Shown here: positions 1 to 64,000 of the stretch, in pieces
Layout of the letters: the number at the start of each line of letters is the position of its first letter
How positions within the stretch are numbered: the stretch's first letter is position 1
Assembly: GCA_947176235.1 (NCBI GenBank)
Contig: CAMWPM010000001.1
Span: forward strand, 30,780 to 94,779
Direction: 5' to 3'
From: an uncultured Bacteroidales bacterium
Lineage (GTDB): Bacteria > Bacteroidota > Bacteroidia > Bacteroidales > Muribaculaceae
Length of the DNA: 64,000 bases
Position numbers and translations under genes: made by a program
The notes under the pieces: model-generated
Databases searched by the model: none
The model's input: only the letters and a program-made list of their open reading frames with translations
What the model was told of the DNA's origin: nothing

Positions 1-65
1 CTGGTCGCGCATGAAGCGAGTACAATCGCCACTCCGGCTGTCGTTAGTAAAAGTGTTTTCTTCAT
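1..65 (-). CDS. N-terminus of a lipoprotein (truncated by window start)
   Basis: Reverse complement from 65 reads MKKTLLLTTAGVAIVLASCAT, a lipoprotein signal peptide with lipobox LASC; ORF runs off the window edge. Confidence 0.6.
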   Translation of the reverse strand, partial: MKKTLLLTTAGVAIVLASCAT

Positions 66-135
66 AATTCTATATGTTAAATTTTTTTCATTACAAATTC
101 CTGACACTGGCAATCAGTACCTTCCTAAATAAAAC

Positions 136-169
136 AACTTCCCTGACAAAAGGTTTTGTCAGGGAAGTT
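136..169 (-). terminator. Rho-independent terminator downstream of the MerR/M23 genes
   Basis: Perfect 16-bp inverted repeat AACTTCCCTGACAAAA/TTTTGTCAGGGAAGTT, followed on the - strand by TGTTTTATTT. Confidence 0.8.
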
Positions 170-227
170 TGTATGGCTATCGGAGAAGCTATGACTCTAA
201 TTAATAAAGATAAATGTCGCCGGACTC

Positions 228-572
228 TTATCTCCTTCTGTCAAGAGCATCAAGCATTTTGAGTAGTTCCGATTTAATTTCTTTGAGTCTGGTTATAGCG
301 TTCGAAGTTTTGTCAATACCATCCGGATTTTTGTTCAATGCTTCCTGGGCGGCATCAAGTTTTAGACCCTTCTCTTTGACCAGATAGTGGATCTGTCGGA
401 TTTTCTCTATGTCTTCTGGGGTATAGAATCTTGATCCGTGGGCATTACGTTTAGGGTTGATAATCGTGAAACTCTTCTCCCAGAATCGTAGCGTCGATGC
501 CGGTAGCCCGATTATGTCGGCTACCTCACTTATCTTGTAGTATTGTTTGTTCAGATCCCTTATCGGTTCCAT
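228..572 (-). CDS. MerR family transcriptional regulator
   Basis: YYKISEVADIIGLPASTLRFWEKSF MerR helix-turn-helix signature. Confidence 0.9.
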   Translation of the reverse strand: MEPIRDLNKQYYKISEVADIIGLPASTLRFWEKSFTIINPKRNAHGSRFYTPEDIEKIRQIHYLVKEKGLKLDAAQEALNKNPDGIDKTSNAITRLKEIKSELLKMLDALDRRR

Positions 573-603
573 ATATCTTTTTACTTGTTTGGTTCTGATA
601 TTG

Positions 604-1575
604 TCAGTCCATCACGTTCGATGCCTGTTCCGAGTGCTTCACCATCTCGCTGTACTGCTCAGGCGTAAGATCCTGAAAATAATATTTTACAGGATTCTGG
701 GGCGCACCCTTGTATCTCACTTCATAGTGCAGATGAGGCCCGGTCGACTTTCCCGTATTTCCCACAAGCCCGATTAGATCCCCGCGCTTCACCTCCTGAC
801 CCTGCTTCACCAGGATCTTGCTCAGATGAGCATAGCGCGTCAGATAATCGTAGCCATGATTTATATCAATCGAGTTGCCGTAACCGCTGTTCCACCCCGC
901 ATCCGCCACCACTCCGTTGCCTGTTGCATACACCGGTGTGCCGGGTGCGGCGGAAAAATCCATTCCTTCGTGGAACTTTGTTGTGCCGTACACCGGATCT
1001 ACACGGTGTCCGTAACCCGATGCCATCTGCTTCAGATCCAGTTCGTAGACAGGTTGTATCGATGGTATATGTGCCAGCCTCTCCTCATGTTGCGACGCGA
1101 GATTCTTCAGTTCGTCAAAGGATTTGATCTGAAAATACAGTTGCTGATCGAGCATGTTCATCTTATCCGTTATAGTGGCAGCAAGATCGGCATCACTGAG
1201 TGAATTGAGTTGTTTCGACACATTTGCGGCCTCAAGCCCGGCATATCTGCGAGCATCGCTGATCGGATCTGCCTGCATCAGTACTCTGTAGAAACTGTTG
1301 TCACGGTTGGCAATCTCCTCCATCACCTTTATGGATCCGTCGAGCCTGCGGTTAAGTTCCACAAGTTCGTTGTTGAGTCGGGTATTTTCATCGCGCAGTC
1401 TTTTCTCTCTCGGCAGATCTATCCAATAATATAGCGCAAGGAGTATCACAGCACCTATCGAGAGTCCTTCAAAAGCATGCTTAATGACAATCCACGCCCT
1501 CGACCTTCGTGACAGATACACGCGGTCGTAGGTCTCGGTTGTCGGATTATATCTGTAGAATACTTTCTTACTCAT
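604..1575 (-). CDS. M23 family metallopeptidase (membrane-anchored, coiled coil)
   Basis: GYGHRVDPVYGTTKFHEGMDF...GNTGKSTGPHLHYEVR LytM/M23 motifs; TM segment near N-terminus; likely start MSKKVFYRY (residue 8 of the ORF). Confidence 0.9.
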   Translation of the reverse strand: MSKKVFYRYNPTTETYDRVYLSRRSRAWIVIKHAFEGLSIGAVILLALYYWIDLPREKRLRDENTRLNNELVELNRRLDGSIKVMEEIANRDNSFYRVLMQADPISDARRYAGLEAANVSKQLNSLSDADLAATITDKMNMLDQQLYFQIKSFDELKNLASQHEERLAHIPSIQPVYELDLKQMASGYGHRVDPVYGTTKFHEGMDFSAAPGTPVYATGNGVVADAGWNSGYGNSIDINHGYDYLTRYAHLSKILVKQGQEVKRGDLIGLVGNTGKSTGPHLHYEVRYKGAPQNPVKYYFQDLTPEQYSEMVKHSEQASNVMD

Positions 1576-1590
1576 ATCATTGGCTCTCGC

Positions 1591-1621
1591 TTGCAAAAGT
1601 AATCAAAAAAGATTAATTTTG
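1591..1621 (+). promoter_or_regulatory. Bacteroidetes-type promoter for alaS
   Basis: TTG (1591) N20 TAATTTTG (1614-1621). Confidence 0.6.
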
Positions 1622-1694
1622 CAGATTATTGCACGACAAACAGCATATTTTTAAAGAAATTAACGTAATACTATTCCAACACTATCTCAACAAT

Positions 1695-4316
1695 ATGTTA
1701 ACTGCTAAGGAAATACGCGAATCATTCAAGGAATTTTTCCGTAGTAAGGGACATCAGATCGTTCCTTCGGCTCCTATGGTCATCAAGGATGACCCGACGC
1801 TCATGTTTACCAATGCTGGTATGAACCAGTTCAAGGATATCATACTTGGTAATGCCGCTGCAAAGTACAAGCGGGTTGCTGACTCCCAGAAGTGCCTTCG
1901 CGTAAGCGGTAAGCACAACGATCTTGAGGAAGTGGGTATGGACACCTACCATCACACGATGTTCGAAATGCTCGGCAACTGGTCGTTTGGCGATTACTTC
2001 AAGCAGGAAGCAATTGACTGGGCGTGGGAATATCTTGTTGATGTCCTTCATCTCGATCCTGAGCGTCTTTATGCCACCGTCTTTGAAGGCTCTCCCGAAG
2101 AGGGACTTTCCCGCGACGATGAGGCTGCTTCTTTTTGGTTGAAGCATCTCCCGGAATCTCACATCATCAATGGTAACAAACATGATAATTTCTGGGAAAT
2201 GGGCGATACCGGTCCCTGCGGTCCTTGTTCGGAAATCCATATCGACCTGCGTTCTGATGAAGAGCGCAAGGCTGTTCCCGGGCGGGATCTCGTAAACCAT
2301 GACCACCCACAGGTTATTGAGATCTGGAACCTTGTTTTCATGCAGTACAACCGTAAGGCTGATGGATCTCTTGAACCCCTCCCCGCCAAAGTTATCGACA
2401 CAGGCATGGGCTTCGAACGCCTTTGTATGGCTCTGCAAGGAAAGACGTCCAACTACGACACCGACGTTTTCACTCCCCTCATTTCACGCATTGCCGAACT
2501 TTCGGGGAAAACCTATGGAGCCGATCGTATGTCCGACATTGCCATGCGTGTGATTGCCGACCACGTCCGCACCATTGCTTTCTCTATCGCCGACTCGCAG
2601 CTTCCCGGCAATGCCAAGGCTGGCTACGTGATTCGCCGCATCCTTCGTCGCGCTGTCCGCTACGCCTATACCTTCCTCGACCAGAAGCAGGCGTTTATGT
2701 ATCGGCTCGTCGACACCCTTATCGACAGCATGGGCGAAGCTTATCCCGAGCTTCCCAAGCAGCGTGACCTTATCATGAAGGTAATTAAGGAAGAGGAGGA
2801 TTCTTTCCTCCGTACCCTTGAGAATGGTATTCGTCTTCTTGAAAATGCAATTGCCGAGGCAAAGAAGAACGGCAAAACAGAGATTTCCGGTAAAGAAGCT
2901 TTCGTACTCTACGACACCTACGGTTTCCCCCTTGACCTAACCGAGCTGATCCTTAAGGAAAAAGGCATGACTCTCGATCATGCTGAATTCGACAGTGAGA
3001 TGCAGGCTCAGAAACAACGTGCCCGCAACGCCGCCGCTGTCGAAGCCACCGACTGGGTCGTTCTTCGCGATGGCGAACAGGAATTTGTCGGCTACGACGT
3101 AACATCCGTCCCCACTCGCATCCTCCGCTACCGCAAGGTGAAGCAGAAGAATCAGGAGTATTATCAGATTGTCCTATCCTCCACCCCCTTCTACGCTGAA
3201 ATGGGTGGTCAGGTAGGCGACCGCGGAGTCCTCGTTAACGGTGATGAAGTTGTCGAGATCTACGACACTAAGCGTGAGAACGGTATGGGAGTTCAACTCA
3301 CAAAAAAGCTCCCCTCCGATGTAAATGCTGAGTTTGAAGCTCGTATCGACACCGACGCACGTTTGGCTACTTCGTGCAACCATACAGCCACTCACCTCCT
3401 TCACCACGCTCTCCGTCAGGTGCTCGGCACCCATGTTGAGCAGAAAGGATCTTATGTTTCCCCCGACATCCTCCGTTTCGACTTCTCCCACTTCCAGAAA
3501 GTTACCCCCGAACAGCTTAGAGAAGTTGAACATCTTGCCAACGCGGCGGTACGTCGTGCCATCCCACGCGACGAGCACCGCAATGTCCCCATTGCACAGG
3601 CGCTCGACCTCGGCGCTATGGCTCTCTTCGGCGAGAAATATGGTGAGGAGGTTCGCGTGATCCGCTATGGCGACTCTGTTGAACTATGTGGCGGCACTCA
3701 CGTTGACAACACTGGAAATATCGGAATGATACGCATCATCAGCGAAAGCAGCACAGCTGCTGGCATCCGTCGTATCGAAGCTATCACGGGTGCACGTGTT
3801 GAAGAAGCGATGGACAAGATGTCCGACACGCTTCATGACATCGCTATGATGTTCAACAACACCCCAAATGTCGTTGCGGCTCTGCGCAAATCTATCGAGG
3901 AAAATGCAGATCTTCGCCGACAGGCTGAGGAATTTATGGCTGAGAAAGTTTCTCGGCTTGCCAAAGATTGCCTCGACCGCTCTACCGTAATCAATGGTTT
4001 TAAGGTTGCCGAAGCTTCCGGTGTTATGCCCGCCGATGTTGTTAAGAATCTTGCCTTCAATGTCCGAACCCTCTCTCCCGAAGCTACTGTATTTGTAGGC
4101 ACCACCAGAGACGTTGCCGACAAACCGCTCATCACCATTATGATCACTGAAGATCTTGTGAAGCAAGGACTCAACGCCTCTTCTATTGTTCGAGAAGCAG
4201 CCAAATCCATTAAGGGCGGAGGAGGCGGTCAGCCTGGATTCGCTCAGGCTGGTGGCAAGGATGCCGACGGACTTTCCGCAGCCCACAATGCCATCATCGC
4301 AGCACTCAAAGCTTGA
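1695..4316 (+). CDS. alaS: Alanine--tRNA ligase
   Basis: [29 protein letters not shown] start; [12 protein letters not shown] and [10 protein letters not shown] editing-domain motifs; internal Met of ORF 1629..4316. Confidence 0.97.
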
Positions 4317-4339
4317 TCTGAAAAAAAAGATTATCACTT

Positions 4340-4376
4340 AAGGCGATGTTTCAGACCTCTGACACATCGCCTTTCC
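4340..4376 (+). terminator. Terminator after alaS
   Basis: AAGGCGATGT ... ACATCGCCTT stem followed by TCCTTTTCTTTT. Confidence 0.75.
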
Positions 4377-4415
4377 TTTTCTTTTATGCTTTTTCTGTAA
4401 AAAGTCATTCCAATA

Positions 4416-4448
4416 TTGCAGTAGTTCGCAAAATTTATTGTAACTTTG
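4416..4448 (+). promoter_or_regulatory. Promoter for tRNA-Pro
   Basis: TTG (4416) N22 TAACTTTG (4441-4448). Confidence 0.5.
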
Positions 4449-4470
4449 TGCATCCTTTTTTGAAAAGGAA

Positions 4471-4547
4471 CGGGGCGTAGCGCAGTCCGGTAGCGCACCT
4501 GGTTTGGGACCAGGTGGTCGCAGGTTCGAATCCTGTCACCCCGACCA
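4471..4547 (+). tRNA. tRNA-Pro (anticodon TGG), CCA encoded
   Basis: CGGGGCG-TA-GCGC..GCGC-CCTGG-TTTGGGA-CCAGG-..GCAGG-TTCGAAT-CCTGT-CACCCCG-A-CCA cloverleaf. Confidence 0.95.
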
Positions 4548-4572
4548 TTCTTGATAAAACATTTCTCGAGAC

Positions 4573-6336
4573 ATGTATCGTACTAAAAATTGCGGAGAAC
4601 TCCGCATATCCGACGCCGGTCAGAATGTGACTCTGGCTGGTTGGGTGCAACGCTCGCGCAAAATGGGCGGTATGACTTTTGTCGACGTCCGTGATCGTTA
4701 TGGCATCACTCAGGTTGTTTTTGACCACGACACAAATGCGGCTCTAAATGACGCCGCTAATAAGCTCGGTCGCGAATTTGTAATTCAGGTTAAAGGTAAA
4801 GTTGCCGAGCGCACTTCAAAAAATCCCAATTTACCCACTGGCGACATCGAAATCATTGCCGACGGTCTCACTGTGCTCAATCGCAGCGAGATTCCGCCTT
4901 TCACTATTGAAGAAGAGACCGATGGTGGCGATGATATCCGCATGAAATATCGTTATCTCGATCTCCGTCGCCCCAATGTGCGCCGGAATCTTGAACTGCG
5001 CCACCGCTTCACCATGGAGGTGCGCCGCTATCTCGACGGCAAGGGATTCCTTGAGATCGAGACGCCTATGCTTGTCGGTTCTACTCCCGAGGGTGCGCGT
5101 GACTTTGTAGTCCCCTCCCGCATGAACCATGGTCAGTTCTATGCTCTCCCCCAGTCCCCCCAGACTCTTAAGCAGCTGCTCATGGTCTCCGGTATGGACC
5201 GTTATTTCCAGATCGTAAAATGTTTCCGTGACGAGGACCTCCGCGCCGACCGTCAGCCCGAGTTTACTCAGATTGACTGCGAGATGAGCTTCGTGGAGCA
5301 AAATGATATTATTGAACTCTTCGAAGGAATGGCAAAACATCTCTTCAAGGAGTTGCGTGGAGTTGAGCTAACCGAGCCTTTCCCCCGTATGCCCTGGGCT
5401 GATGCCATGAAATACTATGGTAGCGACAAGCCCGACACCCGCTTCGACATGAAGTTTGTCGAACTGATGGATATTCTCAAAGGTCATGGGTTCTCCGTAT
5501 TTGACAACGCGGCTTACATTGGTGGCATCTGCGCAAAAGGAGCTGCATCATATACCCGCAAGCAGCTCGACCAGCTCACCGAGTTTGTGAAGCGTCCTCA
5601 GATAGGCGCTAAAGGTATGGTCTACGCACGTGTCGAACCCGATGGCTCGGTTAAGTCAAGCGTCGATAAATTTTACTCTCAGGAAGTTCTTCAGCTGATG
5701 GCGAAAGCTATGGATGCCGAGCCCGGCGATCTCATTCTCATTCTGAGTGGAGATGACGCCATGAAGACTCGCAAGCAGCTGTGCGAACTGCGACTGGAGA
5801 TGGGCAATCGCCTCGGTCTACGCGACAAAAACAAATTCTCATGCCTTTGGGTAGTTGACTTCCCGATGTTTGAATGGAGTGACGAGGAGCAGCGCCTCAT
5901 GGCTATGCATCATCCCTTCACCCACCCCAAGGACGAGGACATACCTATGCTTGACACCGATCCTGCAGCAGTCCGCGCCGACGCTTATGATATGGTTGTC
6001 AATGGAGTGGAAGTCGGCGGAGGATCTATCCGTATTCACGACAGCGAACTGCAGGCAAAGATGTTTGAAATCCTTGGATTTACTCCTGAGAAAGCTCAGG
6101 AGCAGTTCGGATTCCTCATGAATGCCTTTAAGTACGGCGCTCCCCCTCATGGCGGTCTCGCCTATGGTCTTGACCGTTGGGTTTCGCTCTTCGCCGGGCT
6201 CGACAGTATCCGTGACTGCATCGCTTTCCCCAAGAACAACAGCGGTCGCGACGTCATGCTCGACGCCCCCGCACCTCTCGACCAGAAACAACTTGACGAA
6301 CTTTCTCTTGAAATAGTGGAAAAATCCTCTAAATAA
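4573..6336 (+). CDS. aspS: Aspartate--tRNA ligase
   Basis: [69 protein letters not shown] class II motifs. Confidence 0.97.
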
Positions 6337-6346
6337 CTTTTACCCT

Positions 6347-7153
6347 GTGAGTGGCGTGAAAATAAGTCAGATAATCACAACACTCGAGGAGAAGGCACCC
6401 TGCTCTACGCAGGCAAGCTTCGACAACAGCGGTCTACAAGTCGGCGCGATTAACGTCGACTGTAAGGCCGCATTGTTGTGTATTGATGTCACCCCCGACA
6501 TTGTCCGCGAAGCTATCAACCTCGGTTGCAATCTGATTATATCCCATCATCCTTTGATTTTTAAGGGTCTAAAATCTATCACCGGTCGTAATCGCGTCGA
6601 AAAATGCGTAGAACTGGCTATAAAGAATGACGTTACAGTCTACAGTTGTCACACCCCGATTGATCTCGCCTACCGTATCGGCGTCTCTTGGGCAATGGCT
6701 GCCAGACTCGGACTCACCAATTGCAAAATTCTTGAGTCAGTTGACCCCAAAAATTCTCTTGGATATGGAGTCATTGGATTTTCGCCTGCCGTCGACGCAA
6801 TCACGTTTGCCGAAAAGGTCAAGACAGCCTTTCACTCTCCTGTTGTCCGTTGTTCCCGCCCTACTCCAAAGATGCTGCTGCCTGATTCAATCAGGATGGT
6901 TGCAGTATTTGGTGGTGCCGGCTATGATGCCGTTACATTGGCGATCGAGGCGGGAGCGGGAGCGTTTGTGTCTTCCGATACAAAGCACAACTTTTTCCTC
7001 GACTATGCCGATCAGATTTTCACTGTCGACATCGGACATTACGAAAGCGAAGAGTGTACAAAACAGATTTTTTATGAGATAATTAAGAAAAAATTTCCTA
7101 ACTTTGCACTCTATTTTTCGCAAGTCGAGACCAATCCCGTTCAGTACCTTTAG
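6347..7153 (+). CDS. Nif3-like dinuclear metal center hexameric protein
   Basis: NLIISHHPLIFKGLKSI; TVYSCHTPIDLA; DIGHYESEECTKQ metal-site motifs. Confidence 0.9.
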   Translation: MSGVKISQIITTLEEKAPCSTQASFDNSGLQVGAINVDCKAALLCIDVTPDIVREAINLGCNLIISHHPLIFKGLKSITGRNRVEKCVELAIKNDVTVYSCHTPIDLAYRIGVSWAMAARLGLTNCKILESVDPKNSLGYGVIGFSPAVDAITFAEKVKTAFHSPVVRCSRPTPKMLLPDSIRMVAVFGGAGYDAVTLAIEAGAGAFVSSDTKHNFFLDYADQIFTVDIGHYESEECTKQIFYEIIKKKFPNFALYFSQVETNPVQYL

Positions 7154-7221
7154 GCTCCGAAATTCTCTACAGCGAATCTTCTGAAAATGAAATATATAAA
7201 AATTTAATTCGAAATATCTAT

Positions 7222-7989
7222 ATGGCTACCGACAAGAACAAGCCCGAAAATCTCAGCGTTGAGCAGCGAATGCAGTCGCTCTACAAGCTTCAGACAATTT
7301 TCTCCGAAATCGATCGCATCAAGCAGATTCGCGGTGATCTTCCTCTTGAAGTTAAAGATATTGACGACCACATTGAAGGTCTCCGCACCCGCGTCGCCAA
7401 CTACACTAAGGAGATTGATGAGCTCCGCAAGAAGCTCGCTGCTGAAAAGGCAAAAATCGAGGACTCATCTTCAAAGATTGCTCGCTACAAGGAGCAGCTC
7501 GACAATGTGAAGAACAATCGTGAGTTCGACCTTCTCTCAAAGGAAATCGAATTTCAGACTCTTGAAATACAGCTCTGCGAGAAGCACATCAACGAATATA
7601 ACCACGCTATCGAAAACAAGACACGTGAGATTGCACTCACCAATGAGCAGCTTGAGGATCAGACTCACATTCTCAACGAAAAGCGCAGCGAGCTTGAGGA
7701 AATCGTGAGCGAGACACGCCAGGACGAAGAGCGTCTCCGCGAACAGGCAAAAGCACTCGAACCTCGTATCGATGCCCGTACTCTCAATGCCTTCAAGCGC
7801 ATCCGCAAGAACGCCCGTAATGGTCTTGGCATCGTCTACATCCAGCGTAATGCCTGCGGTGGCTGTTTCAACCGCATTCCACCGCAGAAACAGCTTGAAA
7901 TCCGCATGCACAAGAAAGTTATCGTGTGTGAGTATTGTGGCCGCATTCTCATTGATCCTGCTCTCGCCGGCGTTGAAGAAGGCAAATAA
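7222..7989 (+). CDS. Coiled-coil protein with C-terminal C4 zinc ribbon
   Basis: Long coiled coil followed by CGGCFNRIPPQKQLEIRMHKKVIVCEYCGRIL. Confidence 0.9.
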   Translation: MATDKNKPENLSVEQRMQSLYKLQTIFSEIDRIKQIRGDLPLEVKDIDDHIEGLRTRVANYTKEIDELRKKLAAEKAKIEDSSSKIARYKEQLDNVKNNREFDLLSKEIEFQTLEIQLCEKHINEYNHAIENKTREIALTNEQLEDQTHILNEKRSELEEIVSETRQDEERLREQAKALEPRIDARTLNAFKRIRKNARNGLGIVYIQRNACGGCFNRIPPQKQLEIRMHKKVIVCEYCGRILIDPALAGVEEGK

Positions 7990-8045
7990 CCTCTCCCCCG
8001 TTTCACTCCCATTCATTTCACACACACGTTGCTTTTAGGTACAAA

Positions 8046-9233
8046 ATGAAGTTATTACAGTCTAAATTAGCACAGTACACTGCTCCCCAGGAGGCTAAAG
8101 CCGCCGGAGTATATCCCTATTTCCGCGCCATCTCGAGCGAACAGGATTCCGAAGTTATCATCAATGGCCGCAAAGTGCTGATGTTCGGATCCAACTGTTA
8201 CTCCGGTCTCGTCAACGATCCCCGCATCAAGGAAGCCGCTATCGAGGCAATCAGGAAGTATGGTACTGGTTGCGCCGGTTCTCCGTTCCTTAATGGCACT
8301 CTTGACCTCCACAAAAAACTTGAAGCTCGACTTGCCGAATACACAGGTAAGGAGGACGTAATGATTTACTCCACCGGTTTTGAAGTAAATCTCGGTGTCG
8401 TTTCATGTCTCACCGGTCGTGAAGACTACATTATCTGGGACGAGCAGGATCATGCGTCGATCATCGAGGGTCGTCGTCTCTCTTTCAGCCAGTCGCTAAA
8501 ATACAAGCACAATGATATGGAGTCTCTTGAAAAGCAGCTCCAGAAGTGCGATCCCGACAAAGTGAAACTGATTGTCACCGATGGAGTATTCTCCATGGAA
8601 GGCGACGTCGCCAATCTCCCGGAAATAGTTCGCCTCGCCAAGAAATACAATGCCTCCGTCATGGTTGATGAAGCTCACGGTATTGGTGTATTTGGTCGTG
8701 GCGGACGTGGCACTTGCGATCACTTTGGTGTAAGCAAGGATGTCGATCTCATCATGGGTACGTTCTCCAAGTCCTTTGCATCACTCGGTGGATTCATCGC
8801 CACTGACAAGGAAATCACGAATTTCCTCCGTCACCACTCCCGCTCCTATATCTTTACGGCAAGTATTACACCCGCCTCCACCGCCGCGGCTCTTGCTGCC
8901 ATTGACATTATGGAGAAAGAACCTGAACGTCAGGAGCACCTTTGGGAAATCACTAAGTACGCCCTCGACGGATTCCGCGCGATGGGTTGCGAGATCGGTC
9001 ACACTTCCACCCCGATCATCCCGCTTTACATTCGTGATAACTTCAAGACATTCCAGGTCACTCGCGATCTGCTCGAGGAAGGTATTTTTGTCAACCCGGT
9101 TGTTTCGCCCGCAGTAGCTCCTCAGGACACGCTGATTCGCTTTAGCCTGATGGCTACGCACACGAAGGATCAGGTGACCACTGCTCTCGAAAAGATTCAG
9201 AAAGTATTCAAAGCTCGCGAAGTATTGAAATAA
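8046..9233 (+). CDS. spt: Alpha-oxoamine synthase family PLP enzyme, probably serine palmitoyltransferase
   Basis: Resembles Bacteroides SPT as remembered: FGSNCYSGLVNDPRI, GTGCAGSPFLNGTLDLH, FSQSLKYKHND, PLP lysine in GTFSKSFASLGGF. Confidence 0.8.
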   Translation: MKLLQSKLAQYTAPQEAKAAGVYPYFRAISSEQDSEVIINGRKVLMFGSNCYSGLVNDPRIKEAAIEAIRKYGTGCAGSPFLNGTLDLHKKLEARLAEYTGKEDVMIYSTGFEVNLGVVSCLTGREDYIIWDEQDHASIIEGRRLSFSQSLKYKHNDMESLEKQLQKCDPDKVKLIVTDGVFSMEGDVANLPEIVRLAKKYNASVMVDEAHGIGVFGRGGRGTCDHFGVSKDVDLIMGTFSKSFASLGGFIATDKEITNFLRHHSRSYIFTASITPASTAAALAAIDIMEKEPERQEHLWEITKYALDGFRAMGCEIGHTSTPIIPLYIRDNFKTFQVTRDLLEEGIFVNPVVSPAVAPQDTLIRFSLMATHTKDQVTTALEKIQKVFKAREVLK

Positions 9234-9398
9234 AGTATTTGCGGCCGTATTGACGGTTATTCTCATCTTTGAATCCTAATCATTCTTGCGGGCTTTATAT
9301 GCAGCCGGTCTCCGGGTACGTATGAGGTCCGCAATTTGTTTCTGCAATCATTTCCTCATTCATTTCTCCTCGATTTATCTTTTACTGCTCCTCTAACG

Positions 9399-10153
9399 AT
9401 GAAGAAAGCTATAATCATTCAGGCACGGATTGGATCTACAAGAATGCCGGGAAAAATTCTTTTGCCATTTTTCGGCGATGAGACAATTTTATCAATAATT
9501 CTCTCACGACTCATTTCATCTTTCCCCGATATTCCCGTCGTTGTTGCCACCTCAGCCGATTCTGCCAATGACCCTCTTGCATCGGAAGCTGTCCGCCTCG
9601 GAGCTATATGTTTTAGAGGCGATGAGAACGATGTATTGTCACGCTTCTTAGGAGCGGCTGAAATGATCGGTGCCGAAGCCATTATCCGTGTTTGCAGCGA
9701 TAATCCGTTTCTTTCTGCCGAAGCGGTTGCCAGGGAATTTCAAGCCCTCGAATCCCCCATCTCCCCTGATTACGTCGGATTCTGGGTCAACGATCGCCCG
9801 AACATTCTCACACACCATGGTTTCTACCCTGAGGGCGTAACTGTAGAAGCCTTGCGCAAAGTATGTGCACTCACCCGGGAATCGCTCTATCATGAACATG
9901 TCACCAATTTCATTTACACTCACCCCGACTTATTCAAAATCCTTTGGCTAAGTCCCGACCCCGCTCTAAATGGCAGGAATGATCTGCGGTTGACTATTGA
10001 TACGCCTGATGATTTTGAGGCAGCCCGACGCATTTACGGAGAAATGATTTCTGATGAAATTCCTCTCACCATCGCTAACGTCGTGAATCACATTGACTCT
10101 GCGGATCCAGAACTTATCGAGTCAATGAAATGTCAAATTGACAGAAATTCAAA

Positions 10154-10157
<4 letters not shown>
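9399..10157 (+). CDS. SpsF/NeuA-type cytidylyltransferase
   Basis: MKKAIIIQARIGSTRMPGKILLPFFGDETIL nucleotidyltransferase N-terminus; RVCSDNPFL; probable start at 9399. Confidence 0.85.
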
Positions 10158-11721
<1,564 letters not shown>

Positions 11722-11769
11722 AAAAAATCTATAGCTCTACACTGAAACTAAGCGCAGATAGTCTAATAA

Positions 11770-12600
11770 ATGGAATCAAAATTTTCAGAGAATATAGCAA
11801 TCGTAGGCAGACAGAATTTCCCTGCATCGTTCCTTCTCGATCGTCTCGACCTTGATCCGGAAATAAATCCGCAACGGCCGGATTCGGTTGTCATTGTCCC
11901 CGACAGGTACTCTTCTGATCACTCCTCGATTCTTCGTGAACTTGCCTCTGTCGATTTCTCGGACGTCAGATGCGTCACTCTCCTCTCCTCCACAGATATT
12001 TACAATCTCTCGTCCGCTGAAATGGCTGACGAATCCTCTCCCATCCTCCCGTCTTCACCATGGAAGGTTCTGGAAGACCAGGTTAGCGGAATAGTTTCCC
12101 CCCACACATCCATACGCCTCATAATCCTGCGCCTGCCTCTGATTGTTGGCACAGGAATGAAGGGCATTCTGGCAGAAATCGCAGCCGGGATAATGGGAGG
12201 GACCTATCGTCATATCCTTCCTGCTCACTCTGAAGCCCGTCATAGCGTCATTCATGCATCTGATATTTCCGGCATCCTCCCATATCTGATTGATTCCGAA
12301 GCACAGGGAATATTTAATCTGACTGACCGACAACACCCGACTACGGAGCAGATTGCCGAGGCAATTGCTTGGCGAATTGATCATAAACGCATTTATTCAG
12401 TTCCGGCTAAGTGGCAGAAGCCCCTTGCCCGTCTTGCCAAAATAATTGGCTGGGAAGCATATTCCCCCGCACGCCTCTCTTTCCTATCCACTACTTTTAC
12501 ATTTTCCGACGAACGTATCCGACACGAATTACCGGAATATTGTCCGACCTCAGTGACCGGATATCTCAAAAATCACGACTACGACAATGACCGCATTTGA
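11770..12600 (+). CDS. Degenerate NAD(P)-dependent epimerase/dehydratase-like (SDR) protein
   Basis: SDR-like sheet pattern, LSSTDIYN, RLPLIVGTGMKG, HASDISGIL; no intact GxxGxxG or YxxxK. Confidence 0.6.
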   Translation: MESKFSENIAIVGRQNFPASFLLDRLDLDPEINPQRPDSVVIVPDRYSSDHSSILRELASVDFSDVRCVTLLSSTDIYNLSSAEMADESSPILPSSPWKVLEDQVSGIVSPHTSIRLIILRLPLIVGTGMKGILAEIAAGIMGGTYRHILPAHSEARHSVIHASDISGILPYLIDSEAQGIFNLTDRQHPTTEQIAEAIAWRIDHKRIYSVPAKWQKPLARLAKIIGWEAYSPARLSFLSTTFTFSDERIRHELPEYCPTSVTGYLKNHDYDNDRI

Positions 12601-13435
12601 CCGCATAAGCTCCGCATTTTCGCTCTCCGGTTCCTCGATTATGAGCTTGGGTAAAATTCTTCTCCAGTCCGGCAGAAGCACCATAAAGAGCGAAAAACGC
12701 GATACTCCCATCATAATAATGGGTAACGGACCGTCCCTGCGTGACGCGATAGAGAATAATCTTGCCACTCTACAGAGTCTTCCCACTCTCGCCGTCAACT
12801 GGGCTGGAAATACCGACGAATTTCGCATTATTAAGCCACGTTACTATGTGCTTGCCGATCCTTTTTTCTTTGTAAACGTGGAAGAAGGGCTGGTGGCTCG
12901 ACTCGTGAAAAATCTCAATTCAATTGATTTCCCCCTCACGCTCTTTGTCCCCGCTAACAAGGCTAAAATAGCCCGGAAAATATTCACAAACAGGTTTATT
13001 GATATCGACACATTCAACTGCGTGGGAGTGGAAGGATTTTCATGGCTTGAAAATCTCGCTTATAAGAATGGTTGGGGAATGCCACGGCCTCGCAATGTCA
13101 TGATTCCGTCTATAATGATAGCGCTCGCGCTCGGCTACAAGGAAATATATCTTGTAGGAGCTGACCATTCATGGTCACAGACCTTGTCTGTTGATGATCA
13201 GAATCGGGTTGTATCAATTCAACCACACTTCTATAAGGATGAAGCAGCGGATCGAAATGTTATTGCTGTCCATCAGAAATATCGTCTGCACGAGATTATT
13301 TATAGCCTATATATTGCATTCCGATCTTATCATCAGATAGCTCGGTACGCATCAAAAATTCAAGCAGACATCTTTAATTCCACACCCGGAAGCTTCATTG
13401 ATGCTTTTCCTCGTCGGTCACTACCCGCCTTCTGA
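12587..13435 (+). CDS. Putative glycosyltransferase (GT42 sialyltransferase-like / DUF115-like)
   Basis: IIMGNGPSLRDAI and IALALGYKEIYLVGADHSW resemble GNGPSL...AIALGYKEIYLSGID of Cst-type sialyltransferases; last gene of the sugar cluster. Confidence 0.55.
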   Translation: MTAFDRISSAFSLSGSSIMSLGKILLQSGRSTIKSEKRDTPIIIMGNGPSLRDAIENNLATLQSLPTLAVNWAGNTDEFRIIKPRYYVLADPFFFVNVEEGLVARLVKNLNSIDFPLTLFVPANKAKIARKIFTNRFIDIDTFNCVGVEGFSWLENLAYKNGWGMPRPRNVMIPSIMIALALGYKEIYLVGADHSWSQTLSVDDQNRVVSIQPHFYKDEAADRNVIAVHQKYRLHEIIYSLYIAFRSYHQIARYASKIQADIFNSTPGSFIDAFPRRSLPAF

Positions 13436-13551
13436 GATTTCGTTATTTCCTGACCAGATCAAATCTACCACAAAATATCAAATTCTCAGCTAATATTTGA
13501 GGGAGCAAATCTATTGATTGTATAAAACAATACAATTGTAACACCGCTTGC

Positions 13552-13596
13552 AACAAAAAAGAGCAGTCTTAAGACTTGAGACTGCTCTTTTTTGTT
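13552..13596. terminator. Strong rho-independent terminator of the sugar cluster
   Basis: Perfect 18-bp IR AACAAAAAAGAGCAGTCT / AGACTGCTCTTTTTTGTT with 9-nt loop. Confidence 0.9.
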
Positions 13597-13676
13597 ATTT
13601 AATACCTGTATATAATACAAAAATCATAGAATTTTACGATAAAATTACATTTGTAACAAAAATAATTGGATTTTTA

Positions 13677-13708
13677 TTTGCACATGAACTTTTATTGAAC
13701 TACTTTTG
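13677..13708 (+). promoter_or_regulatory. Orphan promoter-like sequence
   Basis: TTTG (13677-13680) N20 TACTTTTG (13701-13708); no ORF follows for ~660 bp. Confidence 0.45.
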
Positions 13709-13966
13709 TAATATAAATGAAACACATCATTACAAGAGGACATTCACAGATTGAGAATAACCACAGAATTTAGATGATTTGCAATTATTAATCGTGTAAT
13801 AATTTGGATTTGAACATAAGGTTCACAAATGCATCTATCTCGACAAAATACCATGAGAATAATTTGAAAATCCATCAATTTACAGCCGATAATTATTAAA
13901 CGTAATTGTAAACAACTCTAAAATTAACACAAAATCATAGTCCCCGAATATCGATTAAGTTTGAGA

Positions 13967-13991
13967 ATTTACAAATTTACAATATTTACAA
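13967..13991 (+). repeat. Three tandem ATTTACAA motifs
   Basis: ATTTACAA at 13967, 13975 and 13984; further copies at 14249, 14284 and 14312 (GTTTACAA). Confidence 0.6.
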
Positions 13992-14074
13992 AAGAGAAAA
14001 ACACACCGTTAATTATATTTCACAATATATATAATACCCAAATTCCCAGTATTTTACGATTATTATCTTACGTT

Positions 14075-14112
14075 TTGGTTTAATGTTTTTCTATTGTAAG
14101 ACATTAAACCAA
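14075..14112. repeat. 12-bp perfect inverted repeat (operator-like)
   Basis: TTGGTTTAATGT (14075-14086) / ACATTAAACCAA (14101-14112), 14-nt spacer. Confidence 0.8.
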
Positions 14113-14306
14113 CTTAAACATGTAAAAATGCCAATCATACATGATTATAATCAAATAATTATATAGAACAATATAAACTATTGGTTTAAATTCATCCATA
14201 TATATTCATTTACTATATTACTTTTGTAAACAATCCCAATCTTATGCTATTTACAAATTAAACCGAATCGTTTACCAAAGTGAATTTACAATTTTTCATT
14301 CAAAAT

Positions 14307-14337
14307 TTTGTGTTTACAAAATAATTGATTACATTTG
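14307..14337 (+). promoter_or_regulatory. Promoter of the XRE regulator
   Basis: TTTG (14307-14310) N19 TACATTTG (14330-14337). Confidence 0.6.
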
Positions 14338-14369
14338 CATATTGAAAATTACAAACACAAACACGAAAA

Positions 14370-14975
14370 ATGGACATTGTTTCCCGTCTAAAACGCTTTC
14401 TTCAGGAATCTGGCATACCAAACTCTCAGTTTGCCGATGCTTGTCGCATTCCCCGCCCTACTTTGTCACAAATCCTTAACGGCAGGAATAAAAAGATCAG
14501 CGATGAACTCATTGCCAAGATTCATGAGGCATTTCCTAATCTTTCCATCATGTGGTTGATGTTTGGCGAAGGAGAGATGGGAATTGACGGAAATATTGAA
14601 ATCTCAGCGGCTCAAAAAAGTGATATATTCAACTTTGATTCACAACAGTCTGCTGATGATCAGCAATTTGATTCAGCGAATAGCTTTCCTCAATCGCTCT
14701 TCGAAACTACTTCAAATAGATTTTCGCCGGAATTTTTGGAAAATCATTCATCCTCTGCATCGGCAATAGGCGTCGATTCTATTGATTTTTCGGTTCCGCC
14801 ATCTAAGAACGAATCCTCCTCGCAAAAACCTCTGACGTCTGTCCCTCCTGTAGCCTCAACTGATGGTGCGACTGGTGCTGTCAGCATTGCCACCGACCTC
14901 TCGAAGAAAATTACAAATATTGTTGTATTTTATAGCGACAACAGTTTCCAGTCCTTCTCTCCCTCCGACCGTTAG
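14370..14975 (+). CDS. XRE-type helix-turn-helix transcriptional regulator
   Basis: SRLKRFLQESGIPNSQFADACRIPRPTLSQILNGRNKKISDELIAKIHEAFP HTH. Confidence 0.88.
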   Translation: MDIVSRLKRFLQESGIPNSQFADACRIPRPTLSQILNGRNKKISDELIAKIHEAFPNLSIMWLMFGEGEMGIDGNIEISAAQKSDIFNFDSQQSADDQQFDSANSFPQSLFETTSNRFSPEFLENHSSSASAIGVDSIDFSVPPSKNESSSQKPLTSVPPVASTDGATGAVSIATDLSKKITNIVVFYSDNSFQSFSPSDR

Positions 14976-15080
14976 TTATTTTTACTTTACTATCTACATT
15001 TTTTATATTCACAATAATGTTTTATGGTCGGTTCGGCAATAAATATCGCCGGATCGACTTTAACTTTTTTAATGCTTTTC

Positions 15081-15111
15081 TTGTCATTACGTAGTCAAAT
15101 GGCTACTTTTG
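15081..15111 (+). promoter_or_regulatory. Promoter for pyrK-pyrD
   Basis: TTG (15081) N20 TACTTTTG (15104-15111). Confidence 0.6.
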
Positions 15112-15176
15112 TAATGTAAAACAGTATGCAGAAAGAATCCTCTCCTTTTGTCGGCATACAGTATATTTTTCGCTAA

Positions 15177-15971
15177 ATGATGAAAAAAGTAATTATGAAC
15201 ATGCGTGTGGTCGAGAATCGACACATTCACGCGCTCTATTCTCTACTACGGCTTACACCTGCCGACGGCTCAAAGCTGCCTGAAATGCTGCCGGGGCAAT
15301 TTGTACAAGTAGAGATTCCTGACTCATCCTCGACGTTCCTGCGTCGACCTATTTCCATCAACTTTGTCGACACGACCGACAACACCCTTTGGCTCCTTAT
15401 CCGTAATGCTGGGAAAGGTACGGCACGTCTGATTGAATCGCCGGAAGGATTGATCATTAACCTAATTCTTCCGCTTGGCAATAGTTTCTCAATGCCTGAG
15501 CAAGGTCAGACCGGACGTCTTCTTCTCATTGGAGGGGGTGTGGGGGTAGCTCCTATGCTTCAGTTGGGTAAAGTCCTTAAGCTGGCAGGATTCTCGCCCG
15601 AATTTCTTCTTGGCGCCAGAAGTAAGACGGATCTTCTTGAAGTAGATATGTTCGAGGAGACAGGAGTCGTTCATATCTCGACCGATGATGGATCTTTTGG
15701 AGAAAAAGGCTTGGTCACACAGCACTCAGCATTGGCGGATTCATCCGGGATAATATCTAAAATATATTGCTGTGGACCGGCTCCCATGATGAAGGCAGTG
15801 GCTTCAATAGCACGTAAGCGCTCCATTGATTGCGAAGTATCGCTTGAGAATATGATGGCGTGCGGACTTGGAGCATGCCTCTGTTGCGTCGAGAATACCG
15901 TAAAGGGCAATGTGTGTGTCTGCACGGAAGGTCCCGTATTTAATATCAATCAACTGACATGGCACGACTAA
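15177..15971 (+). CDS. pyrK: Dihydroorotate dehydrogenase B electron transfer subunit
   Basis: FLRRPISI flavin motif; [14 protein letters not shown]-terminal [13 protein letters not shown]...CVCTEGPVF 2Fe-2S. Confidence 0.93.
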
Positions 15972-16867
15972 GCGTAAATATCGGAAATTTGAGCCTGAAA
16001 AATCCCGTGCTCACGGCATCAGGCACTTTCGGTTACGGTGAGGAATTTTCCGACTTCATCGATCTTAACCGGCTCGGCGGATTCATTGTTAAGGGGACAA
16101 CCCTCAATCATCGTGAAGGCAATCCTTATCCTCGCATGGCTGAGACTCCATCCGGAATGCTTAATGCGGTAGGATTACAGAATAAAGGCGTTGATTACTT
16201 CATTGAGAATATCTACCCTCGTCTGGCGGCTGCCTACGACAGTGAGATTATTGTAAACGTCTCCGGTGCGTCTGTTGAGGACTATGTGGAAGTGGCACGC
16301 AGGCTTTCCGATCTTGACCGTATTAATGCCATTGAAGTAAATATATCATGTCCCAACGTGAAGCAGGGAGGGATGGCGTTTGGCACGACCACTGAAGGTG
16401 CATCCCAGGTCACACGCGCCGTCCGTGAAGCGTTTGGAAAGACACTTATCGTCAAGCTCTCCCCTAATGTCACCAGCATTGTCGATATAGCTAAAGCGGT
16501 GGAAGCGGAAGGTGCCGACTCCGTTTCGCTTATTAATACGATGCTCGGCATGGCAATTGATGTAGAGCGTCAACGCCCGATGCTTTCTACAATCACCGGC
16601 GGTCTCTCCGGACCTGCCGTTCGTCCGGTAGCCGTTCGTATGGTTTGGCAGGTAGCTCATGCTGTCAGCATCCCTGTAATCGGTCTGGGTGGCATTATGA
16701 ACGGCAGAGATGCCCTTGAATTCATCCTGGCAGGAGCCACCGCCGTGCAGGTGGGCACCGCCAACTTCATTAATCCCTGCGCTACAGTAGAGATCGTGGA
16801 GTACATCGACGATTATTGTCAGCGCCATGGTGTCGACGACATTCACCAGCTTATCGGATTGATATAA
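15959..16867 (+). CDS. pyrD: Dihydroorotate dehydrogenase B catalytic subunit
   Basis: [75 protein letters not shown]. Confidence 0.95.
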
Positions 16868-17234
16868 AAGCACAATCTTCCGAATTGCATCCTTCGGGAG
16901 CATAGAGTGATGACGCCCGCAGATATGCATCAAGTAGTGATGCCGTCTGCGGGCTCGTCAATTTCGAACCTCTATTGGCAATCATGAGTAAATCGTCAAT
17001 AAGGAAATCTGTCAGTTCTCCTCTCTTTAAGAGGATTCCGATACCATCCATCCATGCTGTAGAGTGCTTTTCTCCACAAAAATCCTCTATACTTATTTCC
17101 CCCGTCTCATTCAATCCTACGATACTGAGGCCCCTCACACCATTCATGGAGAGAACTCGATGCATTAAGTAATATTCACCTGCTACAAGAGTCAACTGAC
17201 GCACTATCAGTTGACTCCCATCATTCCCTATCAT
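16851..17234 (-). CDS. Hypothetical protein
   Basis: 127-aa ORF abutting the DUF4296 gene; 3' end overlaps pyrD by 17 bp. Confidence 0.55.
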
Positions 17235-18094
17235 TATTTCGTTATCGTTGAATCCGAAGCCCCCTCTTCTGCGGTTTCTTGCTTCGATTTAATCGGAGTC
17301 AGCTTCTTTTGTGATGATCTTCTACCATAATTGTAGCGATTGACTCTCGTTCTCACCAAAGCTACACTGTCAAGAAATACCCGTTCCTTTTCTGTCGGTT
17401 CAAAAGTGAGCATCCCAAATACAGAGGTTGCCGTTTTAGTCGAATCGAGCACAAGTTCAAGTCTGTTCCAGCCGTCCTCACTTATGTTTCTGTCAATCCA
17501 TTCAATACTTCCGTCATCATATTTTACCGCCATTTGCGAGCTTATCAACGAACGGTTATTGCTGACCTTCATCGCCCATGAATACACATCGCCATGCTCC
17601 CAGTTCTCGTCTGGCGTCAGGGCAAAAGTAATCAGACGTGATGGTGACATTCTTGTAATTTCGTACGTTTTCGACCATTGCCATGCATCAGCCGAATCTC
17701 CCGACACCGCCATCTGACTGTCGGCGTTGGCGAGCGCCGACGTACGGTCCATCTCTTCCTCAAGGATTTCGATGACACGGGTGTACACTTCCATATACTC
17801 TTTAATGTGATGCCCGTACCACACAAAAGAAGTGTCTACCTGTTCAGCCGTGACTCCATGCTTTGCATAGATCGACTGCTTCAGCACACTCTTCATCGAG
17901 TCAGTTCTGAAGCCCGAACGATGGGTTTCCACCACCCCCTCGCCCTTATGAATGTCAGCAAGAAGTTGAGCCATTTCTTCCTGTGGAATCACATCATTTG
18001 GAGTCTTTCGGCACGACGAGACACCTGGGAGCAGTGCCAGGACCAGCACAGCTCCCACTGCCATATTTCTTAATGATAGAGATTCCTTGTCCAT
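17234..18094 (-). CDS. DUF4296-type lipoprotein
   Basis: Lipobox VSSC; MAQLLADIHKGEGV...KHGVTAEQVDTSFVWYGHH. Confidence 0.8.
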   Translation of the reverse strand: MDKESLSLRNMAVGAVLVLALLPGVSSCRKTPNDVIPQEEMAQLLADIHKGEGVVETHRSGFRTDSMKSVLKQSIYAKHGVTAEQVDTSFVWYGHHIKEYMEVYTRVIEILEEEMDRTSALANADSQMAVSGDSADAWQWSKTYEITRMSPSRLITFALTPDENWEHGDVYSWAMKVSNNRSLISSQMAVKYDDGSIEWIDRNISEDGWNRLELVLDSTKTATSVFGMLTFEPTEKERVFLDSVALVRTRVNRYNYGRRSSQKKLTPIKSKQETAEEGASDSTITK

Positions 18095-18096
18095 CT

Positions 18097-18729
18097 TTAT
18101 TTTTCGATTTCAGCAGCTTCTGTTGACTTAATCGGGGGAAACTTTGAAAAGAATATGATTAATGTCAGTATGCCCACTGTTATGGCAGCGTCTGCGATAT
18201 TAAAGACAGGCTGGAAAAAGAGGAAATGTTCACCACCGACTATCGGCATCCAGTCAGGCCAGTTGAAGCTGAATAGCGGGAAATAAAGCATATCCACAAC
18301 AAGTCCATGCAGCAACGTGCCGTACCCTCCGGCGGCAGGCAGAAATTCGGCTACTTGAGGAGGGAGAGGATTATTGAACAGCACCCCGTACAACACACAA
18401 TCAATAATATTTCCTGCCGCTCCTGCAAGTATCAGCGCCAGGCAGACTATGAACCCACGTTTCACGTCTTCCCTGTCCTTAATCTTTACGATGTACCAGC
18501 CTAATGCCGCTACAGCTATTATCCGGAACAGAGTCAGAAGAAGCTTGCTTCCGATCTCCATCCCGAATGCCATTCCGTTGTTCTCGATAAAATAGAGATG
18601 AAACCATGATGCGATGCGCAGATCCTCTCCAAGAAAGAAGTGAGTCTTCACCCATATCTTCATGGCCTGATCGGCTACTATCACAAAAAGGATTATGATA
18701 GCTGCGAGTCTTCCCTTAGTTATCTTCAT
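18097..18729 (-). CDS. lspA: Lipoprotein signal peptidase II
   Basis: VADQAMKIWVK; FIENNGMAFGM; GAAGNIIDCVLYG; VFNIADAAITVG aspartates. Confidence 0.93.
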   Translation of the reverse strand: MKITKGRLAAIIILFVIVADQAMKIWVKTHFFLGEDLRIASWFHLYFIENNGMAFGMEIGSKLLLTLFRIIAVAALGWYIVKIKDREDVKRGFIVCLALILAGAAGNIIDCVLYGVLFNNPLPPQVAEFLPAAGGYGTLLHGLVVDMLYFPLFSFNWPDWMPIVGGEHFLFFQPVFNIADAAITVGILTLIIFFSKFPPIKSTEAAEIEK

Positions 18730-19103
18730 CAGCGACCGAGTTTTTGTTCAATGCCGAGCGTGGCATGAGGCACTGCACGCAGTCGCTCCTTAGGAATTAG
18801 TTTACCTGTTATGCGGTCAACTCCGTAGGTCTTGTTCTCGATTCTTACGAGGGCTGCCCGCAGGCTGTTGATAAACTTTGCCTGACGTTGAGCCAGACGT
18901 CCGGCCTCTTCCTTGCCAAGAGTGCTCGCACCCTCTTCAAGCGCTTTGAACGTCGGAGAAGTGTCTGCGATGTCATTGCCCGAAGTATTCATTATGTTAC
19001 TCCTAAGCATTTCATAGTCCTCCTGAGCCTTGGCAAGTTTTTCAAGAATCAATTCCTTGAATTCCTGAAGTTCCTCGTCGCTGTATCTTGCTCTTTCTGT
19101 CAT
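18729..19103 (-). CDS. TraR/DksA family zinc-finger-like protein
   Basis: ALVRIENKTYGVDRITGKLIPKERLRAVPHATLGIEQ; adjacent to ileS and lspA; Zn cysteines absent. Confidence 0.85.
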   Translation of the reverse strand: MTERARYSDEELQEFKELILEKLAKAQEDYEMLRSNIMNTSGNDIADTSPTFKALEEGASTLGKEEAGRLAQRQAKFINSLRAALVRIENKTYGVDRITGKLIPKERLRAVPHATLGIEQKLGR

Positions 19104-19113
19104 TTCCTGAATG

Positions 19114-22100
19114 TTATTTTACAGGTTCGATTTTTACGTTGACAATATTGCCGTCGATCTCAAGCTTCTCGTCTTCTGCCGGATTGATAACATCCCCGCA
19201 CTTCACTTCCGTGGCAAGTACCTGACGTGCGATATAATCGGCGTAATTTCTGATAGCTTCTTTAGTCAGATCGGATTCTTCAACAGTCAGCGTTATGCGG
19301 TCCGTGATGTCATAGTCACGTCCTTTGCGGATGTTCTGGACACGGTTCACGATCTCTCGGGCAAGTCCTTCCTGCTTAAGTCCTTCTGTAAGCGTTACAT
19401 CAAGAGCGACGGTAAGATTTCCATCTACGGCGACAAGCCAGCCGGGAATATCCTCGGAAATTATCTCTACATCCTCCGCACTGATCTCGGCAGGTTCGCC
19501 ATTGACTGTAAGGATGATCTTGCGGTCACGTTCAAGTTTTGCGATTTCAGCCTGTTCCATCTCACTTATAGCTTTTGCCACAAGTTTCATGTTCTTTCCG
19601 TGCTTCGGACCAAGCTTCTTGAAATCGGGCTTAACGCGTTTCACAAGCACACCTTCTTCATTAGCCACCGCCTTGATTTCCTTGACATTCACTTCTCCAG
19701 CCACAAGATCTTTTATCGCATCAAGATCCGAAGCCTGCTCGTCGTCAAGCACAGGAACCATAAGCGTCTGTAGCGGTTGACGTACTTTGAGATTGACCTT
19801 TCTGCGGAGTGCGAGTACCATTGACGTAAGAGTCTGAGCCATTCGCATTCTCTCTTCAAGCTTAGTGTCAATCACGCTTTCATCCACTGTGGGGAAAAGC
19901 GACAGATGCACCGATTCACTCTCACCGGTCAGATCAGCATACATCTTGTCGGCTACAAACGGTGAAATCGGAGCAATAAGTTTAACGACAGTCACAAGGC
20001 ACTCGTAGAGTGTCTGATAGGCCGCAAGCTTGTCCTCATTCATCTCCCCGCCCCAGAAGCGTTTGCGGTTAAGGCGGACATACCAGTTCGAAAGATTGTC
20101 ATTCACGAAATCGTTGATGGCTCTGGCGGCCTTTGTAGGCTCGTAATCCTCCAGTGCCTCGTCCACATCTTTTACAAGTGAATTGAGCACCGACAGAATC
20201 CACCGGTCTATTTCCGGTCGATGTTCCACAGGTATCCTGGGGGCGTTACGGTCAAACTCATCTACGTTTGCATAGAGGGCAAAGAATGAGTAAGTATTGT
20301 AGAGCGTCGCAAACAATTTCCGTGCTGATTCCTGCACACCTGCAGGATCAAATTTCAGATTATCCCACGGAGATGAATTAGCGATCATATACCAGCGCAG
20401 AGGATCCGAACCGAATTTTTCAATTGTTTCGAACGGATTGACAGCATTCCCGAGACGCTTTGACATCTTGTTTCCATCCTTATCCAGCACAAGACCATTT
20501 GAAATCACCGCCTTGTAGGCATTCTTATCGAATACCATGCCAGCTATGGCATGAAGTGTGAAAAACCATCCACGTGTCTGATCCACACCCTCGGCGATAA
20601 AGTCTGCAGGATAGAGTTCGCCTGAATCCAGACCTTCCTTGTTTTCAAACGGATAATGGATCTGTGCATACGGCATCGAACCGGAGTCAAACCATACGTC
20701 GATAAGATCAAGCTCACGATGCATTTCCTTTCCGCTATCCGACACAAGAACAATATCATCCACGTATGGACGATGCAGATCAATCTTTTCATAATTTTCC
20801 TTACTGTAATCGCCAGGCACAAACCCACGGTCCTTGTAAGGGTTGGATTTCATCATTCCGGCCTCAACAGCCCTCTCTATTTCATTGTAGAGCGTTTCCA
20901 CACTGTCGATGCACTTTTCCTCCTGACCGTCTTCTGTCCGCCAGATCGGGAGCGGAGTTCCCCAGTAACGGCTGCGGGAGAGATTCCAGTCCTGTAGATT
21001 CTCAAGCCATTTTCCGAAGCGACCCGAACCCGTCGACTGCGGCTTCCATTTGATCTGCTCGTTCAGCTCCATCAGGCGCTCCCTTACTGCGGTCGTCTTT
21101 ATGAACCAGCTGTCAAGCGGGTAATAAAGCACGGGCTTGTCAGTGCGCCAGCAATGGGGATAGCTGTGGACATGTTTTTCGATCTTGAACACCTTGTCAT
21201 TCTGCTTCAAATACATGCAGATTTTTACGTCAAGTGTTTCATCGTCAGGTCCTTTGGATGAGTCATACGCATTTTTTACGTATTTTCCCTCCCACACCTT
21301 ATAAGCCTCTACATCTACCATCTTCTCCACAAATTGCGGATCAAGATCTTCGATGAGGTAGAATCGACCTGTCATATCCACCATCGGGCGGATATTTCCG
21401 TCACGGTCTATCAGATGCAACGGCGGGACGCCATTTGCTTTCGACACCTTGTTATCGTCGGCACCGAACGTACCGGCAATGTGTACGATACCCGTACCAT
21501 CCTCCGTGGTCACGAAATCACCTGAAATTACTCTGAACGCACCTTCTCCGGGATTCACCCACGGCAACAATTGCTCATATTTCATCCCGACCAGATCTGT
21601 GCCCTGCATCGAGTCGACCACTTCGTAAGGAATAAGCTTGTCTCCCTTGCTGTAGTCGTTAAGCTTAAGATCAGCAGCTTTGGGGTTAAACAGATGGTTC
21701 ATCAATGCGTCAGCCACCACAACGGTGATTTTGTTGCCTGAATAAGGATTATAAGTCCTTACCACATTATACTTGATCGTCGGACCAACGCAGAGTGCAG
21801 TATTCGATGGTAAAGTCCAGGGAGTTGTGGTCCATGCAAGGAAGCACGGCTTACCCCATCCCTTCATGGATTCTTTGGGATCTTTTATTGTAAACTCGGC
21901 AATACATGTCGTGTCTTTAACATCACGGTAGCATCCTGGTTGATTAAGCTCATGGGTGCTCAGTCCCGTTCCGGCAGCAGGAGAATATGGCTGAATAGTG
22001 TAGCCTTTATATAGGTAGCCTTTCTTATACAACTGGCTGAGTAGCCACCACACCGATTCGATGTAGCGGTTATCATAGGTGATATAAGGATCGTTCATAT

Positions 22101-22533
22101 CCACCCAATAACCCATTGAGTTTGTTAGGGTCTCCCATTCACGGGTATACTTCATTACTTCGCGACGGCAGGCGGCATTGTAGTCGTCTACCGATATCTT
22201 CTTTCCGATATCTTCTTTTGTGATTCCGAGAGCTTTTTCCACACCCAGTTCCACTGGTAGCCCATGGGTATCCCATCCTGCTTTGCGCTTAACGTGGAAT
22301 CCTTTCATCGTCTTGTAGCGGCAGAACAGATCCTTTATAGTTCTTGCCATCACATGATGAATTCCGGGCATACCGTTGGCTGATGGTGGTCCCTCATAAA
22401 ATACGAAAGACGGACAACCCTGACGCACTTTCATGCTCTGTTCAAAAAGTTTCTCCTTGTTCCAGCGTTCCAGCACCTCTTTATTGATGTCGGAAAGATT
22501 GAAGGAGTTATATTCCGGAAAGTTCTTTTTCAT
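19114..22533 (-). CDS. ileS: Isoleucine--tRNA ligase
   Basis: YEGPPSANGMPGIHHVMART (HIGH); DKDGNKMSKRLGN (KMSKS); 1139 aa. Confidence 0.97.
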   Translation of the reverse strand: MKKNFPEYNSFNLSDINKEVLERWNKEKLFEQSMKVRQGCPSFVFYEGPPSANGMPGIHHVMARTIKDLFCRYKTMKGFHVKRKAGWDTHGLPVELGVEKALGITKEDIGKKISVDDYNAACRREVMKYTREWETLTNSMGYWVDMNDPYITYDNRYIESVWWLLSQLYKKGYLYKGYTIQPYSPAAGTGLSTHELNQPGCYRDVKDTTCIAEFTIKDPKESMKGWGKPCFLAWTTTPWTLPSNTALCVGPTIKYNVVRTYNPYSGNKITVVVADALMNHLFNPKAADLKLNDYSKGDKLIPYEVVDSMQGTDLVGMKYEQLLPWVNPGEGAFRVISGDFVTTEDGTGIVHIAGTFGADDNKVSKANGVPPLHLIDRDGNIRPMVDMTGRFYLIEDLDPQFVEKMVDVEAYKVWEGKYVKNAYDSSKGPDDETLDVKICMYLKQNDKVFKIEKHVHSYPHCWRTDKPVLYYPLDSWFIKTTAVRERLMELNEQIKWKPQSTGSGRFGKWLENLQDWNLSRSRYWGTPLPIWRTEDGQEEKCIDSVETLYNEIERAVEAGMMKSNPYKDRGFVPGDYSKENYEKIDLHRPYVDDIVLVSDSGKEMHRELDLIDVWFDSGSMPYAQIHYPFENKEGLDSGELYPADFIAEGVDQTRGWFFTLHAIAGMVFDKNAYKAVISNGLVLDKDGNKMSKRLGNAVNPFETIEKFGSDPLRWYMIANSSPWDNLKFDPAGVQESARKLFATLYNTYSFFALYANVDEFDRNAPRIPVEHRPEIDRWILSVLNSLVKDVDEALEDYEPTKAARAINDFVNDNLSNWYVRLNRKRFWGGEMNEDKLAAYQTLYECLVTVVKLIAPISPFVADKMYADLTGESESVHLSLFPTVDESVIDTKLEERMRMAQTLTSMVLALRRKVNLKVRQPLQTLMVPVLDDEQASDLDAIKDLVAGEVNVKEIKAVANEEGVLVKRVKPDFKKLGPKHGKNMKLVAKAISEMEQAEIAKLERDRKIILTVNGEPAEISAEDVEIISEDIPGWLVAVDGNLTVALDVTLTEGLKQEGLAREIVNRVQNIRKGRDYDITDRITLTVEESDLTKEAIRNYADYIARQVLATEVKCGDVINPAEDEKLEIDGNIVNVKIEPVK

Positions 22534-22600
22534 TGTATTGTGATATATGAATTTCTGATCTGATTTCGTGATTTGTGAAGCGGATGATTCTGTGCGACCC

Positions 22601-23794
22601 TTAAGCCTTGCTGCCCTTCAGTCCGCCTTTTGTTCCTCCACCGAGTGAGAAAATGTTCTGATCGTAGCTAACGGTCTTCATCGCACTTTCACGCTTACGC
22701 TTTAGCGCGAGAGCCACGAGCTGATCCATAAGTTTCCCGAACGGCAGGCCCGTGGCTTCCCACAGGTAAAATGAGAGAGATCCGGGAATCGTGTTGATTT
22801 CGTTGACATAAATATCTCGTGTATCCGCATCGACAATTACGTCTACGCGGCTTACGCCATGACATGAAAGCACTCTGAAAGTCTCGCACGCCAGATGCTG
22901 AATTTTCTCGGTTTCTTCTTTCGGTAATTCTGCAGGAATTCTCTTTTGTGAGGCCTGCATACCTTTGGCACCTTTTGTACCACCCATGTATTTGTCCTGA
23001 TATGACAGGATTTCGCCACTCTTTATCGGCTCTTCAAGGACAGAAGGCTTGCAGTCATCACAGTCGCCAAGCACGGAGCAATTGATCTCCTGAAGATTTT
23101 CCACCATGTCTTCTACGATAATACGGGTGGAATATCTTTCGGCATCCTCCACGCACTCAATGAGGCTGTTACGGTCTGTCGCACGACCGATTCCAACGCT
23201 CGAGCCAAGATTCGCAGGCTTGACTATAACCGGGTAACCGAGTTTCTCCTCTATTTTTGCGATCAGCGAATCTCTCTTGTCAAACCATTGTTTATCCGTG
23301 AACCACACGTACTTCACCACAGGAATATCATTTGCTTCGAGGATTTGTTTCATCGTAATTTTGTCCATGCCGTTTGCCGATGAAAGAGTATTACAGCCTG
23401 CAAAGGGGATTCCTATGCTTTCCAGCACACCTTCGAACACTCCATCCTCACCATTGCTACCGTGAAGCACCGGAATGACTACATCCAGACGAGGCAATTG
23501 CAATTTCTTGGCGAACAGACCTTTTGGAGGATTAGCGGCATAAAGCTGATAATCGCCATATACGGGACGCATATAGACCTCCGTGCATTGTGACAACAGT
23601 TTCTTTATGTCACGGTAATTTGCCACATCAAAGAGAGCTTCGCCTGTCCACCAGCGCCCCTCTTTACTGATATATATTGGGGTAACGTCAAATCGGTCAC
23701 GATTAATGGCATGCATAGCCTGTGAAGCTGAGATCACTGAGATTTCATGCTCGGTCGATCGACCTCCGAAAAATACTCCTATATTGGTCTTCAT
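22601..23794 (-). CDS. D-alanine--D-alanine ligase family protein (divergent paralog)
   Basis: GVFFGGRSTEHEISVISA; HGSNGEDGVFEGVLE; GSSVGIGRA; DKYMGGTKGAKGMQASQKRIPAEL; NEINTIPGSLSFYLWEATG. Confidence 0.9.
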   Translation of the reverse strand: MKTNIGVFFGGRSTEHEISVISASQAMHAINRDRFDVTPIYISKEGRWWTGEALFDVANYRDIKKLLSQCTEVYMRPVYGDYQLYAANPPKGLFAKKLQLPRLDVVIPVLHGSNGEDGVFEGVLESIGIPFAGCNTLSSANGMDKITMKQILEANDIPVVKYVWFTDKQWFDKRDSLIAKIEEKLGYPVIVKPANLGSSVGIGRATDRNSLIECVEDAERYSTRIIVEDMVENLQEINCSVLGDCDDCKPSVLEEPIKSGEILSYQDKYMGGTKGAKGMQASQKRIPAELPKEETEKIQHLACETFRVLSCHGVSRVDVIVDADTRDIYVNEINTIPGSLSFYLWEATGLPFGKLMDQLVALALKRKRESAMKTVSYDQNIFSLGGGTKGGLKGSKA

Positions 23795-23835
23795 CTTGGT
23801 TAAATGTGATATTGAATTGTTATTTCTGGTTTGCT

Positions 23836-25425
23836 CTACTTAAAGGTGTCCGGGAGATCATTCTCATATAGCACGGCATCGCCGGCTTTCACTATCGACG
23901 CCAGTTGCTGCTGTGCCTCTGCAAACGTTGCGACCGTAATTACGGATGCTTCCGGCATTCCGTCGCCGATTCCCGCCAAAATAGCATTCCGGTTATATTC
24001 ACCGACAATGATTGCGACATCTGCTGACGCCGGAATTTTTGCTCCAAACTGGCGGTTAAGCTCCTCCTGACGGTCTCCGAGTTCAATCATTCCAGGGGTT
24101 ATGATGATCCTCTGACCCGACACGTCAACTGTCCGCAACACATCCAGAGCCATCGCCGATCCTGTTGGATTGGAGTTGAATGCATCATCTATTATTGTAA
24201 TCCCGGCGGCTGTACGCTTCATGTTGAGGCGGTGCTCCACCTGCTCTATTCTTGCCACAGCTCTTTCTATTTTCTCGTCTGGCACGCCAAAATAACGTGC
24301 CATCACCACTGCACCAACTACATTCGAGATATTGCAGTCTCCGACAAGACGGGTTGTGAGATCGAGCCGATAATCATCCGGACCGACGATAGTGAAGCTC
24401 GTACCATGCCGTCCTACTTTTATATTAGTCGCATGATATTCAGCCTCGACATCCGCACTGAGAGAGTAGTGACTGCTTCTGACGTTTTCCACTATTCTTG
24501 ATGCAGCCATCGGAAAATCACTGTTAATGACAGCAAAACCGTCAGCTGGCAGAGAGTCTATCAGTTCGAATTTCGTGCGCTGCACATTTTCTACCGACTT
24601 GAATGTCTCAAGATGCTGCTCACCCACCGCCGTGACTATTCCGGCATGAGGATGCACCAGATCACAGATCTCCTTGATGTCACCCGGCTGTTTTGCGCCC
24701 ATCTCTACGATAAACACTTCGTTATAGGGCTTGAGATACTCGCGTATTGTCCTGACCACACCGAGTGTCGTATTATAGCTGCCCGGAGTCATCACCACGT
24801 CGTAGTGCTCCGAAAGGATTCTGTAAAGGTAATGCTTGGTCGAAGTCTTACCATAGCTGCCGGTTACGCCAATAACCTTAAGATCAGGCATTGCCGCAAG
24901 TATGCGTGCAGCATCATCGTAGTATCGTTTATTGATTCTTTTCTCAACCGGCACAAGGATCATATTGGCTGCCACAATAAGACATGGCGACACGAATATC
25001 ATCGCTATAAGTGCGGCATCAGCCACATAGGTCGAATAAAACCATCTCAGAAGAGCTGCGATCACCGCTGCCAACACAATTGCCGTACCGTAGATTCGTT
25101 TTGCTCTCGGAGTTAAAGTAAGCGGTTTTTTATACTTGGCTCTGGCAAGTGATACATAATTGGCTGCGACAATAAGCGTTGCTATAGCGCCCGTAACAAC
25201 AAAGGGAAGATGATTCACAAGGATGATAAACAAAGCCACAAGGATGACGAGCCTACCCATCCGTGATGTTTCCTTGCTGTCATTAAGCCACTTCACATAC
25301 CGTTCATTCCTGTAGGAATTCTGCTGAAGCATCATCAGGTCCCGCTTGAGTGTGACAGCGAGATCTACTGCAGCCGCTACGAGTAACGCTATTTCAATTA
25401 TCTGGTAAACGACGTTATATGTCAT
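23836..25425 (-). CDS. Membrane-anchored MurF-like Mur ligase
   Basis: About 4 N-terminal hydrophobic segments, then GVTGSYGKTSTKH, EMGAKQPGDIKEI, GEQHLETFKS, EHRL, DDAFNSNPTGSAMALDVL. Confidence 0.85.
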   Translation of the reverse strand: MTYNVVYQIIEIALLVAAAVDLAVTLKRDLMMLQQNSYRNERYVKWLNDSKETSRMGRLVILVALFIILVNHLPFVVTGAIATLIVAANYVSLARAKYKKPLTLTPRAKRIYGTAIVLAAVIAALLRWFYSTYVADAALIAMIFVSPCLIVAANMILVPVEKRINKRYYDDAARILAAMPDLKVIGVTGSYGKTSTKHYLYRILSEHYDVVMTPGSYNTTLGVVRTIREYLKPYNEVFIVEMGAKQPGDIKEICDLVHPHAGIVTAVGEQHLETFKSVENVQRTKFELIDSLPADGFAVINSDFPMAASRIVENVRSSHYSLSADVEAEYHATNIKVGRHGTSFTIVGPDDYRLDLTTRLVGDCNISNVVGAVVMARYFGVPDEKIERAVARIEQVEHRLNMKRTAAGITIIDDAFNSNPTGSAMALDVLRTVDVSGQRIIITPGMIELGDRQEELNRQFGAKIPASADVAIIVGEYNRNAILAGIGDGMPEASVITVATFAEAQQQLASIVKAGDAVLYENDLPDTFK

Positions 25426-25443
25426 CTTTCTTCCACTTTTAGT

Positions 25444-26208
25444 TTAACTGTTCAAAAAATTACGCAGCACAGCCGCAAACTGCATCGGATTGTCAAGAAA
25501 CGAATAGTGACCGCAATTCTTGAATTCCACCAGACCGGCATCCGGAATCAATTCTTCCATCACCTTGGCATCGGCAAGCGGAGTCGCCGTATCATTACTG
25601 CCCCACACCAGAAGCGTGGGAGCTGAAATTTTGGGCATAAGATGTTTGAGATCTTCATTGACAACCTTGCTGAGGATTGCGCGCATTTTGGGTGAAGCAT
25701 TCAGATAATCGGCTGAAGCACGGCGGGCTCGTGATTTTTCAATACGGGCAGCCGCCTTTTTCTCTCCAAGCATCAGTCGCCACATGATTTTCCCTGCTTT
25801 AAAGGAGTATACCTTTAGGTAGTAAGTCAAGCTTCTGCGTGGTTTCACTCCTGCAGCATCCACAAGAATGACCTTGCCGACCTCATTTCTCGACGCAAGC
25901 ACTATAGCTACTCGTCCGCCAAACGAGTGTCCGACAAGCACAGGCTTTTCAAGTTGTTCTGCCTTTATTAGCTGCTCAATTACTCTCGTGTACTCTTCAA
26001 CTCCCCAAACCGATGGCGGCTCAGGAGAATCGCCAAATCCGGGGAAGTCAACGGTATAGACCCTGCAACTTTCAGCTGCCACACGTGATATGCTGGCTAC
26101 AGTTGATTTGTTGCAACCCCAGCCATGCATGACGATTACCGGCTGACTGCCATCGCCGTCAACCTCATAGGTCATCTGTCCGCCTTCGTATTCAAGGGTC
26201 TTTACCAT
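25444..26208 (-). CDS. Alpha/beta hydrolase
   Basis: VIVMHGWGCNKST; VGHSFGGRVA nucleophile elbow; LLVWGSNDTATPL; NCGHYSFLDNP. Confidence 0.9.
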   Translation of the reverse strand: MVKTLEYEGGQMTYEVDGDGSQPVIVMHGWGCNKSTVASISRVAAESCRVYTVDFPGFGDSPEPPSVWGVEEYTRVIEQLIKAEQLEKPVLVGHSFGGRVAIVLASRNEVGKVILVDAAGVKPRRSLTYYLKVYSFKAGKIMWRLMLGEKKAAARIEKSRARRASADYLNASPKMRAILSKVVNEDLKHLMPKISAPTLLVWGSNDTATPLADAKVMEELIPDAGLVEFKNCGHYSFLDNPMQFAAVLRNFLNS

Positions 26209-26377
26209 AACATCCGATATTTTTATCTATGTCCGATGGATTCCGGGTCTATTATAATTAAAGTGCAAAATTAGTAATTATAGTTGAATTATGAAAGACA
26301 ATTTTCGACCTTTTCCACACACCTGCTTCTTCCAATTTTTCCCACACATTATTTTGCCCAATTCACACCCTCAACTC

Positions 26378-26408
26378 TTGACAATTTTGCAGAATATCAC
26401 TAAATTTG
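26378..26408 (+). promoter_or_regulatory. Promoter for the aminotransferase gene
   Basis: TTG (26378) N20 TAAATTTG (26401-26408). Confidence 0.6.
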
Positions 26409-26463
26409 CATTTTATTTATCAGATTACGACCTATCAGATTATCCAATTTGTAGATTTATATT

Positions 26464-27669
26464 ATGCCATCAGTCTCACAGCGCGGCGAAATCATGCCGG
26501 CATCCCCGATACGCAAACTCGTACCTCTTTCCAACGAGGCAAAAGCCCGTGGTATCAAGGTCTTTCATCTCAATATTGGTCAGCCGGACCTCCCCACGCC
26601 ACGTATCGGACTTGAAGCCCTAAAGCATATCGACCGCGATGTTCTCGAATACAGCCCTTCTGAAGGACTTCTGTCTTTGCGCCAGAAGCTTGCTAAATAC
26701 TATAAAAGCTTCAACATCAATGTTAATGTTGACGATATAATTGTCACGACGGGTGGTTCCGAAGCTGTTTTATTTGCTTTCATGGCATGCCTCGATCCTG
26801 GCGACGAAATCATTGTACCCGAGCCGGCCTACGCCAACTATATGGCTTTTGCCATATCTGCCGGAGCTAAGATCATCACCGTCCCATCATCAATCGACGA
26901 AGGTTTCGCCCTTCCTCCGGTTGAGAAAATGGAAAGCTTGATCACCCCGCGCACTAAAGGCATTCTCATCTGCAACCCCAACAATCCCACCGGTTACCTA
27001 TACACCCGCAAGGAAATGGATCAGATTCGTGATCTCGTCAAGAAGCACGATCTTTTCCTTTTTTCCGATGAAGTTTATCGGGAATTTTGCTACACCGGAG
27101 CGCCCTACATATCCGCCTTCCATCTCGAAGGCATCGAGAATCAAGTCGTACTTATTGATTCTGTTTCAAAACGTTATAGTGAATGTGGCATCCGCATTGG
27201 CGCTCTCATCACCAAGCACGAGAAGCTCAAGAAGAACGTTATGAAGTTCTGTCAGGCGCGCCTGAGTCCTCCCCTTCTTGGTCAGCTTGTAGCTGAGGCG
27301 TCCATCGACGCCCCCGCCGAATATATGCTGATGACCTACAACGAATATGTTGAGCGGCGAAAGTTCCTCGTCGACGGTCTCAATCGTATTCCGGGATGCT
27401 ATTCCCCCATACCGATGGGTGCGTTCTACACCGTCGTCAGCCTGCCGGTTGACGATGCCGACAGATTCTGTCAATGGTGTCTCCGTGATTTTTCCTACGA
27501 AGGTGCCACCGTATTTATGGCGCCCGCTTCTGGCTTTTACACTACACCTGGCATGGGTCGTAATGAAGTCCGGGTAGCTTACGTCCTCAACAAGGAGGAC
27601 CTTGCCCGCGCACTTGTCGTACTACGTGAGGCTCTCAGGGCTTATCCCGGACGTACTATTGATTTCTGA
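26464..27669 (+). CDS. Pyridoxal phosphate-dependent class I/II aminotransferase
   Basis: KVFHLNIGQPDLPTP; NPNNPTGYLYT; SDEVYREF; SVSKRYSECGIRIG. Confidence 0.93.
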   Translation: MPSVSQRGEIMPASPIRKLVPLSNEAKARGIKVFHLNIGQPDLPTPRIGLEALKHIDRDVLEYSPSEGLLSLRQKLAKYYKSFNINVNVDDIIVTTGGSEAVLFAFMACLDPGDEIIVPEPAYANYMAFAISAGAKIITVPSSIDEGFALPPVEKMESLITPRTKGILICNPNNPTGYLYTRKEMDQIRDLVKKHDLFLFSDEVYREFCYTGAPYISAFHLEGIENQVVLIDSVSKRYSECGIRIGALITKHEKLKKNVMKFCQARLSPPLLGQLVAEASIDAPAEYMLMTYNEYVERRKFLVDGLNRIPGCYSPIPMGAFYTVVSLPVDDADRFCQWCLRDFSYEGATVFMAPASGFYTTPGMGRNEVRVAYVLNKEDLARALVVLREALRAYPGRTIDF

Positions 27670-27694
27670 TTATTCTCGCTCTTTGTGACTCCTG

Positions 27695-28966
27695 TTGATG
27701 AGAATTGACCGTTTCCTTGCTCTTCGGTTCAGCCGACGCAACCTGTCGCCGCGAAGCCGAGTCGGAATGCGTATTGCAGTTGCCGGTGTCGCATTAGCCG
27801 TTGCCATTATGTTGCTCGCCGTGTCGGTCGTTCTTGGATTCAAACTTGGTATCACCAGGAAGATTACGGGCTTTGACGCCCAGATCGTCATCACGGATAC
27901 ATCCCTATCTTCCCCGCTCTCCACTATGGAGAAAACCGATCAGTTTGTCCGGTTATCCCCGGCTGTCACATCAATTATTGCAGCTTCGGTACCATCACAA
28001 GCTTCCGTATGTGGCACGTATGCCCGCGCTGCCATTCTTAAGACACCTGAAGCTTTTGAAGGTCTGGTGCTCAAGGCATTTGATGATGGTTATGACTATG
28101 AATTCGAGAGATCACTCATTGTTGAAGGAGCTGATATGTTCCCCGACTCAGTCAGGTATCCAATTGTCCTCTCCACACTCACCTCGCGTACTCTTTCTCT
28201 CGGCATTGGTGATAAGGTCGATGCTTTCTTTCAGGTAGGCAGCGGACTTAAGATGCGACGTTTCAGCGTGACTGCGCTTTACGATTCCAACTTCTCCGAT
28301 TTTGACAAGGCAATCGCATTTACGGACAAAGAAGTGCTCACCTCCCTTCTATCTATCCCCGATTCATGCTATTCAGCCATCGAAATCCGTGGAATATCCG
28401 CAGAAAATCCCGATCCTGTATTATCATCTTCCTCGTTGATAGAAGAGGCGCTCGCCGATGCAGCTCAAGGTGGTCTGATTGATCGCCCTCTGTCAGTCGA
28501 CAATGTCTATCACAAATCGGTTGCCTATTTCGCGTGGCTTGACCTGCTTGACACCAATGTTTGGCTCATAATTATTCTAATGGCTGTCGTATCAGGATTC
28601 ACTCTCGTTTCATCCACGTTTATCATTGTTCTTGAGCGCGTCCCCACTATTGGCATTTTGAAATCTTTAGGTACCACCAACTCCTTGATTTCCCGCACCT
28701 TCCTTCTCGTAGGACTAAGTATTGTGATTCGTGGGCTTGTAATTGGCGACATAGTGGCACTTTTGTTCATCGTCATTCAGTCGATGTTCCATCTCCTGCC
28801 ACTCGATCCGGTATCCTATTTCCTTAGTTATGTTCCGGTAAGACTCGACTTTATCTCTTTCCTTGTCATCAACATTTCGACAATCCTGTTCACTCTTCTT
28901 CTCCTCCTCATTCCCTCCCGTATCGTAAGCCGTATTCCACCCTCTTCCGTTATTGATTATGAATAA
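27695..28966 (+). CDS. FtsX-like/LolE-type ABC transporter permease
   Basis: FLALRFSRRNLSPRSRVGMRIAVAGVALAVAIMLLAVSVVLGFK; C-terminal FtsX TM core. Confidence 0.85.
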   Translation: MMRIDRFLALRFSRRNLSPRSRVGMRIAVAGVALAVAIMLLAVSVVLGFKLGITRKITGFDAQIVITDTSLSSPLSTMEKTDQFVRLSPAVTSIIAASVPSQASVCGTYARAAILKTPEAFEGLVLKAFDDGYDYEFERSLIVEGADMFPDSVRYPIVLSTLTSRTLSLGIGDKVDAFFQVGSGLKMRRFSVTALYDSNFSDFDKAIAFTDKEVLTSLLSIPDSCYSAIEIRGISAENPDPVLSSSSLIEEALADAAQGGLIDRPLSVDNVYHKSVAYFAWLDLLDTNVWLIIILMAVVSGFTLVSSTFIIVLERVPTIGILKSLGTTNSLISRTFLLVGLSIVIRGLVIGDIVALLFIVIQSMFHLLPLDPVSYFLSYVPVRLDFISFLVINISTILFTLLLLLIPSRIVSRIPPSSVIDYE

Positions 28967-29984
28967 GAAATCAATTCTCATCATTCTTTTGTCTCTTGTT
29001 GTATTGGCAGGAGTCGCAGCTTTTTGGTTGTATTCCTATGTCTCCATCCCCTGCCGGGCTTCTGAATCCGTCATGCTTTACATCTCTCCTGCTTCTTCGG
29101 ACTCCGATAGTTTCTCCAAGTCGGCATCGGATTCTCTTCGTCTTACCCTCGGCGAGAAATTTGGATCACGAGTGATTTCCGTTCTCGATCTCACGTCCCG
29201 TTCCCCTCGTCCCGGGGCTTATCTTATCAAGCCGGGAGAAAAAGCGTGGCAGGTTGCACGGAAACTATCGAGAGGTAATCAGACTCCGGTCAAGCTGACG
29301 TTCAATAATATCCGTACGCTTCCTCATTTCGTCGAACGAGTTTCCTCCGTTATGGCGTTTTCTGCCGAAGATTTGGAGCATGCGCTTGACTCGATTCTGC
29401 CTGAAGCCGGATTTTCGCGTCCTGCCTATCTCTCCGCGGTTCTCCCCGATTCTTATGAATTTTATTGGACGGCATCAGCTACTTCTGTTGTCAATCGACT
29501 GCTTTCTCACCGTAATAATTTCTGGAACGACTCACGTCGCGCTAAAGCGAAAAATCTCGGATTAAATCCCGTAAAAGTAGCCATCATAGCGTCAATTGCG
29601 GAGGAAGAGAGTGCAAAGCGTGACGAACGAGGCACTATTGGACGTCTCTACATCAATCGTCTTGACCGGGGGATGAAACTGCAGGCTGATCCTACTGTCA
29701 AGTATGCAACCGGCAATTTTGCACTTCGACGTATCACTAACGCGCATCTCTCCACCCCTTCCCCCTACAACACCTATCTTCATGAAGGATTGCCTCCGGG
29801 ACCTATCCGTATGCCTGAAGCTGCTACGATTGATGCCATCCTTGACTCCCGCCCCAACAACTATCTTTATATGTGTGCTAAAGAGGACTTCTCCGGGTAT
29901 CATAATTTTGCGTCTGACTTTGCTACCCATCAGGCAAACGCCCGACGCTACCACGCGGCACTTAACGCAAGAGGTATTCGGTGA
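28953..29984 (+). CDS. mltG: Endolytic transglycosylase MltG
   Basis: IASIAEEESAKRDERGTIGRLYINRLDRGMKLQADPTVKYA; YNTYLHEGLPPGPIRMPEAATIDAIL. Confidence 0.95.
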   Translation: MIMNKKSILIILLSLVVLAGVAAFWLYSYVSIPCRASESVMLYISPASSDSDSFSKSASDSLRLTLGEKFGSRVISVLDLTSRSPRPGAYLIKPGEKAWQVARKLSRGNQTPVKLTFNNIRTLPHFVERVSSVMAFSAEDLEHALDSILPEAGFSRPAYLSAVLPDSYEFYWTASATSVVNRLLSHRNNFWNDSRRAKAKNLGLNPVKVAIIASIAEEESAKRDERGTIGRLYINRLDRGMKLQADPTVKYATGNFALRRITNAHLSTPSPYNTYLHEGLPPGPIRMPEAATIDAILDSRPNNYLYMCAKEDFSGYHNFASDFATHQANARRYHAALNARGIR

Positions 29985-29995
29985 CGTGTCCGCCA

Positions 29996-30048
29996 AATTT
30001 TTGAGCCATCCGTTATGCTCGGTTTAGAATACGGATGGCTCAAAAATT
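29996..30048. terminator. Bidirectional terminator between convergent mltG and AI-2E genes
   Basis: Perfect 18-bp IR AATTTTTGAGCCATCCGT / ACGGATGGCTCAAAAATT, 17-nt loop. Confidence 0.75.
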
Positions 30049-30075
30049 GGGGGCATTGACAGAAACCTACACACC

Positions 30076-31191
30076 CTATTCAATGGGAGTTGTCTCTATT
30101 TCTTCAAGAATCTCTCCACTCTTTGCCCCGGATTGATGGGAAATGTATGCGTCATAGTACGATAGCAGAAGCGTCGTCAGCGGTAGTGCGATGATCATTC
30201 CTATCAATCCCAGCAGACTTCCCCAGATTGATAGTGAAAGTAGAATTATGGCTGGATTAAGTCCCATGGCTTTACCCATGATTTTGGGCGTAAGAATAAG
30301 ATCCGACACCACCTCTACTATTGCATATACCATTATCGTCTCCCACATTATCGTCCAGAATTCCACGCCTTGCTCGGTCGAGTACACCAGACATAGCAGC
30401 GTGACGGGAATGAGTGAGATATACTGCATATATGGAACCATGAAAAGAATTCCGATCATTATTCCCATCACCACAGCCAATGGCAGACCGATTATCAGAA
30501 ATCCTATGCTGAACATCACCGCCACGATTAGAGCTATTAAAGCCTGACCTCGGAAATATAGGTTCATGCTCTTTTTAATGTCATTTCCGATCTTGTAAAC
30601 TGGTTTTCTGAATTTTGGGGGAACCATATTCCGGAATCCCTGCATCAGTTTATCATAGTCGATGAGAATGAACACCACATAGAGTATCACGATTAGCCAG
30701 CTGACGATGGACCATATCACACCCAAGCCACCTGAGATTATCGTCTCTGCATTCGATGCGATATGCATGAAGTCCTGCTTGATCAGTGTTTCCGAAAGTT
30801 TGTCGAAATTTATGTAGTTCTTGAGAAACACATGCACGCTGTCAGGCAGAAACGGCACGTCGGCACCATCTTTTGCATAGTTGCTGATCATTCTCGCCAT
30901 CTGATGCGTCTCATCGATGATTGACGGAATGAAAAAATATCCCATGATTCCGAAAAGTGTTGTCAGTTCGAACAGTGTTATGAATATAGGTATGATTTTC
31001 CCTTTGAAATGCAGTAATCTACGGTTATAACGCACAAGCGGCTCGATTATGTAGGCGATCAGACATGCCACACAAAATGGCAGCAGCACATCCTTCAGTC
31101 TGTTTATTAGCCATAAAGCACCGGCGATACAGGCTATCGTTATCAGAAGCCTCACTACTCTGTCAAGAGTATATGGTTTTCTCTCGTGCAT
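30076..31191 (-). CDS. AI-2E family transporter
   Basis: Multi-TM; LPFCVACLIAYIIEPLV; GLNPAIILLSLSIWGSLLGLIGMIIALPLTTLL. Confidence 0.9.
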   Translation of the reverse strand: MHERKPYTLDRVVRLLITIACIAGALWLINRLKDVLLPFCVACLIAYIIEPLVRYNRRLLHFKGKIIPIFITLFELTTLFGIMGYFFIPSIIDETHQMARMISNYAKDGADVPFLPDSVHVFLKNYINFDKLSETLIKQDFMHIASNAETIISGGLGVIWSIVSWLIVILYVVFILIDYDKLMQGFRNMVPPKFRKPVYKIGNDIKKSMNLYFRGQALIALIVAVMFSIGFLIIGLPLAVVMGIMIGILFMVPYMQYISLIPVTLLCLVYSTEQGVEFWTIMWETIMVYAIVEVVSDLILTPKIMGKAMGLNPAIILLSLSIWGSLLGLIGMIIALPLTTLLLSYYDAYISHQSGAKSGEILEEIETTPIE

Positions 31192-31336
31192 AAATGATGG
31201 TATTTTATAGGGTGATGAATTTTTAGATGCTTCGTTTTGACGCTTTTTGATGAAAAATGAGTAAATTTGTCGGAATTACTGCTTATCGCATTTTTTCGCA
31301 ATTTCTTAAACTCTTTTTTATATTATTAACCACATT

Positions 31337-32815
31337 ATGACTCAACAAGTTCAAAAAGGCTTCAACATTGTCTATCTCAACGACAAGAAATGGGTGAGAT
31401 GGACCGCGTTGGCTCTTTTGGCGTCAGCCATGTTTTTCGGCTACGTCTTTGTCGACATCCTATCCCCACTCCAGTCACTCCTGGAAGAGACGCGCGGATG
31501 GGATCCTCAGACTTATGGCAACTTCTTTGGTGCCGAAACGTTCCTCAATGTATTTATCTGTTTCCTTATCATCGCAGGTATCATCCTTGATAAGATGGGG
31601 GTTCGCTTCACGGCTATCCTGTCTGGAATTGTGATGGTTGCTGGCGCATCGATCAATTACTGGGCTCTCACCGATGCTTTCACCGGTAGTGCTCTCGCTC
31701 GGTTTATGGACGATTTCCTTAATCTTCCCAATGCGTGGTGGAACTTCACTCCATTCTTCAAAGGAATGCCAGCCTCTGCAAAGCTGTCGGCTATCGGATT
31801 CATGATATTTGGATGTGGCATTGAGATGGCTGGCATCACTGTTTCCCGTGGTATCGTCAAGTGGTTCGCTGGCAAGGAGATGGCTCTTGCAATGGGCATT
31901 GAGATGGCAATTGCTCGACTCGGTGTGGCAGTTGTTTTCCTCGGCTCCCCTGCCATTGCCAAGCTCCACGATGTTATCAGTGTTTCCCGTCCCGTGGGCT
32001 TCACGGTTCTTTTGCTCATCATTGGTCTCATCTGCTTCATCGTCTACGCCTTTATGGATAAGGCTCTCGAGAAACAGATTGGCAACACCGAGGAAAAGGA
32101 CGATCCCTTTAAAGTCAGCGACCTCCGCTACATTTTCTCATCCAAGGTTTTCTGGATCGTATCGCTCCTTTGCGTCCTCTATTATTCTGCTATTTTCCCA
32201 TTCCAGAATTATGCCGGCAACATGCTCCAGTGTAATCTGGGACTGACGGAGGAAGAGGCAGGACGAATCTTCTTTGTTTTCCCTCTCGGTGCGGCGGCCA
32301 TTACTCCCATTCTCGGCAACTTCCTTGATAAGCGTGGCAAAGGCGCTACGATGCTCATCTACGGTGCTATCCTTATGATTGTCTGTCATCTCACCTTCGC
32401 ATTCATCGTTCCCGCCACCCGTTCCGCTGTCATAGCTTATGCAGCTATCATTCTGCTTGGCATATCATTCTCTCTCGTGCCTGCGTCCCTCTGGCCCTCT
32501 GTTCCCAAACTTGTGGATGCTAAGCTCCTCGGTTCTGCCTATGCTGTTATCTTCTGGATCCAGAATCTCGGTCTTTATGCTTTCCGTAAAGGCATCGGCT
32601 CTCTCTTGCAGGTCGTCAACCCCGGCATTGAAAATCCTCTTGATTACAATTACACTATTCCGATGGTCGTGTTTGCATCATGCGGAATTTTCGCCCTTTT
32701 CTTCGGTATTTGGTTGAAAGCTCTTGATGCCAAAAAGCATTACGGACTCGAACTTCCCAATATCAAGAAAAACACTCAGGCGGAAGAAGCTGAAGTTGCC
32801 GACGCTGAACTTTGA
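31337..32815 (+). CDS. MFS transporter
   Basis: 12-TM-like 492-aa protein; LDKMGVRFTAILSG; GNFLDKRGKGATMLIYG. Confidence 0.85.
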   Translation: MTQQVQKGFNIVYLNDKKWVRWTALALLASAMFFGYVFVDILSPLQSLLEETRGWDPQTYGNFFGAETFLNVFICFLIIAGIILDKMGVRFTAILSGIVMVAGASINYWALTDAFTGSALARFMDDFLNLPNAWWNFTPFFKGMPASAKLSAIGFMIFGCGIEMAGITVSRGIVKWFAGKEMALAMGIEMAIARLGVAVVFLGSPAIAKLHDVISVSRPVGFTVLLLIIGLICFIVYAFMDKALEKQIGNTEEKDDPFKVSDLRYIFSSKVFWIVSLLCVLYYSAIFPFQNYAGNMLQCNLGLTEEEAGRIFFVFPLGAAAITPILGNFLDKRGKGATMLIYGAILMIVCHLTFAFIVPATRSAVIAYAAIILLGISFSLVPASLWPSVPKLVDAKLLGSAYAVIFWIQNLGLYAFRKGIGSLLQVVNPGIENPLDYNYTIPMVVFASCGIFALFFGIWLKALDAKKHYGLELPNIKKNTQAEEAEVADAEL

Positions 32816-32851
32816 TTTCGATCATCCCACTTTACTTCAAAATATCTCATT

Positions 32852-33289
32852 ATGATTAAAAGAATTCTTTCAATAGCCGGTCGTCCCGGTCTTTTCAAGC
32901 TCGTTAGTCAGGGTAAGAACATGCTCATTGTTGAAGCACTTGCCACCGGAAAACGTACTCCGGCTTATACACACGACAAGGTTATTTCTCTTGCCGATGT
33001 AGCTATGTACACCACCGATGAAGAAGTTCCTCTCACCGACGTATTCGAGTCCATCAAAAAGCTCAACGACGGCAAACCCGTTGATGTTAAAGCTTTAGGT
33101 GGCGACGCCGAGATTCGTGCCTACTTCAAGGAAGTGCTTCCCAACTTCGACGACGATCGCGTCTACACCAACGACATCAAGAAAGTTTTCAACTGGTACA
33201 ACGCCCTGATCGCCGCAGGTATCGACACGTTTAAGGATGCCGAACCCGACACCGCAACTGAATCTTCTGAATCTCCCGCTGAAGCATAA
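32852..33289 (+). CDS. DUF5606-type conserved Bacteroidetes protein
   Basis: MIKRILSIAGRPGLFKLVSQGKNMLIVEAL...DIKKVFNWYNALIAAGI. Confidence 0.75.
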   Translation: MIKRILSIAGRPGLFKLVSQGKNMLIVEALATGKRTPAYTHDKVISLADVAMYTTDEEVPLTDVFESIKKLNDGKPVDVKALGGDAEIRAYFKEVLPNFDDDRVYTNDIKKVFNWYNALIAAGIDTFKDAEPDTATESSESPAEA

Positions 33290-33310
33290 TACTTATCACC
33301 CTTGATACAA

Positions 33311-33344
33311 AAAGGCGATGCGTCCATCCTACGCATCGCCTTTT
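33311..33344 (+). terminator. Terminator hairpin, copy 1
   Basis: AAAGGCGATGCGT-CCATCCT-ACGCATCGCCTTT(T); identical to copy 2 at 34126-34159. Confidence 0.85.
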
Positions 33345-33450
33345 ATTTGTCACAACTTTCCCTCAAAGATTGGATTATCGCAAAAATTTCGTATATTTAC
33401 GCCAAAATATCAGTTTAGTAATATATTAAACCATCCTTTTATTTTTTGAA

Positions 33451-33744
33451 ATGTGCACATCCAAAGAATGTATTAGTATTCTTAAAAAAAATTTACCCCA
33501 AATTCAATCTGAGTATGGAGTTACAGGAATGTGCCTTTTTGGCTCTGTTGCTCGTGGAGACAATCGCCTTGATAGCGATGTCGATATATTGGTCGATATG
33601 CCTCCTAAGCTATTGCTTATGAGTTCACTTAAAGATTATTTGGAGCAGATTCTCCATTCCTCCGTTGATCTGATTCGTCGCCACGCTCATCTTTCCCCCA
33701 AATTTATTTCACATATCTCTGAAGATGCAATTACAATTCTCTGA
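33451..33744 (+). CDS. MNT-domain nucleotidyltransferase (MntA-like antitoxin)
   Basis: GSVARGDNRLDSDVD = GSX10DXD signature; overlaps the HEPN gene by 20 bp. Confidence 0.9.
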   Translation: MCTSKECISILKKNLPQIQSEYGVTGMCLFGSVARGDNRLDSDVDILVDMPPKLLLMSSLKDYLEQILHSSVDLIRRHAHLSPKFISHISEDAITIL

Positions 33745-34120
33745 CTCTGATAAGAAGAAAGCTCTTCAGACACTTGAATCTATTGAAGAGACAATTTTAC
33801 ATCTGATTGATTGGAATAAAAACATTTGTTCTTCTGATGACTTTTATATCTCTCAGAATGGTATTCAGTTACTTGCTGCCGATTGTACTTTGATCACTGC
33901 TATAGGTGAAGGGATCAATCGGATTAATCGAGTTATTCCTGATTTTCTAATGTTGAATTTTCCGGATATTCCTTGGAAAGCTATAATAGGGATGAGAAAT
34001 CATATTGCTCACGGATATTTCGAAATTGACGCTGATATAGTTTTTGAAGCAGTCAAAAAAGATATACCACCTCTTCTTGAAGCACTTCATTCTGCAATCA
34101 ATAAGCTAAATCACTCATAA
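33725..34120 (+). CDS. HEPN-domain (HepT-like) toxin
   Basis: MRNHIAHGYFEID = RX4HXY signature. Confidence 0.9.
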   Translation: MQLQFSDSDKKKALQTLESIEETILHLIDWNKNICSSDDFYISQNGIQLLAADCTLITAIGEGINRINRVIPDFLMLNFPDIPWKAIIGMRNHIAHGYFEIDADIVFEAVKKDIPPLLEALHSAINKLNHS

Positions 34121-34125
34121 TTGAT

Positions 34126-34159
34126 AAAGGCGATGCGTCCATCCTACGCATCGCCTTTT
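34126..34159 (+). terminator. Terminator hairpin, copy 2
   Basis: 34-bp identical copy of 33311-33344, loop included. Confidence 0.85.
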
Positions 34160-34178
34160 CTCATATAGTAGCGAATCT

Positions 34179-36734
34179 TTATTTCGCCTTCGAATAAGGA
34201 GTCTCTTCTCCGAAAAGACGTCCCTTCTCCCATCCTCCGGCATCAATCACGATTTTCGTGAATATCACGTCAGGATCCTTGGGGTTTAGCTCAAGCGTGT
34301 GATGACCGTTTTCATCTGGTTTACCGACAGCCGTCTTTATTTCGTTGTCAACGACCCTTTCGGCTACCGTAGGATAGAACACCGTATAGATGTTTTCGGG
34401 ATCCTCATTCAGATTACCGTTAAAGTTTACCGTAACAGGAATTTGATTGTCAAGTTTCACGCTGAATCTATGTCCTTCCGGTCTGGCGAATGCAAGCGTC
34501 GAACGAGTGATAACGTGGATAGTGACCGAATCTGTCTGCTCTGGCAATGTGAACTTATAGGTCAGCATAGTTTCTTCTCCGGGGGAAAGATCAGTACGAG
34601 GCGTAACCACTAATCCGCTAAGGGTTCTGCCCGTTCCGTCAATCACTTTCCACTCGCATCCTTCCTTTGTAGAAGCGTTATTGAAGTGTTCAGCCTCGAT
34701 CACTACCGCACCGTTCTTGTATTCCGATACGAATCCCCCGTTCTGTCCATCTTTGATTCTAACCACCTCTGGCATAATGTCTGCAGGAAAATTGTCATTC
34801 CATATTTTGTATCCGATATGCTTTTGGCGCATCATCCCGTTCCACTTTCCTTCCGCAGTCTCGGTATTGTATCTTTCTTCAAGTCTCCGGTCTTTTTGAA
34901 ATGCTTTTTCTGCCCTGTCGGCCCAATCATTTGCGCGTGTATCTCCACGTTCGGCAAGGAGTCGGTTCATTGCCACCGCATAGTACAGGTCATAGACGTT
35001 TGCCATAGCTTGTACGGGGAAAAGCACCAGCTCATCATAAGATGCTTTTTGGGCTTCCGGGAGTTGGATATATATGTCAAGGGCGTCAGCTTCAAGTCTC
35101 TTGAAATCATCGGCAGCCCGTTGCCAATCCCCGGATTCAACATTATAGGTGTTTGCATCAAGAAGTTCTGCTGTTGACCGCCCTGCGAGTCTGCCGTAAC
35201 GGTCGATTATTTCAGCAATTTCCTCGGCATGCTTCTCTCCGAATTGCTGAGCGGCGAATGCCCGTGTATGATTTATTATCGTCGAAGCGTCATATTTTTT
35301 CGGATTCCACGCAAGGTCCATAAAGAGCGTGATTGGATACTCCATCGGCTTGAGATCGCCCACATTAAGTATCCACAGTTTATCCACTCCGTACTCTGCC
35401 GTCATCGTTAGCTGTTCTGCCATGTGGGCTGATGGCGTCACATTAAGCCATTTGGTATTTCTTGGGGCTCCGACGTAGTCCACGTGATAGTACATACCCC
35501 AGCCTCCGGGATGATTTCGCTCTTCCTCCGTTACAGGCAGACGCCTCACGTTTCCCCAGTTGTCATCACAAAGAAGATATATCACGTCGTCAGGAGCTCT
35601 CAGACCCTTGTCATAATAATCAAGCACTTCCTTATAGAGAGCCCACACTTGTGGCGTTTCCTTCGCCGGTTTGCCGGTTTCCTTTGCAATGATCTTCCGC
35701 TGATTTTTTATGATGCGTTCAAGTAGTTTCACGTCTGCATCCTCGCTCATCGCTTCATCCCCGTCTCCGCGCATTCCTATTGTGATCACGTCTTCTGTAT
35801 TACGGGCGCGCCTCATTCCATCTATGAAGAACTTGTCGATCGTCTTTTGATTTGTCGAATAGTTCCATGCGCCGTTCTCAGCTCTGTGACGCGCCCATTC
35901 CTGATGGTTGCGTGCCATCGGCTCATGATGTGATGTGCCGATTATCAGTCCGATGGAATCTGCGGTTGCTGAGTTTTTTTCATCGTCGGCATAGAATGCC
36001 CAACTCCACATAGCCGGCCATAGGAAGTTTCCGCGCAATCTCATTATCAGTTCTCCAACTCGTTTGTAGAAACGGTGGTCGCCGTATTTTGTCCCGTAAG
36101 TATTCTCCACCCAGCCTGTAAGGCATGGTGCTTCGTCATTTAGAAATAATCCTCTGTATTTGACTGCAGGTTCTCCAGCGCTGTAAGTCCCTCTTTTAAT
36201 CGAAAGGTTGGTCTGTGGCTCGATCGCTACGTCTGCCCAGTCCCACCATGGCGACACTCCTATCTGTTCCGATAACTCATAGCATCCGTAAGCAGCTCCC
36301 CTACGGTCACTGCCCACTATCACAAGTGCTTCTTCCACACCATCCCAAGGATTTTTCAAAGTAGTCATCACATATTGTTCGCGATGCCCATGTATTGAAT
36401 CCACATTCATCAAGCCGCGGGTCTTGAGATCTTTCACGAAATCCGATTCGGTAGTTCCTACAGCGATAACAGGTCCTTGCGCCGGGATAACTCCAAGAAT
36501 TTCAGCCTCTTCACCCCCGACTCGTCTAAAATCCCCCGCAAGGTTCCCCACTGCGATTTTTACGGCTGAATTAGCCTTAGGATCAACAAAAATTGGTGTT
36601 GCCTTTCCGTTAGCCAACAGTGGAAATCTGTCATTGGCAAGTCTTGTTTCCGTTATTCCCTTATGATCTTTTGCAAAGACGGGGATTGATAATGTCACTG
36701 TTGCCAGTAAAGTAAGTAAGGTACTTTTATGCAT
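34179..36734 (-). CDS. Glycosyl hydrolase 115 family protein (putative xylan alpha-glucuronidase)
   Basis: 851 aa with signal peptide; YRGLFLNDEAPCLTGWVENTYG; YYHVDYVGAPRNTKWLNV; LWILNVGDLKPMEYPI. Confidence 0.85.
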   Translation of the reverse strand: MHKSTLLTLLATVTLSIPVFAKDHKGITETRLANDRFPLLANGKATPIFVDPKANSAVKIAVGNLAGDFRRVGGEEAEILGVIPAQGPVIAVGTTESDFVKDLKTRGLMNVDSIHGHREQYVMTTLKNPWDGVEEALVIVGSDRRGAAYGCYELSEQIGVSPWWDWADVAIEPQTNLSIKRGTYSAGEPAVKYRGLFLNDEAPCLTGWVENTYGTKYGDHRFYKRVGELIMRLRGNFLWPAMWSWAFYADDEKNSATADSIGLIIGTSHHEPMARNHQEWARHRAENGAWNYSTNQKTIDKFFIDGMRRARNTEDVITIGMRGDGDEAMSEDADVKLLERIIKNQRKIIAKETGKPAKETPQVWALYKEVLDYYDKGLRAPDDVIYLLCDDNWGNVRRLPVTEEERNHPGGWGMYYHVDYVGAPRNTKWLNVTPSAHMAEQLTMTAEYGVDKLWILNVGDLKPMEYPITLFMDLAWNPKKYDASTIINHTRAFAAQQFGEKHAEEIAEIIDRYGRLAGRSTAELLDANTYNVESGDWQRAADDFKRLEADALDIYIQLPEAQKASYDELVLFPVQAMANVYDLYYAVAMNRLLAERGDTRANDWADRAEKAFQKDRRLEERYNTETAEGKWNGMMRQKHIGYKIWNDNFPADIMPEVVRIKDGQNGGFVSEYKNGAVVIEAEHFNNASTKEGCEWKVIDGTGRTLSGLVVTPRTDLSPGEETMLTYKFTLPEQTDSVTIHVITRSTLAFARPEGHRFSVKLDNQIPVTVNFNGNLNEDPENIYTVFYPTVAERVVDNEIKTAVGKPDENGHHTLELNPKDPDVIFTKIVIDAGGWEKGRLFGEETPYSKAK

Positions 36735-36776
36735 GATGGTATTAGGTGTAAATCGTTTAATTTCTTTAATCTCGGA

Positions 36777-37718
36777 CTATCGCTCGGCTCTCATCGGGTT
36801 GTTGAGGAAATCTTCGTATGCAAGTTTCACTCCTTCCTCAAGTTCTACACTGTATTTCCAACCAAGGCTGGTTGCCTTATCCACATTCAGGAGTTTGCGG
36901 GGGGTACCGTTGGGCTTCGTGGTGTCCCATTCGATCTCACCCTCGAACCCTGTCACTTTTTTTACAGTCTCAGCAAGCTCCTTTATCGAAAGTTCCTTAC
37001 CTGTCCCGGCATTCACAGTTTCTTCTCCTGAATAGGTGTTCATCAGGTACACACAGAGGTTTGCGAGATCATCTACATAAAGAAATTCTCTCAATGGACT
37101 TCCGTCACCCCAACAAGTCACCTTTTTGTCTCCCGCGATCTTTGCTTCGTGAAATCTTCTGATCATGGCAGGTAGCACGTGAGAGTGGAGAGGATGGTAG
37201 TTATCGTTAGGACCGTACAGATTAGTCGGCATAACGGAGATGAAGTCTGCTCCGTATTGACGTCTGAGATATTCGCAGTATTTTAGTCCGGATATCTTTG
37301 CAAGCGCGTAAGCCTCGTTAGTCGACTCAAGCGACGATGTTAGCAGGCACGATTCCGGCATCGGCTGAGGAGCCAGTCTGGGATAAATGCACGATGACCC
37401 AAGGAACTGGAGCTTCTTGACTCCCGATTTCCATGCTGCGTTTATCACATTCATCTCAAGCATCATATTCTCCCACATGAAGTCTGCCGGATGGCGTCGG
37501 TTAGCTTCAATTCCGCCTACCTTTGCTGCCGCTAAAAACACGTATTCCGGTCTCTCTTCATCAAAGAATTCTCTCACGGATCTCTGATCCGTCAGGTCGA
37601 GTTCGCTATGAGTGCGAGTAATTATATTGTTGTATCCTTGTCGATTAAGTTCTCTTACTATTGCCGAACCGACCATTCCGCGATGACCGGCAACGTATAT
37701 TTTTCCTTCTTTTTCCAT
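36777..37718 (-). CDS. fcl: GDP-L-fucose synthase
   Basis: [36 protein letters not shown]-type; [28 protein letters not shown]. Confidence 0.95.
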
Positions 37719-37728
37719 TCTTTGATCA

Positions 37729-38817
37729 TTATTTGACTATACCCTTTTCAAGATACTCTTCCAGGTTGCATCTCACTGATTCCCCCGCACGCTCTGCCGC
37801 AACCTTTGCCATATCCGAGTCAACCATCAGTTTCACGAGTTCTTCAAAGGAAGTCTTATTCGGATTCCAGCCCAGAAGTGCACGCGCTTTGGTCGGATCT
37901 CCCCAGAGATTTACCACGTCGGTCGGTCTGTAGAAATCCGGTGACACTTCCACTACCACCTTCCCTGTCGCTGTGTCAATTCCTTTCTCATTTGCACCCT
38001 CACCTTCCCATTTCAGGTTGATGCCTACGTACTTGAATGCGAGTGTAGCAAATTCTCGAACGGAATGTTGCACTCCCGTTGCTATCACGAAGTCCTCTGG
38101 TTGAGGCTGTTGAAGTATCAGCCACATGCACTCCACGTAATCCTTGGCATAACCCCAGTCGCGCAACGATGAAAGATTTCCAAGATAAAGTTTTTCTTGC
38201 TTTCCCTGAGCTATTCTTGCGGCTGCAAGCGTTATCTTTCTTGTGACGAAAGTTTCGCCCCTTCGCTCGCTCTCATGGTTGAAGAGTATCCCCGAGCAGC
38301 AATACATCCCGTAAGCTTCTCTGTACTCTTTGACGATCCAGTAACCGTAGAGTTTGGCAACTGCGTAGGGAGAATAGGGATGAAATGGCGTATTTTCGTT
38401 TTGCGGTACCTCTTCCACTTTCCCGTAGAGTTCGCTGGTCGAAGCCTGATATATGCGGCATGTATCGGCAAGACCGGTCTGCCTTACGCCTTCAAGTATT
38501 CTTAGCACGCCTGTGGCATCAACGTTAGCGGTATATTCAGGTGTGTCAAAGGATACTTGCACATGACTCTGCGCCGCCAGGTTATAGATTTCGTCCGGTC
38601 TTACTGTATTTAGGACTTTTATGATGGACATTGTGTCACCCATATCTGCATAATGTAGATGAAACTGTGGTTGTCCTTCAAGGTGAGCGATCCGTTCACG
38701 GTAGTCAACCGATGAGCGTCTTATCGTGCCATGCACTTCGTATCCCTTCTCTATTAGAAATTCAGCCAGATATGATCCGTCTTGTCCCGTTACACCGGTT
38801 ATAAGTGCTTTTTTCAT
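37729..38817 (-). CDS. gmd: GDP-mannose 4,6-dehydratase
   Basis: [72 protein letters not shown]. Confidence 0.97.
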
Positions 38818-38894
38818 GATTTCTTATGATTTAGTTTTTTACAAAGATAAAAATTTTCCATTTAACTCACCGACTTTTTTGTTAATTTTGTATT

Positions 38895-39896
38895 ATGATT
38901 TCTAATCAATACTCGCCTGCTGATTTTGAATTGACCTCTCGGGATGTTGTTGGTCGTTTCGCGCCCTCTCCCACCGGACGCATGCACCTCGGCAACCTGC
39001 TGACGGCTCTTGTCTCATGGCTCTCTGTGCGTAGCCGTGCTGGGCGCTATATCCTCCGAATTGAGGATCTTGACCCTCAGCGTTCCCGTATTGAATATGC
39101 TCGGTTGATTGAGGAAGATCTGCATTGGCTTGGATTAGATTGGGATGAAGGTGGAGTGGAGAATATAGGTGAACATGGACCATATTTACAAAGTCAGCGT
39201 TCCGGGTTTTATCTTGATGCTCTTCATCGTCTTAGCGATCTGGGACTGACATATCCTTGTACCTGTACTCGCGCTGACATTCTTGCCACTCAGGCGCCCC
39301 ACCGCACGGATTCCTCCGTCATTTATGCCGGCACTTGTCGGCCATCTGTAATGCCGCGCCCTCTTGGCTCTCCTTTCCCTGCCCCACTGCGTCCTCATTC
39401 CATTCGGCTTTGGATCCCGGATCATACGGTGATTGATTTCACCGATCGTGTCTACGGAGATCAGTCTGTCCCGCTGGATTCCGAATGTGGCGATTTCGTA
39501 CTTCGTCGTGCTGATCTTGCCTGGGCGTACCAGCTTGCCGTTGTCGTGGATGATGCTCTTATGGGTATAACCGAAGTAGTCAGGGGAAACGACCTGCTCT
39601 CTTCTTCAGCACGCCAGATCTATCTTTATCGTCTGCTTGGATATCCGGTACCTGAATTTGCTCATCTCCCTCTTGTCAGCAACCCTGCCGGACAGCGTCT
39701 GTCAAAACGTGACTTATCGCTTGCCATGGATTATATGCGCGATCGTTTTTCTCCCCAACAGATTATTGGTTGGCTTGCACATATTGCCGGGCTAATACCA
39801 TCTCCCGAACCTTGCACTCCCCGCGATTTGATTCCCGTATTCAGTTGGCACTCCATCCCGTCCGCGCAGGCTGTTACTGTCTCCCCGTTATCTTGA
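38895..39896 (+). CDS. gluQ: Glutamyl-Q tRNA(Asp) synthetase-like protein
   Basis: GRFAPSPTGRMHLGNLLTAL; CTC...YAGTC Zn motif; GQRLSKRDLS; lacks the anticodon-binding domain of GltX. Confidence 0.85.
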   Translation: MISNQYSPADFELTSRDVVGRFAPSPTGRMHLGNLLTALVSWLSVRSRAGRYILRIEDLDPQRSRIEYARLIEEDLHWLGLDWDEGGVENIGEHGPYLQSQRSGFYLDALHRLSDLGLTYPCTCTRADILATQAPHRTDSSVIYAGTCRPSVMPRPLGSPFPAPLRPHSIRLWIPDHTVIDFTDRVYGDQSVPLDSECGDFVLRRADLAWAYQLAVVVDDALMGITEVVRGNDLLSSSARQIYLYRLLGYPVPEFAHLPLVSNPAGQRLSKRDLSLAMDYMRDRFSPQQIIGWLAHIAGLIPSPEPCTPRDLIPVFSWHSIPSAQAVTVSPLS

Positions 39897-39998
39897 CTCC
39901 TCATGTCCTGCACAATAGTTCAATTTGTTGTTCTTTCCTGGTGTCATTCAAAATTACAACATGACATGAGCAAAATCATTGCACGTCCACGTTAAATA

Positions 39999-41906
39999 TT
40001 ATTTTTGGCGGAATTCATCCAGTACCGCATCCACTCCGGCAAGTATCTCCATCTTGTTTCCCTTAACTTTTGCAATTTTCGTCACAAGCGAAACATATCG
40101 GATTTTCTTGCTCCCGTAGTTGAACGTAAATCTCACCAGAGCGCCTTTACAATCCACCAGATAGTCATCATGTCCGTTGGAATGACTCTTCCCGACAATC
40201 GACATCGTCTCTCTGCCTGTAATATGCTTTAGCAGTGAATCCATAAGCTGGAACTGCTGACAATCCGAACGGCTCAACTCCCGTTCCTCTCTGTCTCCCA
40301 CCAGCTTTATCGGCTCCACAAATTCCGGCGTCGCGACAAACATATCTGTCAAAAAGTTATACTCCGGTTCATACGCATGGAATAATTTCCCGCTCGCACG
40401 AGTTATTACCGTGTATGCCCAGCGGAACATATCTCTGGTCGCCTTCCCCGCACGCCACTCCATATCCGCCACCACGGTTTCCCACTCCCCGCCCTGAGCC
40501 TTATGGCAAGTGATGGCATAACCGTATTTGCACACCAGCGCATTGAAATACTTATCCTTAAGAAGCGTTTTCGTAAATTCCTTTGTTTTCGGTTTCAGAT
40601 TAGGATTTCTTTTCCTGAAATCCAGGAAAAGGGCTGAGGCAAGATCTTTGGTAATCTGCGGGTTATCGTCATCAAGGAAATTGTCGAGAAGTAGATACGA
40701 CCGGTTTTGAGTCCTCCCGTCTCCCCCCGCCGGTATTCCCACAGTCACATTCCGGAATTTCAGTGTCACGTTGATGTAGTTTGATTCTTTAATTTCTTCG
40801 TATGATATTTTTATCCCTTTACTCTTACTGTCATGACCTTTATTTTTCGATTTAGGCACACTCACCACTCTCGTCTCCACATTCTCATCCCCCTCGCATC
40901 CCTCAACTTTCACAATAGTCCCGTTATACACCTCTCCCCCCGCCGAAAAGTTGTTTCTCGACACGATAAGGTAATCCCCTTTCACGAGTCTCGGGGCATT
41001 CTCCCCCCACAATCTCCCCCTCACCTCCTGATTGTACGCGTTTGCCTTGGCATTGGTATGGGAGATAATTATTGCATTGGCAATCCCGAGCGAATTCGCC
41101 TCGTTCATGTAAGTATTCACTATGTTATCAGTTTTCTTCACATCTTCCCCGTCTTTCAGTTTGAACTGATGGAACATCGAATTATCGAGGTCAAAGCGGA
41201 TTCGGGTAGCGTTCACGAGTATTGTGCTCTCGGCAGCTTGCCTGATCACCTCCGTCAGCGTCACCTCCTTACATTTTTGTCCGTATGTGTTTTCAAGATA
41301 CTTCACGTCAAGAGCCGGAGAATTTTCCATACCAACAGGAGGAAGCTGTGCAGTATCGCCTACAAAGACCACCTTTTGCCCCGTGATGCTGTTCATGAGG
41401 TCATTGAGCAGGTATCCCGTACCGAATTTGAACACCTCATTATCCGAGTAAGTATTTGAGATCATGGATGCTTCATCCACAAAGTTCACTTTTCTCGGGA
41501 AAATTCCTCCTGCCCCCCTCAGTCCAAAAAGTAATTTGATCCCAACTGGATCAGCATTTTCCCTCCCTGCTTTTCTTCGTCTCTTTGGTGCTTCTGTCGC
41601 AAATTCCTCCCCCTCCAGCCCATAGATTGTTGAGTGTATAGTTCTCGCCTCCCGACCCGTTTTACTCGATAAAATCATAGCTGCTCTCCCGGTTGGTGCC
41701 ATCAATGAAATGTGGCTTTCTGCGCCACGATTAGCGAGTGTCATATCCACCATAAGCTTGAGAAGTGTGGTTTTTCCCGTTCCCGCAGCTCCATTAAGCA
41801 CAAATATCTGCTCATTTTCATTATCAAGAAATCGTTCAAACTCATCCAGAGCCGCCTTCTGCGACGCCGTAAGTGAAAATTGGCTGTCTGTAGATCCGTC
41901 TGTCAT
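39999..41906 (-). CDS. RecD-like ATP-dependent DNA helicase
   Basis: LNGAAGTGKTTLLKLMVD Walker A; FVDEASMISN; FVGDTAQLPPVG; GYAITCHKAQGGEWETVVAD. Confidence 0.88.
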   Translation of the reverse strand: MTDGSTDSQFSLTASQKAALDEFERFLDNENEQIFVLNGAAGTGKTTLLKLMVDMTLANRGAESHISLMAPTGRAAMILSSKTGREARTIHSTIYGLEGEEFATEAPKRRRKAGRENADPVGIKLLFGLRGAGGIFPRKVNFVDEASMISNTYSDNEVFKFGTGYLLNDLMNSITGQKVVFVGDTAQLPPVGMENSPALDVKYLENTYGQKCKEVTLTEVIRQAAESTILVNATRIRFDLDNSMFHQFKLKDGEDVKKTDNIVNTYMNEANSLGIANAIIISHTNAKANAYNQEVRGRLWGENAPRLVKGDYLIVSRNNFSAGGEVYNGTIVKVEGCEGDENVETRVVSVPKSKNKGHDSKSKGIKISYEEIKESNYINVTLKFRNVTVGIPAGGDGRTQNRSYLLLDNFLDDDNPQITKDLASALFLDFRKRNPNLKPKTKEFTKTLLKDKYFNALVCKYGYAITCHKAQGGEWETVVADMEWRAGKATRDMFRWAYTVITRASGKLFHAYEPEYNFLTDMFVATPEFVEPIKLVGDREERELSRSDCQQFQLMDSLLKHITGRETMSIVGKSHSNGHDDYLVDCKGALVRFTFNYGSKKIRYVSLVTKIAKVKGNKMEILAGVDAVLDEFRQK

Positions 41907-42006
41907 TATTGTTTATTCTGGTATGATCTCAATGTTGAACGATTGAAGTTATTGACAAATATAGAGAAAATTTCCCTTTTATCATCAATATCTTAGAATA
42001 AAAAAA

Positions 42007-42055
42007 GATAACGGCTGTCAACACAGTCGTTATCTCTACTGTATCGACAGCCGTT
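42007..42055 (-). terminator. Terminator with alternative pairings downstream of the methylmalonyl-CoA mutase genes
   Basis: On - strand GATAACGACTGT/ACAGCCGTTATC then TTTTTTT; 42010-42019 can also pair perfectly (10 bp) with 42046-42055. Confidence 0.8.
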
Positions 42056-42071
42056 CTTAATTGACTGCTTT

Positions 42072-42114
42072 ATCAGCGTGGTATTATACTATTTCTATAC
42101 GGTTCCACGCTGAT
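42072..42114. repeat. Hairpin ATCAGCGTGG...CCACGCTGAT
   Basis: Perfect 10-bp inverted repeat just after the mutB stop. Confidence 0.7.
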
Positions 42115-42123
42115 TTGCAATTT

Positions 42124-44259
42124 TTATTCCTGATTAAGGATTTCAAGCATCTTGATGGCTGACTCGGGAATACGGGTACCGGGGCCAAAGATGGCGGCTA
42201 CGCCTGCCTTATAGAGGAAGTCATAGTCCTGAGCGGGAATCACACCGCCGGCAGTAACCAGGATATCCTCGCGTCCGAGCTTCTTAAGCTCTTCTATCAC
42301 CTGAGGGATAAGGGTCTTGTGACCTGCTGCAAGCGAAGAAACGCCGAGAATATGCACGTCGTTCTCCACTGCCTGACGGGCTGCTTCTGCAGGTGTCTGG
42401 AACAGCGGACCCATGTCTACGTCAAAGCCGCAGTCAGCATAGCCCGTGGCTACTACCTTGGCACCGCGGTCGTGACCGTCCTGGCCCATTTTGGCAATCA
42501 TGATACGGGGCTGACGGCCCTCCTTCTTCGCAAATTCCTCTGTCATCTTCTGTGCCTTGAGGAAGTCCGGATCCTGCTTGGTTTCGTTCGAGTACACGCC
42601 TGAAATTGTTCTGATTACTGCTTTATATCGTCCTACTACGTCCTCACATGCGTCGGATATTTCACCGAGAGTTGCGCGCAGACCGGCAGCCTTCACTGCA
42701 AGCTCAAGAAGATTGCCCTTCTTCGTGCGCACGCATTCGGTGATTGCTTCCAGAGCCTCCTTCACAGCCTTCTCGTCGCGTTTTGCTTTCACGGCGTTAA
42801 GATGTTCAATCTGCTCCTTACGCACCTCAGTGTTGTCGATCTCAAGGATATCGATGGGATCTTCATGATCCAGACGATACTTATTGATACCGACAATTGT
42901 CTGACGTCCGGAATCGATGCGAGCCTGAGTGCGGGCGGCTGCCTCTTCGATACGCATCTTCGGCAGACCGGTCTCGATTGCCTTAGCCATGCCACCGAGT
43001 TTTTCGATTTCCTGGATATGTTCCCACGCACGGTGTGCGATTTCGTTAGTCAGCGACTCAACGTAGTATGAGCCTGCCCAGGGATCGATCTCCTTTGTGA
43101 TGTAGGTCTCTTCCTGAATGTAGATCTGTGTGTTACGTGCGATACGTGCCGAGAAATCAGTCGGAAGAGCGATAGCCTCGTCAAGCGCGTTGGTGTGAAG
43201 CGACTGAGTGTGACCGAGAGCGGCACCCATAGCTTCGATACACGTACGGCCAACGTTGTTGAAGGGATCCTGTTCCGTCAGTGACCAGCCGGATGTCTGG
43301 GAGTGGGTGCGGAGTGCGAGGGATTTCGGATTCTTCGGATTGAACTGCTTTACGATCTTTGCCCAAAGCATGCGGGCGGCACGCATTTTTGCGATCTCCA
43401 TGAAGAAGTTCATGCCGATAGCCCAGAAGAAAGACAGACGCGGAGCAAATGCGTCGATATCCATTCCTGCGTTCACGCCGGCACGAAGATACTCCAGACC
43501 GTCGGCAAGCGTATAAGCGAGCTCGATATCGCAGGTTGCACCTGCCTCCTGCATGTGGTAGCCGGAAATGGAAATGGAGTTGAACTTAGGCATGTTCTTC
43601 GAAGTGTACTCGAAGATGTCGGCGATTATTCGCATTGAGAACTCAGGGGGATAGATATAGGTATTGCGCACCATGAACTCCTTGAGAATATCGTTCTGAA
43701 TAGTTCCGGCCATTTCCTCAAGCTTCGCGCCCTGCTCAAGGCCGGCGTTGATGTAGAATGCGAGTACAGGGAGCACTGCGCCGTTCATTGTCATCGACAC
43801 CGACATCTTGTTCAGAGGTATGCCGTCAAAGAGCACCTTCATGTCGTCGAGGGAGCAGATTGACACACCTGCTTTACCCACGTCACCTACTACGCGCTCA
43901 TGATCAGCGTCATAGCCACGATGTGTTGCAAGGTCAAATGCTACGGACAGACCCTTCTGACCCGACGCGAGATTACGACGGTAGAATGCATTTGACTCAG
44001 CGGCGGTGGAGAATCCGGCATACTGACGGATGGTCCAGGGACGCATAGCGTACATGCCGCTGTACGGACCGCGGAGGAAGGGGGGAAGACCTGCCACATA
44101 GTTGAGGTGTTCCATGCCCTCAAGGTCTTCTTTAGTATAGACGGGCTTAACGGGAATCAGTTCGGGGGTCAGCCAGTCCTCGCCGCTGATCACGGGAGCT
44201 TTCGCGTGATCACACTTTGTTGCGGCGGTGATATCAATGGTTTTAAAATCGGGTTTCAT
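42124..44259 (-). CDS. mutB: Methylmalonyl-CoA mutase large subunit
   Basis: [56 protein letters not shown]12-binding domain. Confidence 0.96.
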
Positions 44260-44269
44260 TGCTGGATTA

Positions 44270-46117
44270 TCACTTTAAAAGTTTTGCATTGAAGGCCTTG
44301 AGCGTTTCAAGGACATTGCTCTTGACGTGGATGAAGTTGGTGATGCCCTGAGCCTGAAGTTCCTCGGAGCATGCAGGAGCGCCTGCTACCACGAACTCTG
44401 CCTCGCCATTAATTGCCTTGAAGGCTTCGGGAGCGAAGGTTGCATACTCGTCGTCGCTCGAGCAGAGCACGATTACATCGGCGTTCTTCTCCTTGGCGGC
44501 TTTCACACCCTCTTCCACGGTTTCGAAGCCGATATTGTCAATGATCTCATATCCTGCGCAGCCGAAGAAGTTGCTTGAGAACTGGGCGCGGGCGAGGCGC
44601 ATGGCGAGGTTACCGATGGTAAGCATGAACACCTTCGGACGGTTTTCGGCATGTTCTGTTGCAAGACGGAGAGCCTCGAAGTCACTTGCCATACGGGTGG
44701 AAGGTAGTGCATTCTCGGGATTACCGTTTTCTGCACAGCCACAACCACAACATTCTGTCTTTTCGATCTTGCCGGCTGCCATCTCGTTAAAGTTAGGATA
44801 CTGGTTGGTGCCGAGAAGGATTTCCTTTCGACGAGCCATTGCATCATGGCGCTTGACAGAGGTGGCTTTGATTGCCTTCTGCACGTCACCGTCGTTGACG
44901 AGTTTGAAGAAACCACCCTTCTCCTCAACGTCAAGGAAAAGCTTCCATGCCTCATTAGCGATCGAGACGGTAAGAGTTTCTACATAATAGCTGCCACCTG
45001 CCGGATCAACCACCTTGTCGAGGTGACTCTCTTCCTTAAGCAGGAACTGCTGATTGCGGGCGATGCGCTCCGAGAAATCATCAGGCTGCTTGTAAGTGAC
45101 GTCAAACGGGGTTGAAGTGATTGAATCCACGCCCGCAAGTGCAGCCGACATTGCTTCCGTCTGACTGCGGAGCAGATTCACGTGGGCATCGTAAATGGTC
45201 ATGTTGAAACGCGAGGTGACAGCGTGTGCCATCATCTTGGCTGAATCACATGATTCAGGCTTGTAAAGCTTCACGATCTCAGCCCAAAGCATACGGGCTG
45301 CGCGGAACTTGGCAAGCTCCATGAAATAGTTCGAAGAAATACCCATGTTGAACTTGATGCGGTTTGCCACTTCATCGGCAGTCATCCCGGCATCAGTAAG
45401 TGTCGTCATCCACTGAGCGCCCCATGCGAGAGCGTAGCCCAGTTCCTGAGTGATATACGCACCGGCATCATTAAGCATGATGGAATCGACTGCGAGTACA
45501 CGGAGCGCTGGAACACTCTTCACTGTCTCGACGAGCTGCTTAGCCTGAGCGACAATGTCGGCGGGAATCTCAGCACCATGACGGAGTGCGCGACGGAGAG
45601 GGTTATAGTCGATTGATCCTTTGAAAACGTCTTTCTTACCGGCTTTCTCAAGATAAGCCACCAGAGCCTCTGCGAGAGCAAGAGCCTTTGACGGGCAGCA
45701 TGCCAGATTGATTTCGACCTTTTCCAGATCGATTCCTTCAAGGAGTGTGGCGAGTGTGGACTCTGAGGGTTCCATCACCTTGAAGCCAAGCGAATTGACA
45801 CCCTTTGTCAGTACGTAGAGAGCCTTCTTGTTTGCCTCGGCTGGATCTGTATCCAGAATCTCCTGACGGGTAAGCCACTCGTTGTTAGTGCGTGTGCCGC
45901 GCACGTAAGGGAATTCTCCCGGAAGCGAGTCGGTTGTCTTGAGGTCTGCGATGTCCTCTGCACGATACATCGGCTGGACATTGAAGCCTTCGTTAGTTCT
46001 CCACACCAATTTCTTTTCAAAGGGAACGCCCTTAAGGTCTGCGTCCACCTTGGCACGCCACTCTTCAGTGGTCACTGCTGGAAATTGGTCGAACAATTTC
46101 TCTTTCTTTTCTGCCAT
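44270..46117 (-). CDS. mutA: Methylmalonyl-CoA mutase small subunit
   Basis: [34 protein letters not shown]; degenerate C-terminal B12 domain; 10 bp upstream of mutB. Confidence 0.94.
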
Positions 46118-46318
46118 GATTGGTTAAATTAATTGTATTAGAAAAAAAGTCTTTTCACATGTCAAAACGGCGAACCACATTCGTAGCTCGTCTTTCAATG
46201 TGCAAATATAGAAATTTTTCCTTTAATCCCGAAAGTTTTTCACCCCATTTTTATCCCCTGACGTTCACAAATAACCTATTTAGAACATAATTCCATGATT
46301 ATCTGTAATTTTGTCCGT

Positions 46319-48601
46319 TTAACGTGCCGATACAACTCTCTCACCAAGCTCCCTTGCAAATTCTCTTTTAATTTCCTGCATCTCCTGACGTTGCGACATC
46401 AGCGCCGTAAGCTTCGTCTGGTCCGCTTCCGCGCCCTTTGCCGCTTCTCTCGCTATGTCCTCATGCACAGCCTGCATGTCGCAGGTGAGGCGTGCGAATT
46501 TCCATTCCAGCACGGCACGGCTTACAAGTTCCGGCAGACGGTCAAGCTCTGTCGGAAGTGCGGCATATTTGGTGTGGACGCGACTTAGCTGATGCTTTTC
46601 AGTTGCAAGTTCCACAGCCAGACGCCTCAAGTCATCGTCAGCATCGCTCGCAAGAGCTTTCTCCACATACGCTGAAGTGTAGTCCCTGACATTGTTCTGT
46701 TCATCTTCCTCCACTTGTTGCTTCAGAATCTTTTCAGCTGAAGTTATCTCATTAAGACTCTTTGCATTCTCCTTAATCTCTTCAACTCCTGCTTTAAAGG
46801 CTTCATCACGCATGGCAGCCGCTTTCTCTATATAAGAAGCACGATCCGATGGCCACTCGCTGTCAAGTGCCACTACCCTTTCAAGCACCCTGGCGTGAAG
46901 AGGAGTCATAAACTCAAGCTGCTCGTTCGCCATCTCGCTCGACACATATTGCACAACGTTCATCGGCATAGTGTTTCCCTCCATATCGATGGCATCGCAA
47001 ACATCCACCATTCCGTAGCGCACTACGTAGCGAAGGATTGATTTTTCGTAAGGAGCCATGAATTTTCTCTCCCTCACTTCTCTCTCCGTATTGTCCGGTA
47101 TGACAAGTGTCGGTTTTTTTGCACTCCCTCCCTCCTCACGAGTCAAAGCCGAAAGCAAAGCAGGATCTACTGCAGCATTCTCATCGGCACCAACAGGCGA
47201 ATTTTCAACCCACGAGGACATTTTTTCAGCGTCACTTATCGACTCGATGGCTTTCTGTCTTTGACGATCCTTTGCCTCCTTTTCACGGTTTTTGGCGATA
47301 TTGAGATTTACCTGACGGAGAAGCACACTCTCTGATATCTCCAGTTTCCGTGCACATTCCTGAATATAGATTGTACGGCTTATCTCATTGGGTATCACAG
47401 CAATGGACTTCACTATTTCTTCAATCGCTTTAGCCCTTTGTATCGGATCCCGTTCTGTTCCCTCAAGAAGTATGCGAGTCTTGAAGTCAATAAAATCCGT
47501 GGCATTTTCCGCAATGTACTCTTCCACCTCGCTTGACGTATGGCTCTGGGCAAAGGAATCCGGGTCATCGCCTTCAGGCAGCAGAAGCACTTTCACGTTA
47601 AGCCCCTCACCAAGCAGCATGTCGATTCCTCGGAGCGAAGCCTTGATTCCTGCAGCATCGCTGTCATATATTACTATGACATTCGACGTAAAGCGGTGGA
47701 TCAGACTCACCTGCTGGCTTGTAAGCGAAGTACCCGACGATGCCACCACGTTCTCCACACCGCTCTGATGCATCGAGATCACGTCCATGTATCCCTCCAC
47801 CAGTATGCAGCAATCCTTTTTTGCTATCGACTGCTTCGCCTGATAGAGTCCGTAGAGCTGATTACTTTTGTGATAGATGAGCGATTCAGGTGAATTTACG
47901 TATTTTGCCACCTGCTTATCGGTCCGCAGCGTGCGTCCGCCAAATGCAACCACACGCCCCGACATGCCCTGCACGGGATATATCACTCTGCCTCGGAAGC
48001 GGTCGGTTACTTTCCCCGTACTCTCCTGTCGGTAGCACAGCCCGGTCTCTACAAGATATTTTTCGCTATATCCTTTGGCAACCGCAGCCTTATAGAGCTC
48101 ATCTCGCCCTTCAAGGGAATAACCGAGCTTAAACCGCTCGATCATCGCGTCATTTATGCCTCGTTCCCTGAAATATGCCAGTCCTATGTTTCTGCCGTCC
48201 TCAGTGTCACTCATCGTTCGGCGAAAGTAATCGGCGGCAAACTCATTGATCGCCATCATGCTTTCCCGCGCAGTCTCAGCCTCGCGTTCGGCATCTGTCA
48301 TTTCATGCTCAACGATCTCGATATTGTATTTTTTTGCGAGGTAACGCAATGCCTCCGGATACGTCATCTGCTCAAGCTCCATTATGAAGCCCACTGCACT
48401 CCCGCCTTTTCCGCAACTGAAGCATCGGCATATACCCTTCGACTTTGAGACAGAGAATGACGGAGTACGTTCGTTGTGGAACGGACATAATCCCACATAA
48501 TTTGCCCCGCGGCGCTTTAGGTGCACGAAATCACTCACCACCTCCACTATATCGGCGGCGTCGAGTATCCGTTGCACTGTCTCACGGTCAATTCTTCCCA
48601 T
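46319..48601 (-). CDS. dnaG: DNA primase
   Basis: Zn finger CPFHNERTPSFSVSKSKGICRCFSCGKGG; CCILVEGYMDVISMHQSGVENVVASSGTSLT TOPRIM. Confidence 0.96.
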   Translation of the reverse strand: MGRIDRETVQRILDAADIVEVVSDFVHLKRRGANYVGLCPFHNERTPSFSVSKSKGICRCFSCGKGGSAVGFIMELEQMTYPEALRYLAKKYNIEIVEHEMTDAEREAETARESMMAINEFAADYFRRTMSDTEDGRNIGLAYFRERGINDAMIERFKLGYSLEGRDELYKAAVAKGYSEKYLVETGLCYRQESTGKVTDRFRGRVIYPVQGMSGRVVAFGGRTLRTDKQVAKYVNSPESLIYHKSNQLYGLYQAKQSIAKKDCCILVEGYMDVISMHQSGVENVVASSGTSLTSQQVSLIHRFTSNVIVIYDSDAAGIKASLRGIDMLLGEGLNVKVLLLPEGDDPDSFAQSHTSSEVEEYIAENATDFIDFKTRILLEGTERDPIQRAKAIEEIVKSIAVIPNEISRTIYIQECARKLEISESVLLRQVNLNIAKNREKEAKDRQRQKAIESISDAEKMSSWVENSPVGADENAAVDPALLSALTREEGGSAKKPTLVIPDNTEREVRERKFMAPYEKSILRYVVRYGMVDVCDAIDMEGNTMPMNVVQYVSSEMANEQLEFMTPLHARVLERVVALDSEWPSDRASYIEKAAAMRDEAFKAGVEEIKENAKSLNEITSAEKILKQQVEEDEQNNVRDYTSAYVEKALASDADDDLRRLAVELATEKHQLSRVHTKYAALPTELDRLPELVSRAVLEWKFARLTCDMQAVHEDIAREAAKGAEADQTKLTALMSQRQEMQEIKREFARELGERVVSAR

Positions 48602-48760
48602 TTTCTATGTCCTTCAAGTCTTTATTGTGTTGCCCATCGCTATGAGGATTCAGGGCTTCAGTGGTTTAGTCGGCTGACGTACTACCTTTACCGACTTCAA
48701 AATTACATCTTTTATCCCATTTATCCAAATCGAATATCTGTACATCCAACGGAGAGATAA

Positions 48761-48803
48761 AAGCAACGCCCGCGGAATCAAAGTCCCGGAGCGTTGCAAT
48801 TTT
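48761..48803 (-). terminator. Terminator of the sigma/anti-sigma/barrel operon
   Basis: GCAACGC(C)...GAGCGTTGC inverted repeat. Confidence 0.6.
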
Positions 48804-48819
48804 GGTAATAGCATGTTAC

Positions 48820-51366
48820 TTATTTCAAGATGCCGGAAGACGCAGTTCCCTGCTGACGTAGTTCGTTGCGTGTATCAATCTTTTTTCCATATCCGATCGT
48901 GTAAGTCACCGACAACTGGAAGTGCGCGCGGGAATACGCATCGTAAAAGAATTTTCTATATTGATAGTATTCACTCGACTCTATCCGCATTTCAGGTCTA
49001 TATTTCCATCTTGCAAAATTTATGGCAGACAGACTGATATTCAACCCTTTCCGGTTCCAGCCGGCTGAGATCGAGTGGGACTCCGGTAATTGCATCCAGA
49101 AGCCGACCATTGAACCGCCCGTCTCTATCAACTCATTATGATACGATCCACTGAAACTAAAATTCCCCGCATAATAGTAAGCTGAAACAAATACTCTTAA
49201 GCCATCTTTCGATATTCTGTATGGCACTCCGTTATGATAGTGATTCAGATAAGTCCTTGCTTGAATATCCAGACTGTGATTCAGTAGGGAGAGTGAGCCA
49301 GTCAGACCTACTGACGCAATATAATATCTTCCCAACGGCTGCTTGATGGTTCTGATTATTCCTTCAGCTGTCGATTCATAATCAAACACATATCGGTGTC
49401 CTGCATTGCTGAAACTCGCTCTTGCACCCAGCGTGAACACCCCTCCGGGTACGAGTGTGTAACTCATTCCCAGATCAGTCCAATCTGTGGATTTAAGATT
49501 GGGATTTCCGGTATAACTGAACCACGGAGAAGCCTTTATCGTCTGCTCACTCCGGTGTGACAAGTCAGGCAGGACTGGCAGATAGTCTCCTGAAATGCTG
49601 AATCTGTGTTTCTTTTTAAGTGTGTATTGCAAATAAAGATTTATGTTTGGCTTATTCTGAAATTCCTTTTCATCGTTGACTGAAAACCATGACCAGTCCC
49701 AGCCCATATCAGCATCACAATATAGTCCTTTATAGGATAGGGAATATGATATCCCGGCAGAAACTTTTGTAATATTTGCCTTATCAAAACCCGTTGCTGT
49801 GCCCGAATAGGCAGTTCGGTTATTGATATAGGAAGCATCTGAGTGGACATTGAGATTACCGGTCGTAATTCCTCCGATATTGTAATCAATCCGTCCCTTT
49901 ATCACGTCCGAATTATCGGTTGCCTGATTGTTATATGGATTTCTGTTATCCTCGCTGTAGACGGAAGTCTGGGTGGTGTGAGAATGCGTATATGCTGGCG
50001 AGAAGTTGATCATGCCCGCCTTCTTCATGTCCAGATAGTAGTTACCCGTATAATTGATATATGCGGAATTGCTTTTTGTCAAGCTGTTTGCCATCACCTC
50101 TTCATGAATATTATCTCCTTCATATCTTGTCAAAGTTGTGAGATCGGAATGTGGGATTTTGTTCCTTCCGGCTTCCACCGATGATGCCGCCGTTACATTT
50201 TCCGACTGGTAAGTAGCCTTGAATCCGACATGATAGTATAGCATTGTATTCCTGGAGTTTATATCATTGCTGTTTCGATCTATTTGACGGATGTCGCCAT
50301 CCGGATTCAGCAGACGATAGGTCTCGCTGCCGCCGCTTCCGTCATGTCGTGATTCATAATGATAAATTGACCCGATTACATCATACTGCATTGATTTATA
50401 TTGCATCCTTGAATTGACCTGACCATCTCCTGAATTGTATAATATCCCCTGTGACCCGTAAACTTTTGTATAGCCGCCATACTCATATCTCTGCATGACG
50501 AAATTGATTACAAACCTGTTGTTCTGAAACCGGGGATCCGATGGACTCTCAAGAAACTCCACCTTCCTGACATCGCTAACGTTCATTCCCTTCAGTTCTC
50601 CTTCTGTCGCAGGAAGATAGTCGATATATATACGCACTGGTTCACCTCCTAATGTCTTCACTTCACCCTTCCGAAAATCCACGTTGAATTGTGGAGAAGG
50701 AATTCTTGCAAGAAGATCAATTGCAGTCTGCGACGCATTCTTCTGTCTCTGGTTCGGAATATACACTGTCTTTTCATTATCAAGTAGTATATTACTTGCG
50801 TTTACATTCAGTGTTTTTAGTTTAACAGGACGCTTGTGCAGAATGATTGTTTTGTAATACCCCTGATCACAGCTTTCGTACGCGGGTAGATATCCCAGGC
50901 AATTCACTTTGGCAATGATTGACGGAATATCGCATGGGATTGAATATCTTCCGTTCTCATCAGTGATTCCGTAGGTAATGACCGTTGAATCCCTTGGTGC
51001 AAGAAGCATTACAGTAGCTGCCGTTATCGGCTGTCCGTCGGTGTCTTTTATTCTTCCTTGATAAAGAAACTTGCCATGCTGAAGTGCTTCTATGTAAATA
51101 TGGTTATCTTTTATCACCACAGTCACCGGATTAAGTCCTACGATCTGACGCATGGCTTCGTAAGCGTCATCAGTGTTTACTCTGGCTGACGTGGAATATT
51201 TGTCAAGTTCTTTGTAAATGAACGATATATTCACATCCGGATTATCCCTGCTCACGCGTATTATGGCTTCCGGCAGTGGTGTATTCTCAAACGTATAGGA
51301 ATACTTGTAGGCGCTGGCTGTAAGAAATGTCATCACAGCCAGCAGAAGAATGAATTCGCGTCTCAT
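48820..51366 (-). CDS. Outer-membrane beta-barrel protein with N-terminal STN and CarboxypepD-reg-like domains
   Basis: N-terminal PLPEAIIRVSRDNPDVNISFIYKEL STN-like; GRIKDTDGQPITAATVMLLAPRDSTVITYGITDENGRYSI; long aromatic beta-strand pattern. Confidence 0.8.
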   Translation of the reverse strand: MRREFILLLAVMTFLTASAYKYSYTFENTPLPEAIIRVSRDNPDVNISFIYKELDKYSTSARVNTDDAYEAMRQIVGLNPVTVVIKDNHIYIEALQHGKFLYQGRIKDTDGQPITAATVMLLAPRDSTVITYGITDENGRYSIPCDIPSIIAKVNCLGYLPAYESCDQGYYKTIILHKRPVKLKTLNVNASNILLDNEKTVYIPNQRQKNASQTAIDLLARIPSPQFNVDFRKGEVKTLGGEPVRIYIDYLPATEGELKGMNVSDVRKVEFLESPSDPRFQNNRFVINFVMQRYEYGGYTKVYGSQGILYNSGDGQVNSRMQYKSMQYDVIGSIYHYESRHDGSGGSETYRLLNPDGDIRQIDRNSNDINSRNTMLYYHVGFKATYQSENVTAASSVEAGRNKIPHSDLTTLTRYEGDNIHEEVMANSLTKSNSAYINYTGNYYLDMKKAGMINFSPAYTHSHTTQTSVYSEDNRNPYNNQATDNSDVIKGRIDYNIGGITTGNLNVHSDASYINNRTAYSGTATGFDKANITKVSAGISYSLSYKGLYCDADMGWDWSWFSVNDEKEFQNKPNINLYLQYTLKKKHRFSISGDYLPVLPDLSHRSEQTIKASPWFSYTGNPNLKSTDWTDLGMSYTLVPGGVFTLGARASFSNAGHRYVFDYESTAEGIIRTIKQPLGRYYIASVGLTGSLSLLNHSLDIQARTYLNHYHNGVPYRISKDGLRVFVSAYYYAGNFSFSGSYHNELIETGGSMVGFWMQLPESHSISAGWNRKGLNISLSAINFARWKYRPEMRIESSEYYQYRKFFYDAYSRAHFQLSVTYTIGYGKKIDTRNELRQQGTASSGILK

Positions 51367-51367
51367 A

Positions 51368-52021
51368 TTATTCTACCGTCAGTTTGTTTCCGTTACGTCT
51401 GATTGTGATCTGCTCAAACGTATTGAGCTGTGAGATGACCTCGTCAAGCGTCATCGTCGGATCAAGTTTGAAATACAGATGCAGTTCCGCAGTCATCTCA
51501 TTGTCAAAACTTACCTCTACCCCGTAAGTCTTTGCCACTGTTTCCAGAATTGCGCGCAGTGACGAGTCGTCAAACATGATGATTTCACCATGATTCTCTA
51601 ATGAATCTCTCTTTACGACAATTGTATCCCTGTCGATAATGACGGAAGGTACGACGATTGTCGTGTCCATATCTTGTATCGATTCATTTCCGCTTTCGTT
51701 TGCTATCATAGTTGTTACCGCGATTCCTGCCGCCACTGCCAACATTGAAGCTCCTGCTATGACTGCAATTGATGCGGCACGGCTACCTTTCAACCATATT
51801 CTTGGTTTATGGATTTTTACAAAATTTCTACGGGAGAATTTTCTCCATTCCGCATCCACGTCAGGTGTCGCTTGCATCTTAATTGCCGTCTCCGTCTTAC
51901 ATAGCAAATCATAAATTTCTTTAGTCTCGGGATCCGACAAAAATTCATTTATCCGCTCGTCGGTGTACCTCTCAGGATGCTCGATTAAATCGAGCACAAT
52001 GTTGTACTTATCCATTTTCAT
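51368..52021 (-). CDS. Short anti-sigma-like protein with C-terminal DUF4974/STN-like domain
   Basis: Single TM (AASIAVIAGASMLAVAAGIAVTTMI) and C-terminal LRAILETVAKTYGVEVSFDNE...TMTLDEVISQLNTFEQITIRRNGNKLTV. Confidence 0.7.
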   Translation of the reverse strand: MKMDKYNIVLDLIEHPERYTDERINEFLSDPETKEIYDLLCKTETAIKMQATPDVDAEWRKFSRRNFVKIHKPRIWLKGSRAASIAVIAGASMLAVAAGIAVTTMIANESGNESIQDMDTTIVVPSVIIDRDTIVVKRDSLENHGEIIMFDDSSLRAILETVAKTYGVEVSFDNEMTAELHLYFKLDPTMTLDEVISQLNTFEQITIRRNGNKLTVE

Positions 52022-52518
52022 TCAAGATTTTGTCGTATTACAATAAGTGCATGACGCAGATGACGATAGACGGCTGTCTCGCTTATTCCCATCACGGCTG
52101 CTATTTTTGAAAAAGCCAGCCCTTCAGTAAATCGTAATTCCATCACCCTGCGCGCTTGTGGGGTCAGGCTCGATTTAATCACTGTGTAAATCCTCGCTAT
52201 CGTCTCTTCGTCCGGAAAATTCTCCATATCATATTCTTCGGATTCAAGAAAATATCGCCGGGCTATTCTCTGATGGATCTCACAGTCACGTATGTGATTA
52301 AGACAACGGTTTCTGACGGCTTTAAGCAGATAGTTTCCGGTAAGCAGGATTTTGGAGTTTACATCTTCATCCTCAACCCCTCCATCAAGCAGAGCTGCGA
52401 ATACGTCATGAACCACGTCGCGAGCAAGCTCATTATCGTGCAGAAGTCCGGAAGCAAGCCGGTACATTTGTCCGTAATGTGCTTTGAAAAGCTGTTCTAT
52501 GTCATGTTTCTTCGTCAT
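52018..52518 (-). CDS. ECF RNA polymerase sigma factor
   Basis: HYGQMYRLASGLLHDNELARDVVHDVFAALL region 2; RRVMELRFTEGLAFSKIAAVMGISETAVYRHLRHAL region 4. Confidence 0.92.
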   Translation of the reverse strand: MTKKHDIEQLFKAHYGQMYRLASGLLHDNELARDVVHDVFAALLDGGVEDEDVNSKILLTGNYLLKAVRNRCLNHIRDCEIHQRIARRYFLESEEYDMENFPDEETIARIYTVIKSSLTPQARRVMELRFTEGLAFSKIAAVMGISETAVYRHLRHALIVIRQNLE

Positions 52519-52549
52519 ACACTATTATGACACACAACTTCCTGAAAAC

Positions 52550-53083
52550 TCAACCCTCGCACCCACTTTTTTTATAGACTCTGTAATGTAAATTCTGTAT
52601 GACTGCGTCAACATCAGCGTTGCCGGTCGCCATCAGATGTAGTGGCAAAGCATTTTTACCTGGTCCGTAAGGAGGCTGGACATATTCCGTACAAATCGTG
52701 TCAAATCCGCAACGGTTATAGAAACCGATTCTCCTCACAGCTACCTCACCAGTTTCGGGTGGCTCCACTTCAAGCAAAAGAGGTTTTTCATTCCGTTTTT
52801 TCAGTATTTCGAGCGTATTCGCTCCTATTCCTCTCCCCCTCGCCCACGGCTCCATAGCAAAATGCTCTACATAGATCACTTCACCAAGATCCCATGTCGT
52901 GATGAATCCGACCTGGGTTTCGTCAAGAATTATCCCATCAAGTGCCATCTCCCCGCACATTATCTTTTCCTTCATGATCTCTGTCTCCCTACGCTCATCA
53001 GGTGGGAAAGCTTCGATATAGAGGCGTTCTACAGCCTCGAATTCGCTTGACTCTGTATCCTTGATTCTTTTAAGTTCAATCAT
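52550..53083 (-). CDS. GNAT family N-acetyltransferase
   Basis: YVEHFAMEPWARGRGIGANTLEIL; RRIGFYNRCGF. Confidence 0.88.
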   Translation of the reverse strand: MIELKRIKDTESSEFEAVERLYIEAFPPDERRETEIMKEKIMCGEMALDGIILDETQVGFITTWDLGEVIYVEHFAMEPWARGRGIGANTLEILKKRNEKPLLLEVEPPETGEVAVRRIGFYNRCGFDTICTEYVQPPYGPGKNALPLHLMATGNADVDAVIQNLHYRVYKKSGCEG

Positions 53084-53097
53084 ATCTCTAAGAAAAT

Positions 53098-53137
53098 CAA
53101 AGGGAACTATCCGTCATCGGCGGATTGTCCCCTTTGT
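53098..53137 (-). terminator. Terminator after the C1 peptidase gene
   Basis: AAAGGGAACTATCCG/CGGATTGTCCCCTTT near-perfect inverted repeat. Confidence 0.7.
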
Positions 53138-53156
53138 TTGTCCGTTTATGGGTGTG

Positions 53157-54329
53157 TCACTTAATACCGAGTTTCTTTCTCAGGTCTTTGGGGAGAGCAT
53201 CCTTATGCACCATCACAGCCATGGTCTTTGCTCGTACGAAGCTGTCCGACATATTGAGGTATCCGCCATGAGTATTACGGTCCGTTCCCCAGGAGTTCTT
53301 TGTACGGTAATACTTGGTCCCGTTCTGATCCTTGACTATGCCGGTAAGATGCATCAGATGATCATCGGTAGTTACGAAAGTTTCAAATCCATTCTGACGG
53401 ACTTCCGGTGTCACTTCAATTTCAGGATAAGGCTTATCGAACTTGAATACTTTCTCAAGACGCGCCTTCTCATCCATGCCAGCCATTTCGGTGCTGTCCT
53501 CTGCGGAGTAACGGTTGAGATTCTGCACGTCAGGATTGATTGCCGCACCGTTCCTGAATGAGAAACCACGCTCACTCACATCACCGTCCCATGCCACCGT
53601 GTAGCCGTTCATGAGTGCGTTGTCAATCACTGCCATCATGTCGTCAAGCGGCACATTGTAATAGTCTTCATGTTCCCAGTTGTCAGGAATCTCGAGTTCA
53701 AACTGTTCATAATAAGGGTGATGGGTGAAACTCGTGATTTCCACATAATCGTCAGGATTCAGTCCGAGCGACTCGGCAAACGACTTTGGAGTGTATTGCT
53801 TTCCCTTATAGTTGAAAGTTTCTGGCACTTCCCCCATATAGATATCAAAAAGGCTCGTCACAAGTTCGTCGTACTGTGCACTGCGCTTCTTTTGCTTAAT
53901 GGGCACTTCTGCTATAGCGCTCATGTAAGCCGTCAGCTCGCCATGGTTATGGCGGTCTGAGTCATAGTTTATGCCACTGTACACTTCTTCAGGGACAATT
54001 CCGGCTTTCCTCCATACATTAAGATAAGTATGAGCCACGCTGCCCTGTCCGATATTGCCTCTCCCTCGGCGAAGGTAATTGTCCTCAAGCTGGTTGAGAT
54101 ATTTGTTGCGTACCACATACATTTCCGAGAGATCATGTTCGCCCTTACCCTGACGCATAAGCTCTGCCTCGATGAATGATGTTGTGGCGAAGCACCAGCA
54201 AGTACCGGTAGATGCCTGATTTTTGACTGACGTCACAGGCACTGTCACCACTTCTGTGAATTCGTAACCCTGTCCCATTGCCGTAGCACAGACAAGAATT
54301 GAGGCTGCGGCTGTAATGATTTTTTTCAT
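53157..54329 (-). CDS. C1 family (PepC/bleomycin hydrolase-like) cysteine peptidase
   Basis: SVKNQASTGTCWCFATTSFIEAEL; DHLMHLTGIVKDQNGTKYYRTKNSWGT; signal peptide. Confidence 0.92.
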   Translation of the reverse strand: MKKIITAAASILVCATAMGQGYEFTEVVTVPVTSVKNQASTGTCWCFATTSFIEAELMRQGKGEHDLSEMYVVRNKYLNQLEDNYLRRGRGNIGQGSVAHTYLNVWRKAGIVPEEVYSGINYDSDRHNHGELTAYMSAIAEVPIKQKKRSAQYDELVTSLFDIYMGEVPETFNYKGKQYTPKSFAESLGLNPDDYVEITSFTHHPYYEQFELEIPDNWEHEDYYNVPLDDMMAVIDNALMNGYTVAWDGDVSERGFSFRNGAAINPDVQNLNRYSAEDSTEMAGMDEKARLEKVFKFDKPYPEIEVTPEVRQNGFETFVTTDDHLMHLTGIVKDQNGTKYYRTKNSWGTDRNTHGGYLNMSDSFVRAKTMAVMVHKDALPKDLRKKLGIK

Positions 54330-54367
54330 ATCTTTTTGTGTGAATGATTATTATTTTCTTGGATTGT

Positions 54368-55975
54368 TCAGAAGCCACGGGCGTAGCGCGTCCAGAATGT
54401 GTTGCCCAGTTCATTCCACTTGCTCGTCGCCGCTCCAGCAAAGTCAGCAGTGTAGCCGGTAAGGAATTTACGGGCTGCTTCCTGTCCTTCTTCTTCAAGG
54501 ATCTTTGTATAGCGGCTCTCTACGTACGGCAATTCTGACTGACCTTTCTCCATGAAGTGGTTCTGAGCCTCTTCCATCTCCGCGCGAGTTGCGCCATAAC
54601 GCACGGTAGCAAGTTTGTTGGCACGTCGGAAAGGCCAGATTGCGCTGTTCTCGTCATAGCGGATCTGACCGCACACGTCAAATGCCGCAGGGAGTTTTGT
54701 CGTACCGCTGAACACTGGAATTCGCGGGCTTTGTCCGGGGTTGTCAAACGATAGCCAAACGATTCCCCCCACATCATCTGGTAGCCATGAGCGAAGCTGA
54801 ATCACAGTTGAGTAGGAACATTGGGGAACTGACACCGTACGGTGTGTGCTGACTGTTCCCTCCTTTATGCCGTTGAGCATCATCGACATGTCACGTGTCA
54901 TCCATGGATTAGCTGCCGGACTGACAATTGTATCAACCTGCTGTGTCTCCCGGTTTTTACGGGTGATAAGTAGATTGCGGGTGCAATCAAGATCCGTACC
55001 CTCGTAGGTGGAATTGAGCAGCTTCATCACTTCGGTCACATCGACCTTAGCATCGGGCTTGATGCTGATTGGGAGTTCCTCGATTTCTGCTGTCAGACCA
55101 AGCGATGGAGCGAGCTGCTGCATAATGAAAAGCTCACGCACGCTGTAGTTCTTCTTTTCTCCGAGATAGTTGGCGCCGGCAAATGCTTTCCACCAGTTGA
55201 ACTCTCCCTTTCCGTCCCACAGTCCGAGCTTTTTCGCTACAGCCTCAGCATTTTCCGATGCCATGACGTTGTTTTTGTCCTTACGGTCAATACGTCCGAT
55301 ACGTGGGATATTGGCGGAAACTCCTATCTCATCGTCAGGGATGCGCACCGCTGCCCATACTCCGCCGATATTGTCGGGACCTTCTCCGAACACCTCGAAG
55401 TGCCATACCTCCTGAGGATCCGCGATAGTGAGGCATTCCCCCCAGTCTCCATAGCCATATTCCTTTATAAGTTCACCCATCAGACTTATTGCCTCCCGGG
55501 CAGTGGTGCAACGCTGGAGTGCAAGGCGTTCAAGCTCTTCAATATTGAACATTCCGTCGGGATTTACAAGTTCCTTACGTCCGGAAATCGTGGTCTCGCC
55601 CATTCCGAGCTGCTTTTCATTAAGACAGGGATATGCTGTGTTGACAAAACTGTAAGTCTTACCCGGCTGAGGGATCTCCCCCACCGTCTTCATTCCCCGC
55701 GCACCTCCCTTATGGTCGGTGTGCATGCGACCTTTCACCACAACTGCTGTTGTGTCATGCCCATAGTTTGTAGCGGGGACGATATCTATCCATGTACGGT
55801 AGTTGCCGTCACAAGTGTGACTGGTGATAACCGATCCGTCAGTGGTTGCCTTCTTGCCTACCATAATACTGGTACAGCTCTCCGGATCATATTCCGGCAG
55901 ATCTTTTGCCTGTAGTCCGCCGAAACAAGCGGTCACTACCGCTAAGCTCAGTACGGCTGAATAGTACTTTTTCAT
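54368..55975 (-). CDS. C69 family dipeptidase
   Basis: Signal peptide, then ESCTSIMVGKKATTDGSVITSHTCDG; GMGETTISGRKEL; WHFEVFGEGP. Confidence 0.92.
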   Translation of the reverse strand: MKKYYSAVLSLAVVTACFGGLQAKDLPEYDPESCTSIMVGKKATTDGSVITSHTCDGNYRTWIDIVPATNYGHDTTAVVVKGRMHTDHKGGARGMKTVGEIPQPGKTYSFVNTAYPCLNEKQLGMGETTISGRKELVNPDGMFNIEELERLALQRCTTAREAISLMGELIKEYGYGDWGECLTIADPQEVWHFEVFGEGPDNIGGVWAAVRIPDDEIGVSANIPRIGRIDRKDKNNVMASENAEAVAKKLGLWDGKGEFNWWKAFAGANYLGEKKNYSVRELFIMQQLAPSLGLTAEIEELPISIKPDAKVDVTEVMKLLNSTYEGTDLDCTRNLLITRKNRETQQVDTIVSPAANPWMTRDMSMMLNGIKEGTVSTHRTVSVPQCSYSTVIQLRSWLPDDVGGIVWLSFDNPGQSPRIPVFSGTTKLPAAFDVCGQIRYDENSAIWPFRRANKLATVRYGATRAEMEEAQNHFMEKGQSELPYVESRYTKILEEEGQEAARKFLTGYTADFAGAATSKWNELGNTFWTRYARGF

Positions 55976-56053
55976 TATTTGTTTTATTGACTGGTTTATA
56001 AAATTCTGTAGTTTTATCCCGCTAAATTAATAAAATTTTTCGGCATAGCAATA

Positions 56054-56100
56054 AGAATCCCGACAATCCTTTCATTTTGAATGTTGATTGCCGGGATTCT
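56054..56100 (-). terminator. Terminator downstream of malic enzyme
   Basis: AGAATCCCGACAATC/GATTGCCGGGATTCT stem, TTATT on - strand. Confidence 0.8.
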
Positions 56101-56136
56101 ACAAATCATTGCAAAATTCTTAATGGAATTACAGCG

Positions 56137-58422
56137 TCATTTGGCATTATTCATCTTTTCGAGCACGGCTGCATCAAGTCCCGCCACCGTGGCGAGATTT
56201 AGAATATCTCGAACTTCCGAATCCACGTTCATGAAATGAATAGGACGGTTAAGACCAATCTGAATCGGACCGATGGAATCACCCACTCCAAGCTCGAGCA
56301 TCATGCGGTAGGCTGTACTTGCAGCACTCAGATTGGGGAATACCAGGGTGTTCACTTCCTTACCGTGCAGACGATTGAATGGGAAATCTGCATCGCGGAG
56401 CCGTGAATTAAGGGCATAGTCCACTCTCATTTCTCCGTCAATGGCGAGATCCGGATAAAGCTTCTGCATGCGCTCCACTACATTATGCACCTTGCGGCAT
56501 TCAGGTTGGTCGCTCGATCCGAAATTACTGTAGGACACCATAGCCATGACCGGGTCGTGGGCAAAATATTCTACGGAATAGCGTGCAAGCCGTGCCACGT
56601 CCATCAGAGTCTCCTCATCAGTCGATTGATTAATCATGGTGTCGGCAAGGAAATATGTTCCGCGCTTGGTGTTCATTATATGCATCGTGGCGAAATGATT
56701 GAAATCCGGACGAATGCCGATCACTTCCTTGGCAATTTCACTCGGCACAAGACTGCTTGAATATGTTCCAACGAGCATTGCATCCGCATCACCTTCATCC
56801 ACCATCATCATGCCGAAGTAATTGCGGTCATACATTTTCTCAAGTGCTTCGCGATACGTAGTCCCGGAACGTTGACGCTTTTCGCTTAGACGGGTGGCGT
56901 AACGATGACGGCGCAGTGCTTCACGGTCGTGACGTGGATTGACGATTTCCACTCCGCTCACGTCGAGCCCCAGTCGTTTGGCACGTTTCTCGATCATTTC
57001 CTCGTTACCCAGCAGAATCGGATAGCAGATGCCGTCGCGGGCTGCCTGAACAGCTGCTTTCAGCATATTATCAGTATTGCCTTCACCGAACACCACTCTC
57101 TTCGGATTTGATTTGGCGGTCTCCACAAAGCTGCGCATCAGTTTGTTGTCCAGACCCATCAGCTGATGAAGCTGCGCACGGTAGGCGTCGAAGTTTTCGA
57201 TCGGCTGAGTTGCGACCCCTGACTCCATCGCTCCCCTCGCCACCGCCGGTGCCACTACGAGCAGCAGGCGGGGATCGACAGGTTTCGGAAGTATATAGTC
57301 ACGCCCGAATGTAATGTTGGTCATGCCGTAAGCAGCATTTACAACCGACGGCACGGGACGCTTCGCGAGATCTGCTATCGCATGGACAGCGCTTAGCTTC
57401 ATCTCTTCATTGATGGTTGTAGCGCCACAGTCAAGTGCTCCACGGAATATGTAGGGGAATCCCAGCACATTGTTTATCTGGTTGGGGTAGTCGGAGCGGC
57501 CGGTGGCAAAAATTAAGTCGGGACGAGATGCTATAGCTTTCTCGTAGGAGATCTCCGGATCGGGATTAGCAAGAGCGAATACGATAGGCTTCTCAGCCAT
57601 GGACTGAACCATTTCGGTTGTCACAACATCTTTTACTGACAGACCGAGGAACACATCGGCTCCCTTCATTGCCTCGGCAAGAGTGGTGATGGGACGATTA
57701 GTAGCAAATTCGGCTTTCTGTGGATTCAGATCTTTGCGTGAAGTATTGATGACGCCCTTGCTGTCGCACATCACCACATTCTCGGGCTTGATGCCGAGGG
57801 CAATATAGAGGCGTGTGCACGACACTGCTGCCGCTCCCGCACCATTCACTACCAGCTTTACGTCGGCAATGTTCTTCCCTTGTATCTCAAGAGCGTTGAG
57901 CAGACCGGCAGCCGAAATGATGGCGGTGCCATGCTGATCGTCGTGCATCACAGGAATCGAGCACTCCTCCTTGAGTCTACGTTCTATCTCGAAGCATTCG
58001 GGTGCCTTGATATCCTCCAGATTGATGCCGCCGAATGTAGGAGCAAGTGCTTTCACTATCTCGACGAATTTAGCCGGATCCTTTTCGTTAACCTCGATGT
58101 CGAAGCAATCGAGTCCGGCGTAAATCTTGAAAAGAAGAGCCTTACCTTCCATAACCGGCTTACCGGCTTCAGCTCCGATGTCTCCGAGTCCAAGCACTGC
58201 CGTGCAGTTGGAGATCACAGCTACAAGATTTCCTTTATTTGTGTACTTGTACACGTCGCTTTTATTTTCTTTGATCTCAAGGCATGGATAGGCGACGCCG
58301 GGCGAATAGGCAAGCGCCAGATCGTGTTGCGAGGAATAAGGTTTGGTCGGGACTACTTCAATTTTTCCGGGGCGTGGATAGCGGTGATAGTCAAGCGCCA
58401 TCTCTTTTGTTACCTTTGACAT
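56137..58422 (-). CDS. maeB: NADP-dependent malic enzyme with C-terminal phosphotransacetylase-like domain
   Basis: [44 protein letters not shown]-terminal PTA-like [16 protein letters not shown]. Confidence 0.95.
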
Positions 58423-58518
58423 ATATACCTTTTATAGAATGTTTTGAAATCTGTTAACTCTTTTCATGACAAAATTAATAAAAAATTGTTGACCGCACAG
58501 CATTTTTTCTGACAATTT

Positions 58519-58570
58519 GACAAAAAAGCGAGGCGGGCTTCGCTTTTGTGCGAATCGTCCGTCTCGCTCA
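58519..58570 (-). terminator. Terminator of the PepSY-like gene
   Basis: On - strand AGCGAGACGGAC-GATTCGC..GCGAA-GCCCGCCTCGCT then TTTTTT. Confidence 0.75.
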
Positions 58571-58592
58571 TGTTCATTTCTGGTGAGTTTTG

Positions 58593-59048
58593 TCAGTCAC
58601 GGTCGGCATAGAGGAAGTTTCCCTGAAGATCAAAGTGCAGATCTTCACCATCCAGAAGCTCGGCTTCATAACCGGTGAGATGGCGCGACAGCTCATTGAT
58701 ACCCGACTGGGGGTAATAAGTGACGACATAATGTGCGATTTCCACTGGCGCGATACCCTCGGGAATCATCTTGCCGCGGGGAGCATCTACGTCAACCCAG
58801 TTACCCTCGACGTCAAATTCCACTTCATATCCGCTCGAAAAATGCACGTCGTACACCGCAAGCGTATGCTCCGCATCTTTTTCTACTTTAGTCACTTTAT
58901 CCGTAGGAAAATAAGTTGAGATGAAAGTTCTGGCGGCTTGAGGCAATTCTGTGGTCGATATCACTTTGTCGTCATTATCGTCGGAGCAGCTTGTAAATGC
59001 CGCCACTGCCATTAAGGCTACCGCCATAAGTGAAAGTAATTTTTTCAT
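58593..59048 (-). CDS. PepSY-like (DUF2874-type) lipoprotein
   Basis: MKKLLSLMAVALMAVAAFTSC lipobox; FISTYFPTDKVTKVEKD...YDVHFSSGYEVEFDVEGNWVDVD; start at internal Met of the ORF. Confidence 0.8.
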   Translation of the reverse strand: MKKLLSLMAVALMAVAAFTSCSDDNDDKVISTTELPQAARTFISTYFPTDKVTKVEKDAEHTLAVYDVHFSSGYEVEFDVEGNWVDVDAPRGKMIPEGIAPVEIAHYVVTYYPQSGINELSRHLTGYEAELLDGEDLHFDLQGNFLYADRD

Positions 59049-59288
59049 AGTGTGTGTTTTGATAGATAGAGAGTAGTAATGGAGTAAGTATAAATTGTTT
59101 TTATCTTTCAACATTTCTCAGCAGCATAAAGTTCAACCGACATAGTGCATGACAATAGAACATGAGCAATACTTCGGAGGTGATTGCCATGCTATGAAAA
59201 TTTTGAGGCTATCAAGATTTTTTCCTTCATTTTGTCAACTTTCCTCTTCCCTTAAGCGTTATAAGAAAAACACAAATTCAACTAAATA

Positions 59289-59326
59289 TTAAATATATCA
59301 TTAAATAAATTTTAAATATATCATTA
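59289..59326 (+). repeat. Two perfect 15-bp direct repeats upstream of rubrerythrin
   Basis: TTAAATATATCATTA at 59289-59303 and 59312-59326 (23-bp period). Confidence 0.8.
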
Positions 59327-59330
59327 CATT

Positions 59331-59873
59331 ATGAAAGACCTTAAAGGAACTAAAACAGAGGAATGTCTGAAGCTTGCTCTCGCAGGCGAATCTCAGGCTT
59401 GTGTGAACTACTCTTTCTATGCCAAGCAGGCAAAGAAGGACGGTTACGAGCAGATCGGTGCCATCTTCAGCGAGACTTCTCAGAACGAACATGCTCATGC
59501 CAAGATCTGGTTCAAGCTCCTTCATGGCGGAGAAATGCCCGCTACTCCCGAGAACCTTGTTGCTGCAGCAGCAGGTGAAGAGTATGAATACGTGGATATG
59601 TACAAGAACTTTGCCGCAACTGCCCGTGAAGAAGGATTCGATGACATTGCTCGCCTTTTTGAGCGCGTAGGTGAAATCGAGCGTCACCACATGGAGCGCT
59701 ATCGCAAGCTCCTCTCCAACATTGAGGAAGGCATCGTATTCTCACGCGAAGGCGACTGCGTATGGATGTGCCGTGAATGTGGCAACATTCACGTCGGCAA
59801 GAAAGCCCCCGAAGTTTGCCCGGTTTGCAGCCACCCGCAGGCTTACTTCGAACTCCGCCCCGACAACTACTGA
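59331..59873 (+). CDS. rbr: Rubrerythrin
   Basis: [37 protein letters not shown]-terminal [27 protein letters not shown] rubredoxin-like. Confidence 0.95.
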
Positions 59874-59896
59874 TCCGACATTCCGAACCGTTATTC

Positions 59897-59927
59897 AGCG
59901 ATGTGCCCCATGCACATCGCTTTTTTT
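59897..59927 (+). terminator. Terminator of rbr
   Basis: AGCGATGTGC-CCCAT-GCACATCGCT then T-run. Confidence 0.85.
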
Positions 59928-59963
59928 GTGCGATTTTGAATCCAATAATTCGCGATCTGATAT

Positions 59964-60335
59964 TCAGCGGATGAGGGCTCGCCCAGCCCATACACAGAGA
60001 ATGCCGAACACTACGCTTAGCGTCAGATAAAGTGCGAACGTCCACCACTCTCCCTTCTCTCCAAGCATCCACATCTCGTTGGCAAAAGTCGAAAACGTCG
60101 TAAATCCTCCACAAAATCCCGTTACAAGCAGAAGATTGTGATTGTGATTAAGAAGATTGGTATGCTCCAGCAGTCCAAAAAGCAATCCGATAATGAAACA
60201 CCCTATGATATTCACCATAAATGTACCCAACGGGAATGCACCGTGCCAGAAGCTCATTGTCAGGCGGCTGACGAGATAGCGTCCAGCAGCTCCCACAAAT
60301 CCGCCGCTACCTATAATGATTAAGTCCTTAAGCAT
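59964..60335 (-). CDS. crcB: Fluoride exporter CrcB/FluC
   Basis: IIGSGGFVGAAGRYLVSR; GTFMVNIIGCFIIGLLFG; GFCGGFTTFSTFANE. Confidence 0.94.
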   Translation of the reverse strand: MLKDLIIIGSGGFVGAAGRYLVSRLTMSFWHGAFPLGTFMVNIIGCFIIGLLFGLLEHTNLLNHNHNLLLVTGFCGGFTTFSTFANEMWMLGEKGEWWTFALYLTLSVVFGILCVWAGRALIR

Positions 60336-60592
60336 AACATGAATTCCATATTATATTTTAACCCTACTGATTTAACGTTGATCTCAACCATTTATTTTGA
60401 TAGCAACTTTTTTCATTTTCATGTTATGTAACATATTCACGTATGATGGAAATATGAAATAAAATTCATAATTTGCGGTCGAAAATGATAGTGAAACTCA
60501 TCAGGCTCTCACATTTTTCTACAATGCGATGCATGGTATCATCATATTTCAACTATCGAATTTTATTCTAACTCATTAATACCTACACTACC

Positions 60593-62749
60593 ATGAAGGT
60601 CTACAAAACCAACGAAATCAAAAACATTGCCCTGCTTGGAAGCAAGGGATCTGGTAAAACCACACTCGCCGAAGCAATGCTTTACGAGTGTGGAGTCATA
60701 AAACGTCGAGGCTCCGTGGAGGCTAAGAACACTGTTTGTGACTATTTTCCCGTTGAAAAAGAATACGGATATTCTGTATTTTCATCAATTTTTTATGCCG
60801 AATTCCTCGGTAAGAAAATCAATGTAATCGACTGCCCGGGTAGCGATGACTTCGTTGGCAACGCAATCACAGCCCTCAACGTCACCGACACTGCCGTCAT
60901 CCTTGTCGACGCCCAGTACGGCGTGGAGGTAGGCACACAGAACATCTACCGCACTGCCGTCTCTCAGCGCAAGCCTGTAATCTTCGCCATGAACCAGCTT
61001 GACGGCGAAAAAGCCGATTACGACAACGTTCTTGAGCAGATGCGCGAGATCTTCGGTAAGAAAGTTATTCCCATCCAGTATCCCATCGTCAGCGGTCCCG
61101 GATTCAATTCCATGATCGACGTTCTTCTTATGAAGAAATACTCATGGGGACCTGAAGGCGGCGTGCCTAAGATCGAGGAAATTCCGGCGGAGGAAATGGA
61201 AAAGGCTCATGAACTGCATCAGCACCTCGTGGAAGCCGCTGCTGAAAATGACGAGACCCTCATGGAGAAATTCTTCGACCAGGGGCATCTCACCGAGGAC
61301 GAAATGCGCGAAGGCATCCGTAAAGGTCTCATCGACCGTTCCATCATGCCCGTATTCTGCGTCAGCGCCCTCAAGGACATGGGCGTGCGCCGTATGATGG
61401 AATTCCTCGGCAACGTCGTCCCCTTCGTTGAGGAAATGCCCGCTCCCGTCGACACCGCCGGCAACCCCGTGCGTCCTGACAGCGAAGGCCCCCTCTCGAT
61501 CTTCATGTTCAAGACCACCGTTGAGCCCCACATCGGCGAAGTCCAGTATTTCAAAGTAATGTCAGGCACGCTCACCACGGGTATCGATCTGGATAATGTC
61601 GACCGTGGCTCAAAGGAGCGCATCTCTCAGATGTTCTGTGTTTGCGGTCAGCTCCGCGAACCCGTCGACAAGCTCTGTGCTGGCGACATCGGCGCCACCG
61701 TCAAGCTCAAGGACGTCCGCACCGGCAATACCCTCGACGCTCGCGGCTGCGACTTTGCATTCGACTTCATCAAATATCCCGCGCCCAAGTACCAGCGCGC
61801 TATCCGTCCCGCCAACGAGGCTGACGCTGAAAAGCTTGCCGGTATCCTCACCCGCATGCACGAGGAGGATCCTACCTGGGAAGTAACTCAGTCAAAGGAG
61901 CTTAAGCAGACAATCCTCTCCGGACAGGGCGAATTCCATCTCCGCACCCTCAAATGGCGCGTCGAGAACAACGACAAACTCCCCATCATCTTCGAAGAGC
62001 CCCGCGTGCCCTATCGTGAGACCATCACCAAGGCTGCCCGCGCCGACTATCGCCACAAGAAGCAATCAGGCGGTTCAGGTCAGTTCGGAGAAGTCCACCT
62101 CATTATCGAGCCCTACACCGAGGGAATGCCCGTACCCGACACATATCGCTTCGGCAATCAGGAGTTCAAGCTCAACGTCCGCGACACCCAGGAGATACCC
62201 CTCGAATGGGGCGGCAAGCTTGTCGTATGCAACTGCATCGTAGGCGGAGCCATCGACGCACGTTTCATCCCCGCCATCGTCAAGGGTCTTATGGACCGAA
62301 TGGAACAAGGTCCCCTCACCGGCTCCTACGCCCGCGACGTCCGCGTCCTCATCTACGACGGCAAGATGCACCCCGTTGATTCCAACGAAATCTCTTTCCG
62401 CCTCGCAGGCCGCAACGCCTTCTCTGAGGCATTCCGCAACGCCGCACCCAAGATTCTTGAGCCCGTTTACGACGTTGAAGTCATGGTGCCCGCCGACGTA
62501 ATGGGCGACGTAATGAGCGACCTGCAGGGACGCCGTGCCATCATCATGGGCATGTCAAGCGAAAACGGATTCGAGAAAATCTCCGCACGCGTTCCCCTCA
62601 AGGAGATGGCATCCTACTCCACCGCCCTCTCATCCATTACCGGCGGACGCTCCTCATTCACAATGAAGTTTGCTTCCTACGAACTCGTGCCCTCCGACGT
62701 TCAGGAGAAGCTTCTCAAGGAGTATGCAGCCAAAAACGTCGAAGACTGA
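60593..62749 (+). CDS. Elongation factor G paralog (EF-G2-like)
   Basis: GSKGSGKTTLAE; DCPGSDDFVGN; MNQLDGEKADY; EF-G domains III-V (RADYRHKKQSGGSGQFGEVHL, GRRAIIMGM). Confidence 0.92.
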   Translation: MKVYKTNEIKNIALLGSKGSGKTTLAEAMLYECGVIKRRGSVEAKNTVCDYFPVEKEYGYSVFSSIFYAEFLGKKINVIDCPGSDDFVGNAITALNVTDTAVILVDAQYGVEVGTQNIYRTAVSQRKPVIFAMNQLDGEKADYDNVLEQMREIFGKKVIPIQYPIVSGPGFNSMIDVLLMKKYSWGPEGGVPKIEEIPAEEMEKAHELHQHLVEAAAENDETLMEKFFDQGHLTEDEMREGIRKGLIDRSIMPVFCVSALKDMGVRRMMEFLGNVVPFVEEMPAPVDTAGNPVRPDSEGPLSIFMFKTTVEPHIGEVQYFKVMSGTLTTGIDLDNVDRGSKERISQMFCVCGQLREPVDKLCAGDIGATVKLKDVRTGNTLDARGCDFAFDFIKYPAPKYQRAIRPANEADAEKLAGILTRMHEEDPTWEVTQSKELKQTILSGQGEFHLRTLKWRVENNDKLPIIFEEPRVPYRETITKAARADYRHKKQSGGSGQFGEVHLIIEPYTEGMPVPDTYRFGNQEFKLNVRDTQEIPLEWGGKLVVCNCIVGGAIDARFIPAIVKGLMDRMEQGPLTGSYARDVRVLIYDGKMHPVDSNEISFRLAGRNAFSEAFRNAAPKILEPVYDVEVMVPADVMGDVMSDLQGRRAIIMGMSSENGFEKISARVPLKEMASYSTALSSITGGRSSFTMKFASYELVPSDVQEKLLKEYAAKNVED

Positions 62750-62894
62750 TCTCATCTCCTGCTGAGAAACATGACACTTACAATCACTAATTGATTACAC
62801 ACTCCCGACTGAGGGGAGAGGACGCACACAGAAGCTGTCCTCTCCCCCTTTCATTCGCTTCACCCCCGCATCACTATTCTAACTTTTCAACACA

Positions 62895-63821
62895 ATGAAA
62901 CTAAAAAAAATCCTGTCCATCACCCTCCTCTCCGCCGCATCTCTCACCTCTACCGCCCAGTTCCCCGGCGCACCCGCACCCGCCCGTACCCCCGACTGGG
63001 CTAACGTCGACTATGCCGGTGACGGTATCACCGGACATCTCATGGATATCTATAGCCCCGACCCTGACGGACACGACACCCATCCCCTAATCGTCCTCAT
63101 CTACGGCAGCGCCTGGTTCGGCAACGACGGAAAAGGCTACGCCTACGCCTCCCTTGGCGAACAGCTCCGCCAGGCAGGATTCACAGTGGCGTCGATCAAC
63201 CATCGTGCATCCACCGAAGCCCGCTTTCCCGCGCAGATCAACGACGTAAAGGGAGCTATCCGTTATCTCCGCGCCAACGCCGATAAATACGCTATCGACA
63301 CCACCTTCGTCGGAATCACCGGATTCTCCTCCGGCGGTCATCTCTCCTCCATGGCAGGCGTCACCAACGGAGTTTCCACCCTCACCGCCGGCGAAACGAC
63401 TCTTGACATCGAAGGCAACATCGGTGGCAACCTCAACCACTCCAGCAGCGTCAACGCAGTTGTCGACTGGTTCGGACCAATCGACATGTCGCGCATGGAA
63501 GATTGTGCCACAGTTAAAGCGGCCGACTCGCCTGAAGCCGTTCTCATTGGCGGGGCACCAGCAGATCTCCCCGACATGGTAACGCTCATCAGCCCCATCA
63601 ACTACGTCAATGCCTCCTGTCCCCCCTTCATCGTCATCCACGGCGATGCCGACAACGTAGTTCCCTACTGTCAGGGACAATACATGTCCGACGCACTACG
63701 TCAGGCAGGAGTCCTCACCGACTTTATCACCGTACCCGGAGGAGGTCATGGTCCTGTCACATTCAACGACGACACATTCCGCGCCATGACTGAATTTTTC
63801 CGAGCACAGGCAGGACTCTGA
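62895..63821 (+). CDS. Secreted alpha/beta hydrolase (esterase-like)
   Basis: Signal peptide; GITGFSSGGHLSS nucleophile elbow; IHGDADNVVPY; GGGHGPVTF. Confidence 0.88.
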   Translation: MKLKKILSITLLSAASLTSTAQFPGAPAPARTPDWANVDYAGDGITGHLMDIYSPDPDGHDTHPLIVLIYGSAWFGNDGKGYAYASLGEQLRQAGFTVASINHRASTEARFPAQINDVKGAIRYLRANADKYAIDTTFVGITGFSSGGHLSSMAGVTNGVSTLTAGETTLDIEGNIGGNLNHSSSVNAVVDWFGPIDMSRMEDCATVKAADSPEAVLIGGAPADLPDMVTLISPINYVNASCPPFIVIHGDADNVVPYCQGQYMSDALRQAGVLTDFITVPGGGHGPVTFNDDTFRAMTEFFRAQAGL

Positions 63822-63876
63822 TCCCCTATTTCAACCACCCGATTAGCCCCGCAATAAAAAAATTTCCGGCGAATCG

Positions 63877-63907
63877 TTGCATAATTCAAGCAAAACACCT
63901 ACCTTTG
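63877..63907 (+). promoter_or_regulatory. Promoter for tRNA-Lys
   Basis: TTG (63877) N20 TACCTTTG (63900-63907). Confidence 0.6.
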
Positions 63908-63946
63908 CAACGCTTTTCAAAAGAAGCATCCAAATTATTCACGGAT

Positions 63947-64000
63947 GATTCGCTAGCTCAGCTGGTAGAGCACAACACTTTTAATGTTGGGGTCCTGGGT
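63947..64000 (+). tRNA. tRNA-Lys (anticodon TTT), truncated by window end
   Basis: GATTCGC-TA-GCTCAGCTGGTAGAGC-A-CAACA-CTTTTAA-TGTTG-GGGTC-CTGGGT. Confidence 0.9.

Follow-up and report, generated by a model that had tools for sequence, protein, structure and literature searches.

A MNT-HEPN toxin-antitoxin pair between identical terminator-like hairpins, and target-derived direct repeats around small accessory units in Muribaculaceae

Chromosomal toxin-antitoxin (TA) pairs are patchily distributed and have been called mobile, which raises the question of how two genes can move with no recombinase of their own. In Neisseria, minimal mobile elements place varied small cargos at a conserved locus, likewise without a recombinase, and are exchanged through homology of the flanking genes. 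The term minimal mobile elements appears in PMC3898611. Small presence/absence segments (20-500 bp), 10-18% of which are flanked by direct repeats (counted from 5 bp and mostly <30 bp), are described in PMC2884548 and its references and are thought to be products of illegitimate recombination. Among TA pairs, MntA/HepT is marked by the signature motifs GSX10DXD and RX4HXY (PMC7641770, in which the term 'direct repeat' has no occurrence).

The stretch of DNA analysed here (the window; 64,000 nucleotides of contig CAMWPM010000001.1 from an uncultured Bacteroidales bacterium of the Muribaculaceae) carries a pair of this kind between two copies of a 34-nt hairpin (Table 1). The pair was found to resemble MntA/HepT in its PF01909 and PF01934 domains, in the overlap of its genes (20 nt) and in both motifs, which are intact in MNT (GSVARGDNRLDSDVD) and HEPN (RNHIAHGY) and each present in 55 of the 56 family loci, whereas its NCBIfam equivalog scores (37.6 and 30.1 bits) did not reach the cut-off of 60 set for each. 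Judged on sequence, the pair is predicted to be a member of MntA/HepT (type VII), belonging to a divergent lineage and not to the named equivalog itself. The MNT protein also matched the PADLOC candidate phage-defence family PDC-S09 (3.8e-22). A possible -7 element, called by the Bacteroidetes promoter consensus, lies upstream of the pair, and the homologue at locus L186 is preceded by a similar string, TTTCGTATATTTGCG. MNT and HEPN were the only open reading frames between the repeats, with no transposase or integrase. Nucleotide similarity searches gave no match among 50,697 phage records and only plasmid relatives of <60% identity, and no RNA family in Rfam matched the hairpin/TA locus.

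Table 1. Features of the TA locus, numbered from the first nucleotide of the window
Feature	Position	Strand	Basis or remark
DUF5606/DUF6852 gene, left neighbour, intact	32852..33289	+	Pfam PF18347, PF21186
Left 34-nt copy	33311..33344	+	Intrinsic-terminator-like hairpin where the DUF5606 terminator belongs
Proposed inserted unit between repeats, 781 bp (815 bp start to start)	33345..34125	+	
Possible promoter -7 element of the pair (cgTATATTTAc)	33390..33400	+	Sequence inspection
MNT antitoxin (MntA-like nucleotidyltransferase), 97 aa	33451..33744	+	PF01909 9.4e-11
HEPN toxin (HepT-like RNase), 131 aa	33725..34120	+	PF01934 6.1e-15
Right 34-nt copy	34126..34159	+	Starts 5 nt past HEPN stop codon
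GH115 gene, right neighbour, convergent, intact	34179..36734	-	Pfam PF15979, PF17829

As originally noted, the two 34-nt copies (AAAGGCGATGCGTCCATCCTACGCATCGCCTTTT) are identical, loop included (0 mismatches), while 0 such repeats were expected from 100 dinucleotide shuffles. Each copy folds into a stem of 13-14 bp closed by a loop of 7 nt, at about -22 kcal/mol and with a z of about -6 to -7, and a T-run accompanies the stem, giving a strong terminator-like fold. TTGATA stands upstream of both hairpins (33302-33307 and 34121-34126), as had been noted, but not in a common register, the second overlapping the first A of its hairpin so that alignment needs a 4-nt gap (CAAA); beyond hairpin and TTGATA the flanks of the two copies are dissimilar. 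In many relatives, hairpins of other sequence lie immediately 3' of DUF5606. It is probable that a ~0.8-kb accessory unit was inserted recently between DUF5606 and GH115 and duplicated the DUF5606 terminator, in a mode that would be general among Muribaculaceae; for the window's own copy, we infer this origin by insertion with target duplication.

No further copy of the 34-mer (allowing up to 3 mismatches) was found in the 2.48-Mb genome of the window, nor any copy in 396 other Muribaculaceae genomes, and an abundant dispersed 34-mer or REP repeat was thereby ruled out. It is the stem type that is dispersed: hairpins of the form GCGATGYG...CRCATCGC, most of them followed by a T-run, occur at 14 sites in this genome (L144-L157; 0 with the reversed pattern as control), three of which are in the window (the two copies and 59897-59921), with 7 and 6 sites in two other family genomes and 0-2 in nearly all others sampled. 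The loops of these hairpins all differ except within the window's pair, so that a local duplication or conversion is required. Conversion could have acted if the terminators of DUF5606 and of the TA pair, both of this common stem type, had been made identical by gene conversion or template switching, in which case the repeat would not stem from insertion. Both the recurrence of the stem type and the limitation of identity to the hairpin, outside which the sequences differ, fit this explanation; it is nevertheless unlikely, as no other hairpin in the genome has its loop in common with another, a module-free relative has a single hairpin at the L231 locus (see below), and conversion cannot explain the non-terminator repeats around most other pairs.

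These other pairs were obtained by gathering HEPN relatives from 397 Muribaculaceae genomes, several of which are metagenome-assembled, and comparing their surroundings; the 500 nt before MNT were compared with the 500 nt after HEPN, and a direct repeat was counted if it scored at least 18. Direct repeats of 21-88 nt were observed to bracket 12 of 56 related MNT-HEPN pairs, the unit lengths at the other bracketed loci (745-969) being similar to that in the window, while cross-paired flanks gave a best score of 14 (336 trials). Brackets were found in 1 of 981 equal-sized intervals elsewhere (Fisher P about 2e-15), which were mostly core-gene neighbourhoods and thus under-sample other accessory genes, and in 1 of 307 off-module intervals at the same loci (Fisher P about 7e-10). 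Inverted repeats were not enriched, with one palindromic match (score 17) at the 56 loci and, palindromes aside, one match (L305) at 82 loci. The majority of modules (79%) have no bracket, which weighs against insertion with target duplication and is attributed to repeat decay or another route of arrival. The bracket sequences are locus-specific and have no common motif, except at L185 and L207; there a dispersed element was considered and rejected, the two being one orthologous insertion in two species. One of these species has two further ATPase-like genes inserted, one on each side.

Most brackets proved to be gene 3' ends, promoters and other intergenic DNA, not terminators. At L186, two convergent genes have their stop codons within the 21-nt repeat (TGA-G-TCA), so that neither loses its end. 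A conserved gene, which we take to be DUF2795-like, has its last 23 nt repeated after the module at L230, and in another genus (L226) the module lies 3' of the same gene with a diverged second copy of the gene end in the corresponding place. Another gene end, presumably of an UpxZ-like gene, recurs around the module at L197. Promoter DNA forms the repeat at L211 and L216, and at L216 it is the DNA upstream of gltX, which occurs before MNT and again before gltX. Terminators seem to be one type of landing site: terminator hairpins form the repeat at the MNT-HEPN locus L231, in the manner of the window, and at L289, and a hairpin also brackets the module at L210. The original prediction of the hairpin as a possible recombination or insertion hotspot is not supported by this variety in so far as the hairpin would be a required recombination signal. 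That the hairpin might act as an attachment or recombination site dedicated to a system of terminator-bounded cassettes is suggested by these four hairpin brackets, by part of a hairpin in a fifth (L346) and by the capture of both MNT-HEPN and RhuM at the DUF2795-like gene end/terminator, but this is hardly credible given that no motif is common to the brackets, most are not hairpins and the units are without an integrase. The 3' end/terminator of the DUF2795-like gene was seen to be an insertion hotspot, followed by MNT-HEPN in four genera and, in a fifth genome, by RhuM (L230, L226, L217, L215 and L254).

Two brackets extend into the module, the right repeat including the start of MNT at L204 and the start of a small gene upstream of MNT at L224. 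For these two, a tandem duplication of which one copy was lost may be the origin instead. The same history for the window, a duplication of terminator and TA pair with later deletion of the second pair, would draw on these two repeats, but is very unlikely, since the window's right repeat holds no TA sequence and the empty sites at L230 and L231 indicate arrival of a unit and not loss of a second copy. Small open reading frames lie beside MNT-HEPN at both loci (L224:2279-2509, 77 aa; L204:2404-2598, 65 aa) and are possible extra members of the unit.

Empty sites were recovered at these two loci. The joined flanks of L230 align continuously over the junction in many family members, with a single copy of the repeat. 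At L231, the order hairpin-module-hairpin in genome G082 compares with one hairpin and no module in the congener G061, where the upstream and downstream genes match; G082 has ~350 nt more of unrelated sequence on the right side, because of which L231 is not a single clean event. For L186, only the upstream gene was found within the genus and not the neighbour pair. For the window itself no empty site was found: DUF5606 adjoined GH115 in none of about 100 DUF5606 loci (matches of at most 75% protein identity), so the synteny of the window is not kept. The prediction that the duplication accompanied acquisition of the TA pair is thus supported by homologous pairs bracketed far above background and by single-repeat empty sites at two loci.

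Bracketing was also observed around other cargo. Pairs of the unrelated ParE/YoeB toxin family were bracketed at 7 of 26 loci, or 6 if a low-complexity case is left out, among them L289, where a 37-nt hairpin stands on each side of the pair, the two copies differing in one loop base. When 1.97 Mb of the window's genome were scanned without bias for exact repeats of at least 20 nt, 16 repeat pairs were obtained, most within coding paralogues; the few non-coding brackets enclosed the window's TA pair, a YhcG/DUF1016 PDDEXK nuclease (L364:11223-12763, contig C11; 27-nt bracket overlapping the 3' end of an acyltransferase gene) and a 145-aa hypothetical gene (L346:12531-13099, contig C4; 21-nt bracket made up of the loop plus the 3' arm of a hairpin that resembles a terminator), the others being a tRNA-like repeat where a contig ends and a single dispersed repeat. 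The hypothetical protein had no Pfam match. At L364, the regions to the right of both 27-nt copies resemble diverged homologues. A threshold of 18 nt added a DUF4143/AAA_14 ATPase within a 19-nt direct repeat (L388:17604-18856, contig C34). In genome G202, RhuM lies 3' of the DUF2795-like gene, the downstream region of which is present on both sides of RhuM. At L381, five housekeeping genes lie between two copies of a 37-nt sequence, which was classed as a dispersed repeat rather than an insertion.

The common outcome is a unit of 0.5-1.5 kb with copies of target DNA of variable length on both sides and no recombinase inside. In the window, a ~0.8-kb TA unit would have entered the gap between DUF5606 and GH115 and copied its landing sequence, the DUF5606 terminator, with the left hairpin still terminating DUF5606 and the right hairpin now terminating the TA transcript; with one terminator copy for each, neither neighbour would be broken. 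More generally, one- or two-gene units would enter intergenic DNA or gene ends and leave direct repeats of variable length derived from the target, their cargo being MNT-HEPN and ParE/YoeB pairs and, in single cases, the YhcG nuclease, RhuM and the DUF4143 ATPase. The mechanism of integration is unproven, as neither a recombinase nor a common end sequence was found in the bracketed units. Short-homology recombination or staggered-break repair, not a transposase, would be the presumed means, with three candidate routes: a circular intermediate could integrate by a single crossover at short homology, homology-facilitated illegitimate recombination could act, or DNA could be captured at a staggered break that is then filled in. 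Retro-insertion of a transcript is disfavoured, since the unit seems to have a promoter of its own.

Like insertion sequences and transposons, the units have direct repeats of the target at both ends, but they differ from these in having no transposase, no terminal inverted repeats and direct repeats of no fixed length (21-88 nt). Unlike integron gene cassettes, they have no common recombination site. The occurrence of both MNT-HEPN and RhuM 3' of the DUF2795-like gene is reminiscent of the minimal mobile elements of Neisseria, but those occupy fixed loci, whereas here the target sequence is duplicated and the loci vary. The segments of PMC2884548 are not TA cassettes, whereas here repeats of 21-88 nt surround whole functional accessory units. 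No description of the bracketing pattern was found in a literature search whose coverage was mostly outside subscription journals.

It is conceivable, though we put it forward only tentatively, that Muribaculaceae harbour a class of recombinase-less cassettes (TA, YhcG, RhuM, DUF4143) which share one integration route, duplicate long and variable lengths of target where genes end or at promoters and terminators, sparing the neighbours, and are kept by addiction. A unit lost by recombination between its repeats would leave the site as it was before, which makes retention by addiction a plausible reason for the prominence of TA pairs; toxin addiction may help such deletable bracketed units to persist. 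Local direct repeats at between one in five and one in four TA loci, together with empty sites in sister species, provide a physical trace of insertion, and the bracketing repeats offer a way to find recent insertions. Because recombination between the repeats would cleanly delete the toxin pair and restore the site, the persistence of bracketed pairs would be measurable and addiction testable.
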